Below, in pieces: positions 1-64,000 of a DNA stretch of 64,000 nucleotides. Both the position numbers and the translations under genes were made by a program. The stretch covers positions 496,001 through 560,000 of the forward strand of contig NZ_JAMXEX010000001.1 in the NCBI RefSeq assembly GCF_025370775.1. Direction: 5' to 3'. Source of the stretch: Ancylothrix sp. D3o (GTDB lineage Bacteria; Cyanobacteriota; Cyanobacteriia; Cyanobacteriales; Oscillatoriaceae). Numbering within the stretch: the first letter of the stretch is position 1; each line of letters starts with the position of its first letter. The notes under the pieces were generated by a model. The model was not told the origin of the DNA and did no database searches. It was given only the letters and a program-made list of their open reading frames with translations.

Positions 1-1558
1 TATAGCCCACAACTTGGCCGGTTTGACGGTAAATATGGGCCAGTAAACGAGTCGTAGTAGTTTTACCATTCGTGCCGGTGACAGCCAAAATCGGCACACG
101 GTGAGGAGTTCCGGGGGGGAAAAGCATCTCCAAAACCGGCCCAGCCACATTGCGAGGCAAACCCTTACTAGGACAAACGTGCATCCGGAAACCCGGTGCA
201 GCATTCACCTCAACGATCACCCCGTTGGTTTCCCGCAGCGGAAGAGAAATGTCAGAAGTTACTATATCCAACCCACAAATATCAAGGCCAATAATTTTAG
301 CAACCCGCTGAGCAATCCAGATATTTTCCGGGTGAATTTCATCAGTGCGGTCGATAGCTATGCCGCCGGTGCTGAGGTTGGCCGTTGCGCGGAGATAAAA
401 AACTTCCCCATGAGGCAAAATTGTTTCGAGGGTATAGCCTTTTTGTTGCAGTAATTGCTCAGAGGTGCGGTCTACAACTATTTTGGTAAGAACATTAGCA
501 TGACCGTCGCCTCGGTTCGGATCACGGTTAGTTTCTTCTATTAATTCTTGTATAGTTGATTTGCCATTACCGATGACGTGAGCCGGCACCCGTTCCGCCA
601 CCGCCACCAATTTACCATTCACCACCAAAACCCGGTGGTCACGGCCAGTATAGTAGCGTTCCACAATCACCGAGCGAGTTTTAGAAGCAGCCGAAGCCAT
701 ATCATAAGCATCTTCAGCCTGTTTAAGGTCATTAATATTGATAGTAATGCCACGCCCATGATTGCCGTCAAGCGGTTTAAGGACAATCGGGAAACCGCCG
801 ACATCAGAGATAGCATCTTCCAACTCATCCAAATAGCGAATTACCGTTCCGCGAGGCACCGGCACACCCGCACTGCGGAGAATAGTTTTTGTACCTTCCT
901 TATCGCAAGCCAACTCCACCCCTAGGATGCCGGTAAAATTAGTCAGAGTAGCTTGAATGCGCTTGCCGTAAGAACCATAGCCCAACTGAATCATCGAGCG
1001 AGCGCTGAGGGGCATCCAGGGAATGCCTCGAATTTCCGCTTCTTTAACAATTGTTTCCGTACTTGGCCCTAAAGCAGCCTCGGCCCAAAGTTCCTTAAGG
1101 TCTTGGATATCTTGCTCAACTTCCGACACTGAGTAGTGGCCGGTATCAACAATACTTTGACAAAGACGAACCGCTGCACGCGCTGCATACCGGCCCGCTT
1201 GTTCATCGAGATATTCAAACACAACTTGATAGGTGCCAGGCGTAGAAGTTTCGCGGGTGCGACCAAAACCCACATCCATCCCTGCCAACTCTTGTAAAGC
1301 CAGGGCAACGTGCTCAACGACATGACCCATCATGGTGCCTTCGTGCACCCGTTGCAGGAAGCCGCCGCGACACCCAGGCGAGCAGAAGTGTTCAACTATA
1401 CTGGGGAGAGATTCGATTAAGCCTTCATAAAAGCCGGGTATTTGATTTGTCGGTGAGTTTGCCAAATTTTCCAAATCAAGACGCATAATAATTAACTTAT
1501 GCCGGCGGATGCTCCAGTAATTGGGGCCGCGTAACGTCAGGATTTTAAGTATTTTCAT
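1..1558 (-). CDS. cphA: Cyanophycin synthetase CphA (N-terminal part, runs off the window)
   Basis: Makes cyanophycin, the Asp-Arg nitrogen store, by ATP-dependent addition of Asp and Arg. About 519 residues are visible, roughly the first 60 percent of a usual 870-900 residue enzyme; the 3' end lies left of base 1. Seen: the typical opening MKILKILTLRGPNYWSIRR, a Cys/Gly-rich CSPGCRGGF motif, an ATP-grasp domain at about residues 220-470 (with GNHGRGITI and VEVNAAPGFRMH), and the start of the Mur-ligase-like domain with its P-loop GTNGKTTT near residue 495. I chose the ATG at 1558: it restores the family N-terminus, is in frame with the later Met at 1486, and follows a GGGAAAGG ribosome site. 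It lies 160 bases downstream of cphB on the same strand, probably co-transcribed. Identification is close to certain. Confidence 0.96.
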   Translation of the reverse strand, partial: MKILKILTLRGPNYWSIRRHKLIIMRLDLENLANSPTNQIPGFYEGLIESLPSIVEHFCSPGCRGGFLQRVHEGTMMGHVVEHVALALQELAGMDVGFGRTRETSTPGTYQVVFEYLDEQAGRYAARAAVRLCQSIVDTGHYSVSEVEQDIQDLKELWAEAALGPSTETIVKEAEIRGIPWMPLSARSMIQLGYGSYGKRIQATLTNFTGILGVELACDKEGTKTILRSAGVPVPRGTVIRYLDELEDAISDVGGFPIVLKPLDGNHGRGITININDLKQAEDAYDMASAASKTRSVIVERYYTGRDHRVLVVNGKLVAVAERVPAHVIGNGKSTIQELIEETNRDPNRGDGHANVLTKIVVDRTSEQLLQQKGYTLETILPHGEVFYLRATANLSTGGIAIDRTDEIHPENIWIAQRVAKIIGLDICGLDIVTSDISLPLRETNGVIVEVNAAPGFRMHVCPSKGLPRNVAGPVLEMLFPPGTPHRVPILAVTGTNGKTTTTRLLAHIYRQTGQVVGY

Positions 1559-1640
1559 AACCTTTCCCTTGAGTGTGCGATGCGTATGGCGTGCAATAGG
1601 CTTAACTAATCTAGTTTCATGGCGGCTCCCCTCCGCAAAC

Positions 1641-1655
1641 TGTTCATAGTGAACA
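1641..1655. repeat. Short perfect palindrome between cphB and cphA
   Basis: TGTTCA-TAG-TGAACA, a perfect 6-base inverted repeat with a 3-base centre, in the 160-base cphB-cphA gap about 85 bases upstream of the cphA start. It could be an operator half-site pair or a small mRNA hairpin. No known regulator is recognised. Confidence 0.3.
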
Positions 1656-1718
1656 TTTTATGGGGATGAGGGACTGGGAGATAACGGCACTAAAGTCCCC
1701 CAATCAAAAGCAGGGTTG

Positions 1719-2576
1719 CTAAGACTGCCGGGGGGGGTGAACTATTTTTCGATTGGGCCGGTCGTAACAGTCGCCGTGACACAAAAGGTGAAGGCGGAGG
1801 TTAAACAAGCTCAGGGGGTCTGTAGCTTCGACGTAGGGGTAATTAGTGTGAGACATTTCGCTCGTGTCGATGATGGTGACGGTGCCTTTGCCGATAACAG
1901 AGATCAGGCCGTCTCGTTCAAACATTGCACAGGTGTCTTCATCGATACCGATGCCCATTCTATCCGGGTGAGAGGCAACAGCGGAGAGGAGACGAGCCAT
2001 CCGGTTGCGATTTTGGAAGTGTTGGTCAACAATGACTTCGGGAATGATGCCGAGGCCGGTTGCCATATCAACGAGGGAACGGTTAGGAGATTCGCCACTA
2101 CCGCCACCGGCGATCATGTGATGGCCCATGACTGCGGCACCGGCGCTGGTACCGGCAAGAACGATTTGTCCGAGTTGGACTTGCAGGCGAATTTTTTCCA
2201 TTAAAGGGGTGTCTGCAAGGAGGGAACAAAGGCGCAGTTGATCGCCGCCGGTCATAAAAACGCCGGTTGCCGCTTCTAGGTAGTCTTGCCAGATGGGGTC
2301 TTCGCCTTGGGAGCGTTCGCGGATGTCGAGTACCTGTATGGCTTTTGCGCCCATTTCTTCAAAAATAGCAGTATAGCGCTGACCTATGGCGGCGGGTTCG
2401 CGGGAGGCGCAGGGGATAATTGCTATTTGGGCATCCGCAGCGCCGGCGCGAGTAAAAAACGTATGTAGGATTTCGCGTCCGTGTACTTTGTCTTCTGCTC
2501 CGCCAATCACCATGATGGCTGATTTGGTTGGTTGGGGCATCCTGGGTTCTATCGGTTGAGATTCTAATTGCAGCAT
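1719..2576 (-). CDS. cphB: Cyanophycinase CphB
   Basis: Serine peptidase (S51 family) that releases beta-Asp-Arg dipeptides from cyanophycin in the cytoplasm. The 285 residues match the normal family length. Seen: IMVIGGAEDK near residue 21, FMTGGDQ near 107, and the nucleophile motif AGTSAGAAVM with Ser144, followed by the conserved VDQHF and GIGIDEDT segments. Gene order cphB-cphA on one strand is the common cyanobacterial arrangement, so one transcript would carry both synthesis and breakdown of the polymer. There is no signal peptide. A start at Met13 (MPQPTKSA) is possible, but the chosen ATG is acceptable. Confidence 0.96.
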   Translation of the reverse strand: MLQLESQPIEPRMPQPTKSAIMVIGGAEDKVHGREILHTFFTRAGAADAQIAIIPCASREPAAIGQRYTAIFEEMGAKAIQVLDIRERSQGEDPIWQDYLEAATGVFMTGGDQLRLCSLLADTPLMEKIRLQVQLGQIVLAGTSAGAAVMGHHMIAGGGSGESPNRSLVDMATGLGIIPEVIVDQHFQNRNRMARLLSAVASHPDRMGIGIDEDTCAMFERDGLISVIGKGTVTIIDTSEMSHTNYPYVEATDPLSLFNLRLHLLCHGDCYDRPNRKIVHPPRQS

Positions 2577-3004
2577 GACATCGCTTGTTAGCAGGCTTGT
2601 GGGCGACCGGCTTTGGTTCCCACGATCTATAAAATTGCTTGAATATGAAGTTTAATTCACCAGTCTGGCTTATCTGCTGGCACAGTAGTAAACGCAGGCT
2701 GGCTTTTAATTGTCTCATAATCTTTTGGCGATATCGCGTATTTCTTGTGTTTCTATTTTTTGTTTTTTTGCACAGCCTTTGCTGCTCTAATGCTTGTGGG
2801 GTAAGTTTGTTGGGCTTAAAATGCTAGTTTTTTATGGGGCGGTTATGGATGGGGCTGGGGTTGGTTTTATTAGGCATTTCTTAACATTTCCAGGGATAGG
2901 GGGCCGGTGTGCTAAGATTCTACGTTTTAGATTTTAAATGTTAAGTGTGGTGTTCTTTTTGCCTTGGTTGGCTTTGATGTGTAGTGTTTATTGCGTAAAT
3001 TTTT
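2577..3004. other. Gene-free spacer between cphB and trmD
   Basis: 428 bases between the divergent cphB and trmD. It must hold both promoters. Several short reading frames cross it but show no codon bias, ribosome site or recognisable product. I see no RNA gene or strong hairpin. Confidence 0.5.
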
Positions 3005-3679
3005 ATGAGATTTGATGTCCTTACATTGTTTCCAGATTTCTTTAAATCGCCTTTAGAGTCTGGGTTATTGGCAAAGGCTTTAAGTAAGAAAATTGCCGAA
3101 ATTTTTTTAACTAATCCCCGTGAATTTGCCACAGATAAACATCGGCGTGTGGATGATGAGCCCTATGGGGGTGGGGTAGGGATGGTTCTAAAACCGGAAC
3201 CGATTTTTGCCGCGATGGAGTCGGTGCCGATGGTGGGCCGGCGAGAGGTGATTTATTTAACACCCCAGGGAGAGCGGATGCAGCAGGGGATGTTTCGGGA
3301 TCTCGCAGAGAATTTTGACCAGCTTGTTTTGCTTTGTGGTCATTATGAGGGAGTGGATGAGCGGGTGATGAGTTTGGTGTCTCGTGAGGTGTCTTTGGGA
3401 GATTTTGTTTTAACGGGAGGTGAAATTCCGGCCCTGACTTTAATTAATGGGGTGGTTCGTTTGCTGCCGGGAACCGTAGGTAAGGCGGATTCTTTAAAGT
3501 ATGAGAGTTTTGAAAATGGTTTGTTAGATTATCCGCACTATACTCGTCCGCCGGTGTTCCGAGGGTTGAAAGTGCCGGATGTTTTGCTTTCGGGAAATCA
3601 TGGGGAAATTGAGCGCTGGCGTTATCAGCAGCAACTTGAACGAACTCGCCTCCGCCGGCCTGATTTGTTGGATGGTTAA
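3005..3679 (+). CDS. trmD: tRNA (guanine-37-N1)-methyltransferase TrmD
   Basis: Methylates G37 next to the anticodon in tRNAs reading CNN codons, preventing +1 frameshifting. 224 residues, slightly shorter than the 240-255 usual in proteobacteria. Seen: the N-terminal MRFDVLTLFPDFF, the EPYGGGVGMV segment near residue 54, and the trefoil-knot SAM-binding motifs LCGHYEGVDERV near 113 and SLGDFVLTGGE near 131. The C-terminus carries the WRYQQQLERTRLRRPDLL helix. It stands alone, not in the rpsP-rimM-trmD-rplS operon of many bacteria. A heptamer repeat follows the stop codon. Confidence 0.97.
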   Translation: MRFDVLTLFPDFFKSPLESGLLAKALSKKIAEIFLTNPREFATDKHRRVDDEPYGGGVGMVLKPEPIFAAMESVPMVGRREVIYLTPQGERMQQGMFRDLAENFDQLVLLCGHYEGVDERVMSLVSREVSLGDFVLTGGEIPALTLINGVVRLLPGTVGKADSLKYESFENGLLDYPHYTRPPVFRGLKVPDVLLSGNHGEIERWRYQQQLERTRLRRPDLLDG

Positions 3680-3703
3680 TTGTCATTTGTCATTTGTCAT
3701 TGG
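3679..3703. repeat. Tandem heptamer repeat (TCATTTG family)
   Basis: Three tandem copies of a TCATTTG/TCATTGG-type heptamer directly after trmD. The same family recurs after the DUF1517 gene (5128-5159), the nrtA-like gene (30821-30878) and the nrtC-like gene (33837-33857), and upstream of the CHASE2 kinase (49738-49760). Such short tandemly repeated heptamers are a known cyanobacterial feature of unknown function. Confidence 0.75.
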
Positions 3704-3791
3704 AAAAGCAAAATTAGGGATTGCCAGGGCCAGAATTGGGAATCGGAAATTGAGAATTAGTATTGATCTATGAAGAGTTGGTTTTGTAGCG

Positions 3792-5126
3792 ATGTTTAAG
3801 TTAAAGTTTTTGTCGGCTGCGGTTGTTTGTTTTTTAGTGCTGGGGGATATCGGTTTTTTTGCACCTAGAAATGGGGGGAAATGGTTGCAGCTAAGTGTGG
3901 CAGAGGCGAGAAGCGGGGGGGGGAGGTCGCGGGGGGGTTCTTTTTCCCGACCAAGTTCTAACCGGCCTTCTTCAAGTCCCTCTCGTTCGAGTGGCAGTTC
4001 ATCGGGTTATTCTCCTAGCAGACCGGCTGGTTCTAGTTATAATCCGCCAAGAGATAGCGCTCCAAGTGCGCCACCACGATCTTCGGGAAATACGGGCGGA
4101 CGGGCTAGAGGAGGTGACTGGGATAGACGGCCAACGGTGACGCCGGTGCCGGTGCCGAATTATCCAAGTCGGGGAGGCGGTTACAGTCCAAATTATCCGC
4201 CATCTCAGCCATATCCTTATAATCCGCCGCGTTATCCGAGTGGTGGGGGGACGACGGTGATTGTGCCGGTGCCGGTGCCGCAACCTCAACCGCGTTATTA
4301 TCCTTATCCGGCTCAACCGCCTTATTATCCTTCGCAACCGGTGCCGGCTCAAACGCCTTATTATCCTTCCGGTGGGTCGGTTGCTCAGCCGGTGCCTCCT
4401 TCCTATCCAGCCGGTGGCGATTATCGTTCGGGCCGGTCGTCAAATAATGGGGGGTTGTGGAGCTTTTTATTGTTTTTGTTGATTTGTGGTGGAATTTTAT
4501 TGATTGCTTGGATGATTTTATCGAAGAAAAATAGACATTCACCGCAATCAGAATTAGACAATGATATTGTGACGGTGACTAAGTTACAAGTCGCATTGCT
4601 TGCAGAGGCGCGTCACATTCAAGCCGAGTTATCTGATTTGGCGGTAAATTCCGATTTGGAAACAGCGGAAGGGTTAACACAATTTTTGCAAGAATCGGCT
4701 TTAGCTTTGTTGCGTTCTCCTGAATATTGGAGTCATGTTTTATGCACTTCCCAAACGGTGAAGAGTCGGGAAGAGGCGCAACAAGTTTTTGAGCAGTTTT
4801 CTATTAAAGAACGCAGTAATTTTAGTGCAGAAACCTTGTCTAATGTGGGAGGTTATGTACAGAGACGTTCACCGGCGCCGGTGGATGGTGATGAGGGGCC
4901 GGCGGCTTATATTGTGGTGACTTTTTTGGTAGGAACGGCGGATGATAAACCGCTGTTTGATAAGATTTATTCCGCTGAACATTTGCGCGCTGTTTTGACG
5001 AGGTTGGCGGGAATAACTTCGGATTATTTGTTTGTGTTTGAGTTGCTGTGGAGTCCGCAAGAAGCAACCGATACTCTGACGTATGATGAGTTGCTGACGG
5101 AATATGCGGATATGATTCAGATTTAG
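3792..5126 (+). CDS. DUF1517 family membrane protein with Ser/Pro/Tyr-rich extracytoplasmic region
   Basis: Function unknown; I recognise the DUF1517 family of cyanobacteria and chloroplasts. 444 residues. Residues 1-40 are a signal or anchor segment ending near VAEARSGGG. Residues 40-225 are low complexity: Ser/Gly/Arg runs, then Pro/Tyr repeats such as NYPPSQPYPYNPPRYPS. One clear membrane helix lies at about 226-246 (FLLFLLICGGILLIAWMIL). The DUF1517 domain proper is at about 250-444, mixed alpha/beta. The RSGGGRSRGG-type motif before the helix is typical of the family. The low-complexity part should evolve fast. It stands as a single gene between trmD and ispF, with heptamer repeats on both sides. 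Confidence 0.85.
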   Translation: MFKLKFLSAAVVCFLVLGDIGFFAPRNGGKWLQLSVAEARSGGGRSRGGSFSRPSSNRPSSSPSRSSGSSSGYSPSRPAGSSYNPPRDSAPSAPPRSSGNTGGRARGGDWDRRPTVTPVPVPNYPSRGGGYSPNYPPSQPYPYNPPRYPSGGGTTVIVPVPVPQPQPRYYPYPAQPPYYPSQPVPAQTPYYPSGGSVAQPVPPSYPAGGDYRSGRSSNNGGLWSFLLFLLICGGILLIAWMILSKKNRHSPQSELDNDIVTVTKLQVALLAEARHIQAELSDLAVNSDLETAEGLTQFLQESALALLRSPEYWSHVLCTSQTVKSREEAQQVFEQFSIKERSNFSAETLSNVGGYVQRRSPAPVDGDEGPAAYIVVTFLVGTADDKPLFDKIYSAEHLRAVLTRLAGITSDYLFVFELLWSPQEATDTLTYDELLTEYADMIQI

Positions 5127-5127
5127 T

Positions 5128-5159
5128 CATTGGTCATTGGTCATTTGTCATTGGTCATG
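5128..5159. repeat. Tandem heptamer repeat (TCATTGG/TCATTTG)
   Basis: Four tandem heptamers directly after the DUF1517 gene, the same family as at 3679-3703. A related ACAAATGACAATTGAC stretch lies just before ispF near 5370-5390. Confidence 0.75.
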
Positions 5160-5205
5160 GGTATGGGGTGGGTTTGGTGAAGATAAGTAGAAGCACTTAA
5201 TTATT

Positions 5206-5282
5206 TGTAGGATGGGTAGAGCGTAAGCAAAACCCATCAAAGCCTGGAGAGTGTTGGGTTTCGTTCCTCTACCCATCCTACA
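5206..5282. repeat. 77-base dispersed inverted-repeat element
   Basis: Perfect 16-base terminal inverted repeats TGTAGGATGGGTAGAG (5206-5221) and its reverse complement (5267-5282). An inner pair, AAACCCA and TGGGTTT, gives a long hairpin. This family of small hairpin elements (GTAGGATGGGTAGAG...AACCCATC) occurs between genes in many cyanobacteria and looks like a non-autonomous, REP- or MITE-like element. It sits in the 274-base spacer upstream of ispF. No target-site duplication was evident. Confidence 0.8.
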
Positions 5283-5400
5283 TTACACCCAGAGTTTAAT
5301 TAAGTTGACTTACTTATAAAGATAAAGGAGGGCGAATAATTGACAAAAAAGCAGTGAGAAAGGAAAATTGACAAATGACAATTGACTCAGGACAAAAAGA

Positions 5401-5883
5401 ATGAATATTCGGATTGGTAATGGCTATGATATCCACCGGCTTGTGGAGGGGCGCCGGTTGATTTTAGGTGGGGTAGAAATTGAGCATTCTTTAGGTTTGT
5501 TAGGGCATAGCGATGCGGATGTTTTGACTCATGCGATTATGGATGCTATGTTGGGCGCTTTGAGTTTAGGCGATATTGGTCATTATTTCCCCCCCTCGGA
5601 TGAAAAATGGGCCGGTGCTGATAGTTTGATGTTGCTTTCTCAGGTGAATAATTTAATTATTGGGCGGGGATGGCAGGTTAGTAATATTGATGCGGTGGTG
5701 GTGGCGGAACGTCCGAAATTAAAGCCGCATATTGGCGCGATGCGGGATAAAATTGCGGGAATTTTAGGGGTGGAAGCGGAGCAAGTTGGGGTGAAAGCGA
5801 CGACGAATGAAAAGTTAGGGCCAGAGGGAAGAGAGGAGGGAATTTCTGCTTATGCGGTGGCTTTGTTGACGAGGGAAAAGTAG
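5401..5883 (+). CDS. ispF: 2-C-methyl-D-erythritol 2,4-cyclodiphosphate synthase IspF
   Basis: Fifth step of the plastid-type MEP isoprenoid pathway: cyclises CDP-ME 2-phosphate to ME-2,4-cyclodiphosphate and releases CMP. It feeds carotenoid, chlorophyll phytyl and quinone synthesis. 160 residues, normal length. Seen: the metal-binding GYDIHRL motif near residue 8, [19 protein letters not shown] near 36-54 with the second metal His, the [13 protein letters not shown] segment near 97, and the KATTNEKLG signature near 132. The ATG opens [12 protein letters not shown], as in homologues. The next gene starts 41 bases later on the same strand but is unrelated in function. Confidence 0.97.
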
Positions 5884-5924
5884 GAATTGAAACAAAGGAA
5901 AAATATATAAAAATTGGGGATAAT

Positions 5925-7703
5925 GTGATGTTAAATAAACGGCGATGGTTGGCTTTTTTGTTGGCTTTTTTGGTGGCGGTTTCTCTGGGCGGATGTAATG
6001 GAATTAGTTTAAAATCGGAGGCTTCACAAGTACCGCAGTTAGTTGATGCAGTGCTGAGTGATCCGAAGACTTTTAATTATCCGCTTTCTCAAGAGTCGCC
6101 TAATGTTTTTGGTTACATTTATGAGGGTTTGATTACAGAAAATGGCTTAACTGGTGAGCTTGAGCCGGGGTTGGCGGAGTCTTGGGAAATTGCCCCAGAT
6201 AAGAGACGAATTGTGTTTACTTTGCGGGATAATCTTAAGTGGTCGGATGGGGAACCGCTGACTGTTGATGATGTAGTTTTTACTTACGAAAAAATTTATT
6301 TTAATGAGAAAGTTCCGACGGATGTTAGAGATATTTTGAAAATCGGAAAAGAGCGCAGGTTGCCTGGTGTAAGAAAAGTTGATAGTCGCCGGGTTGAGTT
6401 TACGGTACCTGAACCGTTTGCACCTTTTTTGCGTTATACCGGCGGGTTAGCAATTTTGCCAAAACACGCTTTACAAGAGGCTGTCGAAACGACAGATGCG
6501 AATGGAAATATTAAGTTATTAACTTTTTGGGGAACGGATACAGATCCGAAAAAAATTGTCGGCAATGGGATGTATGCTTTGGAGGAGTACCAAACAAGTC
6601 AGCGGGTAATTTTTCGGCGTAATCCCTATTATTGGCGTAAGGATGCGGCGGGAAAACCTCAACCTTATATCGAGCGAATTGTTTGGCAAATTGTTGAAAA
6701 TACGGATACATCTTTTTTACAGTTTCGGTCGGGAAGTTTAGATACGGTTGGCATTACGCCTGACTATTTTTCTTTGATGAAAAAGGAGGAAGAAAGGGGG
6801 CAGTTTAAGATTTATTCGGGTGGCCCGGAAATGAGTACAACCTTTGTGGTTTTTAATTTAAACCGGGCGAAAAACTCTAAGGGTGAAAATTTGGTTGATC
6901 CGGTAAAGTCTCGTTGGTTTAATACGTTGGAATTTCGGCAGGCGGTGGCTCATGCGATTGATCGCCGCAAGATGTTAAATAATTTGTTTCGGGGGTTAGG
7001 AGAGGAGCAAAATTCGCCAATTTATAAGCAAAGTCCTTATTATTTAGCGCCGGAACAAGGGCTGAAAGTTTATGATTATAACCCCCAAAAGGCGAAGGAG
7101 TTGCTGCAAAAAGCTGGGTTTAAATATAACGCGAATGGGGAGCTTTTTGATGAGCAAGGAAATCGAGTTAGGTTTGAAATGTTGACGAATGCTGGGAATA
7201 AGTTAAGGGAGGCAATTGGGGCTCAAATTAAACAAGATTTGGGGGCAATTGGCATTCAAGTTGATTTTAGTGCGATTGCGTTTAATACGATGATTAATAA
7301 GGTGTATAATGAGCGGACATGGGATAGTTATATTGGCAAAATAGGCGGTGGTGGAGTTGAGCCGAATAGTGGGGCAAATACTTGGACAACGAAGGGCGGT
7401 TTGCACGCTTTTAATTTGGCAGAGCAGCCTGGAGAACCGCCTTTAACGGGTTGGAAAGCGAATGATTGGGAGTTGGAAATTGAACGGCTTTATATCCAGG
7501 GTGCGAGCGAATTAGATGAGGCAAAACGCAAGAAAATTTACCAGGAATCTCAGCGCATTACTCAAGAAAATTTGCCGTTTATTTATTTAGTAAATCCTCT
7601 GTCTATGGAGGCTGTGAGGGATCGTGTTCAAGGGCTGAATTTTTCTGCTTTAGGTGGGGCTTTTTGGAATTTATATGAGCTTAAAATTGCGGAAGAGGAG
7701 TAA
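5925..7703 (+). CDS. Family-5 solute-binding lipoprotein (peptide/nickel-type ABC transporter), copy 1
   Basis: Periplasmic binding component of an oligopeptide/nickel-type ABC importer (SBP_bac_5). 592 residues. A lipoprotein signal covers residues 1-24 with lipobox VSLGGC, so Cys24 would be lipidated. Family motifs: LAESWEIAPDKRRIVFTLRDNLKWSDGEPLTVDDVVFTY near residues 85-125, RRNPYYWR near 227, and FRQAVAHAIDRRKML near 340. Translation may begin at the GTG at 5925 or the ATG at 5928. It is followed 8 bases later by a close paralogue. No permease or ATPase gene lies next to the pair, so transport partners must be encoded elsewhere. The substrate cannot be told from sequence. Confidence 0.9.
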   Translation: MMLNKRRWLAFLLAFLVAVSLGGCNGISLKSEASQVPQLVDAVLSDPKTFNYPLSQESPNVFGYIYEGLITENGLTGELEPGLAESWEIAPDKRRIVFTLRDNLKWSDGEPLTVDDVVFTYEKIYFNEKVPTDVRDILKIGKERRLPGVRKVDSRRVEFTVPEPFAPFLRYTGGLAILPKHALQEAVETTDANGNIKLLTFWGTDTDPKKIVGNGMYALEEYQTSQRVIFRRNPYYWRKDAAGKPQPYIERIVWQIVENTDTSFLQFRSGSLDTVGITPDYFSLMKKEEERGQFKIYSGGPEMSTTFVVFNLNRAKNSKGENLVDPVKSRWFNTLEFRQAVAHAIDRRKMLNNLFRGLGEEQNSPIYKQSPYYLAPEQGLKVYDYNPQKAKELLQKAGFKYNANGELFDEQGNRVRFEMLTNAGNKLREAIGAQIKQDLGAIGIQVDFSAIAFNTMINKVYNERTWDSYIGKIGGGGVEPNSGANTWTTKGGLHAFNLAEQPGEPPLTGWKANDWELEIERLYIQGASELDEAKRKKIYQESQRITQENLPFIYLVNPLSMEAVRDRVQGLNFSALGGAFWNLYELKIAEEE

Positions 7704-7711
7704 ACAAATAG

Positions 7712-9622
7712 GTGCTGAAAAATTGGGGGGCTAGAAAGGGGGCAACTTTAGGGGTATTGCCCCTACGGTTGCATTTTTGGGGTAATAAGAAGGGGACAAC
7801 CACCCTTCGACAGGCTCAGGGGAAACCAGGGGTATTGCCCCTAGGGTTGTTTTTAGTAATTTTAGTTTTTTTGGTGATAGGTTTGTCGGGGTGCAGCGGG
7901 TCTTTTTTAAAACAGCCGACTGCTAGGGGTTCGCAATTGGTAACGGCTATTTTAAGTGACCCAAAAACGTTTAATTGGGCGTTGGTGCAAGAATTTCCTA
8001 ATGTGTTTTTGATTACTTATGAAGGGTTAACAAGTGAAAATAGCGTTACAGGAAAAATTGAGCCTGCTTTAGCGGAATCTTGGGAAGTTTCTAAGGACAA
8101 AAAGCGCATTGTTTTTACTTTGAGAGAAAATTTGAAATGGTCGGATGGTCAACCGCTGACGGCGGATGATGTGGTGTTTACTTACAATGATGTGGTTTTT
8201 AATAAAGAGATTCCAACGGATGCGAGAGATAGTTTAAAGGTGGGTAAACGAGGTTTATTTCCGGCGGTGAAGAAGCTAGATAGGCGCAGGGTGGAGTTTA
8301 GGTTTCCTGAAGCTTTTTCGCCGTTTTTTCGCACAACAACAGGGCCGGCTTCTGATGGGGTGGCTATTTTACCAAAACACGCTCTTGAAAAGTCGATTAA
8401 AACTAAAAATGCGGAGGGAAAACTGCAATTTTTATCAACTTGGGCGGTGGATACTGATCCAGATAAAATTGTGGTGAATGGCCCTTATAAGATGGAAAGT
8501 TATTTAACGAGTCAGCGGTTGGTATTTCGGCGAAATCCCTATTACTGGCGCAAGGATGAAAAGGGAAATCAATTGCCAAAGATTGAGAGAATTATTTGGC
8601 AAATTACCGATAATATGGATACGCAACTTTTGCGTTTTCGTTCACAAGATTTAGATACAACAGATGGCTGGGGAAGGATGCGACCGGAAGATTTTCCGCT
8701 ATTAAAAAGAGAAGAAAAACGAGGCAATTTTAGAATTTATACGGCGGGCCCGCGTCCGGGGACAACATTTATTGCTTTTAATTTAAATAAGGGACGTAGA
8801 GATGGGAAATTTTTGGTTGATCCGGTTAAGTCGGGTTGGTTTAATACTGTTGAATTTAGACAGGCGATTGCTTATGGAATTGACCGGCAAACGATCATAA
8901 ATAATAGTTTAAGGGGGTTAGGTGAGTTGCAAAATTCGCCGATTTCGGTGCAAAGCCCTTATTATATTTCTCCAAAAGAAGGCTTAAAACTTTATAATTA
9001 TAATGTTGAAAAGTCGAAGGAGTTATTGAGGCAGGCCGGTTTCAAATATAATGAAAAAGGCGAGTTATTTGATAAAGCGGGCAACCGTGTTCGTTTTACG
9101 CTGATTACGAATGCAGAAAACCAAACTCGTGTAGGAATGGGGGCACAAATTAAACAAAATTTGAGTAAAATTGGCATACAAGTTGATTTTAACCCAATGG
9201 CTTTTAATAGCGTTGTGGATAAGCTGACAAATACGCTTGATTGGGAGTGTTATTTGTTAGGATTCACCGGCGGAATTGAACCCCACACCGGCGCGAATGT
9301 GTGGCTGACAGATGGGGGTTTGCATAGCTTTAATCAAAAACCGCTGGCTGATCAAGGTATAGAAGGCAGAGAAATTGCCCCTTGGGAGCAAAAAATTGAA
9401 GATTTGTATATTCAAGGATCACAAGAATTTGATGAAGCAAAAAGAAAAGCCATTTATGCCGAAACACAACAATTAACCCAAGAATATCTGCCAATGATTT
9501 ATCTAGTAAATCCTTATTCAATGACAGCAATTCGCAACAATATTGAAGGCGTAAAATATTCCTCCTTGGGAGGAGCATTTTGGAATATCTATAACCTAAA
9601 AATCTCCAATAACCCCCAATAA
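7712..9622 (+). CDS. Family-5 solute-binding lipoprotein, copy 2 (repeat-derived N-terminal extension)
   Basis: Paralogue of the preceding gene with the same motifs (LKWSDGQPLTADDVVFTY, RRNPYYWRKDE, FRQAIAYGIDRQTI), so again the binding component of a peptide/nickel-type importer. As read from the GTG at 7712 it has 636 residues and a lipobox IGLSGC at Cys61, far from the N-terminus. Residues about 10-45 are encoded by a repeat-like DNA segment (7738-7852), giving an n-region with many Lys/Arg. Cutting that segment out would leave a normal short signal, MLKN plus the hydrophobic core. Alternatively translation begins at an in-frame TTG at 7835 or 7847. Copy 1 lacks this extension. Confidence 0.88.
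   Translation: MLKNWGARKGATLGVLPLRLHFWGNKKGTTTLRQAQGKPGVLPLGLFLVILVFLVIGLSGCSGSFLKQPTARGSQLVTAILSDPKTFNWALVQEFPNVFLITYEGLTSENSVTGKIEPALAESWEVSKDKKRIVFTLRENLKWSDGQPLTADDVVFTYNDVVFNKEIPTDARDSLKVGKRGLFPAVKKLDRRRVEFRFPEAFSPFFRTTTGPASDGVAILPKHALEKSIKTKNAEGKLQFLSTWAVDTDPDKIVVNGPYKMESYLTSQRLVFRRNPYYWRKDEKGNQLPKIERIIWQITDNMDTQLLRFRSQDLDTTDGWGRMRPEDFPLLKREEKRGNFRIYTAGPRPGTTFIAFNLNKGRRDGKFLVDPVKSGWFNTVEFRQAIAYGIDRQTIINNSLRGLGELQNSPISVQSPYYISPKEGLKLYNYNVEKSKELLRQAGFKYNEKGELFDKAGNRVRFTLITNAENQTRVGMGAQIKQNLSKIGIQVDFNPMAFNSVVDKLTNTLDWECYLLGFTGGIEPHTGANVWLTDGGLHSFNQKPLADQGIEGREIAPWEQKIEDLYIQGSQEFDEAKRKAIYAETQQLTQEYLPMIYLVNPYSMTAIRNNIEGVKYSSLGGAFWNIYNLKISNNPQ
7738..7852. repeat. Repeat element inside the 5' end of the second binding-protein gene
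   Basis: Two near-identical small palindromes, AGGGGTATTGCCCCT (at about 7750 and 7828), flank a TTCGACAGGCTCAGG segment of a kind usually found between genes in cyanobacteria. The segment lies in frame within the signal-peptide region of the lipoprotein gene starting at 7712 and introduces no stop codon. Confidence 0.6.
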
Positions 9623-9634
9623 CCCGCTATAAAC

Positions 9635-9670
9635 TATCTGCGTTTATCTGCGTTTATCTGCGGTTAAAAA
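9635..9670. repeat. Dispersed TCTGCG repeat (3 units)
   Basis: Three tandem TCTGCGTTTA-type decamers ending TCTGCGGTTAAAAAA, 27 bases before larB. Members of the same family occur at 10485-10518 (reversed), 31769-31804, 39020-39057, 43803-43836 (degenerate), 46209-46246 (degenerate), 58037-58074, 60499-60561 (interrupted, reversed) and 61297-61312 (fragment). All lie between genes. Confidence 0.75.
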
Positions 9671-9696
9671 ATTCTTAAAAAATCCCCAAACTAAAC

Positions 9697-10482
9697 ATGG
9701 ACTCAGAAACCTTAAAAAACCTCCTTCAATCAGTTGCAAAAGGCAACATAACCCCAGAAATAGCAGCCGAAAAATTAAAGCATTTTGATTATGAAAACGT
9801 CGGAGATTTTGCCAAAATAGATAATCACAGAAGTTTGCGAACCGGCTTCCCAGAGGTAATTTGGGGCCCCGGAAAAACGCCGACTCAAATTGCTCAAATT
9901 ATGGAAAATATGCGCCAGAATTATCCGGTGGTGATGGCGACGCGCATAGAAGCCCAAGTTTTTGCTGAGTTAGATGAAAAACTTCCTGGTTTATTCTATT
10001 ACCCAGAAGCGCGGATTTGTGCGACGGCACCGGCACCTTTAGAGCCAAAATATGAGGGTGTAATTGGCATTTTATCTGCTGGTACTGCCGACTTGCCGGT
10101 GGCGGAGGAGGCGGCTTGTACAGCTTCCCTTTGTGGTTTTGAGGTGTTACGTTTGTGGGATGTTGGAGTGTCAGGAATTCACCGGCTTTTAAGCAATCGT
10201 CATGTAATTGCGGCGGCGGATGTTTTAATTGTTGTAGCGGGGATGGAAGGTGCTTTGCCAAGTGTGGTAGGGGGAATGGCAGATTGTCCTGTGATTGGCG
10301 TTCCTACAAGTGTTGGTTATGGGGCAAGTTTTGGGGGTGTGGCGCCGCTTTTAACGATGCTGAATTCTTGTGCGGCGGGGGTGGGAGTTGTTAATATTGA
10401 TAATGGTTTTGGTGCGGCTATGTTGGCGGGGCAAATTTTGCGAACTGCCTTGAGGGTGGGGAGGCGAGAAGGGGGTTTTTAA
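9697..10482 (+). CDS. larB: Nickel-pincer cofactor biosynthesis protein LarB
   Basis: LarB carboxylates and hydrolyses nicotinic acid adenine dinucleotide, the first step to the nickel-pincer nucleotide cofactor of lactate racemase-type enzymes. 261 residues, close to family length. Seen: the N-terminal helical segment ending FAKIDNHRSLRTGFPEVIWG (residues about 40-60), then an AIR-carboxylase (PurE)-like domain at about 120-250 with ILSAGTADLPVAEEA, DVGVSGIHRLL, VAGMEGALPSVVGG and PVIGVPTSVGYGASFGG. It resembles PurE and is often misnamed as such, but the N-terminal domain and these motifs fit LarB. No larA, larC or larE neighbour is present. Confidence 0.9.
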   Translation: MDSETLKNLLQSVAKGNITPEIAAEKLKHFDYENVGDFAKIDNHRSLRTGFPEVIWGPGKTPTQIAQIMENMRQNYPVVMATRIEAQVFAELDEKLPGLFYYPEARICATAPAPLEPKYEGVIGILSAGTADLPVAEEAACTASLCGFEVLRLWDVGVSGIHRLLSNRHVIAAADVLIVVAGMEGALPSVVGGMADCPVIGVPTSVGYGASFGGVAPLLTMLNSCAAGVGVVNIDNGFGAAMLAGQILRTALRVGRREGGF

Positions 10483-10484
10483 AA

Positions 10485-10518
10485 CCGCATCCTATAGCAG
10501 ATAAACGCGGATAGGTTT
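10485..10518. repeat. Dispersed TCTGCG-family repeat, reverse orientation
   Basis: Read on the minus strand: CCGCGTTTATCTGCTATAGG followed by ATGCGGTT. It matches the element at 46209-46246, including the GCTATAGGATGCGGTT end. It lies between the convergent larB and coaE. Confidence 0.6.
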
Positions 10519-10534
10519 TTGGTGGGGATTGGGT

Positions 10535-11155
10535 TTATTTGGGTTGGGTTTTTAGGGTTTTGTCTATTTGTTTTTGAAGGTTTTTTTGGGTGGTTGAGTT
10601 GTCTAAAATAAGGGTTGCTAGGTTGCATTTTTCCTCTAGCGACATTTGGCTTTTGATTCGGGTTTCTGCTTGTTCTTGGCTGAGGTTGTCTCGTTGCATT
10701 AGGCGTTTAATTTGCGTTTCTGGGTTACAATAGACCACCCAAATTTCTGTGACTAAATCGGTCATTTGGGCTTCAAATAATAAGGGTATTGCTAAGACAA
10801 TTGTGGGGTGAGAGGTGTTTGAAATTGCTTCGACAAAGCGCTGGCGGACGTAGGGATGAATTTGCGATTCTACCCACCGGCGTTCGTCGGAATTGTTAAA
10901 AATAATACTGCCTAATTTTGGCCGGTTTAAACTGCCATCTGCTAAGAGAATATCTGGGTATCTGCTGGCAAATTTTTCTAAAATTGGCGAACCGACAGCC
11001 ACCGCTTCCCGCGCCAAAATATCGGCATCAAAAACCGGCAGTCCGTATTTTTCCGCCAAATAGTTAGAAACGGTGGTTTTGCCGGTGGCGATGCTGCCGG
11101 TTAAACCAATAATGCGTTTTTTGTTGTTAGAGTCTCTGAATGTTTTTAAGTGCAT
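10535..11155 (-). CDS. coaE: Dephospho-CoA kinase CoaE
   Basis: Last step of coenzyme A synthesis: phosphorylates the 3'-OH of the ribose of dephospho-CoA. 206 residues, normal. Seen: P-loop GLTGSIATGKTT at residues 17-28, FDADILAREAV near 38, the HPYVRQRF segment, PLLFEAQM near 125, and the RLMQRDNLSQEQAETRI lid region near 150. The start ATG lies inside the end of the upstream TPR gene (29-base overlap), with an AAGAGG ribosome site within that gene, so translation of the two is probably coupled. Confidence 0.95.
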   Translation of the reverse strand: MHLKTFRDSNNKKRIIGLTGSIATGKTTVSNYLAEKYGLPVFDADILAREAVAVGSPILEKFASRYPDILLADGSLNRPKLGSIIFNNSDERRWVESQIHPYVRQRFVEAISNTSHPTIVLAIPLLFEAQMTDLVTEIWVVYCNPETQIKRLMQRDNLSQEQAETRIKSQMSLEEKCNLATLILDNSTTQKNLQKQIDKTLKTQPK

Positions 11156-11969
11156 TAATAGCCTCTTGATATTCTTTTATATTGCCTTGTTGTTGATACA
11201 AACCGGCAGCTTTTTCTAAATCTTCGCTGGCGGCTTGATTATTTTGGAATTTTAGCTGGGTAGTGGCGCGATTTTTATAAGCATCGGCAGCGCTGATATT
11301 TCCCCAGTTTTGATTTATTTGGATGGCTTGATTGTAGGAATCAAGGGCTTTTTGATAGTTGCCTAAATCAAAAAAAGCTATCCCTCGATAATGCCAAGCT
11401 AGGGAGTTATTTTGATTGCGCTGCAATGACATATCATAATCTTTAATTGCTCCCAATTTATCGCCTATTGCAAACCGAGAACGTCCCCGATTTAAATAAG
11501 CGGTTGCATCATTTTGATTAATTAAAAGCGCTTGGGTGTAATCTGTTAAGGCTTCTTGATGTTTTCCTAACACTGCTTTTACGACGCCTCGATTATGATA
11601 GGCGAGGGCATTATTTGGTTGCAGTTGAATAACTTTTGTGTAATCATCTATTGCTCCTTGGTTATCTCCAATGCGGCGTTTTGCTAATCCTCTTCCTAAA
11701 TAAGCTTCTGCTAAACTGGGACTAATTTGTAAGGCTTGGGTGTAATTTTCTATGGCTGCTTGATAGTTGCCGGTTTGTAAGAAATTGTTGGCTTGATTGT
11801 AATAATTCTGCCCCAAAATTTGCTGATTTGGCGGCGGAAAATAGGGAATGGGGGCGTTATTTCCTCGGAGTTGGGCTATTTGTTTGGCGGCAGTTGGGGC
11901 CGGTGTGCAAATTATCACCGGCATCGATATCAAAGCAAAAAATATGAAATTAAACTGTTTGTAATTCAT
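11127..11969 (-). CDS. TPR-repeat protein with signal peptide
   Basis: Likely an exported protein-interaction scaffold. 280 residues. Residues 1-28 form a signal peptide (FIFFALISMPVIICTPAPTAA). From about residue 55 come six or seven tetratricopeptide repeats of 34 residues, for example NYYNQANNFLQTGNYQAAIE, AYLGRGLAKRRIGDNQGAID and AYHNRGVVKAVLGKHQEAL. No catalytic domain. It lies 18 bases after the cobA-hemD stop and overlaps coaE by 29 bases, so the three genes form an operon, although nothing links the TPR protein to tetrapyrrole or CoA synthesis. Confidence 0.88.
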   Translation of the reverse strand: MNYKQFNFIFFALISMPVIICTPAPTAAKQIAQLRGNNAPIPYFPPPNQQILGQNYYNQANNFLQTGNYQAAIENYTQALQISPSLAEAYLGRGLAKRRIGDNQGAIDDYTKVIQLQPNNALAYHNRGVVKAVLGKHQEALTDYTQALLINQNDATAYLNRGRSRFAIGDKLGAIKDYDMSLQRNQNNSLAWHYRGIAFFDLGNYQKALDSYNQAIQINQNWGNISAADAYKNRATTQLKFQNNQAASEDLEKAAGLYQQQGNIKEYQEAINALKNIQRL

Positions 11970-11987
11970 GGCGATAGCTTGGCATTT

Positions 11988-13550
11988 TTACCCGTAATGG
12001 TGGATGAGGGATTGAAATAATCCTTCCATCGTATATTCTTGCGCTTCTAAATCAACTCTTCCGAATAATTCTAGGCAAGTTTTGGAAGTTTGGGGGCCAA
12101 TGGATGCTAAACAAACGTTTTCTAATAATGAGGCGATACCGCTTCCGCCAATATCTGCTTTTTGGATAAGATGGCAAAAGTTTTTGACTGTTTTTGAACT
12201 GGCAAAGGTGATAATATCAACGCGGTGATTTTGCAAGGCTTCCCATGCTTGGGGAACGATTTTTTCGGGACAGCGGGATTCGTAGGCCGCGACTTCTATT
12301 ACTTTGGCATTTTTGGCGGTTAATTCTTTTACTAATACTTCCCTTCCGCCGCTTTCTACTCTGGGAAATAATATGGTTTTTCCTGCAACCTTTTCTGGAA
12401 AATTTTCTACTAAACTATCGGCGACAAAGTTGGGGGGAATAAAGTCTGGTTGAATCTGGCGTTGCTGCAAACTTTGGGCGGTTTTTTCGCCGACTACGGC
12501 TATTTTTAAGTTGGCTAGGGCGCGAGCATCTTTGTTTTGGGCGAGCAATCTTTCAAAAAAGTAATCTACGCCGTTTGTTGAGGTGAGAATTAACCAATCA
12601 AATTGGGATAAGTTGGCTATGCTGTTATCGAGTTCTTCCCAAGAGGAAGGGGGGCCAATTTGAAGTGCCGGCATTTCTATGACGTTTGCACCGGCTGCTT
12701 CTAAACGCTTAGTAAAACTGCCAGATTGGCCGGCGGAACGAGTTACCAAAACGGTTTTGTTGCTTAAGGGTGCATCCATAGTATTGAGAATTGGAGGTTT
12801 TAGATTAAGAATTTGTTTAGGAGAATTGTTGATAAAAAATTCGCGCAGGCGCACGACTTCTCCAATGACAATTATGGCAGGGGAAAGTGATTCTCCGTTT
12901 GTTTTAAAGGAAATATTTCCGAGATTTCCTGTCCAGATTTTTTGATCGGGATGGCTGCTGGAACGAATGACGGCAACGGGGGTGGAAATGGGTTTGCCAT
13001 GCCGGTGTAATTGATGGATAATTTCATCTAATTGCCGGCCTCCCATTAAAATAACTAAGGTTTCTATATTGGCTAAACTTTGCCAGTCTAGGGCGTCGGG
13101 TTCGTGAGCGCTGAGGACGGCAAAACATCGACTTAAAACGGGATCTGTTAGGGGTATTCCTGCTAGTAAAGGGGCGGCTAAGGCTGAGGAAATACCGGGG
13201 ATAATTTCAAAGTTACAGTCTGCTTTTTGTAAGGCTTGAATTTCGGAGGCGACGCGCCCAAATATAAAAGGATCTCCGCTTTTTAAACGGATGACTTGTT
13301 TTCCTTTTTGGCATTGTTCAACTAATAGCCGGTCGATTTCTTCTTGGGGAGTGCTGGGTTTTCCGCCGCGTTTTCCGACTTCAATTAATGTGGCGTTGAT
13401 CGGCACTATTTTTAACATTTCTTGATTGATCAGCGCGTCATAGACCAAAACTTCAGCAGATGCTAGTAAATTGTAGGCTTCTACGGTTAGATAAGATAAA
13501 TTTCCGGGGCCGGCACCGACTAAATAAACTTTGCCTTTTGCTATTGTCAT
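11988..13550 (-). CDS. cobA-hemD: Uroporphyrinogen-III C-methyltransferase / uroporphyrinogen-III synthase fusion (CobA-HemD)
   Basis: Bifunctional tetrapyrrole enzyme of 520 residues. Residues 1-245 are a SAM-dependent uroporphyrinogen-III methyltransferase that makes precorrin-2, on the path to sirohaem and cobalamin. Seen: KVYLVGAGPGNLSYLT, VYDALIN, RLKSGDPFIFGR, and PGISSALAAPLLAGIPLTDP. Residues about 260-520 are uroporphyrinogen-III synthase (HemD), with VLVTRSAGQSGSFTKRLEAAGA, DWLILTSTNGVDYFFERL and FASSKTVKNF. HemD is the cyclising step needed for all haem and chlorophyll. It is divergent from cysH, and sirohaem is the cofactor of sulfite and nitrite reductases, so the head-to-head layout makes metabolic sense. 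Confidence 0.95.
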   Translation of the reverse strand: MTIAKGKVYLVGAGPGNLSYLTVEAYNLLASAEVLVYDALINQEMLKIVPINATLIEVGKRGGKPSTPQEEIDRLLVEQCQKGKQVIRLKSGDPFIFGRVASEIQALQKADCNFEIIPGISSALAAPLLAGIPLTDPVLSRCFAVLSAHEPDALDWQSLANIETLVILMGGRQLDEIIHQLHRHGKPISTPVAVIRSSSHPDQKIWTGNLGNISFKTNGESLSPAIIVIGEVVRLREFFINNSPKQILNLKPPILNTMDAPLSNKTVLVTRSAGQSGSFTKRLEAAGANVIEMPALQIGPPSSWEELDNSIANLSQFDWLILTSTNGVDYFFERLLAQNKDARALANLKIAVVGEKTAQSLQQRQIQPDFIPPNFVADSLVENFPEKVAGKTILFPRVESGGREVLVKELTAKNAKVIEVAAYESRCPEKIVPQAWEALQNHRVDIITFASSKTVKNFCHLIQKADIGGSGIASLLENVCLASIGPQTSKTCLELFGRVDLEAQEYTMEGLFQSLIHHYG

Positions 13551-13835
13551 AGATCCTTTTTTTTGGAGGAATTTTTGATGGTTATTACAGTTTAAATGTT
13601 TTACAAATTAAATAGAATTGCAGCCTAAGTGAATTGGATTTAACTGCATCCTCACATAGCTTAGACTGTAAGATGTTTAGCTAATACATACCATATTTCT
13701 GAGGCTCTCGATAGCGGTTTGGACATAGGTTTATCGCGGTTTTATCATAAAATACGGATTCCCGATCAAGTTAGGCGACATTATCGAGTAAAATCAGGAA
13801 TGTAAAATACGCAACTTTTTGAGAGTTAACAACGC

Positions 13836-14567
13836 ATGGTCTGCTCGCAACAAGCTGACATTGATAATTCGCACCTTGATTTGGACGAACTTAATGAGAG
13901 ATTTGAAAACGCGCACCCCAAGGAAATTTTGGCCTGGTGTCTTCGCAACATCCCCACCGGCCTGATCCAAACCAGCGCTTTTGGTGTCACCGGCATGGTA
14001 ATTATGGATCTTTTGTATCGGGAACTAAAGCCTAATCCGCCTGTGCCGGTGTTGTTTTTGGATACGCTTCACCATTTTAAAGAAACTCTTGACCTTGTGG
14101 AACGCAGTCGCCAGCACTACAATTTGGATCTCAGAGTGTATAAGGTAATTGATGCTGAGTCCCGCGAACTTTTTGCGCGTCGCTATGGTGATTTGCTGTG
14201 GGAAAAGGATGTGCAAAAATTTCACTATCTCACAAAGGTTGAGCCTTTGCAGCGGGGTTTATCAGAGTTGAATACACAGGCTTGGATAACTGGCCGGCGT
14301 AGGGATCAATCTGATAGTCGCACAAAGTTATTCGTTTTTGAGCGAGATATCAAAAAACGCATTAAGGTCAATCCTTTGGCGTCTTGGACTCGCAAAGAAA
14401 CGTGGTCTTATGTGTTGGAGCATAATGTTCCTTATAATGTGCTACATGATATGGGGTATGCCAGCATTGGTGATGAACCGCTGACGACGCCGGTGGGAGC
14501 AGACGAGCACGAGCGGGCGGGCCGGTGGCGTGGTACCGGCAAGACAGAGTGTGGGATTCACATCTAA
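13836..14567 (+). CDS. cysH: Phosphoadenylyl-sulfate (PAPS) reductase CysH
   Basis: Reduces PAPS to sulfite with thioredoxin in assimilatory sulfate reduction. 243 residues. Seen: the PP-loop-like start QTSAFGVTGMVIMDLL near residue 48, FLDTLHHFKETLDLV near 74, ITGRRRDQSDSR near 150, VNPLASWTRKETW near 182, and the C-terminal catalytic KTECGIHI. The CC...CxxC iron-sulfur motif of APS reductases is absent, so the PAPS type is more likely. The 285-base divergent region to cobA-hemD (13551-13835) should contain both promoters; I saw no motif I can name there. Confidence 0.95.
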   Translation: MVCSQQADIDNSHLDLDELNERFENAHPKEILAWCLRNIPTGLIQTSAFGVTGMVIMDLLYRELKPNPPVPVLFLDTLHHFKETLDLVERSRQHYNLDLRVYKVIDAESRELFARRYGDLLWEKDVQKFHYLTKVEPLQRGLSELNTQAWITGRRRDQSDSRTKLFVFERDIKKRIKVNPLASWTRKETWSYVLEHNVPYNVLHDMGYASIGDEPLTTPVGADEHERAGRWRGTGKTECGIHI

Positions 14568-14683
14568 TTTACTGTGGGTAAAAAGTCAGTCGTCAGTGAC
14601 AGATTCGGTATGTTTGTAAGAGTCAATAAAACTGACTACTGACTAAATTTTATGGGGGGAATTATGAAAATAGTAAAATTGAG

Positions 14684-14715
14684 AAACCCGGTTTTTATTA
14701 CAAACCGGGTTTTTT
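14684..14715 (+). terminator. Hairpin terminator downstream of cysH
   Basis: AAACCCGGTTT-TTATTAC-AAACCGGGTTT followed by a T run: an 11-base perfect stem with a U-tract on the plus strand, 117 bases after the cysH stop. Confidence 0.8.
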
Positions 14716-14760
14716 AGGTTTAGGCTATAATGTTTGATAAAACTGCGGAAGTTTAGGCAG

Positions 14761-15333
14761 ATGTTTATTCCAAAAAATAATTTCTACATTTCCCCGGCAG
14801 ATTATTTAGAAGCTGAACAAATCAGCCCTATTAAACATGAATACCGGCGGGGTCATGTTTATGCAATGACGGGGGCAAAAAATCCTCATGTTGTGATTGC
14901 AGGAAACCTAGTAAGGCGGTTAGGTAATCATCTTGATGAAAGTAACTGCATCGTCTTAACATCTGATACAAAAGTCCGACTTGAGGAAGCAAATTGTTAT
15001 TATTATCCTGATGTGGCTGTAACCTGTGATCAACGGGATACAACTTCAACGGATGATTTTATTCGCTATCCCGTTTTGATAGTAGAAGTGCTTTCTCGTT
15101 CGACGGAGAATTTTGATAGAACTGAGAAATTTGCTGATTATCAAACTTGCTCTACGCTGCGGGAATATGTATTAGTAAGTCAAAACCAGATGAAGGTCGA
15201 ATGTTTCCGTTTGGATGAGTCGGGAAATTGGAATTCACAAATTTATGAAAAAGGTTCGGAGGTTTATTTAGAAAGCGTAGATTTTCAGGTTTCAATTACG
15301 GATATTTATCAAAAAGTAGCGGGGTTAATCTAA
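14761..15333 (+). CDS. Uma2 family endonuclease (DUF820), copy 1
   Basis: PD-(D/E)xK nuclease-fold protein of the Uma2 family, which is very abundant in cyanobacteria; biological role unknown. 190 residues from the ATG at 14761. A TTG 27 bases upstream is in frame, but the second copy starts at the equivalent ATG, so I prefer it. Seen: LEAEQISPIKHEYRRGHVYAMTG near residues 16-38, the likely catalytic YYYPDVAVTCD near 80-90, and VLIVEVLSRSTENFDRTEKFADY near 103-125. Almost identical to the next gene except for residues about 41-70. Catalytic motifs look intact in both. Confidence 0.88.
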   Translation: MFIPKNNFYISPADYLEAEQISPIKHEYRRGHVYAMTGAKNPHVVIAGNLVRRLGNHLDESNCIVLTSDTKVRLEEANCYYYPDVAVTCDQRDTTSTDDFIRYPVLIVEVLSRSTENFDRTEKFADYQTCSTLREYVLVSQNQMKVECFRLDESGNWNSQIYEKGSEVYLESVDFQVSITDIYQKVAGLI

Positions 15334-15392
15334 TTTAAAAAATCTCTAATTTTAGAAAGTGCTTAAATTAATTTAAAAAGGAGTTTTCCTAG

Positions 15393-15965
15393 ATGTTTGT
15401 CTCTAAAAACAATTTTTACATTTCACCAGCAGATTATTTAGAAGCTGAACAAATCAGTCCGATTAAACATGAATATCGGCGGGGTCATGTTTATGCAATG
15501 ACGGGGGCAAAAAAACCTCATATTGTGATTGCAGGAAACTATATTACCCTGCTTAATAATCATCTCCGTAATAGCCCCTGTCTAGTTCTTTCATCAGATA
15601 TCAAAGTCCGACTTGAGGAAGCAAATTGTTATTATTATCCTGATGTGGCTGTAACCTGTGATCAACGGGATACAACTTCAACGGATGATTTTATTCGCTA
15701 TCCCGTTTTGATAGTAGAAGTGCTTTCTCGTTCGACGGAGAATTTTGATAGAACTGAGAAATTTGCTGATTATCAAACTTGCCCTACGCTGCGGGAATAT
15801 GTATTAGTAAGTCAAAACGAGATGAAGGTCGAGTGTTTCCGTTTGGATGAGTCTGGAAATTGGAATTCACAAATTTATGAAAAAGGTTCGGAGGTTTATT
15901 TAGAAAGCGTAGATTTTCAGGTTTCAATTACGGATATTTATCAAAAAGTCCCTGGCATTGTCTAA
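15393..15965 (+). CDS. Uma2 family endonuclease (DUF820), copy 2
   Basis: Tandem duplicate of the preceding gene, also 190 residues, with an AAGGAG ribosome site before its ATG. Residues 1-40 and 71-190 match copy 1 almost exactly, down to long stretches of identical DNA, including the PDVAVTCD and VEVLSRSTENFDRTEKF motifs. Residues about 41-70 (IVIAGNYITLLNNHLRNSPC versus VVIAGNLVRRLGNHLDESNC) differ strongly. This suggests a recent duplication plus either local diversification or conversion from a third copy. The two proteins could form a heterodimer; that is inference. Confidence 0.88.
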   Translation: MFVSKNNFYISPADYLEAEQISPIKHEYRRGHVYAMTGAKKPHIVIAGNYITLLNNHLRNSPCLVLSSDIKVRLEEANCYYYPDVAVTCDQRDTTSTDDFIRYPVLIVEVLSRSTENFDRTEKFADYQTCPTLREYVLVSQNEMKVECFRLDESGNWNSQIYEKGSEVYLESVDFQVSITDIYQKVPGIV

Positions 15966-15992
15966 TCAATAATCCTTACTTTGAGCAAAAAA

Positions 15993-17240
15993 ATGATTAA
16001 AGTTCTGCATCTTTCGGATATTCATATTGGCAGCGGTTTTTCGCACGGTAAAATTAATCCAGTAACGGGATTAAATACACGATTAGAAGATTTCGTCAAG
16101 ACTCTTTCGCTGTGTATTGATAGGGCAATTTCTGAGTCGGTGGATTTGGTTGTATTTGGGGGAGATGCGTTTCCGGATGCTACACCTCCGCCCTATGTTC
16201 AAGAAGCGTTTGCAACTCAATTTCGCCGCTTAGTGGATGCGGATATTCCGACAGTTTTGTTAGTAGGAAATCACGATCAACATTCCCAAGGACAAGGCGG
16301 TGCAAGTTTGTGTATTTATCGCACTTTGGGAGTGCCAGGTTTTATTGTGGGAGATCGTTTAGAGACTCACAGGATTGAAACAAAAAGTGGGCCGGTGCAA
16401 GTGTTAACTTTGCCTTGGTTAACTCGCTCAACTTTGATGGCGAGAGCGGAAACAGAAGGGATGGCAATTGCTGATGTGAATAATTTATTAAATGAAAAAT
16501 TGCGGTTAGTTTTGGAAGGGGAAATCGTGCGGTTAGATAAAGATGTGCCGACAATTTTGTTAGCGCATTTGATGGCAGATAAGGCAGAATTAGGTGCGGA
16601 GAGATTTTTGGCGGTGGGGAAAGGTTTTACTATTCCGATGTCGTTGTTGGTGCGTCCTTGTTTTGAATATGTGGCGCTGGGGCACGTTCACCGGCACCAA
16701 AATTTGAATCGGCAAAATAATCCGCCGGTGATTTATCCGGGGAGTATTGAACGGGTGGATTTTAGTGAGGAAAAAGAGGATAAAGGTTATGTGATGTTGG
16801 AGGTGGAAAAAGGCAGGGTAAATTGGGAGTTTTGTAAGTTACCGGTGAGGTCTTTTGTAACAATTCGGGTCGATGTTTCGGAGGCGGAAGATCCCCAGGC
16901 GATGTTGGTGGAAAAAATTGGTAAGAAAGAAATTAACGATGCGGTGGTGCGGTTGATTTATCAGGTGCGTTCTGAGCAGCTAGATTTGATTGATAATGCT
17001 GCGATTCATAAGGCGTTAAATGCGGCTCATAGTTATACAATTCAGGCGGAATTAGTGAGTCAATTGGCGCGTCCGCGTGTGCCTAGTTTAGTGGCCGGTG
17101 GGGGTATTTCTCCGATGGAGGCGTTGAAAAGTTATTTGGAAAATCGCAGTGATTTGAAAGATATTCAGGGGGATTTGTTGGTGGCGGCGGAGGGTTTGTT
17201 GGGGGGAGAAGAGGGGGATAAACAGTTGAATTTGTTGTAA
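15993..17240 (+). CDS. sbcD: SbcD/Mre11-type DNA repair exonuclease
   Basis: Metallophosphoesterase nuclease that, with an SbcC ATPase, would open and trim DNA hairpins and breaks. 415 residues from the ATG at 15993 (a TTG at 15981 is also in frame). Metal-binding motifs: LHLSDIHIGS (residues 5-14), VFGGDAFPDATPP near 54, LLVGNHDQHSQG near 89, HLMADKAELG near 193, and LGHVHRHQNL near 230. The usual E. coli motif reads GDxFD; here it is GGDAFPD. The C-terminal third is the capping domain. sbcC is not adjacent. Confidence 0.9.
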   Translation: MIKVLHLSDIHIGSGFSHGKINPVTGLNTRLEDFVKTLSLCIDRAISESVDLVVFGGDAFPDATPPPYVQEAFATQFRRLVDADIPTVLLVGNHDQHSQGQGGASLCIYRTLGVPGFIVGDRLETHRIETKSGPVQVLTLPWLTRSTLMARAETEGMAIADVNNLLNEKLRLVLEGEIVRLDKDVPTILLAHLMADKAELGAERFLAVGKGFTIPMSLLVRPCFEYVALGHVHRHQNLNRQNNPPVIYPGSIERVDFSEEKEDKGYVMLEVEKGRVNWEFCKLPVRSFVTIRVDVSEAEDPQAMLVEKIGKKEINDAVVRLIYQVRSEQLDLIDNAAIHKALNAAHSYTIQAELVSQLARPRVPSLVAGGGISPMEALKSYLENRSDLKDIQGDLLVAAEGLLGGEEGDKQLNLL

Positions 17241-17320
17241 AAATTCCCCAAATTTTAACTTAATTAACCACCGACTCAGAAAAAAATGAGACTTTATAGC
17301 CGTGACAACTATTGAAGTTT

Positions 17321-18640
17321 TTATAAACTTAGGTTTTCCGAAAAACCTGGTTTCTCAATCTGCCGATTCTGCCGGCTTAAAATGCCTTCGATTTTTTCAA
17401 TAACCCTAACCAAATCCTGATGCTTAACTAATTGCTCTAATTCTGTTAAGGCTCCTTCTGCTTGTTCAATTTTTTGCAGTAAAGATTCTGTTTCTAAATA
17501 TGCGTTGATTTCAGGATTATGTAGTTCTGAACTCATGTTAGATGCAGGATATTTTACCAATTCTTCCAACTGAGCTAACGCCATCTCTGCTGTCTCAATT
17601 TGTTGTATAAGCGAACGCGCCACCGTCGCACCTTCTCTTGCTGATTCTGTAAGATCCTGAACACGGATTTTAAAACGATTAGCAAGCTGGTCTACTTGCC
17701 GACCGGCTTCAAAAGTTTGGCTAACTAATTTCCCAATTTCAGACGTAACGTTGCTAAATTCGCTAAAGTGATCTCCCGAACGATGCGCCACAACGGCTGC
17801 TTGCATAGCTAAATATCGCACTTGCTGGCTAACTTTTGCAATAAGTACCGAAGCAGCATTAATTGTCTCTAATTCTTTGGCTAAAGCCTTGCCAATATCG
17901 ACAATTTGATCCGTATTCTGGCAAATAGCATTCACACCGGCAAAAGTTGCCTGAAAAGCCTTTCGGCCTTCCAGAGACAGAAGTTTTCCAATTTGAATAA
18001 ACTTTTGATTTAATTGCGAAATTCTTTTTGCTTGCTTCATTAATCGAGATTGCTGTTCGCTCAAAAGTTGATTTTGGTTTTGTAGTTCAACTAAATTAAA
18101 CTCTAACAATTGCGTGTAACCTTTCGCTTTATTTTGTTCTTTTTGAATGAGATTAAGCGAGTTATGAATTTCTAACTTTTGCAAGCGGATAACTTCATAA
18201 GATAAACTGAGCATTTGCGATTGACCGAGCAGCAAAACCCGCATATCAAGTAAGCGAAAACTATTATCATCGTAGACAATAACCACCGGCTCATATACCA
18301 AATCTTCAGAGCGATTTAGCGCAATTTTTGCCGCTTCATCAATTTTGCTATTCTGAGAAAGTAGCAAAGCAGGAATTTTAAAAAAATCTAAAATCGCACC
18401 TATAGGGCGCTGCATATAAAGTTCAATATTATAAGGTTGACTCATCCATTCATAAAATTTTCGCCGTGAAATCATTCCCACCAAGCGCGGGCCATTAAGC
18501 ACCATTACCCCCGGAATTTCTGGTTGGTGAGCAAAGGTTTTCGCCACAATATTGCCGGGGATTCTTTGGCTAACTTGAAAGTGATGGCTGGGCAAGTTGC
18601 CAATGGTAGAATCAGGAGTGAGTTGAGACAGATCAATCAT
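17321..18640 (-). CDS. Soluble signalling protein: CBS-like domain plus MCP-like coiled coil
   Basis: Function not known. 439 residues, no signal peptide and no membrane helix. Residues 1-150 look like a CBS-pair sensor as found in front of cyanobacterial GGDEF proteins (GVMVLNGPRLVGMISRRKFYEWMS near 44-67; EPVVIVYDDNSFRLLDMRVLLL near 117-138). Residues about 150-215 are coiled coil. Residues about 220-350 resemble the helical hairpin of methyl-accepting chemotaxis proteins (IVDIGKALAKELETINAASVLIAKVSQQVRYLAMQAAVVAHRSGD), but the strict MCP tip E-I-A-x-Q-T-N-L-L-A-L-N-A is not conserved. A second helical stretch ends the protein. It lies divergent from recJ with no che genes nearby. Confidence 0.7.
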   Translation of the reverse strand: MIDLSQLTPDSTIGNLPSHHFQVSQRIPGNIVAKTFAHQPEIPGVMVLNGPRLVGMISRRKFYEWMSQPYNIELYMQRPIGAILDFFKIPALLLSQNSKIDEAAKIALNRSEDLVYEPVVIVYDDNSFRLLDMRVLLLGQSQMLSLSYEVIRLQKLEIHNSLNLIQKEQNKAKGYTQLLEFNLVELQNQNQLLSEQQSRLMKQAKRISQLNQKFIQIGKLLSLEGRKAFQATFAGVNAICQNTDQIVDIGKALAKELETINAASVLIAKVSQQVRYLAMQAAVVAHRSGDHFSEFSNVTSEIGKLVSQTFEAGRQVDQLANRFKIRVQDLTESAREGATVARSLIQQIETAEMALAQLEELVKYPASNMSSELHNPEINAYLETESLLQKIEQAEGALTELEQLVKHQDLVRVIEKIEGILSRQNRQIEKPGFSENLSL

Positions 18641-18813
18641 TCACGGAGGATGCCGACAGCAAAAACGAGATTTTCTTTATGTTGACACAAATAATTAAGA
18701 TAGTAACCTAAATTATTAATTAACCGATTTTGCTGCCTTTTTTTTGACAAGCCCGCGCTGACAGCACAAAGAGTGCTAAAGTTACAATCAAGTATGTCAT
18801 TAATAGAAATGCA

Positions 18814-20874
18814 GTGTTAGACCCCTCTGGATTCTCCCCCCCCCACCGGCTTCCTCTTCAGCGTTGGCAGATTTTCTCACAACAGCCAGACCTCTGCGTA
18901 CAATTGGCTGATGCTACCGGTTTATCAGCGGTTTTAGCACAAGTTCTTATTAATCGCGGTCTTAAAAATCCTACCGAAGCCCAATTTTATTTAAACCCAG
19001 ACTCAATTGTTTTACCCTCCCCAATTGATGAATTTCCAGACTTGCAAAAAAGCGTCGATTTGTTGGTTCAAGCCATTAGTTTAAAACAAAAAATTGCTAT
19101 TTGTGGAGACTATGATGCCGATGGAATGACCAGCACTTCATTGTTGCTAAGAGCATTGCGTTGGTTGGGGGCTGAAGTTGATTATGCCATTCCCAGCCGT
19201 ATGAGCGAAGGCTATGGAATTAACATCCGAATTGTTGAAGAATTCCACCGCGAAGGTGTGGAAATAGTTTTAACAGTTGATAATGGAATATCAGCCTATG
19301 AGCCAGTTTTTCGTGCCAGGGAATTAGGCTTAAAAGTGATTGTAACCGATCACCATGATATCCCCGACAAATTACCGCCGGCAGACGCAATTCTAAATCC
19401 CAAATTAATCAGAGAAGATTCTCCCTATCGGGGAGTTGCTGGGGTAGGAGTTGCCTATATTCTCGCTGTTTGCCTTGCTCAAAAGTTAGGCAAAACTCAA
19501 GGCTTAATTACGCCTTTACGCTCATTAATGACATTAGGAACTATTGCCGATTTAGCGCCTTTAACGGGGGTAAACCGGCGCTGGTTAAAGCTGGGTTTGC
19601 GGCAGTTACCTACATCAGAATTAGCAGGAATTCAAGCCTTAATTCAAGTGGCAGGAGTAAAAGCGAGAGAACAGGGAAATTTTTACATAAAACAAGAAAA
19701 TAAAAACACAAAATCTTTAAAACCCGAAGATATTGGCTTTAGGCTTGGGCCGAGAATTAATGCAGTGGGAAGAATTGGCGACCCGCAAATTGTCATTGAC
19801 TTGTTAACTACAGATGACATGGGATTGGCATTAGAAAAAGCCATGCAATGCGAACAAATTAATCAGCGCCGGCAGCAACTTTGCAAACAAATTGAAAAAG
19901 AGGCGGTGGAGTGGGTAGAAAATAGCCAAATTAACTTATTAGAAAAGCGAGTTTTGGTGGTAGTGCAGCCAAACTGGCATCATGGAGTAATTGGCATTGT
20001 TGCCTCGCGGCTAGTAGAAAGATACGGCGTGCCGGTGTTTATTGGAACCTACGAAGATAGCGGACATATTCGCGGATCTGCGCGCAGTATTCCAGAGTTT
20101 CATGTCTTTGAAGCTTTGCAATTTTGCGATGATTTGTTAGGCAAATATGGCGGACATCGTGCGGCGGGAGGCTTTTCTTTGAAAGCAGAAAATTTACAAG
20201 CATTTAGCGACCGGCTTAGTGTTTTCGCACATCGCTGTTTAGAACCGGCACACTTAAAACCTTTGGTACAAATAGACGCCGAATTAAATTTAGATGAAAT
20301 TAATTTAGATTTATATCGTCAAATAGACGCTTTACATCCCTGCGGAATTGAAAACTCAGAGCCGGTTTTTTGGGTTTCAAATGTGCGAGTCGTTGAGCAA
20401 AAAATTGTGGGAGAAAATCACCTGAAAGTCACCCTTTCTCAACAGTTAAAAAATGGTGGATATGCTCGCATTCAAGCAATGGCGTGGCGATGGGGAGAGT
20501 ATTTTCCTTTACCCGTTCGCCTGGATGTCGCTTATCGCTTAACCGAGAATAATTGGCAGGGAAATACAAATCTTGAAATCGAAATTATTGGCGTGCGCTT
20601 ACCGCAAGAACAAACAGATCAAAGTGTGCCGGTTGCAGCACTAGCCAAAGCAGAATTTTATTATGAAAACCAGAAATATAATTGCGCCTTGTATGCAAAA
20701 AATTCCGGGCAAGAGATAAGAATCAAAACTCCCCAAGGGCAAGTTTTAGCCATTGAAAAAGGGCAAAAAATTGGTATTTTTGGAACCAATCGAGAAACAG
20801 CATTGCCGGTGGATGTGCGACAAAAGCAGTTTTTTAACTTAATTAAATCAGCAATGGCAGCTTTACAAATGTAG
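18814..20874 (+). CDS. recJ: Single-stranded-DNA-specific exonuclease RecJ
   Basis: 5'-3' ssDNA exonuclease of recombination and mismatch repair. 686 residues from a GTG start. Seen: the DHH-family motifs CGDYDADGMTSTSLL near residue 97 (motif I), TVDNGIS near 153, VIVTDHHDIPD near 174 (the DHH), and LGTIADLAPL near 243. The DHHA1 domain carries the conserved GGHRAAGGFSL near 446. An OB-fold segment follows at about 480-600. The C-terminal extension of about 80 residues (AALAKAEFYYENQKYNCALY...) is of the kind found in cyanobacterial RecJ. The stop codon is the first base pair of a hairpin terminator. Confidence 0.95.
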   Translation: MLDPSGFSPPHRLPLQRWQIFSQQPDLCVQLADATGLSAVLAQVLINRGLKNPTEAQFYLNPDSIVLPSPIDEFPDLQKSVDLLVQAISLKQKIAICGDYDADGMTSTSLLLRALRWLGAEVDYAIPSRMSEGYGINIRIVEEFHREGVEIVLTVDNGISAYEPVFRARELGLKVIVTDHHDIPDKLPPADAILNPKLIREDSPYRGVAGVGVAYILAVCLAQKLGKTQGLITPLRSLMTLGTIADLAPLTGVNRRWLKLGLRQLPTSELAGIQALIQVAGVKAREQGNFYIKQENKNTKSLKPEDIGFRLGPRINAVGRIGDPQIVIDLLTTDDMGLALEKAMQCEQINQRRQQLCKQIEKEAVEWVENSQINLLEKRVLVVVQPNWHHGVIGIVASRLVERYGVPVFIGTYEDSGHIRGSARSIPEFHVFEALQFCDDLLGKYGGHRAAGGFSLKAENLQAFSDRLSVFAHRCLEPAHLKPLVQIDAELNLDEINLDLYRQIDALHPCGIENSEPVFWVSNVRVVEQKIVGENHLKVTLSQQLKNGGYARIQAMAWRWGEYFPLPVRLDVAYRLTENNWQGNTNLEIEIIGVRLPQEQTDQSVPVAALAKAEFYYENQKYNCALYAKNSGQEIRIKTPQGQVLAIEKGQKIGIFGTNRETALPVDVRQKQFFNLIKSAMAALQM

Positions 20875-20903
20875 GTTGGGTTGCCAAACCCAACCTATTA
20901 TAA
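20872..20903. terminator. Bidirectional hairpin terminator between recJ and the 2TM gene
   Basis: TAGGTTGGGTT-GCCA-AACCCAACCTA, an 11-base perfect stem starting on the recJ TAG stop codon, followed by ATTATAAAAAA. It separates two convergent genes. Confidence 0.75.
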
Positions 20904-20921
20904 AAAACCCACACCCAGCTT

Positions 20922-21452
20922 TTAACTAATCCATTTCTGAAATTTGTTAACCAAACTATTAACAGATTGACCTAACTGTTTTTTTACCCGCCAGCGCTGG
21001 AAAGCTTGCTCGTATTCTTCACCCTCACTTTGATAGCTATTCCAGCCTTGCAAAGCCAGTCCTAAGCCCCAAAATAACAGAATATATAAAGACCAAGATA
21101 GCTCGCCAGAACCGGCCAAATTTAACAGGACAAAAAAGCTGTTAAAAATTCCATAGTTAACAGCGTTCTTTTTTAATTTCTTGCGGCGATAAGTTTCAAA
21201 AACTTGGCGTTCTTCAAAGTCACCTGAACGGCTTAACCATTCTTTTTCGGCGGCTTCCAAATGAGCAAGAGGAATGTTTAAATCTTGAGCAATTTCTAAC
21301 ATTTGAGCGCGAGAAATTTCCCCGCCTTCTTCTTTTCGAGATAAAGCTAAATGTAAAATTTGCTGTACTTCGTCTTGACTATAAGTAGGTGCGAGCCCGG
21401 TTTTTTGGGCTGGGGAACGGTCTGTTGTTTTTAAATTTTCTGAAGAAACCAT
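20922..21452 (-). CDS. 2TM-domain membrane protein
   Basis: Function unknown. 176 residues from the ATG at 21452, which has AAAAGG upstream; an in-frame GTG at 21533 would add 27 unlikely residues. Residues about 25-90 are a soluble helical region (YSQDEVQQILHLALSRKE, AQMLEIAQDLNIPLAHLEAAEKEWL), which looks like a small helix-turn-helix-like or SHOCT-like fold. Two adjacent membrane helices at about 98-145 (AVNYGIFNSFFVLLNLAG, LSWSLYILLFWGLGLALQGW) form the 2TM domain known from histidine kinases and small proteins. A charged tail follows. Convergent with recJ. Confidence 0.75.
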   Translation of the reverse strand: MVSSENLKTTDRSPAQKTGLAPTYSQDEVQQILHLALSRKEEGGEISRAQMLEIAQDLNIPLAHLEAAEKEWLSRSGDFEERQVFETYRRKKLKKNAVNYGIFNSFFVLLNLAGSGELSWSLYILLFWGLGLALQGWNSYQSEGEEYEQAFQRWRVKKQLGQSVNSLVNKFQKWIS

Positions 21453-21614
21453 CACAGTAGCCTTTTCAGTATCACTATCCTTTCTATTTTGCCTGACTTT
21501 TTGACAATTGACAGGGGGGAATATCCGATCCACCCTAGTAGGGTGCAGCTTTGTTTAGAAATCGGTTAAAATAACCAAATACTTTTTACAAAATCATCCC
21601 AACAACAACCCCCT

Positions 21615-21971
21615 ATGAATTTAAGTATCACCGGCAACCAATTATCTATCGACTTAGAATGGTATGAGCAACTTTGGGCATTTACCCTCAATGAAACCAT
21701 GTCTATTCCCCTTGCTCATATTGAAAGAGTCACCGCAGAAGAACCCCAAAGCACTTGGGCAGAACTTCGCGCACCCGGAACATTTTTACCTGGCATTATA
21801 AAGGCCGGTACTTATTACACTCGACGCGGAAAAGAGTTTTGGTATGTCACAAAAGACAAGGATTATTTAACCCTTGAATTAATCGATGAACCTTACAACC
21901 GCATCATTTTAACCCTCGATAACAATCAAGCATGGATTGACCGCATAAATCAGGCGAAAGGTATGAATTAG
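21615..21971 (+). CDS. Small PH-like domain protein, conserved hypothetical
   Basis: 118 residues, mostly predicted beta strand with a C-terminal helix: ITGNQLSIDLEWYEQLWAF, SIPLAHIERVTAEEP, AGTYYTRRGKEFWYVTKDKDYLTLELIDEPYNRIIL, and WIDRINQAKG. The layout (seven strands and one helix) resembles a bacterial PH domain that reads the contact of a membrane or lipid surface. The fold call is a guess from pattern. It lies 7 bases before the SMP-30 gene on the same strand, so both are probably one operon. Confidence 0.7.
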   Translation: MNLSITGNQLSIDLEWYEQLWAFTLNETMSIPLAHIERVTAEEPQSTWAELRAPGTFLPGIIKAGTYYTRRGKEFWYVTKDKDYLTLELIDEPYNRIILTLDNNQAWIDRINQAKGMN

Positions 21972-21978
21972 AAAACCC

Positions 21979-22914
21979 ATGAAAAAATATCTAACTGTTG
22001 CCGGCGCGACTTTGTTATTGATTGTTTTCCTCAGTATCACTTTATTTGCGAAGGAGAATACCTCTGTGGAATCGGTAGACCAAAACAACCAAAAACTAGA
22101 AAAAGTAGCCTCTAATTTTAATTTCGTCGAGGGGCCGGTGTGGATGCCCGCCGGCTATTTAATTTTCAGCGATATTCCCGCCGATACTCTTTACAAATAT
22201 CAGCAAAATCAACCTGTTGAAGTCTTCCGGAAACCATCAGGAAACGCCAATGGAAACACCCTCGACAAGCAGGGAAATTTAATTACCGCAGAGCATAAAA
22301 ACCGCCGTGTTTCCCGCACCGGCCAAGATGGAAAAATTATTACTTTAGCAGATAAATTTGAAGGCAAACTGCTCAACAGTCCCAACGATGTGATAGTCAA
22401 ATCAGATGGCAGTATTTACTTCACAGATCCGCCTTACGGCATCCAAAAAAAAGACGAAGAATTAGGCTTTTATGGCGTTTACCGCATCGCCCCTGATGGC
22501 AAACTAAGCTTATTAGCAAAAGACTTTATCCGTCCCAATGGATTAGCATTTTCTCCCGATGAGAAAAAGCTTTATGTCAACGACACAGAAAAAAATCACA
22601 TGAGAGTTTTTGATGTGCAAACTGATGGAAGTTTGGCCGGCGGAGAAGTCTTTGCAGAAATGAAAGAAGAAGGCAAAAACGGCGTACCCGATGGCATCAA
22701 AGTTGATGTCGAAGGAAATGTTTATAGCACCGGCCCTGGCGGAATTTGGGTATTTTCTCGCACCGGCCAATTAATCAATAAAATCGCTGTCCCAGAAAGT
22801 GCCACTAATTTAGCTTGGGGAGATGAAGATTACAAAACCCTTTACATAACAGCCGGTAAAAGCTTATACAAAATCCGGTTAACAATTGCTGGAATAAAAC
22901 CAGGAGTAAATTAA
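21979..22914 (+). CDS. SMP-30/gluconolactonase (LRE) family protein, exported
   Basis: Six-bladed propeller lactonase family; the substrate is likely a sugar lactone but cannot be named. 311 residues. The N-terminus has a membrane or signal helix (LTVAGATLLLIVFLSITLFA, residues 4-23). Conserved features: NFVEGPVWMPAG near residue 49 with the metal Glu, NGNTLDKQGNLITAEH near 90, NSPNDVIVKSDGSIYFTDPPYG near 133 with the metal Asn, RPNGLAFSPDEKKLYVNDTE near 188 with Asn and Asp, and VPDGIKVDVEGNVY near 234. All expected metal ligands are present. Follows the PH-like gene with a 7-base gap. Confidence 0.88.
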   Translation: MKKYLTVAGATLLLIVFLSITLFAKENTSVESVDQNNQKLEKVASNFNFVEGPVWMPAGYLIFSDIPADTLYKYQQNQPVEVFRKPSGNANGNTLDKQGNLITAEHKNRRVSRTGQDGKIITLADKFEGKLLNSPNDVIVKSDGSIYFTDPPYGIQKKDEELGFYGVYRIAPDGKLSLLAKDFIRPNGLAFSPDEKKLYVNDTEKNHMRVFDVQTDGSLAGGEVFAEMKEEGKNGVPDGIKVDVEGNVYSTGPGGIWVFSRTGQLINKIAVPESATNLAWGDEDYKTLYITAGKSLYKIRLTIAGIKPGVN

Positions 22915-22977
22915 CAGGTGCAAGCACCGGAAGTCTAAGCTATAATCAAGAAAATTTGAAAGCGGGAGTCATGCAAA

Positions 22978-23961
22978 ATGGAACGCAAAACAAGCCGGCG
23001 CAAATTTTTACTAACCACCGCATCCGTAGCGGGTGGAATTGTTGCCTGTTCAGCAGTTAAAAGCCAGCAACCAGAAGTTTCAACACTGACAACCAAAGCC
23101 GAAATAACCGGCACAATGCCAGAGCGAATATTAGGAAAAACCGGCATAAAACTTCCCATTTTTGGATTAGGAGGCGCCGGACAAACCCCACTTTCAAAAA
23201 CAGGACAAGAAGCAGCCTCAATACCAATCATTGAACGCGCCTTGCAACTAGGCATTAAATACTTTGATACAGCCGCAGAATACGGCCCCAGCGAAGAGAA
23301 TTTAGGTAAAATATTACCACAGTATCGAAAACAAATTTTTCTAGCCAGCAAAACCCATGCACGCGACAGAGATGGAGCATGGCGACACTTGGAAAATTCC
23401 CTTAAACGTTTAAAAACAGATTACCTTGATTTGTGGCAATTGCACCACGTTTCTTTGGCAGAAGAAATTACCGAAATTTTCAGTAAAAATGGCGCAATAA
23501 AAGCCCTAGAAGAAGCAAAACAACAAAAACTAATTCGCTTCACCGGCATCACCGGCCACCACGAACCTGATATCATAGCCGAAGCCTTGCGTCGGTATGA
23601 TTTCGACACAACATTAATCTGCGTAAATGCAGCAGATAAACATCATCCGCGTCCCTTTATTCCCGCCGTCATGCCAATAGCAAGACAGAAAAATATAGGC
23701 GTTATTGCGATGAAAGTGCCGGCCTATGGAAGGTTATTTAAAAATGGCATTCTCGACGGAATGGAGCAAGCGATGGGCTACAGCCTTTCCGTTGCCGGTG
23801 TGCATACTTGCGTCATCGCCGCCGAAACACCAGAGCAACTAGAATCAAATGTGAGAGTCGCCCAAGCTTATAAGCCTTTAAGTGAGAAAGAAATGGCAGC
23901 CATCGAACAGCGAACCGCAACCGCATGGCAAGATAACACCTTTTTCCGCGCTTGGACGTAG
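22978..23961 (+). CDS. Aldo/keto reductase with twin-arginine signal
   Basis: NAD(P)H-dependent oxidoreductase, substrate unknown. 327 residues. The N-terminus MERKTSRRKFLLTTASVAGG carries a Tat motif (SRRKFL), so the folded enzyme is likely exported; a Cys follows at AGGIVAC, a possible lipobox. The aldo/keto barrel starts near residue 45 (ILGKTGIKLPIFGLGGAG). Catalytic residues: Asp and Tyr in DTAAEYGPSEENLG near 98-105, Lys in FLASKTH near 125, His in LWQLHHVSL near 157. The C-terminus lacks the iron-sulfur CxxC segment of YhdN-like relatives. Confidence 0.88.
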   Translation: MERKTSRRKFLLTTASVAGGIVACSAVKSQQPEVSTLTTKAEITGTMPERILGKTGIKLPIFGLGGAGQTPLSKTGQEAASIPIIERALQLGIKYFDTAAEYGPSEENLGKILPQYRKQIFLASKTHARDRDGAWRHLENSLKRLKTDYLDLWQLHHVSLAEEITEIFSKNGAIKALEEAKQQKLIRFTGITGHHEPDIIAEALRRYDFDTTLICVNAADKHHPRPFIPAVMPIARQKNIGVIAMKVPAYGRLFKNGILDGMEQAMGYSLSVAGVHTCVIAAETPEQLESNVRVAQAYKPLSEKEMAAIEQRTATAWQDNTFFRAWT

Positions 23962-23986
23962 TTAGGTTAGCACACTTTTAAATTTT

Positions 23987-24040
23987 AACCTCCGCAGGAG
24001 GTTTTCTTCCTGTAGGCACCGATTTTAATCGGTGTCTATT
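23987..24040 (+). terminator. Two hairpins downstream of the aldo/keto reductase
   Basis: First hairpin AACCTCC-GCA-GGAGGTT at 23987-24005 followed by TTC. Second hairpin CACCGAT-TTTA-ATCGGTG at 24017-24034 followed by TCTATTTTT. Either could end transcription on the plus strand. Confidence 0.6.
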
Positions 24041-24142
24041 TTTATGCTGATCATCAAAAAACCTTTTACCAAGTTTGCGAAATTATCTCCCTCACAGGTG
24101 ATGCTATAAACAGAAGACAATCATTGCTTAAAAAAGCCAACC

Positions 24143-25036
24143 ATGAGCCAATCAATCATTCAATTAGCCGACAATTTACCCAGCGAAAACATCACCATTT
24201 CCGCCTTAAAAGCCTTAGATTTTGTTGTCCCCGGAGAGTGGCAAAATACAGTAGGTTTCGCCAACATGGTGCGGGAAATCACCGGCAAAAAAGACCCCGA
24301 CAAAATCCAAAAAATCAGCGAACGCGCTTTATGGATTTACAATGATGAATCTCTAGGTTATCAAAAAGCAATTTGGCTTTATCAAATCGTTGATAATGCA
24401 GACAGTGCAATGGGAATGGCAGCAATGGCAAATAAAGTCAGCCAGTCGATATCCTTTCTCGGCTTTTTAAACAAATTAACACCCAAAGCAGATACAATTC
24501 AATCGGTGGATTTGTGTATTAAATTAGTAGCAGAATTAATTGCATTTTGCATACTTAACCGCATTCCAATTTACAGCATTCCTGACTTTGTAAAAGCCTT
24601 GCCAAACTATCACAATGAAGCCGTAATGCGTATGGCGGCGCTGGTATGTTTTGATGGTTTAATTCCCTTGGGGCCAGACTTTTTACAGGTTTCTGGAAGA
24701 ACGATTAACGGTTTAAATCCGGCCATGTTAGAGCAAAATCCTGTGTTTCAAAAAGTCAGCGGTTTAATCCCCGGAAATAACGCTCAGAATAAGCTAGGTT
24801 TTATCAGTCAAACCTTTAATTCTGCCCAAGGTTGGATGGGAAATTTGGTATCATCGCGGGGGTTGAAACCGGCCAGTATTTTAGGGAAATTGCAAGGTTT
24901 TGTGGATGTGGCGGATGATAAGTTAGATTATGTAGCGGCGTTTTTGGATATGACGACGAATTATTATGAGCATACAGGCATTCAAACAGTGTCTAGGTAT
25001 CTCATTAACGAAGCGGCGCAGCAAGTGAAGAAATAG
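24143..25036 (+). CDS. Conserved cyanobacterial protein of unknown function
   Basis: 297 residues, not recognised. Almost entirely alpha-helical by pattern, with no signal peptide and no convincing membrane helix, although SVDLCIKLVAELIAFCILNRIP (residues about 127-148) is quite hydrophobic. The sequence is rich in amphipathic segments (YQKAIWLYQIVDNADSAMGMAAMANKVSQS; KLQGFVDVADDKLDYVAAFLDM). No catalytic motif is visible. It has its own spacers on both sides, so it is monocistronic, with a long hairpin after the stop. Confidence 0.75.
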   Translation: MSQSIIQLADNLPSENITISALKALDFVVPGEWQNTVGFANMVREITGKKDPDKIQKISERALWIYNDESLGYQKAIWLYQIVDNADSAMGMAAMANKVSQSISFLGFLNKLTPKADTIQSVDLCIKLVAELIAFCILNRIPIYSIPDFVKALPNYHNEAVMRMAALVCFDGLIPLGPDFLQVSGRTINGLNPAMLEQNPVFQKVSGLIPGNNAQNKLGFISQTFNSAQGWMGNLVSSRGLKPASILGKLQGFVDVADDKLDYVAAFLDMTTNYYEHTGIQTVSRYLINEAAQQVKK

Positions 25037-25042
25037 CAAATA

Positions 25043-25109
25043 ACAAACCGGGTTTTTCTTAAGAACTCCTATATTTAAACCTTTAAATGTTAGGAAAAAT
25101 CCGGTTTGT
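25043..25109 (+). terminator. Long inverted repeat after the unknown gene
   Basis: ACAAACCGGGTTTTTC (25043 onward) pairs with GAAAAATCCGGTTTGT (ending 25109), one mismatch, with a 35-base loop; a T-rich CTACTATTTTTT follows. Either a terminator or a small repeat element. Confidence 0.55.
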
Positions 25110-25218
25110 CTACTATTTTTTCATTGTTTTAATCACCCACTCTTTCCCTTGTTTTCCATAGTGATGCAAAATCGGGCAATTCCTAACCCAATTTAACCGG
25201 CAATCCTCCAAAAAACCC

Positions 25219-26220
25219 CTAATTCCTAACCGTCTCCAAACTTCCCCTCCCCTCCAACAACTGCGTAACCGCATTCACAACCAACTGAGCAGAACCAACA
25301 AAAAAATCCCTATCCAAACTCTCCGGCTTATCCGAAAATTGATGATAATGTGGATTCCGTAAATTAGCAGTATCCGTCACCAAAACCGCCCCAATACCAT
25401 TTAACCAAAAAGGAGCATGATCACTCCGCAAAACATCAGGAATTAACGCCCCCTTCAAAGGCACCGGCAACCCAAAAACAGCAGGCAAACCACCCCCCTT
25501 AACTTCCTCAAAAACCCGCAAAAGCGGCAAATGTTCAGTATCACCAACCACCGCCAAAAAATCCCCCTTATTACTAACACCAGAAACCGGCAACCCCTGC
25601 GGCAACTTCTGACAACCAGCCACCCGACAAGCAAAACCAATCATATCCAAAACCACCACCCCCCGCACATCATCTAACCGCACATCCCCCCCATTAAACG
25701 CCAAACTCCCCAACAAACCCCTCTCCTCCGAATCAAAAAACACCACCCCCAAACCCCTCGCCGTCTCACTTTGTACCAAAAGGCGCGCCACCTCCAACAC
25801 CGTCGCCACCCCCGTCGAATTATCATCAGCCCCCGGAGACACCGGCACAGTATCATAATGCGCCCCCACCAAAATCACCCCCGCACTCGCATCCGTTCCC
25901 TGACGTTGCGCCCACACATTCACACCCCCCTCAAATTCCTGTAACTGCGGTTGCAATCCCAACTCACTTAACCTATTGATAATATATTCTTGCGCCCGTT
26001 GTCGGTCATTATTTGTATATCGCTGAAAATTCAACTCTTTAATGTGAGAAAACAACCGCTCAGAATCTACCTTTGGCCCTTGCACACGATATACCTGAGC
26101 AGAAGCCGGTTTATCCACAACCGCTATCTCCACCTCCTGAGAAAACCAAAACGAACCCATCAAAACCACCAAACACACCAGCAACCCCACCAACACCCAT
26201 CGCCTCATAACAAACCTCAT
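25219..26220 (-). CDS. M28 family zinc aminopeptidase, membrane-anchored
   Basis: Extracytoplasmic metallopeptidase. 333 residues from the ATG at 26220. A TTG at 26262 is in frame, but it lies inside the ftsH terminator hairpin, so I reject it. One N-terminal helix (WVLVGLLVCLVVLMGSFWF) is a signal or anchor. Zinc site: VGAHYDTVPVSPGADDNSTGV near residue 130 (His, Asp), DSEERGLLGS near 176 (Glu-Glu), then Asp in VLDMIGF near 205 and His in NPHYHQFSDKPESLD near 302. Substrate unknown. It lies 90 bases downstream of the ftsH stop. Confidence 0.88.
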   Translation of the reverse strand: MRFVMRRWVLVGLLVCLVVLMGSFWFSQEVEIAVVDKPASAQVYRVQGPKVDSERLFSHIKELNFQRYTNNDRQRAQEYIINRLSELGLQPQLQEFEGGVNVWAQRQGTDASAGVILVGAHYDTVPVSPGADDNSTGVATVLEVARLLVQSETARGLGVVFFDSEERGLLGSLAFNGGDVRLDDVRGVVVLDMIGFACRVAGCQKLPQGLPVSGVSNKGDFLAVVGDTEHLPLLRVFEEVKGGGLPAVFGLPVPLKGALIPDVLRSDHAPFWLNGIGAVLVTDTANLRNPHYHQFSDKPESLDRDFFVGSAQLVVNAVTQLLEGRGSLETVRN

Positions 26221-26244
26221 CCCTAGCCCCAAAAAACTGATCAA

Positions 26245-26273
26245 TAAAAAAGGGGATGTCAATTCATCCCCTT
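26245..26273 (-). terminator. Rho-independent terminator of ftsH
   Basis: On the minus strand: AAGGGGATG-AATTGA-CATCCCCTT followed by TTTTATT. A 9-base perfect stem with a U-tract, 38 bases after the ftsH stop. It uncouples ftsH from the peptidase gene. Confidence 0.88.
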
Positions 26274-26310
26274 ACCTTAATTTTGCTCAAAACTAGCAGC
26301 TAATGACCAA

Positions 26311-28197
26311 TTACAACTGAGGAACAAACTGCTCTTTTTCCGGCACCACAGTGTACTCAGCCACAATTTGCCGGAACTCCTCACCATCAATCGTTTCTTT
26401 TTCAATCAGCAAATCAACAAGCCGGTCAATCACCTCGCGGTTTTCCCGCATGATCCGCTTCGCATCCACATAACACTGCTCAACAATCGAACGAACAGCC
26501 ACATCAATCTGAGAAGCAATTTTCTCAGAATAATCAGACTTATTCATCCAATCCCGGCCCAAAAACACCTCACCTTGCTGGCTTTCCAGAGACAAAGGCC
26601 CAAGCTCAGACATCCCCAAACGAGTCACCATTTGGCGAGCCATTCCAGTCACCTGCTGCAAATCATTACCCGCGCCAGTCGTCACCTCAGAATCGCCAAA
26701 AACGATTTCCTCAGCAGCACGACCACCCAAAGCACCCGTAATACGAGCCTTCAATTGCGAACGAGAAACCAAACTCTGATCCTCACCAGGCATAAACCAA
26801 GTCAAACCACGAGCCTGTCCACGCGGCACCAAAGTCACCTTCTGCACCGGATCATGGTCTTTAATCAAAGTCCCAACAATCGCATGACCAATTTCGTGAT
26901 AAGCAATCAAACGCTTACTTTTGCCATCCACCAGCGGCGTACCTTCCATACCGGCAACCACACGGTCAACAGCATCATCAATCTCCAGCATCGTAATAGC
27001 ATCCTTGCGCCGGCGGGCCGTCAAAATCGCCGCCTCATTCAGCAAATTCGCCAAATCAGCACCCGAAAAACCAGGAGTCCGGCGAGCAATCGCATCCAGA
27101 GAAATATCGGGCCCTAACTTTTTATTACGAGCATGAACCCCCAAAATCTCCAACCGGCCCTTAATATCCGGCGTATCCACCATCACCTGCCGGTCAAACC
27201 GGCCCGGACGCAACAGCGCCGCATCCAAAACATCAGCCCGGTTAGTCGCAGCAATAATAATAATTCCGCTATTGCCCTCAAAACCATCCATCTCAGTCAA
27301 CAACTGGTTTAGAGTCTGCTCACGCTCATCATTACCACCACCAATACCGGCCCCACGCTGGCGACCCACCGCATCAATTTCATCAATAAAGATAATGCAA
27401 GGCGCATTTTCCTTAGCCTTCTTAAACAAATCACGGACGCGGGACGCACCCACACCCACAAACATCTCCACAAACTCAGAACCAGAAATGCTAAAGAACG
27501 GCACACCGGCCTCACCAGCAATCGCCTTAGCCAACAGAGTTTTACCAGTTCCCGGAGGGCCAACAAGCAAAACACCTTTAGGAATTTTTGCACCAACCGC
27601 CGTAAAGCGTTCCGGTTTCTTCAAGAAAGTAACAACCTCTTGCAGTTCTTCCTTAGCCTCATCAATACCGGCCACATCATCAAACAAAATGCCGGTTTTC
27701 GCTTCCATACTAAAACGAGCCCGCGACTTGCCAAAATTCATCGCTTGGCCAGGGCCACCCGGCACATTATTAGACCGGCGGAACAAGAAAAACAACCCCG
27801 CCATCAGCAACAGAGGGAAAACCAAATTCCCCAACAAACCCCAAACAGCGCCATCATTCCGCACAGGGTGAGTGTCAAAATCAATAGTAGACTCGCGCAG
27901 TCTCGTAATTAATTGAGGAGCATTCGCCGGCAAATCTACCCGCAAACGCTGCAACCGATTATCCAGATCCGGGTCAACCGCCTCCACAATCGCCGTGCGG
28001 CCACCCTCATACAGATCCACCCGCGTCACGCGGCCAGCATCCAGGTATTCCAAAAACCGGCCATAGCTCATCCGAACATTAGCAGCATTATTACCGGCTT
28101 CTACGGTCGCATTGGCAAAAACGCCTTGCCACACAAAAAACCCAATTACCAAAGCAGGCACAGCCCACAATAAACCAATTTTCCAGTCAAATTTCAT
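26311..28197 (-). CDS. ftsH: ATP-dependent zinc metalloprotease FtsH
   Basis: Membrane AAA+ protease; cyanobacterial members remove damaged photosystem II D1 protein and regulators. 628 residues, normal length. Membrane helices at about 7-27 and 118-139 bracket a periplasmic domain. Walker A GPPGTGKT at 213-220, Walker [12 protein letters not shown] near 268, the second region of homology [19 protein letters not shown] near 319, and the zinc motif HEIGH at 434-438. Cyanobacteria carry four FtsH proteins; I cannot say from sequence alone which this is. The long 5' region (to 29.4 kb) may carry its regulatory leader. Confidence 0.97.
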
Positions 28198-29474
28198 AGA
28201 TGGCCTCTAGTTATAGTTATCAGCATAGGCAAATACAGACACCTGCCTAAGCTTGCTGTTGTGTGGAGATACTTCTATCCCCTCTATCCTCTCTCCAAAA
28301 GCACTGGGGAATGCTTTTCGGCTGATGTGTTCACATCAGTAGGTTTTTAGATTCAGGCTGCAATGGCTTATCAATTCCTTTGATTATGGCAGCATTTGAT
28401 ATCGTGGCCCTTTGGGTTGCCCTTTGGCCCAGCCACTTGTTCAAGCCAAGCCGGCCAGCCTTATAGACAATAAGAATCACTTCTCCCTCAAATCTTAATT
28501 AAATTTAACGTAATTATCATAATTGAGGCAAGCCCGCAAAGCGAATCCAAAGCACCGCAAGTGTTTCAGCGCTTTAGATTGTTTTTTCCTTCCCTCAGTC
28601 TTGGGCCATCGGTTCCCTCTCTCCCCTTAACCCCACCTTCAGTCCGCCAGGCCAAAGCTTCTTATCCCAGTCCAGGTTGCCTTTCTGTTTTTCTCTGAAC
28701 CGGCCACCATCGTTATTATTTACTCGCTGTGAACTTGCATTTTTAATGTTTTTTACTCTCTTATAGAAAGACTTATTCCAGCCCCTCAGCACCTTTATTC
28801 TCAACCTGCAACTTTTAATTTGACCCCACAACCCTTTAAGTCCTTATCAATTTATTACTCTTCCTCAACTAACAAGCTGCCGTTCTCCACAGCTTATCTT
28901 TTTTCGCCAACTGAGCAAGGGGCCGGCTTCAACAAGAACGAGCAAAAAAAGCATAACTCCTAATTTTACAGCCCAACTCAACTACTTGTAAAAGTATTTT
29001 CGTAACGTTTTGCCTAGAAACACATAAAAAGGCTAAAAAATATCCTCTTCCTAAAAAATAATACGCCGGACTTATCAAAAAAAATCAATGGTAAGAATAA
29101 AGGACTCAAGGGACTATAGAAAAGCGGGGGCATCGCAGCAAAGAACCGCAAAAAATACTTATGGATTGAATTTAATATTTATTTTAAAATTGGTGCCACT
29201 AAGTCGCCCATAAATCCACTAAAGGCTGTAAGCTTACATTTAACGAAAACAAAAACAGGGCCAGAACTAAAATCAGAGCGTTGCACTGAAGATAGCTTGC
29301 CCTAACCAGAAAACATATTGCCGGGGGGCCAACGCCAAAAAAACCGCCCAAGCCCAACAGCAATAAAGTACCCAAAATGTAAACCATACCTATCACCAAC
29401 AAAGTTGATAGCGGTTCTACCAGCCATTCACCAAACCAAGGTAAATGCAAAAAGAATCGCTAAGAGGATTCCCT
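28198..29474. other. 1.3-kb gene-poor region between ftsH and the nrt/cmp-type operon
   Basis: Divergent promoter region. Two adjacent hairpins lie close to the ftsH start: AAAAGCA-CTGGGGAA-TGCTTTT (28297-28318) and CTGATGTG-TT-CACATCAG (28322-28339). Near 28538-28587 a stem AAAGCG/CGCTTT is followed by a T6 run and may be a terminator. By eye I found no perfect NtcA site (GTA-N8-TAC) and no clear CmpR site (TTA-N7/8-TAA). A possible small membrane-protein gene is at 29199-29450 on the minus strand. The rest holds nothing I can identify. Confidence 0.5.
29199..29450 (-). CDS. Possible small hydrophobic protein
   Basis: 83 codons on the strand opposite the transporter operon. The product is very hydrophobic, with two or three potential membrane helices (LLVIGMVYILGTLLLLGLGG; ALILVLALFLFSLNVSLQPL). 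Third-position use looks gene-like, but the ribosome site is weak and I recognise no family. It could be a real small membrane protein or a chance frame. Confidence 0.3.
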   Translation of the reverse strand: MHLPWFGEWLVEPLSTLLVIGMVYILGTLLLLGLGGFFGVGPPAICFLVRASYLQCNALILVLALFLFSLNVSLQPLVDLWAT

Positions 29475-30815
29475 ATGACTAAATTTTCCAGCGCAATTTC
29501 GAGACGTAAATTTCTATTCACCGCCGGTGCCACCGCAGCCAGTTCAGTTTTATTAAAAGGCTGTTTAGGGAACCCCCCAGAAAAAGCCGGTAGCAAAGTC
29601 GAACAAGTACAAGCTATTAATTTAAGCGCCGATCAACTTCCGGAAACAAAAACCGTCACCCTGGGAATAATCGGACAAACCGATGCAGCGCCTTTGATTA
29701 TAGCCAAAGAAAAAGGATTCTTTGCCAAATATGGAGTAAGCGACGCCCAATTACAAAAACAACCATCTTGGGCAGTTATTAGAGATAAACTCGAACTCGA
29801 AACAGCCGGTGGAGGCTTAGACGGTGCCCACGTTCTTACCCCCATCCCATATTTAATGTCCCTGGGAACGATCACCAAAGGCAACAAGAAAATCCCAATG
29901 ATCGTGCCAATGCGGATCAACATAGACGGACAAGGCATCACCGTATCCGACAGCCTCAAACCAACAGGAGTCAAACTCGACACCTCGGTAATGAAAGCAG
30001 AAGTCGAAAAAGCCAAAACAGCCGGGAAAAACCTACGCTTCGCCCACACCTTCAAAGGCGGCACAAGCGACATGATGCTGAGATACTGGTTAGCAGCCGG
30101 TGGAATCGACCCCGATACCGACGTCACCGTGCAAATCGTCCCCGGTTCGCAAATGGTACCAAACATGAAAACTGGCGACATCCAAGGATTCAGCGTTGGT
30201 GAACCCTGGCATAAACGCGCCATCAGCCAAAAAGTCGGCTACACCGCCGCCATCCAAGGCGAAATCTGGAAAGACCACGCCGAAAAAGCCCTCACCTTCC
30301 GTAAAGAGTGGGCAGAAAAAAATCCCAAAACCCTCAAAGCCATCCTCAAAGCCATCATGGAAGCCCAGCAATGGTGCGACAAAATGGAAAACCGGCAAGA
30401 AATGGCAGAAATAGTCGGACGTGACGAATACGCCAAAGTCCCCGTCAGCGACATCATCGACCGACTCAAAGGAAAAATCGACTACGGCGACGGACGGATT
30501 GTAGACAACAGTCCCTTCGTGATGCGTTTCTGGGACAAAGGCAACGCCTCCTACCCCTATCAAAGCCATGACTTGTGGTTCCTTGTTGAAAACCAACGCT
30601 GGGGACAACTACCCGCCGACCTAGACACCAAAAAACTGATCGCAGAAGTCAACGGCGAAAAATACTGGCGAGAAGCCGCCCAAGAAATGGGAGTCGCCGC
30701 CGCCGAAATTCCTTCGAGTCCCTCCAAAGGGCCAGAAAAATTCTTTGATGGCGTAGTCTTTGATCCAGAAAACCCCAAAGCCTACCTCGCAAGCCTCAAA
30801 ATTAAACGAGTCTAA
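29475..30815 (+). CDS. nrtA/cmpA: NrtA/CmpA-family substrate-binding lipoprotein (nitrate or bicarbonate)
   Basis: Periplasmic binding component of the nitrate/nitrite (Nrt) or bicarbonate (Cmp, BCT1) ABC importer. 446 residues from the ATG at 29475, with AAGAGG upstream. The N-terminus SRRKFLFTAGATAASSVLLKGC combines a Tat-like RR and a lipobox. Body motifs: APLIIAKEKGFFAKYGV near 75, ETAGGGLDGAHVLTPIPY near 115, LRYWLAAGGIDPDTDV near 203, GFSVGEPWHKRA near 240, and the C-terminal EKFFDGVVFDPENPKAYL. From memory, the GGT-SD and VGEPW segments look more like CmpA than the FPH and GDPWP of NrtA, and no nirA or narB is adjacent, so I lean to bicarbonate without being sure. Confidence 0.9.
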   Translation: MTKFSSAISRRKFLFTAGATAASSVLLKGCLGNPPEKAGSKVEQVQAINLSADQLPETKTVTLGIIGQTDAAPLIIAKEKGFFAKYGVSDAQLQKQPSWAVIRDKLELETAGGGLDGAHVLTPIPYLMSLGTITKGNKKIPMIVPMRINIDGQGITVSDSLKPTGVKLDTSVMKAEVEKAKTAGKNLRFAHTFKGGTSDMMLRYWLAAGGIDPDTDVTVQIVPGSQMVPNMKTGDIQGFSVGEPWHKRAISQKVGYTAAIQGEIWKDHAEKALTFRKEWAEKNPKTLKAILKAIMEAQQWCDKMENRQEMAEIVGRDEYAKVPVSDIIDRLKGKIDYGDGRIVDNSPFVMRFWDKGNASYPYQSHDLWFLVENQRWGQLPADLDTKKLIAEVNGEKYWREAAQEMGVAAAEIPSSPSKGPEKFFDGVVFDPENPKAYLASLKIKRV

Positions 30816-30820
30816 TGCCC

Positions 30821-30878
30821 TTTGTCATTTGTCCTTTGTTATTGGTTAAAGCACAGGCAAATGACAAATGACAAAAAG
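30821..30878. repeat. Heptamer repeats in inverted arrangement
   Basis: TTGTCATTTGTCCTTTG on the left and AAATGACAAATGACAAA on the right, separated by about 15 bases, form an inverted pair of the TCATTTG heptamer family between the first two transporter genes. Confidence 0.65.
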
Positions 30879-30922
30879 ACGAATCACAAACCACCGCTAA
30901 CAATTCTTGGAGAACCTAAAAA

Positions 30923-31765
30923 ATGACCGCAGATTACAAACGCAACGCCTCATCAAACCCCATCGAAAACTTTATTACCTCGATCAAAAAACAAGGCCCC
31001 AACATCTTACCCCCCCTGATTGCAATCATTAGTTGTCTATTGTTATGGCAACTTCTTACCATCAGCCCCGACTCCACATTGCCAGGGCCAATCAGAGTAT
31101 TTCAAGAAAGTTGGGATAAAATTTTCTACCCCTTCGCTTACCCCGACCGAGAAGGAACCGCCAAAGGCTTATTCTGGCAAATTTCCGCCAGCTTACAACG
31201 GGTTGCCATTGGTTACACCCTAGCGGGCATCGTTGGTGTCGCAGTCGGCATTTTAGTCGGCGTAAATAACCTTTTATTCCGTGCCTTTGACCCCATCTTC
31301 CAACTCTTGCGTACCATTCCCCCCCTTGCCTGGTTGCCCATCGCCCTCGCCGCCATTCAAAAATCGGAACCATCTGCAATTTACGTTATTTTCATTACCG
31401 CAGTTTGGCCGATTTTAATGAACACCATTGTCGGCGTACAACAAATTCCCCAAGACTATAAAAACGTCGCCCGCGTCTTACGCCTTTCTCAACAAAAATA
31501 TTTCGTCAAAGTCGTACTTCCCGCCGCAGTTCCCTACATCTTCACCGGCCTCAGAATTGGCATCGGTTTAGCATGGTTAGCCATCGTAGCAGCAGAAATG
31601 ATCACCGGCGGCGTAGGCATAGGATACTTCATGTTTGACGCCTACAACGTAGGCCGTACAAGCGATATCATAGTCGCCCTAGTTTGGGTCGGATTAGTCG
31701 GCTTAATACTTGACAGAATCATGGCAATCGTCGCCGACAAACTCATCCCCGGCGAAAAGAAATAA
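30923..31765 (+). CDS. nrtB/cmpB: Nitrate/bicarbonate-type ABC transporter permease (NrtB/CmpB family)
   Basis: Inner-membrane permease of the four-gene importer, expected to work as a dimer with the two ATPase subunits downstream. 280 residues. Membrane helices at about 33-52 (PPLIAIISCLLLWQLLTI), 97-117, 130-150, 155-175, 210-235 and 250-270. The BPD_transp_1 signature with the EAA-like loop is seen as QIPQDYKNVARVLRLSQQKYFVKVVLPAAVPYIFTGLR (about 172-209). GGAG lies upstream of the ATG. The pathway assignment follows the binding protein. Confidence 0.92.
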   Translation: MTADYKRNASSNPIENFITSIKKQGPNILPPLIAIISCLLLWQLLTISPDSTLPGPIRVFQESWDKIFYPFAYPDREGTAKGLFWQISASLQRVAIGYTLAGIVGVAVGILVGVNNLLFRAFDPIFQLLRTIPPLAWLPIALAAIQKSEPSAIYVIFITAVWPILMNTIVGVQQIPQDYKNVARVLRLSQQKYFVKVVLPAAVPYIFTGLRIGIGLAWLAIVAAEMITGGVGIGYFMFDAYNVGRTSDIIVALVWVGLVGLILDRIMAIVADKLIPGEKK

Positions 31766-31768
31766 AAC

Positions 31769-31804
31769 CATCTGCGTTCATCTGCGTTAATCTGCGGTTC
31801 AAAA
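31769..31804. repeat. Dispersed TCTGCG repeat (3 units)
   Basis: CATCTGCGTTCATCTGCG then TTAATCTGCGGTTCAAAAC, the same family as at 9635, placed within the transporter operon between the permease and ATPase genes. Confidence 0.7.
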
Positions 31805-31829
31805 CTCATTCAGCCCCAATCAAAAAACT

Positions 31830-33830
31830 ATGTCAGTTTTCGTAGCAGTAGACCAAATCGAAAAAGTATTTGACCTAGCCGGCGGCAACAAATACATAGC
31901 CCTCAAAGGCATCGACCTCCAAATCAAAAAAGGCGAATTCATCTCATTAATTGGACACTCCGGGTGCGGCAAATCAACCCTATTAAACATGATTGCCGGC
32001 CTCGACTTACCCACCGATGGAGTCGTCACCCTCGAATCCCAAAAAATCACCGGCCCCGGCCCCGACCGGATGGTAGTATTTCAAAACTACTCCCTACTTC
32101 CCTGGTTAAACGTCCGCGAAAATATCACCCTCGCCGTTGATGAAGTTCTCGGAAACCTCTCCAAAGAAGAAAGACGCAGCATCGTAGAACATCATATCGA
32201 CATGGTAGGTTTAAGACCCCACGCCGATAAACAACCAGGGATGCTTTCAGGGGGACAAAAACAGCGAGTTTCTATTGCTCGCGCCTTAGCAATTCGCCCA
32301 AAAGTGCTGTTATTAGATGAGCCTTTCGGCGCCTTAGATGCCTTAACTCGTGGCAACTTGCAAGAACAATTAATGAGAATTTGTGAGGAAAACGAAGTTA
32401 CAGCAGTTATGGTGACACACGATGTCGATGAAGCGGTATTATTATCCGACCGCATCGTGATGTTAACCAACGGGCCCGAATCAAAAATTGGCCAAATTTT
32501 AGATGTAGATATCCCACGCCCTCGCAAGCGTATGGAAGTAGTAGAACACCCAAGCTATTATCGCTTGCGGAGTGAAATGATTTACTTCCTTAACCAACAA
32601 AAACGTATCAAAAAATTGCGGGCGAAAAAAGCAGGCGCAATTGCCCGTCATGGCTTGGAAAAAGTTAATTTGGAAATTGGCTTTGTTCCCCTGTCTGCCT
32701 GTGCACCCCTTGCCATCGCCAAAGAAAAAGGTTTCTTTGCCAAACATGGTTTAGATGAAGTAACTTTAGTGCGGGAAACAAGCTGGCGCGGGATTGTTGA
32801 TGGCATCGCCGGCGGCTTTTTAGATGCTGCTCAAATGCCTTCAGGAATGCCGGTTTGGATGACATTAGGTGGCCACGAAAATCGCCCGGCGCCGGTGGTT
32901 TCTTCCCTGACAATGACTCGTAACGGCAACGCAATTACTCTTTGCAAACGCTTTTACGAACAAGGCATTTATGGATTGGCAGACTTTAAGAAAATGCTCT
33001 TAGAATCGCCAAATTTACAACACCGCATGGGGGTAGTTCATCCTTCCTCAATGCACAATTTATTGCTGCGTTATTGGTTAGCTGCCGGTGGAATTGACCC
33101 CGATCACGAAGTCCACCTCACCAACCTGCCACCGGCCCAAATGGTAGTAGACTTACAGGCCGGTAGTATCGATGGTTTCTGCGTAGGCGAACCCTGGAGC
33201 CTACGAGCCGCAATGGAAAATGTCGGTTTCACCGTAGCAACCGATCTGGAAATTTGGCCCGGCCACCCAGGAAAAGTATTAGGAGTAAGGGAAGATTGGG
33301 CAAATGCCTATCCTAATACGCACATCGCCTTAGTGAAATCACTCTTAGAGGCCGGTCAATATTGCGCCGATCATGCCAACGACGAAGAAGTGCGTCAAAT
33401 CGTCGCCAGTCGAGAATATCTCAGCACCAACGTCGATTATATTCAACTCGGCGACCCCTCCTCAGCCGCGTGCAGTTTAGACCAACCCATGCGAGAATAC
33501 GCCCATCATTTATTCTTTGGTGATGGTGTCAACCGGCCCTCTCGCACAGAACACCTCTGGCAAATGACCCAAATGGCTCGCTGGGGTGATGTTCCCTTCC
33601 CCCGCAACTGGTTAGAAATTCTCGAACGAGTTTGTCGGGTTAATGTCTTTAGCACCGCAGCCCGTGAATTAGGCGTGTTGGATATGAAATATAATCGGGG
33701 TACCATCCAACTTTTTGACGGGACAAAATTTGATGCTGAAGACCCAATCGGATATCTCAACAATTTGAAAATTAAACGCGATTTCAGCGTTGCCGAAGTT
33801 GTCATCGATTCCCGCCGGCCCGCTGCTTAA
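31830..33830 (+). CDS. nrtC/cmpC: ATPase/solute-binding fusion (NrtC/CmpC family)
   Basis: Cytoplasmic ATPase subunit with a fused regulatory domain. 666 residues. Residues 1-265 are an ABC ATPase: Walker A GHSGCGKST near 43, Q-loop VFQNYSLLPW near 85, signature LSGGQKQR near 140, and Walker B VLLLDEPFGALDA near 159. Residues about 280-650 resemble the binding protein itself (LEIGFVPLSACAPLAIAKEKGFFAKHGL; LLRYWLAAGGIDPDHEVHL; DGFCVGEPWSLRAAM), without a signal peptide. In NrtC this domain senses nitrogen status and inhibits transport. This fusion is diagnostic of the Nrt/Cmp transporters. Confidence 0.93.
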   Translation: MSVFVAVDQIEKVFDLAGGNKYIALKGIDLQIKKGEFISLIGHSGCGKSTLLNMIAGLDLPTDGVVTLESQKITGPGPDRMVVFQNYSLLPWLNVRENITLAVDEVLGNLSKEERRSIVEHHIDMVGLRPHADKQPGMLSGGQKQRVSIARALAIRPKVLLLDEPFGALDALTRGNLQEQLMRICEENEVTAVMVTHDVDEAVLLSDRIVMLTNGPESKIGQILDVDIPRPRKRMEVVEHPSYYRLRSEMIYFLNQQKRIKKLRAKKAGAIARHGLEKVNLEIGFVPLSACAPLAIAKEKGFFAKHGLDEVTLVRETSWRGIVDGIAGGFLDAAQMPSGMPVWMTLGGHENRPAPVVSSLTMTRNGNAITLCKRFYEQGIYGLADFKKMLLESPNLQHRMGVVHPSSMHNLLLRYWLAAGGIDPDHEVHLTNLPPAQMVVDLQAGSIDGFCVGEPWSLRAAMENVGFTVATDLEIWPGHPGKVLGVREDWANAYPNTHIALVKSLLEAGQYCADHANDEEVRQIVASREYLSTNVDYIQLGDPSSAACSLDQPMREYAHHLFFGDGVNRPSRTEHLWQMTQMARWGDVPFPRNWLEILERVCRVNVFSTAARELGVLDMKYNRGTIQLFDGTKFDAEDPIGYLNNLKIKRDFSVAEVVIDSRRPAA

Positions 33831-33836
33831 TTGATT

Positions 33837-33960
33837 CTTGGTCATTTGTCATTTTTGCCTAGTCAATTGTCTTTACTAATGTAGGGGCGCGACCAAGAGT
33901 AGCACAGGCTTCATGCCTGTATGCAAACCTCAACTTTTGACCAATGACCAACCACTAATC
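33837..33960. repeat. Mixed short repeats in the nrtC-nrtD spacer
   Basis: A heptamer run TGGTCATTTGTCATTT at 33839-33854, then a small hairpin ACAGGC-TTCAT-GCCTGT near 33904-33920 following TGTAGGGGCGCGACC, then TGACCAATGACCAACC. All are of intergenic repeat types seen elsewhere in the window. Confidence 0.6.
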
Positions 33961-33988
33961 AACCGTTCACCAACCATCACAAATAACC

Positions 33989-34846
33989 ATGCAATCTGTG
34001 AAAACTAACGCCACCTCTACTCAAACTGGTAAACAACCCCAAAAAGCTCCTCCCAACCGGCAGCCTTATCTAATTGTTGATAACGTCACCAAAGTTTATA
34101 AAACTCCCAAGGGGCCATTTACCGTACTTGATGGAGTCAATTTGACAGTCAATGAAGGTGAATTTATCTGTGTGATTGGTCACTCTGGTTGTGGCAAATC
34201 TACCCTTTTAAATATGGTGTCTGGTTTTTCTACCCCCACCACCGGCCAAGTACGTTTAGAGGGTCAACCCATCGGCGAACCAGGCCCAGATCGCATGGTA
34301 GTATTTCAAAACTATGCGCTTCTACCTTGGTTGACAGCTTATGAAAATATTTACCTGGCAATTGATGCCGTTAACCCCAATAAATCAGAAGCAGAAAAAA
34401 GAGAAATTACTCAAAAACACTTGGCAATGGTTGGCTTAACCGAAGCCGCCCATAAAAAACCAAGTCAAATTTCTGGGGGGATGAAACAGCGGGTTTCAAT
34501 TGCTCGCGCTTTAGCAATTGCACCAAAAGTCTTAATTTTGGATGAACCCTTTGGCGCGCTGGATGCTATTACCAAAGAAGAACTACAAGAAGAATTACTC
34601 AAAATTTGGAACGACAACCGCGCCACCGTTTTGATGATTACTCACGATATTGATGAAGCCCTATTTTTGGCTGACAAATTAGTGATGATGACCAACGGGC
34701 CGGCGGCGAAAATCGGCGAAATTTTAGAAATTCCTTTCCCCCGTCCCCGCGACCGCGCCCGGATCATGGAAGACCCCACATATTACAAACTGCGGAACTA
34801 TGCCTTAGACTTCTTATATCATCGTTTTGCCCACGATGACGATTAA
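33989..34846 (+). CDS. nrtD/cmpD: ABC transporter ATPase (NrtD/CmpD family)
   Basis: Second ATPase of the importer, pairing with the NrtC-like fusion. 285 residues. Walker A GHSGCGKST near residue 65, Q-loop VFQNYALLPW near 107, signature ISGGMKQR near 165, Walker B VLILDEPFGALDA near 183, and H-loop MITHDIDEA near 215. The N-terminal 25 residues are a variable Thr/Gln/Pro-rich tail. The gene ends 11 bases before a 12-base-stem hairpin, the likely end of the operon. Confidence 0.93.
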   Translation: MQSVKTNATSTQTGKQPQKAPPNRQPYLIVDNVTKVYKTPKGPFTVLDGVNLTVNEGEFICVIGHSGCGKSTLLNMVSGFSTPTTGQVRLEGQPIGEPGPDRMVVFQNYALLPWLTAYENIYLAIDAVNPNKSEAEKREITQKHLAMVGLTEAAHKKPSQISGGMKQRVSIARALAIAPKVLILDEPFGALDAITKEELQEELLKIWNDNRATVLMITHDIDEALFLADKLVMMTNGPAAKIGEILEIPFPRPRDRARIMEDPTYYKLRNYALDFLYHRFAHDDD

Positions 34847-34856
34847 TAAGCTTTTA

Positions 34857-34890
34857 GGTATGCCCACCGATATTTGTTGGTGGGCATACC
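34857..34890. terminator. Strong hairpin after the nrtD/cmpD-like gene
   Basis: GGTATGCCCACC-GATATTTGTT-GGTGGGCATACC: a perfect 12-base stem with a 10-base loop. No T run follows, so it may be a Rho-type or mRNA-stabilising hairpin rather than a classical terminator. Confidence 0.6.
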
Positions 34891-34903
34891 AAAAGTCTCG
34901 AAT

Positions 34904-35365
34904 ATGCCATTATTTAAAAAATTATTCCACCCAATGAAGCACTATAATAATCAAGATGAAAAGTTTTTGCACTGGCTAGAGTACCTAGAAACTGCGGTTT
35001 CTAAAGTTCTATCAGTGGCAATGGTTATAGTGATATTAGTTTCTATTTGGAATTTAAACGCCTTTCTGGTGAAGGAGTTATTTACAACTCCCCTCGACGA
35101 TTTTGGCAAAACTTTATTTAAAACTTTTGGTTTATTTTTAAACGTCTTAATTGCCCTAGAAATTTTAGAAAACATCACCGCCTACCTGAAAAAGCACGTC
35201 ATCCAGGTAGAATTAGTGATTGTCACCTCAATTATTGCGGTGGCCAGAAAAATTATCATTTTAGACTTAGAAAAAATCGAAGGGGTTCAAATTATTGGCT
35301 TAGCTTTCTCAATTTTAGCCCTCTCCACAAGTTACTGGATTATCCGCCGGATGCACAAAGGCTAA
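34904..35365 (+). CDS. PsiE-like membrane protein
   Basis: Resembles the phosphate-starvation-inducible PsiE family; molecular function unknown. 153 residues from the ATG at 34904. An in-frame TTG at 34874 lies within the preceding hairpin and is rejected. Four membrane helices by pattern: residues about 33-57 (VLSVAMVIVILVSIWNLNAF), 74-97 (KTFGLFLNVLIALEILENI), 104-125 (VIQVELVIVTSIIAVARKII) and 130-148 (IIGLAFSILALSTSYWII). It follows the transporter operon by 57 bases. Confidence 0.8.
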   Translation: MPLFKKLFHPMKHYNNQDEKFLHWLEYLETAVSKVLSVAMVIVILVSIWNLNAFLVKELFTTPLDDFGKTLFKTFGLFLNVLIALEILENITAYLKKHVIQVELVIVTSIIAVARKIIILDLEKIEGVQIIGLAFSILALSTSYWIIRRMHKG

Positions 35366-35456
35366 AAACTCAAAGGCTAAAAACTAAATCGTCAACCAAA
35401 CTACAAAAAAATCGTTAACCTGAAAAGGAAGTTTTGACCCATGAGCCCCGCACTTT

Positions 35457-36347
35457 ATGACTCAGCAAACAAAAAGCAAACGCGCCTTAGTGTTTGTCAA
35501 CCGGCAAGCCAGACAAGGAGGCGATAAAATCAACGAAGCCCTAGAACAACTAGAAAATTTAGGCTTTGACTTACTCGAAAAAAAAATAAAAAATGCCGAT
35601 CAAATCCCCGGAGTCATTCGTAGCAACCAAGATAAAGTCGATTTAGTGATTATTGGCGGCGGTGATGGCACCATGAATGCCGCCGTCGAAGGTTTAGTGG
35701 AAACTCAATTACCGCTGGGAATTTTGCCCCTCGGAACTGCAAATGATTTAGCTCGAACCTTGGGAATTCCTACCACATTACCCGAAGCTTGTCAAGTGAT
35801 TGCCAGCGGAAAAATGCAGCGAATAGATTTAGGCTGGGTGAATGGAAAATATTTTTTTAACGTCGCAAGTTTAGGATTAAGCGTCAAAATTACCCGCCAA
35901 CTCACCAAAGACATCAAACAAAAATGGGGAGTATTGGCCTATGCCATAACAGCGAGTAAAGCTGTCTGGGAATCAAGACCCTTTAATGCTTCAATACGAA
36001 TCAACGGAGAAGAACCAATTTTAGTAAGAGCGCTTCAAATAGCTGTAGGCAATGGCCGTTATTATGGGGGTGGAATGACCGTAGCCGAAGATGCAGCCAT
36101 AGACGACCGGCGCTTGGATTTATATAGCTTAGAAGCAAAAGACTGGTGGCATATTCTCGCCCTGATGCCGGCCATGAGACAAGGAAATCACGCATCTTGG
36201 CCAGGAGTGAGAGCCTTTCAAGGACAAGAAATAGAAATTACAACCTATAGCAAAAAACGTCCAATCAACACAGACGGCGAAATTACAACCACCACCCCCG
36301 CAACTTTTCGCGTTATCCCTCAAGCATTGCCGGTGTATGTGCCATAA
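35457..36347 (+). CDS. YegS/diacylglycerol-kinase-like lipid kinase
   Basis: Member of the DAGK catalytic family, likely phosphorylating a membrane lipid such as diacylglycerol. 296 residues. Seen: ALVFVNRQARQGGD near residue 10, the nucleotide-binding IIGGGDGTMNAAVEGL near 63-78, and LPLGILPLGTANDLARTLGIP near 84-104, which is the family hallmark. The C-terminal beta-rich domain includes the NGRYYGGGMTVAEDAAIDDRRLDLY segment near 197-221. A second ATG at 35441 is in another frame. No strong ribosome site. Confidence 0.9.
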   Translation: MTQQTKSKRALVFVNRQARQGGDKINEALEQLENLGFDLLEKKIKNADQIPGVIRSNQDKVDLVIIGGGDGTMNAAVEGLVETQLPLGILPLGTANDLARTLGIPTTLPEACQVIASGKMQRIDLGWVNGKYFFNVASLGLSVKITRQLTKDIKQKWGVLAYAITASKAVWESRPFNASIRINGEEPILVRALQIAVGNGRYYGGGMTVAEDAAIDDRRLDLYSLEAKDWWHILALMPAMRQGNHASWPGVRAFQGQEIEITTYSKKRPINTDGEITTTTPATFRVIPQALPVYVP

Positions 36348-36531
36348 TGCCATAAAATTGTTGTGGCCCAAAAAACTAAAACTGGGAAAAGCGTCAAAAC
36401 AAGATAGTCCTGCCCTAGTGCAAAGACTACAAAATGACGCTCCATATTAAAAAGCCAACCCCACCTTAATCTGTTCTGAAAACGGGGTTTGGTCATGGTA
36501 AGTTTGAGGCTAAGAGAGAATAGGAGTTCTG

Positions 36532-37722
36532 ATGAATAGCCAACCACCGCAGTCCGCTGCTACCCCAATGAATGCCGCAACTTCGGCAAGTACGCCGATT
36601 AACGCGCCCACCGCCCAAAAACAACAAACAAGAACGCCCTTAGTGCTTAAATCGATTATCAGCATCGATTTGGGCCGGACAGCCACAAAAACTTGTGTAG
36701 GCCGAGACGAAGGCACGGTGGCCTTTATTCCCGCCAACGCAATCCAAAAGCCGGTGCAAGACTTACGCGGCGGTACTTTTGAAGTGCGTCCCACTGATCC
36801 TTTAATGGATCTTTGGCTTGAGTATCAAGGCAATGGCTATGCACTTGGTCAACTCGCCGCAGACTTTGGGGCGAAGCTGTTCTCAGACGGCGGATCTGAC
36901 AGAAGAGATAAAGAATCAAAAACCGAAAACGCTCTGGCTAAAGTTTTGGGCTGCATCGGCTATTTCTCTAAAGAACTGAGAGACAAAGACGACCTTTCTA
37001 TTGTCATCAGTTTGCCCTACTATTCTCAAGAAGAATTTGAGCGGGAAAAAGAAAAACTGATTAGCCAACTTACCGGCCCCCACACGATGGTATTTCGTGG
37101 CGAACAAATGAACCTGAACATCACGAAAGTTTGGGTGATTCCTGAAGGCTACGGAAGCTTGATTTGGTGTGAAGCACAGCCGAAAAGAAGCGCAAGCGCA
37201 ACCCCAGCCCCCGATTTCAGCAAAATCTCCGTTGCCATTGTTGATATCGGGCATCAAACTACTGACTGTCTGATGGTTGATAATTTCCGGTTTGCACGGG
37301 CTGCATCTAAAAGCGAACCGTTTGCTATGACAAAATTTTATGAACAAGTGGCGGCTCAAATTGAAGGAGCAGATCCTCAATCTTTGTCGTTGATTGAAGC
37401 TGTCAACCGGCCACGCGGTGATCGCTTTTATCGTCCAAGGGGCGCTCTGAAACCGACCAATTTGGATGATACTCTCCCCAACCTCAAAGAAGGTTTCTCC
37501 CGCGAAATTTGCAACCGCATCTTAGATTGGCTGCCAGAACGAGTAACCCACGTTATCTTAACCGGCGGTGGCGGAGAATTCTTCGCTGAAGATATCGAAC
37601 GTTTACTCAAAGATGCTCGCATCAATACCTATTTAGCTGCGCCTTGCCGCCAAGCTAATGCCCTCGGACAATATATTTACGCAGAAGCTCAACTGGCAGC
37701 ACCCTCTGCATCTCGCCAATAA
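36532..37722 (+). CDS. ParM-like actin-family ATPase
   Basis: Chromosomal homologue of plasmid actin-like ParM/Alp proteins, which polymerise with ATP. 396 residues. A 37-residue Ala/Thr/Pro-rich N-terminal tail precedes the fold. Actin-fold motifs: phosphate-1 IISIDLGRTATKT (42-54), connect-1-like region near 203-212 (IPEGYGSLIW), phosphate-2 VAIVDIGHQTTDCLMVD (234-250), and adenosine motif VILTGGGGEFF (341-351). AGGAG precedes the ATG. The next gene starts 12 bases later and encodes a ParR-like partner, so this is a two-gene cytomotive cassette. No parC-like iteron array was seen upstream. In filamentous cyanobacteria a ParMR-derived system acting on cell shape has been reported (from memory); function here is inferred. 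Confidence 0.85.
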   Translation: MNSQPPQSAATPMNAATSASTPINAPTAQKQQTRTPLVLKSIISIDLGRTATKTCVGRDEGTVAFIPANAIQKPVQDLRGGTFEVRPTDPLMDLWLEYQGNGYALGQLAADFGAKLFSDGGSDRRDKESKTENALAKVLGCIGYFSKELRDKDDLSIVISLPYYSQEEFEREKEKLISQLTGPHTMVFRGEQMNLNITKVWVIPEGYGSLIWCEAQPKRSASATPAPDFSKISVAIVDIGHQTTDCLMVDNFRFARAASKSEPFAMTKFYEQVAAQIEGADPQSLSLIEAVNRPRGDRFYRPRGALKPTNLDDTLPNLKEGFSREICNRILDWLPERVTHVILTGGGGEFFAEDIERLLKDARINTYLAAPCRQANALGQYIYAEAQLAAPSASRQ

Positions 37723-37734
37723 ACTTTAAAGCTG

Positions 37735-38382
37735 ATGTTTCAGTGGTCAAATAAAACGACAAACAAAACGGTCAGCTTCTCTCAAGAGGTCACTGATCGC
37801 ACTTTGCTGAAGATGATTGAAGAGCAAATCATCAACAATCCTCACAAAACGTTCAGTGATCTTTGCAAGGAGGCTCTTTGGCACTTGTTAGGAGTGCCAG
37901 AGTCTTTGCGTCCCAGCCCCAAAATTGGGGAAATGGAACAACAAATCGCCGCCTTGCAAGCTCATGTTATTGAGTTGGAGCAACGTTTGCAAGCAAAAGA
38001 AGTCATCGCCACTCCATCGGCATCACCAGCAAATTCTGTCGATCTATCAGGGTTTAGCGAACGGTTGACTCAACTGCAAAGGCAATTTAATGGCTTTGAG
38101 CAAAGGACGCTTAATGATGTGTCGGGCCGGTTGGCTAGTTTGGAGCGCCTGGTTAGCCAGTTACAACAGCAACAACACAACCAACCAACACCGCCACCAC
38201 CAGAACCTCAGCCTGCGGTAACGCAGAGGCCGGTGACTCCCCAGTGGGGAGGTGTATCATCCTCGCAACCGGCCTCAAAACCTGAATCAAAACCTGAACC
38301 ACAACCGGCTCATAGTGGGCCGGCAGAGCCATCCGATCCTGTATTGGAGCGCCTCAAAGGATTGATAGCAGATGATTTTTAA
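37735..38382 (+). CDS. ParR-like adaptor: ribbon-helix-helix-like N-terminus, coiled coil, Pro-rich tail
   Basis: Likely partner of the actin-like protein. 215 residues. Residues 8-55 fit a ribbon-helix-helix pattern: one strand (KTVSFSQEV), helix (TDRTLLKMIEEQI), turn, and helix (TFSDLCKEALWHLLG). Residues about 62-130 are coiled coil (EMEQQIAALQAHVIELEQRL; LERLVSQLQQQQ). Residues 140-190 are Pro/Gln/Ser-rich and probably disordered. The end, DPVLERLKGLIADDF, looks like a conserved short helix; in plasmid ParR the C-terminal peptide binds the actin filament. The family is not named by clear motif, so the call rests on architecture and gene order. Confidence 0.65.
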   Translation: MFQWSNKTTNKTVSFSQEVTDRTLLKMIEEQIINNPHKTFSDLCKEALWHLLGVPESLRPSPKIGEMEQQIAALQAHVIELEQRLQAKEVIATPSASPANSVDLSGFSERLTQLQRQFNGFEQRTLNDVSGRLASLERLVSQLQQQQHNQPTPPPPEPQPAVTQRPVTPQWGGVSSSQPASKPESKPEPQPAHSGPAEPSDPVLERLKGLIADDF

Positions 38383-38388
38383 AACAAA

Positions 38389-38431
38389 AATAGGTTGGCT
38401 AAAAACTATAAAAACCAACCTATTTTTTATT
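38389..38431 (+). terminator. Terminator after the ParM/ParR-like pair
   Basis: AATAGGTTGG, 16-base loop, CCAACCTATT, then TTTTATTTTT: a 10-base stem with a U-tract. It lies between two convergent genes and overlaps the last bases of the minus-strand gene. Confidence 0.8.
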
Positions 38432-38936
38432 TTTGGCTAATGCGAATAACATAAGGTTGATATTTCTTTTCTTGATAAGAACCAACCCAAACTTGATAAG
38501 AACCTGCTAACCATTCACCGCTAATTCCCGAATTTTTGCCACGAGTGGGAGCATCATCATTACACCAACTACCCCCCGGCCCGCGCACCACTAAAGTTGT
38601 ATCATCTTCACTTTCTACTTGCAAACTAAGCTGTTTAAAAAAAGCCTTTAATATAATCACATGATCCGCAGCTTCATCAACAAAACCCACACAAGAACCA
38701 GTCAAACTTTCCTTCCTGCCCGCAATACCACTCGCCGCAATATCACCACCACTAATACCCCGAAGGATAAAAGGATCAGGCTTAAAATTCAAATTGAGAG
38801 TAACATTTGCAAACAACCCCACAGACCGAACTTGAGCAACAACAGGAACCTGACAAAATAGAACCAAACCAACCACAACCAAACCCAAAAAAACAAAGCG
38901 GCAATCCTTAAAATTTTTCACCCATTTATATAACAT
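38427..38936 (-). CDS. Secreted protein of unknown function
   Basis: 169 residues. A long N-terminal signal peptide (FVFLGLVVVGLVLFCQVPVVAQ, residues about 14-35) ends with AQ-V. The mature part contains ANVTLNLNFKPDPFILRGISGG, two Cys (GSCVGFV and SWCNDD) that could form a disulfide, and a beta-rich end (GSYQVWVGSYQEKKYQPYVIRIS) resembling the closing strand of pre-peptidase C-terminal-type domains. I recall similar small exported proteins in cyanobacteria, without known function. Confidence 0.75.
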   Translation of the reverse strand: MLYKWVKNFKDCRFVFLGLVVVGLVLFCQVPVVAQVRSVGLFANVTLNLNFKPDPFILRGISGGDIAASGIAGRKESLTGSCVGFVDEAADHVIILKAFFKQLSLQVESEDDTTLVVRGPGGSWCNDDAPTRGKNSGISGEWLAGSYQVWVGSYQEKKYQPYVIRISQK

Positions 38937-39019
38937 ACCGCCCTTACCAAACTACACTTTAAAATTATACAAAAAAACTCAAGAACCCATCAGTGGCTCA
39001 GCCATCCTGCCTGCTTTAC

Positions 39020-39057
39020 ATCTGCGTTAATCTGCGTTAATCTGCGGTTTAAAAAAA
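39020..39057. repeat. Dispersed TCTGCG repeat (3 units)
   Basis: CATCTGCGTTAATCTGCG, TTAATCTGCGG, then TTTAAAAAAA, the same family as at 9635, downstream of gltX. Confidence 0.7.
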
Positions 39058-39119
39058 CCCCAACCGATGCCACCAAATAGAGAGGGTGAGCCAATGCCCA
39101 CCCCATCGTGCTTAATTAA

Positions 39120-41048
39120 TTAAGACTCAGGAGAATTTCCACCGGCCACTTGTTCTTTAACAGACTTAATTTGAGCAGCCAACTCTTGCCGACTACTAGA
39201 AGTCAGCAAATAACGATAAACAAACCAAGCCGAATAACCAATACCAACAACCTCAAACAAGCCGCCCAACAAAGGCAGACTATTAAACACATCCAGCGTA
39301 GCTTGTAACAAACGCAAACTAAGCAAAGCCAGAACAATTAAACCTAAAGTTTTCAGAAGCTTTTGATATTGATTAAAAAAGCCACCGATATAATCAGGTA
39401 AATCAGACAAAATTGAGACAAAAGCCTGACCCACTTGTTGAGCCTCTTCTTGGACTTGTCCAGTTGTCGGAGCACTCATTTCCACCCGTGTTGTAACGGG
39501 AGTAGTCTCAACCACAACGGGAGTGGGTTCTGGGTTCTCTGTAACAGGACTTGGTGCCGGTGTTTCGGGGGTTTCGCTCATAGCTTCCTTCTGGGGTTCG
39601 TGTTGAATTTGGACGCCTGCAACCTTTTCTAAACGCACTCGATCTTGAGCACGTTGATTGAGGAGTAGCCAAGATTGTATCAGGTCAGGCCCGTGTACCT
39701 CGCCGGTCAAAGCTGCCCGCAGAGAGCGCATTACAACGCCTTTTTTGACGTTTTGCTCTTTTGTGACTTTTTTAATAATTTCTTGAGCCTCCGCCTCAGT
39801 GAGGGGAGAATTTGGGGCTAAGTTGCTCAAAATTGCTTGCAATACAGCCTTTGAGCCTTCTTGCTGTAATTGAGTATTAGCTTCTTCTGTGACTTCAAAG
39901 CTTGGTACAAAAAACACCTTACTCATTGCCACCGCTTCATCTAAGCGATTGAGGGAGGGGCCAATGAGTGTGGTAAGTTGTTCTAACCAGGGCCGGTCTG
40001 TTTCGGCGTTAAATTCATAACCGGCTTCTTGCCAATAAGAAATCAGCAAATCAGTCATTTGCGCTACCGGCATTTGACGCAGATATTGACCATTAATCCA
40101 CGTCAGCTTATCCCAATCAAACTTAGCACCGGCCTTATTCACCCGTTCAAAGTTAAATTTCTCGGCGGCTTGAGAGAGGGTAAATAATTCTTCCGCATCC
40201 GGCGAAGACCAACCCAGCAATGTCATGTAGTTTACAAGTGCTTCGGCGGTGTAGCCCATTTTCTTGAAATCAGAAATCGAGGTGACACCATCGCGTTTAG
40301 AGAGTTTTTGACCGGCTGTGTTTAAAATCAGCGGTGTATGGGCAAATTCGGGGACATTGGCACCAAAGGCTTCATAAAGCAAAATTTGTTTGGGGGTATT
40401 GCCGATATGATCTTCGCCTCGGATGACGTGGGTAATGCCCATTTCGATGTCATCTACCACGACTGCTAAATTGTAAAGAGGTTGGCCAATTTCGCCATTT
40501 TTGGCGGCGCGGGCAATCACCATATCACCGCCGAGGTCGTTGCCTTTCCAGGTAACTATGCCGCGTACCATGTCATGCCAGCTTATTTCGCGTTCGTCGT
40601 CTATTTTAAAGCGGATGACGGGGCTGCGTCCTTCGGCTTCAAAGGCGGCAATTTCTTCGGCTGTGAGGTGGCGGTGCCGGTTATCATAGCGGGGGGCTTG
40701 GTTATTGGCTTTTTGCTCTTCCCGCATTTGGTCGAGTTCTTCGGTGGTGCAATAGCAGCGATAGGCGACGCCTTTATCTATTAAGGTTTGTATTTGCTGG
40801 CGATAATAGTCTATGCGCTGAGATTGAAATACCGGCCCGACGTCCCAATTTAATCCTAGCCAAGTCAGGCCATCGAGGATATTTTGGGTATATTCTGGTT
40901 TAGAGCGTTCGAGGTCGGTGTCTTCAACTCGCAAAAAAAAGGTGCCGTTTTTGGAACGGGCATATAGCCAGTTAAATACGGCAGTTCTAGCGGTTCCGAT
41001 ATGCAGATTGCCCGTTGGACTTGGGGCAATACGAACTCTTACTGTCAC
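39120..41048 (-). CDS. gltX: Glutamyl-tRNA synthetase fused to a CAAD membrane domain
   Basis: Charges tRNA with Glu; in cyanobacteria Glu-tRNA also feeds tetrapyrrole synthesis. 642 residues from the GTG at 41048 ([14 protein letters not shown]), preceded by GGAG; an in-frame ATG at 41102 would add 18 hydrophobic residues not usual in the family. Class-I motifs: HIGT near residue 16 and KLSKRDG near 250. Residues 1-480 are the normal enzyme. Residues about 485-545 are a Pro/Thr/Glu-rich linker. Residues about 545-640 are a CAAD domain with two membrane helices ([39 protein letters not shown]), which in some cyanobacteria anchors tRNA synthetases to thylakoids. This architecture is taxon-specific. 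Confidence 0.95.
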
Positions 41049-41233
41049 AGCAGGTTTCTCCAAGAAATAAAATAAATACAGCAGGCCGGCAGATATTATC
41101 ATCTTCTGACGCAGCGGCCTATTTTAAAACTTTAAACTTCTTTTGCCTGCAAGGTTGGGGCAGGGCCGGCAATCACAGGCGATACTGCTGCGCCACTTTC
41201 ATAGAGGGCTTTTGGATTTTTTGTTTTTTTTAA

Positions 41234-41307
41234 CGGGACTGACGGGGCTCGAACCCGCAACTTCCGCCGTGACAGGGCGGTGCTCTAACCAATTGAACTA
41301 CAGTCCC
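41234..41307 (-). tRNA. tRNA-Asp (GTC)
   Basis: On the minus strand the acceptor GGGACTG (41307-41301) pairs with CAGTCCC, with discriminator G at 41234. The D arm contains AGTTCAATTGGTTAGAGC. The anticodon stem-loop is CCGCC-CTGTCAC-GGCGG with anticodon GTC. The T arm is GCGGG-TTCGAGC-CCCGT. 74 bases; the 3' CCA is not encoded. The four stems pair cleanly. Confidence 0.96.
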
Positions 41308-41381
41308 TTGTGTTCCGCGAAATCTAGTATTGCTTATCTATTTGGGGTTGTCAAGGGGTTTTGAAAAAATTTTTTCGGGAT

Positions 41382-41440
41382 GGTGCCAGTGGACATTTTT
41401 GGGCCTGCATACAGGCGAGATTTTGGGCCACTGTGGCACC
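41382..41440. repeat. Inverted repeat upstream of a secreted-protein gene
   Basis: GGTGCCAGTGG at 41382-41392 and CCACTGTGGCACC at 41428-41440 pair with a two-base bulge. The inner GCCTGCATACAGGC makes a second small hairpin. Looks like a REP-type intergenic element. Confidence 0.5.
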
Positions 41441-41525
41441 GGCCCCGCGAAGCAGTGGATAGCCCTGCGGGCGGTTATAAGATTAAAGGGTGGATGTGTT
41501 TTTTTTGGAAAATTGAGGAGTGTTT

Positions 41526-42077
41526 ATGAGCAAGTTTGCAAAAGTGGTTTGGGGTTTGACTTTGTGTGTGCCGGTGATGTTGGCTGGGGTTGAGCTAAAG
41601 GCGCAAACTACGGCCTCTAATTTGTATGATTTGGAATGTCAAAGTAAAACTCCTGAAATTCAAAGTCCTCTTAAACTTACGGTTCCTCGAAAAGATGTTC
41701 GTATTGGGGAGAGTAATTACGATGAAGTGGCTTATTTACACAATAAATATCTAGCAGATTTTGGGGATGTTTTAGACCGCAGTGAGTATGGGGCTGAGGT
41801 TACTTGTAAGTTGCCGGCGGGGGTTTCTCAACTTAATTTGTCTTTTGGGTTAGATAAGGATAGTGATGAGACGGATAGACAAGATATGGTTGTGCTGGAA
41901 GTTTATGCGGATAGAAATATGATTGACCAAATTTATATTGGCCGGCAAACGGAAATTCAGCAGAGAGTTCTTGAAATTCCCAATTCTCAAAATATTACGC
42001 TAAAAGCGAGTTGTGTTAATCGGGTTTGGTGGAATAATTGCCCTCGTTTGTCTTTTACAGAAATGTGGGTGAATTAA
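41526..42077 (+). CDS. Exported protein of unknown function
   Basis: 183 residues from the ATG at 41526, with GAGGAG just upstream (an in-frame GTG lies 6 bases earlier). Signal peptide VWGLTLCVPVMLAGVELKAQ. The mature region is beta-rich with four Cys (LECQSK, VTCKL, KASCVN, NNCPRL), likely two disulfides. The segment LPAGVSQLNLSFGLDKDSDETDRQDMVVLEVYADRNMI looks like an NPCBM-type or related carbohydrate-binding module (predicted beta sandwich); this is a guess. Stands alone. Confidence 0.7.
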   Translation: MSKFAKVVWGLTLCVPVMLAGVELKAQTTASNLYDLECQSKTPEIQSPLKLTVPRKDVRIGESNYDEVAYLHNKYLADFGDVLDRSEYGAEVTCKLPAGVSQLNLSFGLDKDSDETDRQDMVVLEVYADRNMIDQIYIGRQTEIQQRVLEIPNSQNITLKASCVNRVWWNNCPRLSFTEMWVN

Positions 42078-42277
42078 GGGGGGATGGGTGATTGATTAAG
42101 TGCCAGCAATATTACATTCTGTGCTTGGAATATTAATAGTTGAACAAATGGCGGTGTGGCTGATAGTTAAACAAATGCTGAAACAAGGGCATTTAGTTGC
42201 AGCACAGCAGGTTTAACAGTAAACTTTGTCCATTAGGTAATATTAGAGGCCGGTTAACCGAGATGTATAAATTTCTT

Positions 42278-43750
42278 TCATAAACCGGCCCTAATTAAAT
42301 TTTCTGTAGAACTATCCTGCAAAAATTTAACTAACCAATCTTTAATTAAATAAGTAGCACGGCAATCATCCTCATTATATTGCTCGATGGCTGTTAAATA
42401 ATCACGATTGCCGGTTTTCAACCACTCATCATACCAGCAAACACATTGAGCGCCATTCCCTTGGGAATTTCGCCACTGAAAACCCATCCACCGCGCTAAA
42501 CTTTTGAGGGAATAACTTTCTACGGGCAAAATTGTTGTGCGAGTAATTCTTTCATGGATATCAACACACCGGCTCAGCAAAGGAAGCCAACGGTTTGCAG
42601 GAGTATGATAGCGTCTAGCCAGTTGTTTAATAGTTTGAGCCTCAAATTCACAAAAATGATAAATTGGGGCAGTTGGATATTGCCAAACAAGCTCTAAGAA
42701 CTCTTCCCAAATAACCCCCTCATCTGCCGGAGTTTTGGCAAAAAAAGGATAAAATTGTTGGGTATCCGTAAGCCGGTTAACAACTAAAACGCCGTGCAAA
42801 AAAAACAAATTTAATTCGGGCTCAGCTTCAATATCAAAATACATTTCTACCGGAGCAGTTGGCAAGTCTTCCCCAGAAAGAAAAAAGGCTGCCGGTGTGA
42901 CAAATGCCTTATTTTCTATAAAAGCTTTTGCCTGCAAAACTAACTGCTCAGGGATAGATTCTGGAAACTCTGGTTCCTCCGCAAGATCAGCCGGCTCAAC
43001 CTTGGCAAGGGCTTCGAGAGTAGTAATATTTAAGACTTTTAATTTAGCATAGCGATTTGGTGTAATGCCTGGTATTAAAGAAAGATGACAACCTTCCGAA
43101 GCAACTTGATAACAACTGCTATACCAACGACAATTACTGCAAGGATGACGAGAGATAAAAACTTCTGGTTCTTGACGCCGGCGGAGCATCTCGATACACT
43201 CATTGAGGCGCTCGTGCATTTGCGGTAAACGCTGTTCTAAATTTACAGGATAATTGCGGCGAGAACGCAAAAAAAGAAAGCCGACATCGGGGAGAAAATT
43301 TTGCGTCAAAGAAAGCAAATAGGCGTGAAAAGCTACAGCAATTTGATAATCTAACTTTGGCCGTTTACTGAGTTTTATTTCTGCCGGCAAATAACACCAA
43401 TCTCCAAACACGGAATTCCCCGGATACTTAATTAATAAATCGGGTGTGCCGGTAAGGGTAAAATCGCCGTAATGTTCTGCCAGCAAAACCCCAGAATAAA
43501 TCATATCAACACCTTGCTGCATAAGTTCAAGGGTAGCTTGGGCACCGGCGGCGACATCGTGACGAGGATATTGTGGCTGATGATAAGACAGTAGGGAAAG
43601 AACAGACAGCCGATGTGCTATGGTATCTTGTTGAAGCTTGCGTAAAAAATCAGTTTGAGGGTCTTGCTTTTCGGCATCTCCCCAAACATCTAAGTAAGCT
43701 CGCCTTGGACAACGCTGATATTGAAAAAACAACTCATCATTCAATAGCAT
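42278..43750 (-). CDS. TM0106-type RecB-family nuclease with C-terminal RNase-H-like domain
   Basis: Putative nuclease of 490 residues; role unknown. The N-terminal half is a Cas4/RecB-like PD-(D/E)xK fold: GTPDLLIKYPG near residue 101 (Asp) and YLPAEIKLSKRPKLDYQIAVAFHAY near 119-143 (ExK plus QxxxY motif). It is followed by HPCSNCRWYSSC near 205-216, three Cys that with Cys13 or Cys224 could hold an iron-sulfur cluster. A helix-hairpin-helix-like stretch (LIPGITPNRYAKLKVLNI) follows. The C-terminal half begins EMYFDIEAEPE near 305 and ends in a DDC motif (EQYNEDDCRATYLIKDWL), an RNase-H/DEDD exonuclease pattern. Monocistronic. Confidence 0.85.
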   Translation of the reverse strand: MLLNDELFFQYQRCPRRAYLDVWGDAEKQDPQTDFLRKLQQDTIAHRLSVLSLLSYHQPQYPRHDVAAGAQATLELMQQGVDMIYSGVLLAEHYGDFTLTGTPDLLIKYPGNSVFGDWCYLPAEIKLSKRPKLDYQIAVAFHAYLLSLTQNFLPDVGFLFLRSRRNYPVNLEQRLPQMHERLNECIEMLRRRQEPEVFISRHPCSNCRWYSSCYQVASEGCHLSLIPGITPNRYAKLKVLNITTLEALAKVEPADLAEEPEFPESIPEQLVLQAKAFIENKAFVTPAAFFLSGEDLPTAPVEMYFDIEAEPELNLFFLHGVLVVNRLTDTQQFYPFFAKTPADEGVIWEEFLELVWQYPTAPIYHFCEFEAQTIKQLARRYHTPANRWLPLLSRCVDIHERITRTTILPVESYSLKSLARWMGFQWRNSQGNGAQCVCWYDEWLKTGNRDYLTAIEQYNEDDCRATYLIKDWLVKFLQDSSTENLIRAGL

Positions 43751-43867
43751 GAATTTTTCCTGTATCCCAAAAAACAGTCTAAGCTAGTTAATAAATTTCG
43801 ACCCATCTGTGTCAATTTGTATTTATCTGTGGTTAAATTAAAACCTCATAAACAATCCCAAACAATT

Positions 43868-45049
43868 ATGAATCACCGGCAACATTTCCCAGCATTAACA
43901 AACAAAGCTTATTTTAATTATGGCGGCCAAGGGCCACTTTCAAAACAAGCCCTAGAAGCTATTGTGACATCATATAAGCAAATCGAACTGCGAGGGCCGT
44001 TTTCGGCAGAAGCAAATGCTTGGATGACAAAAGAAGCCGAGGAAACGCGCTGCATGATTGGGGGGGAGTTGGGGGTACCCGCATCAAGTATTACGCTCAC
44101 AGAAGACGTGACAGTGGGGTGTAATATTGCCTTGTGGGGCATTGATTGGCGTCCGGGGGATCATTTGTTGCTCACAGACTGCGAACATCAAGGCGTTATC
44201 GCAGCGGTGCGGGAATTGCAACGCAGGTATGATATTGAGGTATCAACTTGTCCGTTGAAAGCCACTTTAAATGAAGGCTCGCCCCTGGATGTAATTGCTC
44301 AATATTTACGCTCAAATACTCGTTTGGTGGTGATTAGTCATATTTTATGGAACACCGGCCAAGTTTTACCTCTCGAAGAAATTATCCAGTTATGTCGCAG
44401 TCATTCTACATGGGGTCAGCCGGTAAGAATTTTGGTGGATGCGGCACAATCTGTGGGAGTTTTACCTTTAAATTTAGCACAATTAGAACCGGATTTTTAT
44501 GCGTTTACCGGCCATAAATGGTGGTGTGGGCCGGCTGGTTTAGGCGGTTTATATGTTCATCCAGCAATTTTAGAAAGTGTCCGTCCTACTTTTATCGGCT
44601 GGCGTTCCGTTAAAGTTAATTCTCAAGGCGAACCGGTGGAGTTTAAATCAGATGGCCGCCGATTTGAAATTGCTTCGTCTTCTACTACATTATATGCCGG
44701 TTTACGAACTGCAATTGCTTTGCATCACGAATGGGGAACCACTGAGAAACGTTATCAGCGTATTCGGGAGTTAAGTAAGATTCTTTGGGAAAAATTAAAT
44801 AATTTGGCAGGAGTTTCTTGTCTAAAAAAATCTCCCCCCGATGCCGGTTTAGTTTCTTTCCAATTGCATGAAACCCAGATAGAATCTGGCAGAACTCACG
44901 ACGATTTAGTTAATTATTTAGAAGAGAGAAATATTATGGTAAGAACCTTATTAAATCCTGATTGTGTGCGGGCTTGTGTGCATTATTTTACCCTCGAATC
45001 GGAAATTGATCAATTAATAGAGGCGATTTTAGATTTTCAGGCAAAGTAG
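43868..45049 (+). CDS. Class-V aminotransferase-fold L-cysteine/cystine lyase
   Basis: PLP enzyme that releases sulfur from cysteine or cystine, a possible persulfide donor for iron-sulfur assembly. 393 residues from the ATG at 43868 (an in-frame TTG-type start 51 bases upstream lies in a repeat-like stretch). Seen: YFNYGGQGPLSKQALEAI near residue 14, the PLP region EDVTVGCNIALWG near 80, VVISHILWNTGQVLPL near 158, VDAAQSVGVLPL near 196, and the PLP lysine in FTGHKWWCGPAGLGGLYV near 216-233. The GHKWWCGP form fits the C-DES-like cyanobacterial group better than IscS or SufS; no iscU or suf genes lie nearby. Confidence 0.88.
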   Translation: MNHRQHFPALTNKAYFNYGGQGPLSKQALEAIVTSYKQIELRGPFSAEANAWMTKEAEETRCMIGGELGVPASSITLTEDVTVGCNIALWGIDWRPGDHLLLTDCEHQGVIAAVRELQRRYDIEVSTCPLKATLNEGSPLDVIAQYLRSNTRLVVISHILWNTGQVLPLEEIIQLCRSHSTWGQPVRILVDAAQSVGVLPLNLAQLEPDFYAFTGHKWWCGPAGLGGLYVHPAILESVRPTFIGWRSVKVNSQGEPVEFKSDGRRFEIASSSTTLYAGLRTAIALHHEWGTTEKRYQRIRELSKILWEKLNNLAGVSCLKKSPPDAGLVSFQLHETQIESGRTHDDLVNYLEERNIMVRTLLNPDCVRACVHYFTLESEIDQLIEAILDFQAK

Positions 45050-45105
45050 GCAATATTAAAAGCCTAGAGACTATATCCAACCTCCTAAACACTTCTTACA
45101 AAAAT

Positions 45106-46176
45106 ATGTCAAAAGCTCTTTATATTGCCATCACAAATCACGGTTTCGGCCATGCAGTTCGGGCGGCATCTGTAGCAGCGCAAGTGAAAAAAATTAACCC
45201 AGAAATTCCCATAATTTTCGTAACAACTGCACCACGTTGGTTATTGGAATCTTATGTTTCTGGTGATTTTATTGTTCGTCCTCGCGCCTTTGATGTGGGG
45301 GTTGTTCAAAGTGATAGTTTGAGTATGGATCTACCGGCCACGTTAGAAAAACTCAAAGAAATTCGCAAAAAGCAACATTCTTTAATTGCTTCTGAAGTTA
45401 ATTTTATTAAGCTAAATAAGGTAGGTTTAATTTTAGCAGATATTCCTCCTTTAGCTGCACCAATTGCCAAAGCTGCGGGAATTCCTTGTTGGATGATGAG
45501 TAATTTTGGCTGGGATTTTATTTACCGGCCTTGGGGGGGTGAGTTTACAGAAATGGCTGATTGGATCAAAGAATGTTTCAGTCAATGTGATGTCTTATTC
45601 CGCTTGCCTTTGCATGAAGAAATGGGGGCTTTTCCTGATATAAGAGAGGCCGGTTTAACAGGAGGAACTCCTCAATTTAGTGATGAACAAATCCGGCAAA
45701 ATTGGGGAATTACGGCACCGGCAGAAAAAACTATTCTACTTTCCTTTGGAGGCTTAGGATTAGCAGAAATTCCCTATCATAATTTGGCACATTTTTCTGA
45801 TTGGCAGTTTATTACATTTGATAAACAAGCGCCTGACTTGCCAAACTTAATTAAAGTCCAAGATAAAACCTTGAGGCCGGTGGATTTTATGCAGATATCC
45901 GGGCGAGTAATTTCTAAACCCGGATATAGCACATTTGCGGAAGCTTTGCGCTTAGATACACCCCTCATTTCTTTAACGCGAGAAGGCTTTGCCGAGTCAC
46001 CTTTATTATTAGAAGGCTTGCAAAACTATGGGCAACATCAAATCATTTCCCCAGCCGAATTTTTTGAGGGAAATTGGGAATTTCTTCACCAGCCGGTTAA
46101 CTCCCCCCGCCTCTCAGAAAAACTCGATAAAAATGGCACTGAAACTATCGCCCAAGCAATCGTTAACTATCTGTAA
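45106..46176 (+). CDS. Family-28-like glycosyltransferase
   Basis: 356 residues with two Rossmann-like halves (GT-B). The N-terminus YIAITNHGFGHAVRAASVAAQVKK is the acceptor-side loop seen in MurG-like enzymes and in the N-terminal domain of arabinokinase-like proteins. DIPPLAAPIAKAAGIPCWMMSNFGWDFIY near 115-143 and ILLSFGGLGL near 209 follow. The nucleotide-sugar region ISGRVISKPGYSTFAEALRLDTPLISLTREGF near 264-295 fits UDP-sugar binding. Acceptor unknown. It starts 56 bases after the lyase on the same strand. Confidence 0.82.
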   Translation: MSKALYIAITNHGFGHAVRAASVAAQVKKINPEIPIIFVTTAPRWLLESYVSGDFIVRPRAFDVGVVQSDSLSMDLPATLEKLKEIRKKQHSLIASEVNFIKLNKVGLILADIPPLAAPIAKAAGIPCWMMSNFGWDFIYRPWGGEFTEMADWIKECFSQCDVLFRLPLHEEMGAFPDIREAGLTGGTPQFSDEQIRQNWGITAPAEKTILLSFGGLGLAEIPYHNLAHFSDWQFITFDKQAPDLPNLIKVQDKTLRPVDFMQISGRVISKPGYSTFAEALRLDTPLISLTREGFAESPLLLEGLQNYGQHQIISPAEFFEGNWEFLHQPVNSPRLSEKLDKNGTETIAQAIVNYL

Positions 46177-46208
46177 AACCCTCCTAAAATCCCCATAAAT
46201 ATCAGTGT

Positions 46209-46246
46209 TAATCTGCGTTTATCGGCTATAGGATGCGGTTAAAATT
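46209..46246. repeat. Degenerate TCTGCG repeat
   Basis: AATCTGCGTTTATCGGCTAT then AGGATGCGGTTAAAA. It shares the GCTATAGGATGCGGTT end with the element at 10485-10518. Lies between convergent genes. Confidence 0.6.
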
Positions 46247-46290
46247 AAACCTCAGACGCAAGCAGATAAATGCCAGTTTTTTCCATCCAG

Positions 46291-47523
46291 CTATAGGGGA
46301 AGTTCAATAATAAAAGTAGCCCCCGCACCAACTTCACTTTCACAACTTAACCTACCCCCATGCTTTTCCACTACTATTTGTCGGCTGATATGTAAACCTA
46401 AACCTGTGCCGGTGCCCACCGGCTTTGTGGTATATAAATACTCAAAAATCTTGTGTTTTACAGCCTCCGACATACCAGGGCCATTATCAGAAATACGAAT
46501 TGCTACACTATTATTAGCTGGCATAACTTCCGTACTAATTCTAATTGTGGGGATAACTTTTTCAAAATCCAAATTCCCCATATCAAAAGCATCTATAGCA
46601 TTAGCTATGATATTCATAAACACCTGGTTAAGCTGGCCGGCAAAACACATCACTAAAGGCAAATCGCCATATTCTTTAATAATTTCAACAGTAGGCCGGC
46701 CATCTTTTCCTTTGAGTCGGTATTTTAAAATCAGTAGCGTACTTTCGATACCATCGTGAAGGTTAAACGCCACCTTATGATCCGCATCCGAACGAGAAAA
46801 CGTCCGCAGAGACGTACTCAAAAAACATATTCTGTCTGTGCCCTCTCGCATCGAAGAAATCAAAAGCGGCATATCATTGATTAAATCATCCAAAGCAATC
46901 TCTGTAATTTTTTTCCTAATTTCTTCTGTCGGTTCAGGATAGTAGGTTTGATACAGTTCCAGTAACTCAATTAACTCTTGCAAATATTCTTCGGCAATGC
47001 CAATATTGCCCGTAATATATCCCACCGGGTTATTAATTTCGTGCGCCACACCGGCCACCAACTGACCCAAAGCCGACATTTTTTCACTTTGAATAAGTTG
47101 TGTCTGCGCCGCCCTTAACTTTTGCTGATTTTCGCGGATTTCTTGAACTTGTTTTAACGCCCGACTAATCGTAATTTCTAAATCCTGAAAATCAATCGGT
47201 TTATTGAGAAAATCAAACGCCCCCCGGTTCATAGCTGTTCTAATATTTCTCATATCTCCATAGGCAGATAACACAACAGTTTTAATTGTTGAGTCAAAAA
47301 TTCCAATTTTTTCTAACAGCGTTAACCCATCCATTTCTGGCATATTAATATCAGTAATTACCAAATCCACCGGCCCTTCCACTTGTAACTTATCCAGGGC
47401 ATCTAGCCCATTTGCTGCAAACAATAACTCCATTTCTTTAGCGCGAATTTGTTTACGAAAATGCCGGCGAATCAACGCTTCAAAAGGTAATTCATCATCA
47501 ACCAATAAAATTTTCGGGATCAT
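46291..47523 (-). CDS. Response-regulator/histidine-kinase hybrid (REC-HisKA-HATPase)
   Basis: Cytoplasmic two-component protein of 410 residues. Residues 3-120 are a receiver with phospho-acceptor Asp58 (VITDINMPEMDG), Ser/Thr switch in VVLSAYGD near 87, and Lys108 (FLNKPID). A coiled linker follows. HisKA has His161 in GVAHEINNPVGYI. The ATPase carries the N-box NIIANAIDAF near 305, G1 ISDNGPGMSEAV near 347, and G2 GTGTGLGLHISRQIV near 376. A receiver placed in front of a kinase lets phosphate from another kinase switch this one. It starts 35 bases after the CHASE2 kinase stop, so the partner is probably that kinase. Confidence 0.92.
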   Translation of the reverse strand: MIPKILLVDDELPFEALIRRHFRKQIRAKEMELLFAANGLDALDKLQVEGPVDLVITDINMPEMDGLTLLEKIGIFDSTIKTVVLSAYGDMRNIRTAMNRGAFDFLNKPIDFQDLEITISRALKQVQEIRENQQKLRAAQTQLIQSEKMSALGQLVAGVAHEINNPVGYITGNIGIAEEYLQELIELLELYQTYYPEPTEEIRKKITEIALDDLINDMPLLISSMREGTDRICFLSTSLRTFSRSDADHKVAFNLHDGIESTLLILKYRLKGKDGRPTVEIIKEYGDLPLVMCFAGQLNQVFMNIIANAIDAFDMGNLDFEKVIPTIRISTEVMPANNSVAIRISDNGPGMSEAVKHKIFEYLYTTKPVGTGTGLGLHISRQIVVEKHGGRLSCESEVGAGATFIIELPL

Positions 47524-47558
47524 TTAGCTTTACTCCTTAATATTTACTTTGCGCCCAC

Positions 47559-49718
47559 TTAGTTCTCTCCCCACTTTTTGGGTAATAGAATTATAAACTC
47601 TGTGTGGGAATCAAGCACGCTCTCTACCTTAATTTCTCCCTGATGCTGTCCCACAATAATTTCATAGGTTAAAGATAACCCCAAACCCGTCCCCTCGCCT
47701 GGGGGTTTAGTAGTAAAAAACGGATTAAAAATTTTCTCAAGATTTTCTGGGGCAATACCTTGGCCATTATCCCTAATTATCAGTTTAACCGCATCCTTTA
47801 AACTCATAGTAGTGATCAAAATTTCCGGCTTAAATTCCTCCTTTTTTGCCTTGTGCTTTGCATAAACCGCATCACAGGAATTACTAATAATATTTACCAC
47901 CGCCCGACTAATTTCTTGGGGTACTATCTCTATCTCTTCTACCTCCTCATCAAATTTTTTTTCCATAGCAATTTCAAAATTATTTCGTTTGGCCTTAAAA
48001 CTGTGATAAGCTAGTTGAATTGACTCACTTAACAAAGTCTTAAAATTGATTTTCTCTCGCTTACCGCTTTCTTTTTGAGCGTGCATCATCATACTCAAAA
48101 TAATCCCTTCAATTCTTTGACCTTGTTTTTCAATTTCAACAATACTATCCTTAAGTTCGCTAAAAATCTCATCAATATACTCTACAGATTCGGCCTCTAA
48201 CTGTTGCGATTGATTGTCAATTTCCTCTTTTAACTCTTGCGTCAAATCCACAGAAATAGTTGCAAAATTCTTAACAAAATTCAGAGGATTTCTAATTTCG
48301 TGAGCAATTCCCGCCGTCAAAGTACCTAAAAAAGCTAACTTTTCTTGGGCAATCATTTGCTTTTGTGCTGCCTTAAGTTCCTGCAAAGTTTGGTCTAGTT
48401 GCTGATTTTTATACTTTAATTCTTTGGTGCGTTCCTCTACTTTTACTTCCAAAGTCCGCGAATATTCTTCAATTTGCCGGTAAGAACTTTTAAGATTTTC
48501 CCAAAGAGTATAACTCATAATCACCACCGTAGACGCCACCAAAGTCATTAACGGCGGAATCACCGGCACCCACCAAGCATTTAAAAACGCCACATAAACG
48601 ATCCCAACTAAAACCCCACCATAAAGCAAAATACTGCCGGTGGTTCGAGAAAACGAAATTTTCGCCAACCCTTCCTTACGTCGCCAATGACAAGTTAAAG
48701 TCGCCCCCACAAACGACCAAGACAAAATCCAAACCCACTCCCAAGGTTCACTCATTGTTCGCAACAATGGACGCCCATTTAAAGCCCCTTGAATAATTTG
48801 GCTAATAATATTCGCATGAACTTCTACCCCCGCCATTGGTTCAGGAATTGTCACCAAATTACTACTATAAGGAGTCAGCAAATAATCCTTCAAACTTTTC
48901 GCCGTTGAACCAATCAAAACAATTTTATCTCGCATTAAATCCGGCGAAATTTTATTATCCAAAACCTGACTCAACGAAACACTTTTAAACGTTCCTTTTG
49001 GCCCCCGATAATTCAACAAAACTTGATAGCCCTGATCCGCAGCCCCCACATAACCGCCATCATTGCTAGAAAACGGCGCAAACATTGCCTTACCCAATTT
49101 AATATGAACATTATCAGGCATCATTGTCGGTTGGATGCCCTCTTTTTCCAAATAAATTAAAGACAACTTAAACCCCAAACTATAAATCATCTTCTTATCA
49201 AGATCACTTAAATACAAAAACCCCCGGCGAATTTTTCCATCCACATCCCAAGGAAAATCATTCGCACTACTCCTCCCCAAACGAGCCAAAATCGGCGAAG
49301 GTGCTACACTTTCATCCTGGCCATTTCCCACTACTTTTTGAATCCCAATTAATTGCGGTGTAGTTTCAAACAGCTTTTTTAATTTTGCATGACCAGGTTC
49401 CACCGGCAAATCTCGGTAAATATCCAGCCCAATAGCCCTCGGCTTTTGCTTCTTTATCTTTTCCAACAAATCCGCTAAAATTTGATCAGGAACCGGCCAC
49501 TTTTTTAACCGCTCCAAATCTGACTCCTCCACCCCAACAATCACAATTCTCTCATCAGGTTTTTCTTGAGGACGTACCCGAAAAAACTGATCCAGAGCCG
49601 ACAATTCCAATAGCTGCAACAAACCAATTGCCCGCAGCAAAATCACGCAAGACGCCACTCCAGGTGCAATCATTAACACCCCCCGCCATTCCCAAATTTT
49701 GCGCCGTTTATTATTCAT
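47559..49718 (-). CDS. CHASE2-domain sensor histidine kinase
   Basis: Membrane sensor kinase of 719 residues from the ATG at 49718. The in-frame ATG at 49754 sits in a heptamer repeat and lacks a ribosome site; AAAGGA precedes the chosen one. One helix at about 13-32, then the extracytoplasmic CHASE2 domain at about 45-320 ([66 protein letters not shown]), then three helices near 325-405. Coiled coil, then HisKA with His473 in [14 protein letters not shown]-box [11 protein letters not shown], and G1/G2 boxes [20 protein letters not shown] and [14 protein letters not shown]. The gene lies in one operon with the CHAT protein upstream and the REC-kinase downstream. Confidence 0.93.
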
Positions 49719-49737
49719 TAGCCTTTCGTCCTTTATT

Positions 49738-49760
49738 GTCATATCATTTGTCATTTGTTA
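49738..49760. repeat. Heptamer repeat in front of the CHASE2 kinase
   Basis: TGTCATATCATTTGTCATTT then GTT, with related TGACCAATGACCAATGA copies to 49790. Same family as at 3679. Confidence 0.7.
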
Positions 49761-49796
49761 TCACTCTTTTGACCAATGACCAATGATAAATCCCCC

Positions 49797-52700
49797 TTAC
49801 CAAGGACTACCAATCATCGTAAAACCGGCCCAATAATAAGGATGCTTCAAATCACGATTTCCTAACGCCTCCAACTCCGTTGGCAAAGGCACCTTGCCAA
49901 ACGTCCCCACCAAAAAACCATCATCCAAAACCACATCCCCCCGCAGCATAGCAATTTGCGCTTGCCGTAACGCTTCCGCCTTCACAGGAGCCAACTGCAA
50001 ATTCTTATAAAACTCCGCCATCAACCCCAGCGTCCCCGCATCATTGGCATACCATAAAGAAGCCACCGCCGTCTTTACCCCCGCCTGCACCGCCAATCCC
50101 GCAAAACCAAACTCCGCCTGCCTGTCACCTATGGCCGTCCGGCAAGCAGACAAAACCAACAACTCCACCGGCGGATCATTCCACTTCAACTGTCCCATTA
50201 AATTGAGAGTTAACCTCTTATCCCACATTTGAATATAAGAATTTTCCAACTGTCCGGGCTGAAACTCACCATGAGTCGCAATATGAATAATCCCAAAAGG
50301 CCGGTTTTGCCGTTCCTCCTGCAAAGTTTGCAAAGTAAACGACTGATTTAAAAACGCCTCACCCTTCCACAACTGCTGAGTAATAGTTTGCAACTCCACC
50401 GGCACCCCAGGCAAAGCCGGCTGATCCGAAAACTCCGACATCCCCATCGCCAACAAAGGCACATTCTTTATATTTGCATACCGAACATCCGTCAAATTCA
50501 AACTTGGAACCAAACTCAAACTATATTTCTCTACCAAAAACTGCTTCCCATCATACAACGCCGCTATCGGCAAAGACCGCAGCCCCCCATCCATACTAAA
50601 CATCAAACTTTGCACACCTAACCTTTCTAAATCCGGCAGCAACGGGGCAATCATCCACTCATAAAGTTGCTGCGAAGCCGCTGCATAACTATTCGTGCGA
50701 CGCTTCACCGGATTGCCTATTTCTTGCTGGAACTCTTGAACCTTTGCCATCAACGTCGCTCTATTTGCCTGCGGAATAGTCTTATAAATCGGCTCACCCG
50801 CCATCGGCACCAACAACAAATCAAGCTGACTATCCCGCGCAAAAATATACACAATTGCCGACTGAATACCCGTCTGCTGGCTACGACTTCTCAAAGTTTC
50901 TTGAATTCCCGCAAAAGACAAATTAGAAACAGCCAATTTCTGCCCCAAATAGTCCTCAAACTCCTCACTATAAAACTGCTCGGTTAACCGCACCGCCTCC
51001 ATCACATTGCCTTGTCTCAGCAAATCTTCAATTTCATTGCGAGTCACCAATCGTATTGGCAAAAACTGCTGATTAAACGCAGTCGGCCCCGAAATTTCGT
51101 TTTCACGTTCACTCCTCGATAGTCTAGCGTCCCCGTTCGGGCTAGACTGAGCCGAATTTTGGCCCTTTTCTTGAACCAAAAACGAATTCGCAGCATTTAC
51201 AGCCTCTTGAGGCATCGGCACATTTTCCCTACCGCCACCCTCAACACTATTGCCCTGCGAAACTCCCCCACCCTCAAGAGGTCTCCCCACACTTCCCCCC
51301 CCTACAACCGCATTATTACCTTGAGGGGAGGGTACTGGTAAAGCAGTCGCTGGTGGCTGGGGTGCTGCATTGGTGACAGGCAAACTGGGGGCAGTAACCC
51401 CTTGCTGCGGGGGAGCCTCAGCAAAAGTCGGCGTTTCCCCAGTCACCGGCGAAGGATTTGGCGTTCCCCCAGTCACCGGCGAAGGATTTGGCGTTCCCCC
51501 AGTCCCAGGAGACGGATTTGGCGTTCCCCCAGTCCCAGGCGAAGGATTTGGCGTTTCAGGCGGCACCGGCGAAGGATTTGGCGTTTCAGGTGGCACCGGC
51601 GAAGGATTTGGCGTTTCAGGTGGCACCGGCGAAGGATCTGGCGTTTCAGGCGGCACCGGCGAAGGATTTGGCGTTTCAGGCGGCACCGGCGAAGGATTTG
51701 GCGTTTCAGGTGGCACCGGCGAGGGATTTGGCGTTTCAGGCGGCACCGGCGAGGGCTCTGGAGGTTCTACCGTCGGGTCAGTTGCCGTCGAAGTCGTAAA
51801 ATTATTCCCCAGATCCGCTAACTGACCACTAATCGTCGCCCCGTTGTAATAAACAAAACTATCATTAGCCGTCCCTCCCGTTAAGTTGGGAATATTAGTC
51901 CAAGTTAAACCCAAAGGATAACCGCTAATACTGCCACTGTTATTGCCGATAATATCCCAAGTGGTATTGCGGTTTGGCCCCACCAAAGTTGTCGCCCCGT
52001 TAATATTCACCGGCACCCCAAAAGCCGCAAAATCGCCCAGATATATTGTGCCTGTACCGTCATCGCGTCCAATATTCAGCCGCGTAAAACCTGTAATTGC
52101 AGGTAATTCTGCCGTATTTAAATCTAAACTTGTCGTGCTCTCGGTATTGGTACCAATATCAATATTTCGTCCTGGTGTGGCCGGTCTGATCGTTATATTG
52201 CCGGTGCCTATAATCGAACCAGCCCCGGCATTTAAACCAATATTATCTCCCGTTAACGTCATATCCTCCGCTATCGTTGTGCCGTTAAGATTGACGCTGC
52301 CGGTGCCGGCATTAATATCAATCGTCCCCCCATCGACACCCAAAGCGTTGATATCTTGAGTATTAATATCCCGTCCGCCACTTCGCAGGGTAATCGTGCC
52401 GGCAGTCCCGGCAAATGAACTGACATCTAGGGTACCGCTGGTGTTAAGTGCGCCTTGGCTGCCATTAACGATCAAAGTAATATCGCCGCCGTTGCCGGCA
52501 CCCCCTGAAGTGGTAGTGATGGTGTTGGTGTTGATACCGCCGCTGTTAGTGGTAAAAGTAACATTACCACCGTTGCCGGTTGCTGAACTCGCGTTGATAG
52601 TACCAGGGATGTTATTAATATTGCCAACGCCACCGGCACTCACGGTAATAGGGCCGGCATCCCCACTGCCTTCGACCGCTGTAATTAAGTTTCTCAGGTT

Positions 52701-54743
52701 AATATCGCCATTGGCTGTAGTAATAGAAATTGCGCCGCCTGTGCCGGTGATTGAGCCGGCAGTAAGGGTGTTATTGTTGATATTTACCACACCGTTTCCA
52801 CCGGCATTTATGGTGATGTTGCCGGAGGTTGTTCCGAGACTAGACTGAGTAATTAAGTCATTAACGTTAATATCTCCGTCAGCGGTTGTCAGGGAAATAT
52901 TGCCGCCGTTTCCTAATACAGAACTGGCATCTAATGTGCCGGGGTTGATGTTTATATTGGCGTTGGTGCCGCCTGCACTTAAAATAATATCTCCGCCTCT
53001 GCCGGTGTTGGTGCTGTTGGTTGTTAAGTTGCCGGTATTGAGGATGCCATTGGCGGTTGTAATTCTAATGGAGCCGCCATCGTCGGCGCTTGAAGTGTCT
53101 ACGCTTCCCAGGTTCACGCTTGCGGCTGAGATTTCAATATTTCTGCCTGGTGCGACAATTGACTGCCCGTTGCTCATCGAAAAAGCACCGGTGCCACTGC
53201 CGCTAAGATTGGCTCTAAAGGTAATTGAGCCTCCGGGTACAAAGGTTAGGGATATGTTTTGATCTAGGGTGATATTTTCTGTCGCTTCTAGTACGATGTT
53301 TCCGCTTTGATTTTCTAAGGTTGCGGCGCTAATTGTAATATCTGTATCGGGGAAATCTGTTAATAATATATCTGGTAAAGCTGTATCCGGTTCGGAGTCG
53401 GTGCCGGCGTTTCTTGCAATTCTAATATTTCTTGGATCTAGTAATAGGGTTCCTGCCGCACCATTGGGGGCTGATACATCTGCTTTTCCTTTAAATATTA
53501 ATGTTTCTTTGCCAGAAACTTCGACAAAACCGCCATTGCCGGAAGTTCCGCCCAGTGCGTTGATATTGCCATAAAAGCCGGTGATTTCGTTGGCCCAGAT
53601 AATTATTCGTCCGTTATTGGTGCCTTCTATGGCGTTGGCGTTGAGGGTGGTGTCTTGGCTAATAAAGGTGCGGAGGGCGTTGGGTACGTTTCCTTTTCCT
53701 TGAAAGTCTCCGCCGATTAAAATGTTGCTACCGTTGGGGCTGTTGGCGTTGATATTTGCTTTCATTAAGGCAATTTTTTCGCCAAAAATGCCTACGGTTG
53801 AAGTTGGGGAAGAAATGTTTGGATGGGAAATGTTGAGGTTTCCGCTAATGATGGCGGTGCCGTTTGTTGTGGGGATGGGTGTTTGGGAGGCGGTAAGGCT
53901 GACGCTGCCATCGGGGTTGAGGGTGAGTCCGGTGGCGTTGTTATTGCCGATGCCGGTGAGCAGTTGGGGTATGCTCAGGGGTGTAATGTTGTTGGGTTGA
54001 GTTTCTGGGGTGGTTTGGATGTCTAGGCTGAGTACCATCCCTGGTTGAGAAAGACGGACGAGGTTTTGTCCGGGTACGGCGGCGATGGTGATGCTACCGG
54101 CTGGTGCTGTGAGGGTGCCGGTGTTGATGACTGTGCCGGCGATGAGGCTGATATTTTGGCCTGCGGATACGGCGAGGTTAGCGCTGTTGATCAGGTTTCC
54201 GCTTTCGGGGTGGGGGAAGTTAAAGGTGTTTGGGTTGCCGGCCAAGCTGGTGTAGTTGTTGGGGCCGGTGGCGTTGAAGGTACCGTTGTTAAATCCGATG
54301 CTGCTGGCGGTGGTGGCAAAAAATGAAGCCGGCACGTTTAAGGAGGCGTTGGGGCCAAATATCATGCCGGCTGGGTTCATTAAATATAGGTTGGGGTTCC
54401 CCCCAGAAATTTGCAGTCTTCCGTCTATGTGGGAGGCATTCCCTCCTGAAATTCGGGTTAGGATATTGCGAAGTTCGGGGGAGGAAATGAAGTTAGCTGT
54501 TTGACCGGCTGTGAGGTTAAATTCTTGAAAACTATGGAAAAGGTTGCCTCTGTCTGTTGATAGTTTTCCGCCGGTAATGTCTAGGTTGCTGCCGTTTGGC
54601 GTCACCAGGGTGCCGGTGCCATCCGAAGAGGGAATCAGGGTTTGAGAGCTTGCTGGGCCGGTGGCCATCCAGGTCATAATGGCAGGCATTACCAAGCTGA
54701 TCTGAATCAGTAAGCCGGTTTTACTCGTTCCCCTCTTCGACAT
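49797..54743 (-). CDS. Exported FHA-type (TPS) protein with C-terminal CHAT caspase-like protease
   Basis: 1648 residues. Signal peptide 1-34 (ends ASSQ). TPS haemagglutination-activity domain at about 36-290, with LYLMNPAGMIFGPNASLNVPASFFATTA typical of two-partner secretion substrates. Residues about 290-985 are beta-helix-forming repeats (GNGGNISLTTADGDINVNDL and similar). Residues about 990-1107 are about eleven copies of a 10-residue PPETPNPSPV-type repeat, probably a rigid or extended linker. Residues about 1240-1645 are a CHAT domain with catalytic His1491 (HIATHGEF) and Cys1534 (LVLSACRTA), both present. By family knowledge the FHA part is exported through a TpsB/FhaC pore, but none is in this window. 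What the protease cuts is unknown. It is operonic with DUF928 (6-base gap) and two kinases. Confidence 0.93.
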   Translation of the reverse strand: MSKRGTSKTGLLIQISLVMPAIMTWMATGPASSQTLIPSSDGTGTLVTPNGSNLDITGGKLSTDRGNLFHSFQEFNLTAGQTANFISSPELRNILTRISGGNASHIDGRLQISGGNPNLYLMNPAGMIFGPNASLNVPASFFATTASSIGFNNGTFNATGPNNYTSLAGNPNTFNFPHPESGNLINSANLAVSAGQNISLIAGTVINTGTLTAPAGSITIAAVPGQNLVRLSQPGMVLSLDIQTTPETQPNNITPLSIPQLLTGIGNNNATGLTLNPDGSVSLTASQTPIPTTNGTAIISGNLNISHPNISSPTSTVGIFGEKIALMKANINANSPNGSNILIGGDFQGKGNVPNALRTFISQDTTLNANAIEGTNNGRIIIWANEITGFYGNINALGGTSGNGGFVEVSGKETLIFKGKADVSAPNGAAGTLLLDPRNIRIARNAGTDSEPDTALPDILLTDFPDTDITISAATLENQSGNIVLEATENITLDQNISLTFVPGGSITFRANLSGSGTGAFSMSNGQSIVAPGRNIEISAASVNLGSVDTSSADDGGSIRITTANGILNTGNLTTNSTNTGRGGDIILSAGGTNANININPGTLDASSVLGNGGNISLTTADGDINVNDLITQSSLGTTSGNITINAGGNGVVNINNNTLTAGSITGTGGAISITTANGDINLRNLITAVEGSGDAGPITVSAGGVGNINNIPGTINASSATGNGGNVTFTTNSGGINTNTITTTSGGAGNGGDITLIVNGSQGALNTSGTLDVSSFAGTAGTITLRSGGRDINTQDINALGVDGGTIDINAGTGSVNLNGTTIAEDMTLTGDNIGLNAGAGSIIGTGNITIRPATPGRNIDIGTNTESTTSLDLNTAELPAITGFTRLNIGRDDGTGTIYLGDFAAFGVPVNINGATTLVGPNRNTTWDIIGNNSGSISGYPLGLTWTNIPNLTGGTANDSFVYYNGATISGQLADLGNNFTTSTATDPTVEPPEPSPVPPETPNPSPVPPETPNPSPVPPETPNPSPVPPETPDPSPVPPETPNPSPVPPETPNPSPVPPETPNPSPGTGGTPNPSPGTGGTPNPSPVTGGTPNPSPVTGETPTFAEAPPQQGVTAPSLPVTNAAPQPPATALPVPSPQGNNAVVGGGSVGRPLEGGGVSQGNSVEGGGRENVPMPQEAVNAANSFLVQEKGQNSAQSSPNGDARLSRSERENEISGPTAFNQQFLPIRLVTRNEIEDLLRQGNVMEAVRLTEQFYSEEFEDYLGQKLAVSNLSFAGIQETLRSRSQQTGIQSAIVYIFARDSQLDLLLVPMAGEPIYKTIPQANRATLMAKVQEFQQEIGNPVKRRTNSYAAASQQLYEWMIAPLLPDLERLGVQSLMFSMDGGLRSLPIAALYDGKQFLVEKYSLSLVPSLNLTDVRYANIKNVPLLAMGMSEFSDQPALPGVPVELQTITQQLWKGEAFLNQSFTLQTLQEERQNRPFGIIHIATHGEFQPGQLENSYIQMWDKRLTLNLMGQLKWNDPPVELLVLSACRTAIGDRQAEFGFAGLAVQAGVKTAVASLWYANDAGTLGLMAEFYKNLQLAPVKAEALRQAQIAMLRGDVVLDDGFLVGTFGKVPLPTELEALGNRDLKHPYYWAGFTMIGSPW
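51421..51770. repeat. 30-base tandem repeat (about 11.5 copies) coding a Pro-rich linker
   Basis: A 30-base unit, on the plus strand GGCGAAGGATTTGGCGTTTC plus AGGCGGCACC, repeats in perfect register from about 51421 to 51765. Copies at the left end carry CCCCAGTCACC or CCCCAGTCCCA in place of CAGGCGGCACC, giving TGGTPNPSPV instead of PPETPNPSPV on the coding (minus) strand. The unit is a multiple of 3, so copy-number change keeps the frame. Confidence 0.92.
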
Positions 54744-54749
54744 TTTTTA

Positions 54750-55544
54750 CTACTCCTGACTTATTTCGATAGTATCCACAACGGGTTCTTGTGCAAATCG
54801 TTCGAGTTCAACCGATCTGAGCAGTCTTTCCCAGCTATTTAACAATTCTTGATTTTCTGGCTGATTTTGGCGCAATTTGGCAAGTGTCGAAACGGCTTCG
54901 TGCCAAATACCCGCATCTGCATAAACTGCTGCTTGTTCGCTTAAAGAATTTGCTTGGTTTAGTTGTTCTGTTAAGCTTGCGCTTTGAACAGTTCTTTCGA
55001 TCCACCCATCCACAACGGTATCGCCTGTTCGGTCATTGCTATCGCAAACCATTGCTAAATACCAATGATACATTTTTCCAATCTTTAGTGCGGGTGCGTT
55101 GGTTTTGGGCAGAGTGAAACCCACAATGCCGGCTTTTGAAGGAAGCGGGATTTTTGTTGTGTAAATTACCTGGGAGTCTGTTTCATCCATTAAGGTGAAT
55201 TCTAGTCTGACAGCCGTTGAAGCTGGCACATACCAAAAAAATGTCGGTTTCTCTGAGACAGTCAGGGGTAAGGAATTTCCTGGTGTCAGTGCGGTTAATC
55301 CTTTTTGACCTGGTTTGACTAACCCACAACCTCTCGATCCTCCGTCCGCTGTTCTCGGTGGGGCCCCGCGATCAGGCGGTTGAAAGGTTTGGCTGATTAA
55401 TTGTTGGTTTATTGAATTCAGGTTAAGGCTGGCTGTTTGTGTTGTAGCATTTGCCGGTCTGGTTAACCCCGGATAAACCGCGATTCCTAACACCACCGCC
55501 GCTACACTCATGGCTAGTCGTTGGCAAGATTGTTTTGTGTTCAT
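54750..55544 (-). CDS. DUF928 family exported protein
   Basis: 264 residues. Signal peptide 1-34 (SVAAVVLGIAVYPGLTRPANA). The DUF928 domain runs from about 60 to 230: GCGLVKPGQKGLTALTPGNSLPLTVSEKPTFFWYVP, LEFTLMDETDSQVIYTTKIPLP, KIGKMYHWYLAMVCDSNDRTGDTVVDGWIER, with two Cys that may pair. The C-terminus is a short TPR-like helical stretch (YADAGIWHEAVSTLAKLRQNQP). Function unknown; by memory these proteins often sit beside CHAT or CHASE2 genes in cyanobacteria. It is the first gene of the minus-strand operon and ends 6 bases before the FHA-CHAT start, so the two are tightly coupled. Confidence 0.88.
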   Translation of the reverse strand: MNTKQSCQRLAMSVAAVVLGIAVYPGLTRPANATTQTASLNLNSINQQLISQTFQPPDRGAPPRTADGGSRGCGLVKPGQKGLTALTPGNSLPLTVSEKPTFFWYVPASTAVRLEFTLMDETDSQVIYTTKIPLPSKAGIVGFTLPKTNAPALKIGKMYHWYLAMVCDSNDRTGDTVVDGWIERTVQSASLTEQLNQANSLSEQAAVYADAGIWHEAVSTLAKLRQNQPENQELLNSWERLLRSVELERFAQEPVVDTIEISQE

Positions 55545-56496
55545 AATTAGTCTCCTGTTTCCTTCTCTTAACGAAATTTTCTCGGTCGGGGTTTCCTTTG
55601 AGAAAAATTTGTACCTCTAAACACGGTTTTATCACTTATCAGTAACGAACTCATCCTTCTTAAGGACGCTTTTATTTTTTTTTATCCTAACCAGCATTAC
55701 AAAATATGTTTTCAGTTGCTCTTTTTTTGTCCTACTGGCGTTGGCATAAACCCCTCTCTAAAGTTTAACATATTGTTATTAAACTTGTCCATATTAAGAA
55801 TTATAAAACAGGGGGAGAATGATTTGCTATCCGTAGAAACCCTGGAATTTAGCGATAGCAGGGGCGGCTCACTTAGGTAGGTTTGACACTGAAGGTTTCT
55901 AGGGAGCAAGAAGGCTCCAAGACTCAGATAGCAGATTTCTCTGTTGTGGGTGGTTCAAAGCAGCCCTCGCCTCATTTTTAACACATCTTCAGTTTGAAGC
56001 AAAACACGGCAAGGGTAAATTCTGACTAATTGTTAATTATCCAAAACCAATTTTTTTTAGGAAATTTACGATAGCTTAAAATCTAACAACGTTAGCGCTG
56101 GCAATCGTCTGAACCGGCATTTTTCGTTAATACCAACAGCCCCAGGCACAAATAGAAAATTTTGAATCGTCCGATTTAAATTTTGGTGGCCATCGGTTGG
56201 GGGGGGTTTGACTGGTTAATGTCAAAAAAGATACTTATTTTTGGGTAAAAATAACGGGTAATTTTTAATAAAAACTTAAGGAAGTCTCTCTTCTGTAAGT
56301 TCTGGGCGCTATCAATCTCTAAAATTTGGCCTTAAAGAAAATTAAAAAAACCTTTGGGCCGGTGTATGTGATGCTCTGAGCGGTTGCTTACTGCCAGTTG
56401 GTTTATGACCTAAACTCAAAATACAGCGTACAATAGTTAAAACACTTCCAGCCAAGGCGATTTTATCCGCCGTTGCTCACGCTATTGGTAGCAGCC
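55545..56496. other. 0.95-kb divergent spacer between the CHAT operon and sdhB
   Basis: No protein gene recognised. It should contain the promoter of the DUF928/CHAT operon at the left end and that of sdhB at the right end (a TATAGT-type -10 is not clear). A candidate structured RNA is at 55812-55980. The remaining 0.5 kb up to sdhB holds A/T-rich sequence without strong hairpins. Confidence 0.5.
55812..55980 (+). ncRNA. Candidate structured RNA, possibly 6S-like
   Basis: Region denser in G/C and in pairing than its surroundings, bounded by a TATAAA box at 55802-55807 and a T5 run at about 55975. Pairings by eye: GGGGCGGC (55861 on) with GCAGCCCT (55959 on, one mismatch); TTTGA with TCAAA, extended by CAC/GTG; apical hairpins GGAGC-AAGAA-GGCTCC (about 55903-55918) and CAGA-TTTC-TCTG (about 55932-55943). 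A long imperfect rod with a central open part and this length (about 170 bases) would suit 6S RNA, but I recognise no conserved primary sequence with confidence. Confidence 0.3.
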
Positions 56497-57576
56497 ATGC
56501 AAGTTCGTTTTAATGTTGTCCGCCAAAGCCAAACCTCCGGGCCTCGCGTTCAGTCTTACGTTTTAGAAGTTGAACCGGGGAATACTATTCTTGATTGTCT
56601 TAACCGTATCAAGTGGGAACAAGACGGCTCTCTTGCTTTTCGCAAAAATTGTCGCAATACTATTTGTGGTAGCTGTTCAATGCGAATTAATGGCCGGTCT
56701 GCTCTGGCCTGTAAAGAAAATGTTGGCAGTGAATTAGCAAGATTACAACATATTTCTGAGATTTCTTTGGGCCAAATTAGTGAAGGGGCACGTTTAAATA
56801 TAGTCGAAAATAAAGGCGGACAAGATGCTCCCCCACCCCCCGCTTCTAAACTGCCAGAAATTACAATTGCACCGATGGGAAATATGCCGGTGGTTAAAGA
56901 TTTGGTGGTGGATATGAGCAGTTTTTGGAACCATCTGGAAGCGGTGGAGCCTTATGTCAGCAGCAATGCTCGTCATATCCCCGAACGCGAATTTTTACAA
57001 ACCCCCGAAGAACGTGCAAAACTAAATCAAACCGGCAATTGTATTTTGTGTGGTGCCTGTTATTCCGAATGCAATGGTCGGGAAGTTAATCCAGATTTTG
57101 TTGGGCCTCATGCTTTGGCGAAAGCTTATCGCATGATTGCTGATTCCCGCGATAGCAAAACTGAAGAACGGGTAGAAAAATATAATGAAGGAACAAGCGG
57201 AGTTTGGGGTTGTACTCGGTGTTTTTATTGCAATGTGGTTTGTCCGATGGAAGTAGCGCCTCTTGACCAAATCAGCAAAATTAAACACGAAATTTTAGAC
57301 CGAAAAGATGCGGTTTCTAGTCAGCCCGTGCGCCACCGTAAATTGTTGTTAGATTTGGTAAAAGAGGGCGGTTGGCTGAATGAAAGAAAGTTTGCCATTA
57401 AATTGTTTAGCTATTCTTTTAAAGCGTCTCAAGAATTGATAAAATTGGGGCCGTTGGGAATCCGTATGCTGATGCGGGGGAAAATTCCTTTTTCGTTTGA
57501 ACCGTCCGAAGGCGCGCCGGTGGTGCGGAAGCTGATAGAATCGGTACAAAACTTAGACAAAAAATCAATTGATTAG
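56497..57576 (+). CDS. sdhB: Succinate dehydrogenase/fumarate reductase iron-sulfur subunit
   Basis: Electron-transfer subunit linking succinate oxidation to the quinone pool in thylakoid or plasma membrane. 359 residues from the ATG at 56497 (MQVRFNVVRQ); an in-frame TTG at 56473 is less likely. 2Fe-2S cluster: CRNTICGSCSMRINGRSALAC at about residues 56-76. 4Fe-4S and 3Fe-4S ligands: CILCGACYSEC near 179-189 and CTRCFYCNVVCP near 236-247. The C-terminal extension of about 90 residues beyond the cluster domain is longer than in E. coli SdhB (about 238 residues) and typical of cyanobacteria. sdhA is not adjacent, as is common in cyanobacteria. Confidence 0.95.
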   Translation: MQVRFNVVRQSQTSGPRVQSYVLEVEPGNTILDCLNRIKWEQDGSLAFRKNCRNTICGSCSMRINGRSALACKENVGSELARLQHISEISLGQISEGARLNIVENKGGQDAPPPPASKLPEITIAPMGNMPVVKDLVVDMSSFWNHLEAVEPYVSSNARHIPEREFLQTPEERAKLNQTGNCILCGACYSECNGREVNPDFVGPHALAKAYRMIADSRDSKTEERVEKYNEGTSGVWGCTRCFYCNVVCPMEVAPLDQISKIKHEILDRKDAVSSQPVRHRKLLLDLVKEGGWLNERKFAIKLFSYSFKASQELIKLGPLGIRMLMRGKIPFSFEPSEGAPVVRKLIESVQNLDKKSID

Positions 57577-57588
57577 GGATAAACAGTT

Positions 57589-57783
57589 ATGAGTTCTGAA
57601 ACACCTCCTACCCCCGCCACTCCCCCAGTAGAACCGGCTTATAACCAACCTGAACCAGCTTTTGGTTGGACGGCTTATGCTGAACAAATCAATGGACGCT
57701 TTGCGATGATTGGTTTTGTGGCGCTTTTGATTTTGGAGTTTTTCACCGGCCAAGATTTCTTTAGCTGGTTGGGTTTACGTTAA
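57589..57783 (+). CDS. hli: High-light-inducible protein (Hlip), chlorophyll-binding family
   Basis: 64-residue single-helix member of the LHC superfamily that binds chlorophyll and carotenoid and protects photosystem II assembly under excess light. A Pro/Thr-rich N-terminus is followed by [31 protein letters not shown] (about residues 25-55, longest quoted run cut by its key residues Glu33, Asn36, Arg38 and Met40), which is the ELIP-type chlorophyll-binding signature. It starts 12 bases after sdhB on the same strand, so it may be co-transcribed. Confidence 0.93.
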
Positions 57784-57787
57784 CTTA

Positions 57788-57824
57788 GTATGTAGCGCTA
57801 AAGCGCTTTAGCGCTACTACATAC
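57788..57824. terminator. Long palindrome after hli
   Basis: GTATGTAGCGCTAAAGC pairs with GCTTTAGCGCTACTACATAC with one bulge. A very stable hairpin without a clear U-tract, so a terminator or a REP-like repeat. Confidence 0.6.
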
Positions 57825-58036
57825 CCTAGATAATTGGCTGAAAATAAACAAGTTAAGCGGCTGGTTTGCTAGTGGGAAAAAGAAAGCATTAACCCTTTAA
57901 TAATTTTTAATAGCTATTGAGATTTGCAAGGACGGTATTTTAAAGAACCAGAAATGCGTGTTTGATTGTCAATAATAATCGTTTTTTAGCTTCGCTATTT
58001 AATTGGGGCGTGTATTTAGTTGCAGGAACGTCTCTA

Positions 58037-58074
58037 CATCTGCGTTTATCTGCGTCCATCTGCGGTTAAAAAAA
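58037..58074. repeat. Dispersed TCTGCG repeat (3 units)
   Basis: ACATCTGCGTTTATCTGCG, TCCATCTGCGG, then TTAAAAAAAC. Intact counterpart of the interrupted copy at 60499-60561, which shares the TCCATCTG variant. Confidence 0.75.
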
Positions 58075-58094
58075 CTCTTAAAATCCTATCTAGT

Positions 58095-58775
58095 ATGACA
58101 CAAGAAAATCTAGCACTTTTGAGTTTATTACAGTTAGCTTCTCCTGCCTTGCCGGTGGGGGCTTATAGTTATTCTGAAGGTTTGGAAACTTTGATTGTTG
58201 CCGAAAAAATTAATAACAAAAAAACCTTGCAAAATTGGATAGAAGATGCTTTGAAATTCGGATCAATTCGTTTAGAAGCGGCGGTGATGGTTCGAGTGTA
58301 CCGCGCTATGCAAAGAGATGATTTAGAAGCCGTGAAATATTGGAATAGTTGGGCAACGGCGACGAGAGAAACAGAAGAGTTGCGCTTGCAAAGTTTGCAA
58401 ATGGGAATGTCTTTAAACCGGCTTTTAGTTTCCATGCAGCCGGCGTTAGAAGAAAAATTAAAAGCTTGGGAAACTGGGTGTAATTTTGCAGTAGCCTTTG
58501 GGGTAGCCGCGCAAAATTGGCAAATAGAAGAAAAAGCGGCTTTGTTGGGTTTTCTGCACAGTTGGGCAAGTAATTTAATTGGGGCTGGGGTAAAGTTAAT
58601 ACCTTTGGGACAAACTGCCGGACAGCAGTTATTATTGAGCCTCCAATCAAACTTAATTAGCGCAACCGAAGAAATTTTATATTTAGAAGATGATGATTTA
58701 AGTGTTTGTAGTTGGGGGTTGTCTTTAGCAAGTATGAATCACGAGGTTTTATATACGCGGTTATTTCGGAGTTAA
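58095..58775 (+). CDS. ureF: Urease accessory protein UreF
   Basis: Acts with UreG and UreD/H to deliver nickel to urease. 226 residues from the ATG at 58095; an upstream in-frame TTG would translate the repeat and is rejected. Family motifs: [22 protein letters not shown] near residues 10-31, [25 protein letters not shown] near 46, [14 protein letters not shown]-like segment ([15 protein letters not shown]) near 96, [14 protein letters not shown] near 138, and [21 protein letters not shown] near 172. No other ure genes in the window; scattered ure genes are usual in cyanobacteria. Confidence 0.93.
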
Positions 58776-58890
58776 AGTTTTTCCCCTTGAACTCCCCTCC
58801 CCTAAAAAGGGAGGGTTAGTCAGAGGTTTTTTTTAGTTTTCCCGCCTTGTCGGGGAAGGTTAATCAGAGAGTTAGTCAGAGGTTTAATCA

Positions 58891-60342
58891 CTACTCAATA
58901 GTTAACAAATACCGGCCCCGTCCTCCTCTATCGTGAGCGTTGATAATGACACGATAAGTGCCCGTGCGCTGAAACTTCACTTGCAAAGAAGAGTTTTTAT
59001 CATTGGGGCTGATATCATTATTTTGGGCAATGATTTTGCCTTCAGGATCAATCACTACTAAATAAGTATCAAAATCAGGGCTTCGTAAAGTAATTGTCAC
59101 CGACTGACCGGCACTACCTTGAAACGCAGACTCGCGGTACAAACTGCCATCCGAAGGCAAAACCGAAGCGCCGGGGCCAAGTATCCCCTCCAAACGGGCG
59201 ATAGAATTTCCAGAAACCGTTTGTTGTGTGGTAGCACGGTTGCCGCTGTTACTGGACGCTCGCAAGCTATAACCACCTTCCTGTCCTCTTTCGGCAGAGT
59301 TGGCAATAACCGTGTAGGTGCCGGTGGAAGGCAAAACAGCCACAATACGGGCATTTTGACCACTTCCACCGTCGTCATCTTGAGCAAGATCGCGCCCCGA
59401 AGGCGACAGCAAAATTAAAAATGGGTCAATTTCTTGGCTAGCCATTTCAATTACAACTCGTTCACCGGCTCGCCCTTGAAAAGTATATATATCAAAAAAG
59501 CTATTATCTGCCCTCAAAACATTGGAACCCGGCCCCAGTCTGCCAGCAATCGTCTGTCCGTTTAAGGAGATCGGTTTAGGAGGCTGGTTTGACGAGGGAG
59601 TGCGCGGCGTGGAAGCGTTGCGAGGGGCACGTCCTTCTCGCACGGCAGTCAAAAATGGTTGTACGCGGTCTACGTTAATTGCAAAACCAATGCCAATGTT
59701 ACCGCCTTGTCTGGCGCCGGTGAAAATGGCAGTGTTGACGCCAATTAATTGCCCTTGGCTGTTCAGCAAGGGGCCGCCTGAGTTCCCTGGGTTAATGGCA
59801 GCGTCAGTTTGAATTAAACCCCGCGAAGTGTCAATGCGGCTGACGATCCCGACCGTGAAGGTGCCTTGAAAGCGTCCGAAGGGGTTGCCAATGGCGTAGG
59901 CGCGTTGACCGACTTTTACCGAGCCGACGGGAGCCAGCGGTACGGTGGGTAAGTTGTTTTGGCCTTGAATTTTGAGAATGGCGAGGTCAAGTCCTCTCTC
60001 TCCAAAAGCAAGCACTTCCGCAGGGAGACGTCTACCATCAGAAAGCGTGACGGTGACGTTCCGCCGGCCACCTTGTGAAATAACGTGGGCGTTGGTGAGC
60101 ACTAAACCATCGCTGGAGATAATACTACCGCTGCCGGTGGCGCTGCCGACATTGATGGAAACGACGGCGGGGCTGGCTTTTTCGTAGACGCGGATATTGG
60201 TTTGTTCGTCTACGTCTTGGGCAACCGCACGGTTATGGGGAAAGAGATTGTTTGGGCCAAAGGTTTCGAGGCTGAGGGTTGTGGTTGCGAGGGCGGTTGC
60301 CATCATTCCTGTTATTGCCCGATGCAGGATTTTTGCTTTCAT
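58891..60342 (-). CDS. Trypsin-like serine protease with two PPC domains
   Basis: HtrA/Deg-like exported protease of 483 residues. Signal peptide about 1-42 (ends AVAQ). The protease domain spans residues about 50-235 with catalytic His86 (LTNAHV), Asp119 (GLDLAIL) and Ser188 (NPGNSGGPL), all intact. In place of the PDZ domains of HtrA it carries two pre-peptidase C-terminal (PPC) beta domains at about 255-360 (GQTIAGRLGPGSNVL...GRAGERVVIEM...IDPFLILLSP...GTYTVIANS) and 380-483 (the same pattern again). PPC domains usually aid secretion or substrate binding. Substrate unknown. Monocistronic. Confidence 0.9.
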   Translation of the reverse strand: MKAKILHRAITGMMATALATTTLSLETFGPNNLFPHNRAVAQDVDEQTNIRVYEKASPAVVSINVGSATGSGSIISSDGLVLTNAHVISQGGRRNVTVTLSDGRRLPAEVLAFGERGLDLAILKIQGQNNLPTVPLAPVGSVKVGQRAYAIGNPFGRFQGTFTVGIVSRIDTSRGLIQTDAAINPGNSGGPLLNSQGQLIGVNTAIFTGARQGGNIGIGFAINVDRVQPFLTAVREGRAPRNASTPRTPSSNQPPKPISLNGQTIAGRLGPGSNVLRADNSFFDIYTFQGRAGERVVIEMASQEIDPFLILLSPSGRDLAQDDDGGSGQNARIVAVLPSTGTYTVIANSAERGQEGGYSLRASSNSGNRATTQQTVSGNSIARLEGILGPGASVLPSDGSLYRESAFQGSAGQSVTITLRSPDFDTYLVVIDPEGKIIAQNNDISPNDKNSSLQVKFQRTGTYRVIINAHDRGGRGRYLLTIE

Positions 60343-60498
60343 ACTGGCTGTTATAGAGTTTCTTTTTATTTATTCATTTTATTTTTCTCAAACCGGCTCT
60401 GGGGAAATTTGCAACAATTGGTGAGGATAGGATACGAAATCGGATTTTTTACTCTGGGTCTTTTTTTTGGTGTGCTGGAAGTTCAGCTAAGGGGTGAT

Positions 60499-60561
60499 TT
60501 TTTAACCGCAGATGTTAGGCAGGCAGGATGCCTGCCCCACTACAGATGGACGCAGATGTAG
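60499..60561. repeat. TCTGCG repeat interrupted by a second repeat
   Basis: On the minus strand: ATCTGCGTCCATCTG, then TAGTGGGGCAGGCATCCTGC with CTGCCTA, then ACATCTGCGGTTAAAAAA. The outer parts match the repeat at 58037-58074; the inner GGCAGGATGCCTGCC-type palindrome belongs to another REP-like family. Lies in the 280-base spacer 60343-60622, which otherwise holds only promoter space. Confidence 0.65.
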
Positions 60562-60622
60562 TAGAGACGTAAGGCGCGGAACGTCTTTCCGGCTTTAGAC
60601 AAGAGTTATTTTCCCCCCCAGC

Positions 60623-61162
60623 CTACCGCAGCACATCTGGGATGTTTAAGCCGTTACCGGTTCTGTCTATGACCATGATATTCCATTGTCCCTGAGCACC
60701 GGCCTCAAAGCTTATCGTGTTGCCATCGGCGCTAATTGTTGGGTTGCGGACTTCGGCTTTTAGGGATTCGGTGAGGTTGCGTAGTTGCCGCGTTGGTCGA
60801 TTGTATAAATAAATATCTGTTCTACCTTCCCGACTGCCACAGAACACAATATAATTTCCGTCTTGGCTGACGGCGGGATGGGAAGCAATCGTATCCAGGG
60901 CGTTGATTCCAGGGAGGTCTATTAAGCGCCGATCTTGATTATCATAAAGATATATATCCTGCCGGCCTTCGCGGTCGGAACCAAACACTATATAACGACC
61001 GCTGATTTGAGGGTTGATATCACCGGCAGGGCTATTTAAGCTGCGTCCGCCTGGATCGTAGGGGAAGTTGAGAATACGCGGGTACACGCTGCAACTGCTG
61101 AGGGTGCCCGAGAGAACAATTGCCCCAAGATAAAAAAATCGATTGATAATCTTGAATTGCAT
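60623..61162 (-). CDS. TolB-like lipoprotein with PD40 repeats (copy 1)
   Basis: 179 residues. The N-terminal signal YLGAIVLSGTLSSCSVYPRI has a lipobox ending at Cys24. Three to four PD40-type blade repeats follow: NPQISGRYIVFGSDREGRQDIYLYD, HPAVSQDGNYIVFCGSREGRTDIYLYN and NPTISADGNTISFEAGAQGQWNIMVID. This is about half of a six- or seven-bladed propeller. It resembles the TolB C-terminal domain but lacks the TolB N-terminal domain and the tol-pal neighbours. Paralogue of the next gene upstream on the same strand. Confidence 0.8.
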   Translation of the reverse strand: MQFKIINRFFYLGAIVLSGTLSSCSVYPRILNFPYDPGGRSLNSPAGDINPQISGRYIVFGSDREGRQDIYLYDNQDRRLIDLPGINALDTIASHPAVSQDGNYIVFCGSREGRTDIYLYNRPTRQLRNLTESLKAEVRNPTISADGNTISFEAGAQGQWNIMVIDRTGNGLNIPDVLR

Positions 61163-61380
61163 TTAAAGCAGTTAAGTAGTTTTGATGTTTAAGTGTAAAA
61201 AACTAATCTTCTAAATCTCAAATCAAAATAATTTCAGCTTCTAATACCAAAATTCCTACCCAAAAAAAACTATTCCTCAGACACCAACAGATAAGCCATC
61301 TGCGGTTAAAATAAAAGCCCTCCCACTCAAAAACCAAACCTCATAAAAACACCTTCTCTAAATCAGAATTAATAAAAAAT

Positions 61381-62004
61381 CTACACTCCATCAAGCCTAT
61401 CAAGTTCTATTTCTGGCCCTCGGTCGATCACTTCAATATCCCACTGTCCTCGCCGGCCGGTTTCAAAAACAATATACCGGCCATCAGGACTAATACTGGG
61501 GTTGCGAACCCAACCGTTATAACCCCTTGTTAAAACTTGGATGCTGCGGGTTACACGATCATAAAGTTCTACCTCTGGCCGGCCTTGGTCGCTGGCAATA
61601 TAAACAATATAGCGGGCTGTGTTACTGATGCTGGGGCTGTCGGCTATGGCATCGCGGCGATTTAACAAAGGTAAATTAACATATTGCCGACTTTTAAGGT
61701 CATAAAGCAATATATTCCGGCTACCTTCCCGGTTAGAGACAAAGGCCAAATAGCGACCGTCTCCACTGAGGGCCGGTTGTTCGTCGGTGTATCGGCTGTT
61801 GAGGCCGGCGGGTTCTTGGGGGCCGGTGGGAGTACAAGCGACAACAAAGCTGGCTAAACTTAAAGCCAGCCAGCGAGAAAGAGACCGATAAAAGGGAAAT
61901 TTTTTCACCGCTTGAGAACACAGCGCCAAAAAGTTGAGCAGTTTGGAAAATTGAAGGCAAAACCTAGTAGTCAAAATTGCTTTCGTTATCAGAATCATCC
62001 TCAT
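61381..62004 (-). CDS. TolB-like lipoprotein with PD40 repeats (copy 2)
   Basis: Paralogue of the preceding gene. Start uncertain: the ATG at 62004 (MRMILITK) gives about 207 residues and overlaps the end of ycf66 by 41 bases; a TTG at 61971 is another option. The hydrophobic segment SRWLALSLASFVVACTPTG is a lipoprotein signal with the Cys about 54 residues in, so a later start would look more normal. Repeats: QPALSGDGRYLAFVSNREGSRNILLYD, SPSISNTARYIVYIASDQGRPEVELYD and NPSISPDGRYIVFETGRRGQWDIEVID. Downstream of ycf66, probably on the same transcript. Confidence 0.78.
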   Translation of the reverse strand: MRMILITKAILTTRFCLQFSKLLNFLALCSQAVKKFPFYRSLSRWLALSLASFVVACTPTGPQEPAGLNSRYTDEQPALSGDGRYLAFVSNREGSRNILLYDLKSRQYVNLPLLNRRDAIADSPSISNTARYIVYIASDQGRPEVELYDRVTRSIQVLTRGYNGWVRNPSISPDGRYIVFETGRRGQWDIEVIDRGPEIELDRLDGV

Positions 62005-62773
62005 CCTGCTGTCTGGGATTGATCGGCTGATAATCCACATATTCATCAGAGGAAGACGTTTCTGAAGGTGCCGGTGGCCGGCGGCGTTCATCTTCTGGGG
62101 GACGTCGGCGTTTGGGCCGGTTTGGGTCTACCGGTTTGCGGTTGGCCGGTCGGGACGTTGAGGTGGGAGGTTCTTCTGTCTCTACAGTGCCATCCCATTC
62201 ATCATAACGGTTAGAGTTGGGGCGAGGCTCTGTGGAACGGGGTTTACGCTTGCGGGAAGTTTCCTCGGTGCCATAGCGATCATCGCTGCTGCGGGGTTTA
62301 GCCGACTTTGGCCGACGCGGTTCTTCATCTTCATAATAAGCCTCGCCGGCCCGACGAGAACGACCTTCCTCTCTACCTCGGATGCGGGGTCTTTCGCCCA
62401 TATCTTCTTCTGGTTCTAGGCGTTCGAGTTCAGCATCTACATAACTGTACACTTTGCTGACCGGCCTCTCATCATCAACAATTCGTGTGTTTCGCTTGGC
62501 TTGCTCGGTTGCTACGCCCCGGAGACGGACACTTTCCACGCCAAAAAAAATAGCTGAACCGCCCAGCAAAAACTGACCGAATTGTAAAATCGGGTCTTGA
62601 CGCCAGCCTTGAAAAAACAAAATCCCGCCGCAGAGTAAACCCACAGCGGCAAAAAAGATATCGTGATCTCTCGCCAAACGTGGCTGCACAGAACGCAAAA
62701 AATAGAGTCCAGCCCCAGCCACCGCTAGGCTAATGCCCAGCAAACTGCTCCAGTTAAAGTAAACGTTTACCAT
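61964..62773 (-). CDS. ycf66: Ycf66 family protein
   Basis: Conserved in cyanobacteria and some plastids; function unknown. 269 residues. Three membrane helices in the first 95 residues (SLLGISLAVAGAGLYFL, DIFFAAVGLLCGGILFFQGW, FGQFLLGGSAIFFGVESVRL). From about 105 on the protein is highly charged and low in complexity (Arg/Glu/Pro/Ser: RPRIRGREEGRSRRAGE; PKRRRPPEDERRRPPAP), probably disordered and cytoplasmic. psbX lies 236 bases upstream on the same strand, a pairing I recall from other cyanobacteria. Confidence 0.9.
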   Translation of the reverse strand: MVNVYFNWSSLLGISLAVAGAGLYFLRSVQPRLARDHDIFFAAVGLLCGGILFFQGWRQDPILQFGQFLLGGSAIFFGVESVRLRGVATEQAKRNTRIVDDERPVSKVYSYVDAELERLEPEEDMGERPRIRGREEGRSRRAGEAYYEDEEPRRPKSAKPRSSDDRYGTEETSRKRKPRSTEPRPNSNRYDEWDGTVETEEPPTSTSRPANRKPVDPNRPKRRRPPEDERRRPPAPSETSSSDEYVDYQPINPRQQDEDDSDNESNFDY

Positions 62774-62927
62774 TGTTTCAACTCCCGTGTCAGTTTTATA
62801 TTAACGAGTTCAGTCTAAAATCTGCACCTAGATTTGGTTCTGTTTAAATTTCAGCAACTTGGGGGTTGCAGCCACCGGCTGACACGCGCTGTAGGACTTG
62901 CATAAAGGTTAACACCAACAATAATTA

Positions 62928-62988
62928 AACCTCAGTTAGTGGGTAGGGGGCAGCTTTGATGTTGATGCCCCTTCCTTAAACTGAGGTT
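62928..62988 (-). terminator. Hairpin downstream of psbX
   Basis: AACCTCAGTT (62928-62937) and AACTGAGGTT (62979-62988) form a perfect 10-base stem; an inner GGGGGCA/TGCCCC pair extends it. It follows the psbX stop by 21 bases on the minus strand and would separate psbX from ycf66. Confidence 0.7.
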
Positions 62989-63009
62989 GGCAATTGCCAT
63001 CTAGGCTGC

Positions 63010-63129
63010 TTATACGCGCTTGATTTTATCCTTTTGGCTGATGAAGATCAGACCGATGGTGGCTGGGACGAGCACAATTACGGTACCCAATAACAAGCTC
63101 CACAAAAAGTTAGCGAGGGATGGTGTCAT
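63010..63129 (-). CDS. psbX: Photosystem II protein PsbX
   Basis: 39-residue single-helix subunit at the edge of photosystem II near cytochrome b559, involved in quinone exchange and assembly. Read on the minus strand from the ATG at 63129: [20 protein letters not shown], then [19 protein letters not shown] and a TAA. The [12 protein letters not shown] start, the hydrophobic core and the SQKDxIxR end are the family hallmarks. A larger frame on the opposite strand (63020-63265) is a shadow. Easily missed because of its size. Confidence 0.93.
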
Positions 63130-63405
63130 GGCTTTTGGTTTTGTTTTTACAACAATTTGTTTAGTCTTAATTTTAAGCACAGGTGCCTTTTTTGAGAAGC
63201 CTCTTTACCAGGAACTTGTTTGCTATTCCCGCTCGACCGTTTTTGCCGAAACCTCTCCAGTTTAATTCTGTTAATCGTTTTAAATGCTGGCTTTGCTTTG
63301 TTTTGGCTGTTCGGTCTTCTTCTTCCCCACCACCGCACCGGCCCTCAGAAAAGATACAATCAAACATGAAAGCCCGTAACAAATCTTAAAAAATTTTCCC
63401 CTGAC

Positions 63406-63693
63406 ATGATGAGTGCTGCAACAATAGCTACCTGGGTGGTTGGCCCCTTTTTGGGTGTAATGACTTTTTTGTTTATTTTTCGCATCGTCCTCACCTGGTA
63501 TCCCCAAGCCGAGTTAAATAAATTTCCCTTTAACCTGGTCGCTTGGCCCACTGAGCCGTTTTTATTCCCAACTCGTAAAATTATTCCTCCCCTTGGCGGT
63601 GTAGACATTTCTCCGATTATCTGGGTAGGAATTTTTAGCTTACTGCGTGAAATTTTAGTAGGTCAACAAGGCTTATTCACCATGTTGGGATAA
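63406..63693 (+). CDS. YggT/Ycf19 family membrane protein
   Basis: 95 residues. Two hydrophobic regions, residues about 8-30 (TWVVGPFLGVMTFLFIFRIVL) and about 64-95 (GVDISPIIWVGIFSLLREIL), flank the family motif TWYPQAELNKFPFNLVAWPTEPFLFPTRKIIPP (about 31-63; key Pro residues at 33, 42, 48, 51 and 55). Ycf19-like proteins help distribute thylakoid nucleoids and photosynthetic complexes in some species; role here unknown. Start at the first of two adjacent ATGs. Confidence 0.9.
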   Translation: MMSAATIATWVVGPFLGVMTFLFIFRIVLTWYPQAELNKFPFNLVAWPTEPFLFPTRKIIPPLGGVDISPIIWVGIFSLLREILVGQQGLFTMLG

Positions 63694-63775
63694 CTAACTC
63701 AATTGCCCTAAAAAATCCGAAGCTAGACAAATAAAGGGGCCGTGCCCCCCGCCGGCCCTAAAAATTCCCAATTAC

Positions 63776-64000
63776 TTATTTCCCCATCATTTGCTCAACA
63801 AAATTGGTATAAACATCCCCTTCCAAAAAAGCAGGATTCTCCAGAATTTTTTGATGAAAAGAAAGAGTTGTAGGGAGGCCGGTGATCGCACACTCCCGCA
63901 AAGCCCGTTTCATGCGCCGAATCGCACCGGCCCGATCAGGAGCCCATACAATTATTTTGCCTATTAACGAATCATAATAAGGCGGAATTTCATAATCAGT
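63776..64000 (-). CDS. accC: Acetyl-CoA carboxylase biotin carboxylase subunit AccC (C-terminal end)
   Basis: The last 74 codons of a gene that enters from beyond the right edge. Translated on the minus strand it reads TDYEIPPYYDSLIGKIIVWA, then PDRAGAIRRMKRALRECAIT, then GLPTTLSFHQKILENPAFLEGDVYTNFVEQMMGK with the stop at 63776. YYDSLIGKxIxW and RxxAIxRMxRALxE are the biotin-carboxylase C-terminal signature. The enzyme carboxylates biotin on AccB for malonyl-CoA synthesis. Convergent with the YggT gene. Confidence 0.95.
   Translation of the reverse strand, partial: TDYEIPPYYDSLIGKIIVWAPDRAGAIRRMKRALRECAITGLPTTLSFHQKILENPAFLEGDVYTNFVEQMMGK

Follow-up and report, generated by a model that had tools for sequence, protein, structure and literature searches.

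We found that the segment under study is spanned exactly by a single open reading frame (ORF) on the minus strand of the window, by which we mean the whole 64,000-nucleotide stretch from Ancylothrix sp. D3o, and that its product joins a TPS secretion domain to a CHAT protease domain (Table 1). The preliminary description had read a signal peptide, a TPS domain and a Pro-rich linker ahead of a CHAT domain with His1491 and Cys1534, and each of these parts was recovered. The N-terminus reads by eye as a Sec signal, and the only 19-mers of the protein whose hydropathy averages more than 1.4 begin at residues 9-11 (signal peptides throughout were judged by eye and hydropathy alone). The TPS domain scores 139.5 bits against PF05860 (Pfam, cut-off 33.5) and 81.6 bits against a second model, TIGR01901. 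The CHAT domain at residues 1356-1646 scores 227.1 bits against PF12770 (cut-off 24), covers profile positions 3-289 of 289, and carries both catalytic residues at the positions named. When compared by phmmer with the proteins of solved structures, the protein has EtpA as its top TPS match (residues 41-356, E = 4e-10), and a heme/hemopexin-binding protein matches residues 44-214; these homologies, together with a self-similarity of the stalk at a lag of 56 residues, support the presumed beta-helix. The Pro-rich linker begins at about residue 989 and holds the 10.3-copy repeat.

The fusion gene stands in a row of four genes on one strand, with the DUF928 gene upstream at a gap of 6 bp and the genes for the CHASE2 histidine kinase (CHASE2-HK) and then the REC-HisKA-HATPase protein (REC-HK) downstream, the first of these 42 bp beyond the fusion stop codon. 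The order DUF928, TPS-CHAT, CHASE2-HK, REC-HK is repeated in Laspinema palackyanum (locus L042) and in an Oscillatoria MAG (L043), and L. olomoucense (L044) has the same row with TPS and CHAT as two overlapping ORFs. Locus L047 begins within the CHAT gene and retains the last part of the row, and in L046 the parts are rearranged. Across these five loci the CHASE2 proteins are 54-59% and the REC kinases 62-64% identical to those of the window. Elsewhere in the window (36532-38382), on what is a 1-Mb contig, a ParM/StbA-type actin-like protein (by eye) is followed by a small protein.

Table 1. Features of the TPS-CHAT gene and its neighbours in the window.
Feature	Position	Strand	Basis
DUF928 protein, 264 aa, signal sequence by eye, two conserved Cys	54750..55544	-	Pfam, model
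TPS-CHAT fusion gene, 1648 aa	49797..54743	-	ORF and Pfam
Sec-type signal sequence, residues 1-34	54642..54743	-	Boundary by eye
TPS secretion domain, residues 45-244	54012..54611	-	PF05860, TIGR01901, phmmer to EtpA
Repetitive G/T/N-rich stalk, residues 261-985, presumed beta-helix	51789..53963	-	Composition, 56-residue periodicity
Pro-rich linker, residues 986-1240	51024..51788	-	Sequence reading
30-bp tandem repeat, 10.3 copies, PETPNPSPVP-like linker units	51444..51752	-	Repeat within linker
CHAT protease module, residues 1241-1648 and stop	49797..51023	-	Pfam, AF2, fold match
His1491 codon, catalytic	50271..50273	-	Invariant in 52/52 aligned CHATs
Cys1534 codon, catalytic, sole Cys of the protein	50142..50144	-	Sequence, alignment
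CHASE2-HisKA-HATPase sensor kinase, 731 aa	47559..49754	-	Pfam
REC-HisKA-HATPase protein, 410 aa	46291..47523	-	Pfam; same place in relatives

Predicted fold and active site of the CHAT module

Structure prediction of the CHAT module (residues 1241-1648, AF2) from an alignment of 52 CHATs, comprising 45 of the best 80 of 490 loci, the window and six paralogues from its own genome, gave a caspase/separase fold with a mean pLDDT of 93.7. The top structural match of the model is Csx29/TPR-CHAT of Craspase (Z = 28.4, 330 residues aligned), followed by separase (Z = 25.2), with gingipains (Z = 18.9) and caspases also lower; by sequence profile, no solved structure was found for CHAT at E 0.01. The dyad H1491/C1534 is invariant across the alignment and its members lie 43 residues apart. 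According to the available part of the Csx29 report, the catalytic pair of that protease, H615 and C658, is likewise 43 apart, and the H615A/C658A change abolishes activity (PMC10028731). The identical spacing and the Csx29 fold match argue against the His and Cys being far apart.

Searching with a motif pattern, we found both catalytic residues in 84 of 88 CHAT ORFs from the best 80 of 490 loci. The exceptions are L048, which reads LSSC, L052, which ends at the locus border, L083, and the frame-broken L107, whose His and Cys both lie in its second ORF. Separately, and as a lead only, the transmembrane anti-sigma factor DdvA has a CHAT-like fold (Z = 19.8).

Cysteine depletion and export of the fusions

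The TPS-CHAT architecture is beyond chance, with at least 49 complete fusions in other cyanobacterial genomes among the best 80 of 490 loci, a set that excludes L107 and whose counts are not independent because the loci share lineages. The catalytic Cys is present in all 49, as is a TH-motif His, and the two are spaced by 43 residues in 42 of them and by 42, 44 or 45 in the remaining seven (an extra pair at spacing 35 in L101 is spurious). Non-catalytic cysteines number 43 in their 90,958 mature residues, or 0.47 per 1000, and 30 of the 49 have no second mature Cys. For comparison, the rate is 9.98 per 1000 in unannotated ORFs of at least 250 aa at the same loci, which are mechanical ORFs and not all genes, and in the genome of the window it is 8.9 per 1000 in the other ORFs of the window and 6.6 per 1000 in fetched stretches, exported proteins included. 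A catalytic Cys retained amid near-complete loss of the others is expected of an active cysteine protease outside the cytoplasm, and the pattern points to the fusions being exactly that. Export of the TPS-CHAT protein is well supported. That the protein is cytoplasmic, or its CHAT inactive, is scarcely credible given the signal sequence read by eye, the depletion of cysteines and a dyad present in 49/49.

The preliminary description had started from the view that most CHAT proteases act in the cytoplasm, which is at odds with this genome. Its 28 CHAT places yielded 21 proteins that were read, and 15 of these have an export-type hydrophobic segment at the N-terminus (by eye) and are Cys-poor, with 0.5-6.2 Cys per 1000 after residue 50; the other six have 9.4-16.5 Cys per 1000.

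Conservation is uneven along the fusions, and in 4/4 comparisons identity was 58-64% in CHAT, 52-56% in the TPS domain, 45-47% in the stalk and 29-38% in the linker. A TPS stalk with a C-terminal enzyme could suggest a contact-dependent toxin, in which CHAT would be a CdiA-CT-like effector delivered to neighbours. However, the CHAT domain is the best-conserved region, the reverse of what polymorphic CT toxins display, and the 42 bp between the fusion stop and the CHASE2 gene leave no possibility of a directly downstream immunity gene; we regard such CDI-like delivery as very improbable. A universal low-hydrophobic linker suited to pore threading was also considered and rejected, since the longest such run has a median of 20 aa among the 49 fusions and ends no more than 150 aa from where the CHAT profile starts in just 6/49, and the linker was dropped as evidence.

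Several relatives carry TPS and CHAT in separate, adjacent or overlapping ORFs (L044:6052-11227, L107:3009-6110, L095:173-5678), which could be slippage (phase variation), a genuine split or an assembly error. Viral contigs gave 83 pattern matches and no CHAT relative by tblastn. Among plasmids, 25 records have a CHAT relative at E 1e-40, all less than 60% identical; many plasmid CHAT records are named CHAT domain-containing protein, and one gene examined, of 1353 bp, is annotated as CHAT alone. Databases presumably already list the fusions themselves automatically under the same name.

TpsB exporters and the side of the outer membrane

A search for a TpsB partner elsewhere in the genome had been suggested, and exporters are there, with six POTRA_2 places in the genome, but none adjoins the gene, the window itself having no such place. 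A TpsB gene lies within 8 kb of the fusion in 5/49 relatives, and TpsB genes near fusions were seen at L024, L106, L114, L116, L120 and L121. The one at L024 and a TPS-CHAT fusion lie on opposite strands, about 1.1 kb apart; at L120, a 382-aa ORF with a TpsB profile match overlaps the 3' end of the fusion. At L028 the TpsB gene sits between split TPS and CHAT genes, and the ShlB domain was confirmed by Pfam in both proteins tested (L024 and L028). A 1441-aa ORF at L130:2797-7122 matches both TPS and TpsB profiles and looks like a TpsA-TpsB fusion; CHAT, DUF928 and CHASE2 lie next to it. In the available part of one source, the Hmw1B group of TpsB is described as chiefly cyanobacterial (PMC4104836).

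Further regions, 20 in number and from other genomes, were picked for co-located parts and show arrangement, not frequency; in 14 of them TPS, CHAT, DUF928 and CHASE2 are all separate ORFs. A hydrophobic 12-mer near the N-terminus with a mean of at least 1.8 is found in 15/17 separate CHATs, against 0/9 CHASE2 proteins whose N-terminal part is soluble, and 15/17 have 2 to 4 Cys after residue 75. The separate CHAT of L132 lacks the expected Cys motif, and in that of L139 (626 aa) the hydrophobic stretch near the N-terminus is weak. The split TPS proteins carry a C-terminal pair of cysteines in a tail akin to the Hmw1-type anchor: in all 24 complete ones a Cys lies 1-30 residues before the C-terminus and a second one 49-117 residues before it, ranges taken post hoc from those 24 and followed by a held-out profile as the subsequent test, and 23 have exactly two Cys after residue 75. 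An initial criterion, both Cys in the last 80 residues, captured just 2/24 and was discarded. The tail profile, built from three genomes, matched 10/10 held-out split TPS, the single stretch kept per protein being C-terminal in 8/10, as well as 3/4 split TPS of the genome of the window, the fourth of which (L030) resembles the fused group in its TPS match and includes a stretch of unread bases. Against 54 fusions including that of the window, the same profile gave 0 matches at E < 0.01, the best being 0.052.

The C-termini of HxuA and HMW1 are expected to be periplasmic, that of HxuA by way of an anchor that is disulfide-bonded and sits in the TpsB pore, according to the available part of one review (PMC5422565). 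The presence of the Cys-pair tail in split TPS proteins and its absence in the fusions lead us to place CHAT at the periplasmic end, in the tail's stead. The two groups also differ in their TPS domains, the fused ones matching profile positions 8-227 whereas 3/4 of the split ones in the genome of the window begin at position 1, so that the absence of the tail may reflect lineage and not replacement. At L124, L126 and L129, three to four split TPS genes stand in tandem upstream of CHAT, DUF928 and CHASE2, which suggests an expansion of the stalk repertoire for one sensor set.

The preliminary description had placed the protease at the tip of a cell-surface fibre. An exported, active-looking protease stands, on the signal sequence, the TPS domain, the TpsB genes, the cysteine depletion and the Csx29-like fold; the final step to the fibre tip fares less well. 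If the whole protein crossed the outer membrane, a CHAT at the end of the stalk could cut neighbours, phage or environmental proteins, and this would agree with a TPS domain and TpsB genes in the same genome, with the near-total loss of Cys, and with fusions devoid of the tail that would retain the C-terminus inside. Moreover, LepA is listed as a TPS-secreted protease in the available part of a TPS review, which means that TPS is able to export a protease. Nevertheless, TpsB threads its client N-terminus first, so that a C-terminal CHAT would cross last, and CHAT is predicted with confidence as one large fold that may not thread. The separate CHATs beside split TPS proteins bear signal-like N-termini and no TPS domain, and thus have no known TpsB route, and its partners DUF928 and CHASE2 would be expected on the periplasmic side. 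We consider a surface-tip protease unlikely, and favour a CHAT that is periplasmic and faces DUF928 and CHASE2.

DUF928 and CHASE2 as recurring partners

The DUF928 model consists of an FN3-like sandwich followed by helices (pLDDT 82.1), and across 19 sequences one of its Cys is invariant and the other nearly so. No solved structure was found for DUF928 by sequence profile at E 0.1; the top structural match of the model is MtxA (Z = 9.7, 151 residues). In the available part of the MtxA paper, the gene after that of MtxA has similarity to adenylate cyclase and CHASE2 (PMC4439547), an outside hint that DUF928-like proteins may act for receptors of the CHASE2 type. In Nostoc, CHASE2, DUF928 and WD40 genes share a cluster, as noted in the available part of another report (PMC5587647).

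In the genome of the window, all nine TPS places are associated with CHAT, five by fusion and four within 10 kb, against a random mean of 0.7, under a random placement that ignores contigs and with 5/9 near CHAT owing to fusion. By the same placement, DUF928 lies within 10 kb of CHAT in 8/10 cases (random mean 0.8) and CHASE2 is near DUF928 in 8/12 (random mean 0.4). A phylum sample of 58 other genomes, covering TPS rows above the cut-off and the CHASE2 and CHAT rows of genomes with TPS, plus those of G022 (CHASE2) and G048 (CHAT), has TPS over the cut-off in 14 genomes, at 91 places. At least 23 of these are fused with CHAT, at least 33 of the other 68 lie within 12 kb of CHAT (random 2.9), and of 67 DUF928, at least 49 have CHASE2 nearby (random 2.4). 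The fusions themselves have DUF928 within 12 kb in 4/23 among those listed (random 0.5) and CHASE2 in at least 2/23; similarly, 8 of the 49 relatives' fusions have DUF928 within 8 kb and 6 have CHASE2. With DUF928 near so few of them, most fusions are solitary and the sensor row is a minority setting; the window belongs to this minority, in which the fusion and the DUF928-CHASE2 sensor pair come together.

The outputs attached to CHASE2 vary: the window has a histidine kinase, L027, L029 and L034 each have a nucleotide cyclase, and L028, L030 and L033 have a CHAT at the N-terminus. In these last three (L028:12823-15219, L030:12253-14700, L033:9749-12043) the N-terminal CHAT is presumably cytoplasmic and stands beside DUF928 and exported CHATs, and CHATs possibly occupy both sides of the inner membrane. 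The idea that the CHASE2-linked CHAT is catalytically dead, raised by a miss in the motif search, was rejected, with the His present in 9/9 of the alignments displayed of 11 and a Cys aligned to the catalytic one in 2. A match in L025 labelled CHASE2 by BLAST is not among the Pfam CHASE2 places. Finally, two short signal-bearing CHAT genes (L037:4860-7604 and L038:4841-7518) are 48% and 44% identical to the CHAT module of the window, and lie downstream of ORFs of 371 and 358 aa with no Pfam match, a possible new partner protein.

A putative relay across the envelope

Our overall reading, to which we give close to an even chance, is that of an exported CHAT protease at the C-terminus of a TPS exoprotein, located in the periplasm and working with sensor proteins of the periplasm and the inner membrane. 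The analysis shows the domain architecture, the dyad, the predicted fold, the loss of cysteines and the gene row with its recurrence; from these we infer the location and activity of CHAT, its substrate and the direction of the signal. The signal sequence suggests that Sec would export the fusion protein; as in the family at large, the TPS domain would then engage a TpsB encoded elsewhere and the stalk would be threaded out N-terminus first. The C-terminal CHAT may fold and remain in the periplasm, substituting for the Cys-pair tail of split TPS proteins and facing DUF928 and the CHASE2 kinase. Contact, binding or pulling borne by the stalk would activate CHAT, which could then cleave a target in the periplasm, possibly its own linker or DUF928; the change would be relayed by CHASE2 to the two histidine-kinase proteins.

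A periplasmic CHAT could instead act as part of a self-releasing adhesin that cuts its own linker and sheds the stalk, the fused counterpart of CdrA and LapG. In the available part of the review, periplasmic LapG frees CdrA by a cut in its C-terminal tail (PMC5422565), and a tandem-repeat linker adjoins the protease here. No cut site was found in that linker, however, and as the least conserved part of the protein it speaks against one fixed site; split systems, too, retain both a separate CHAT and the Cys-pair tail. We judge self-release improbable.

Returning to the relay, we propose more tentatively that TPS stalk, exported CHAT, DUF928 and CHASE2 form a previously undescribed envelope-spanning signalling system of cyanobacteria, in which a caspase-like protease would plug the surface stalk at its periplasmic end, or a separate protease in the periplasm would be paired with the stalk, and DUF928 and CHASE2 would read the cut and pass it on to one of several interchangeable outputs, be it a histidine kinase, a nucleotide cyclase or a further CHAT in the cytoplasm. 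Most discussion of caspase relatives in prokaryotes concerns cytoplasmic proteases of cell death or CRISPR, whereas the family found here is apparently exported, has lost nearly all other cysteines, and is linked with surface stalks and with sensor genes. If the proposal is true, cyanobacteria gain a protease-based inward relay of surface events, DUF928 and CHASE2 acquire a shared context, and many unexplained CHAT genes a testable role.

Comparison with known systems

In the full-text literature searched, which takes in few subscription journals, 'CHASE2' and 'CHAT domain' never occur together, nor do 'CHAT domain', 'cyanobacteria' and 'hemagglutinin', and 'DUF928' occurs in one paper. Among characterised proteins, Csx29/TPR-CHAT of Craspase shares with the window protein the CHAT fold over 330 residues (Z = 28.4) and the 43-residue dyad spacing; unlike it, Csx29 bears TPR and is bound to the Cas7-11 RNA effector, whereas the window protein has a TPS stalk and a signal and no TPR match. 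Separase and the gingipains, the latter extracellular, have the caspase-like fold (Z = 25.2 and 18.9) and differ in domain context and secretion route. The cyanobacterial HetF likewise has a CHAT domain whose conserved active site is required for function, but is a divisome and heterocyst protein with TM and TPR segments, and TPS is unmentioned in the available part of its source. MtxA resembles the DUF928 model (Z = 9.7) and has a CHASE2-adenylate cyclase gene behind its own gene, but comes from magnetotactic bacteria, and the word 'CHAT' is absent from that paper (PMC4439547).

TPS exoproteins such as FHA, HMW1, HxuA, EtpA and LepA have the same signal, TPS domain and long repetitive stalk, with LepA also a listed protease; the fusion differs from them in its C-terminal caspase-fold domain, its missing Cys-pair tail, the lack of an adjoining TpsB and the presence of adjoining sensor genes. 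The LapG fold differs from the CHAT fold. CdrA and LapG nevertheless offer a likeness in that, as far as the available part of the source goes, a protease controls a TPS stalk at its periplasmic end; LapG, however, is a separate protein, whereas here the protease is fused to the stalk.
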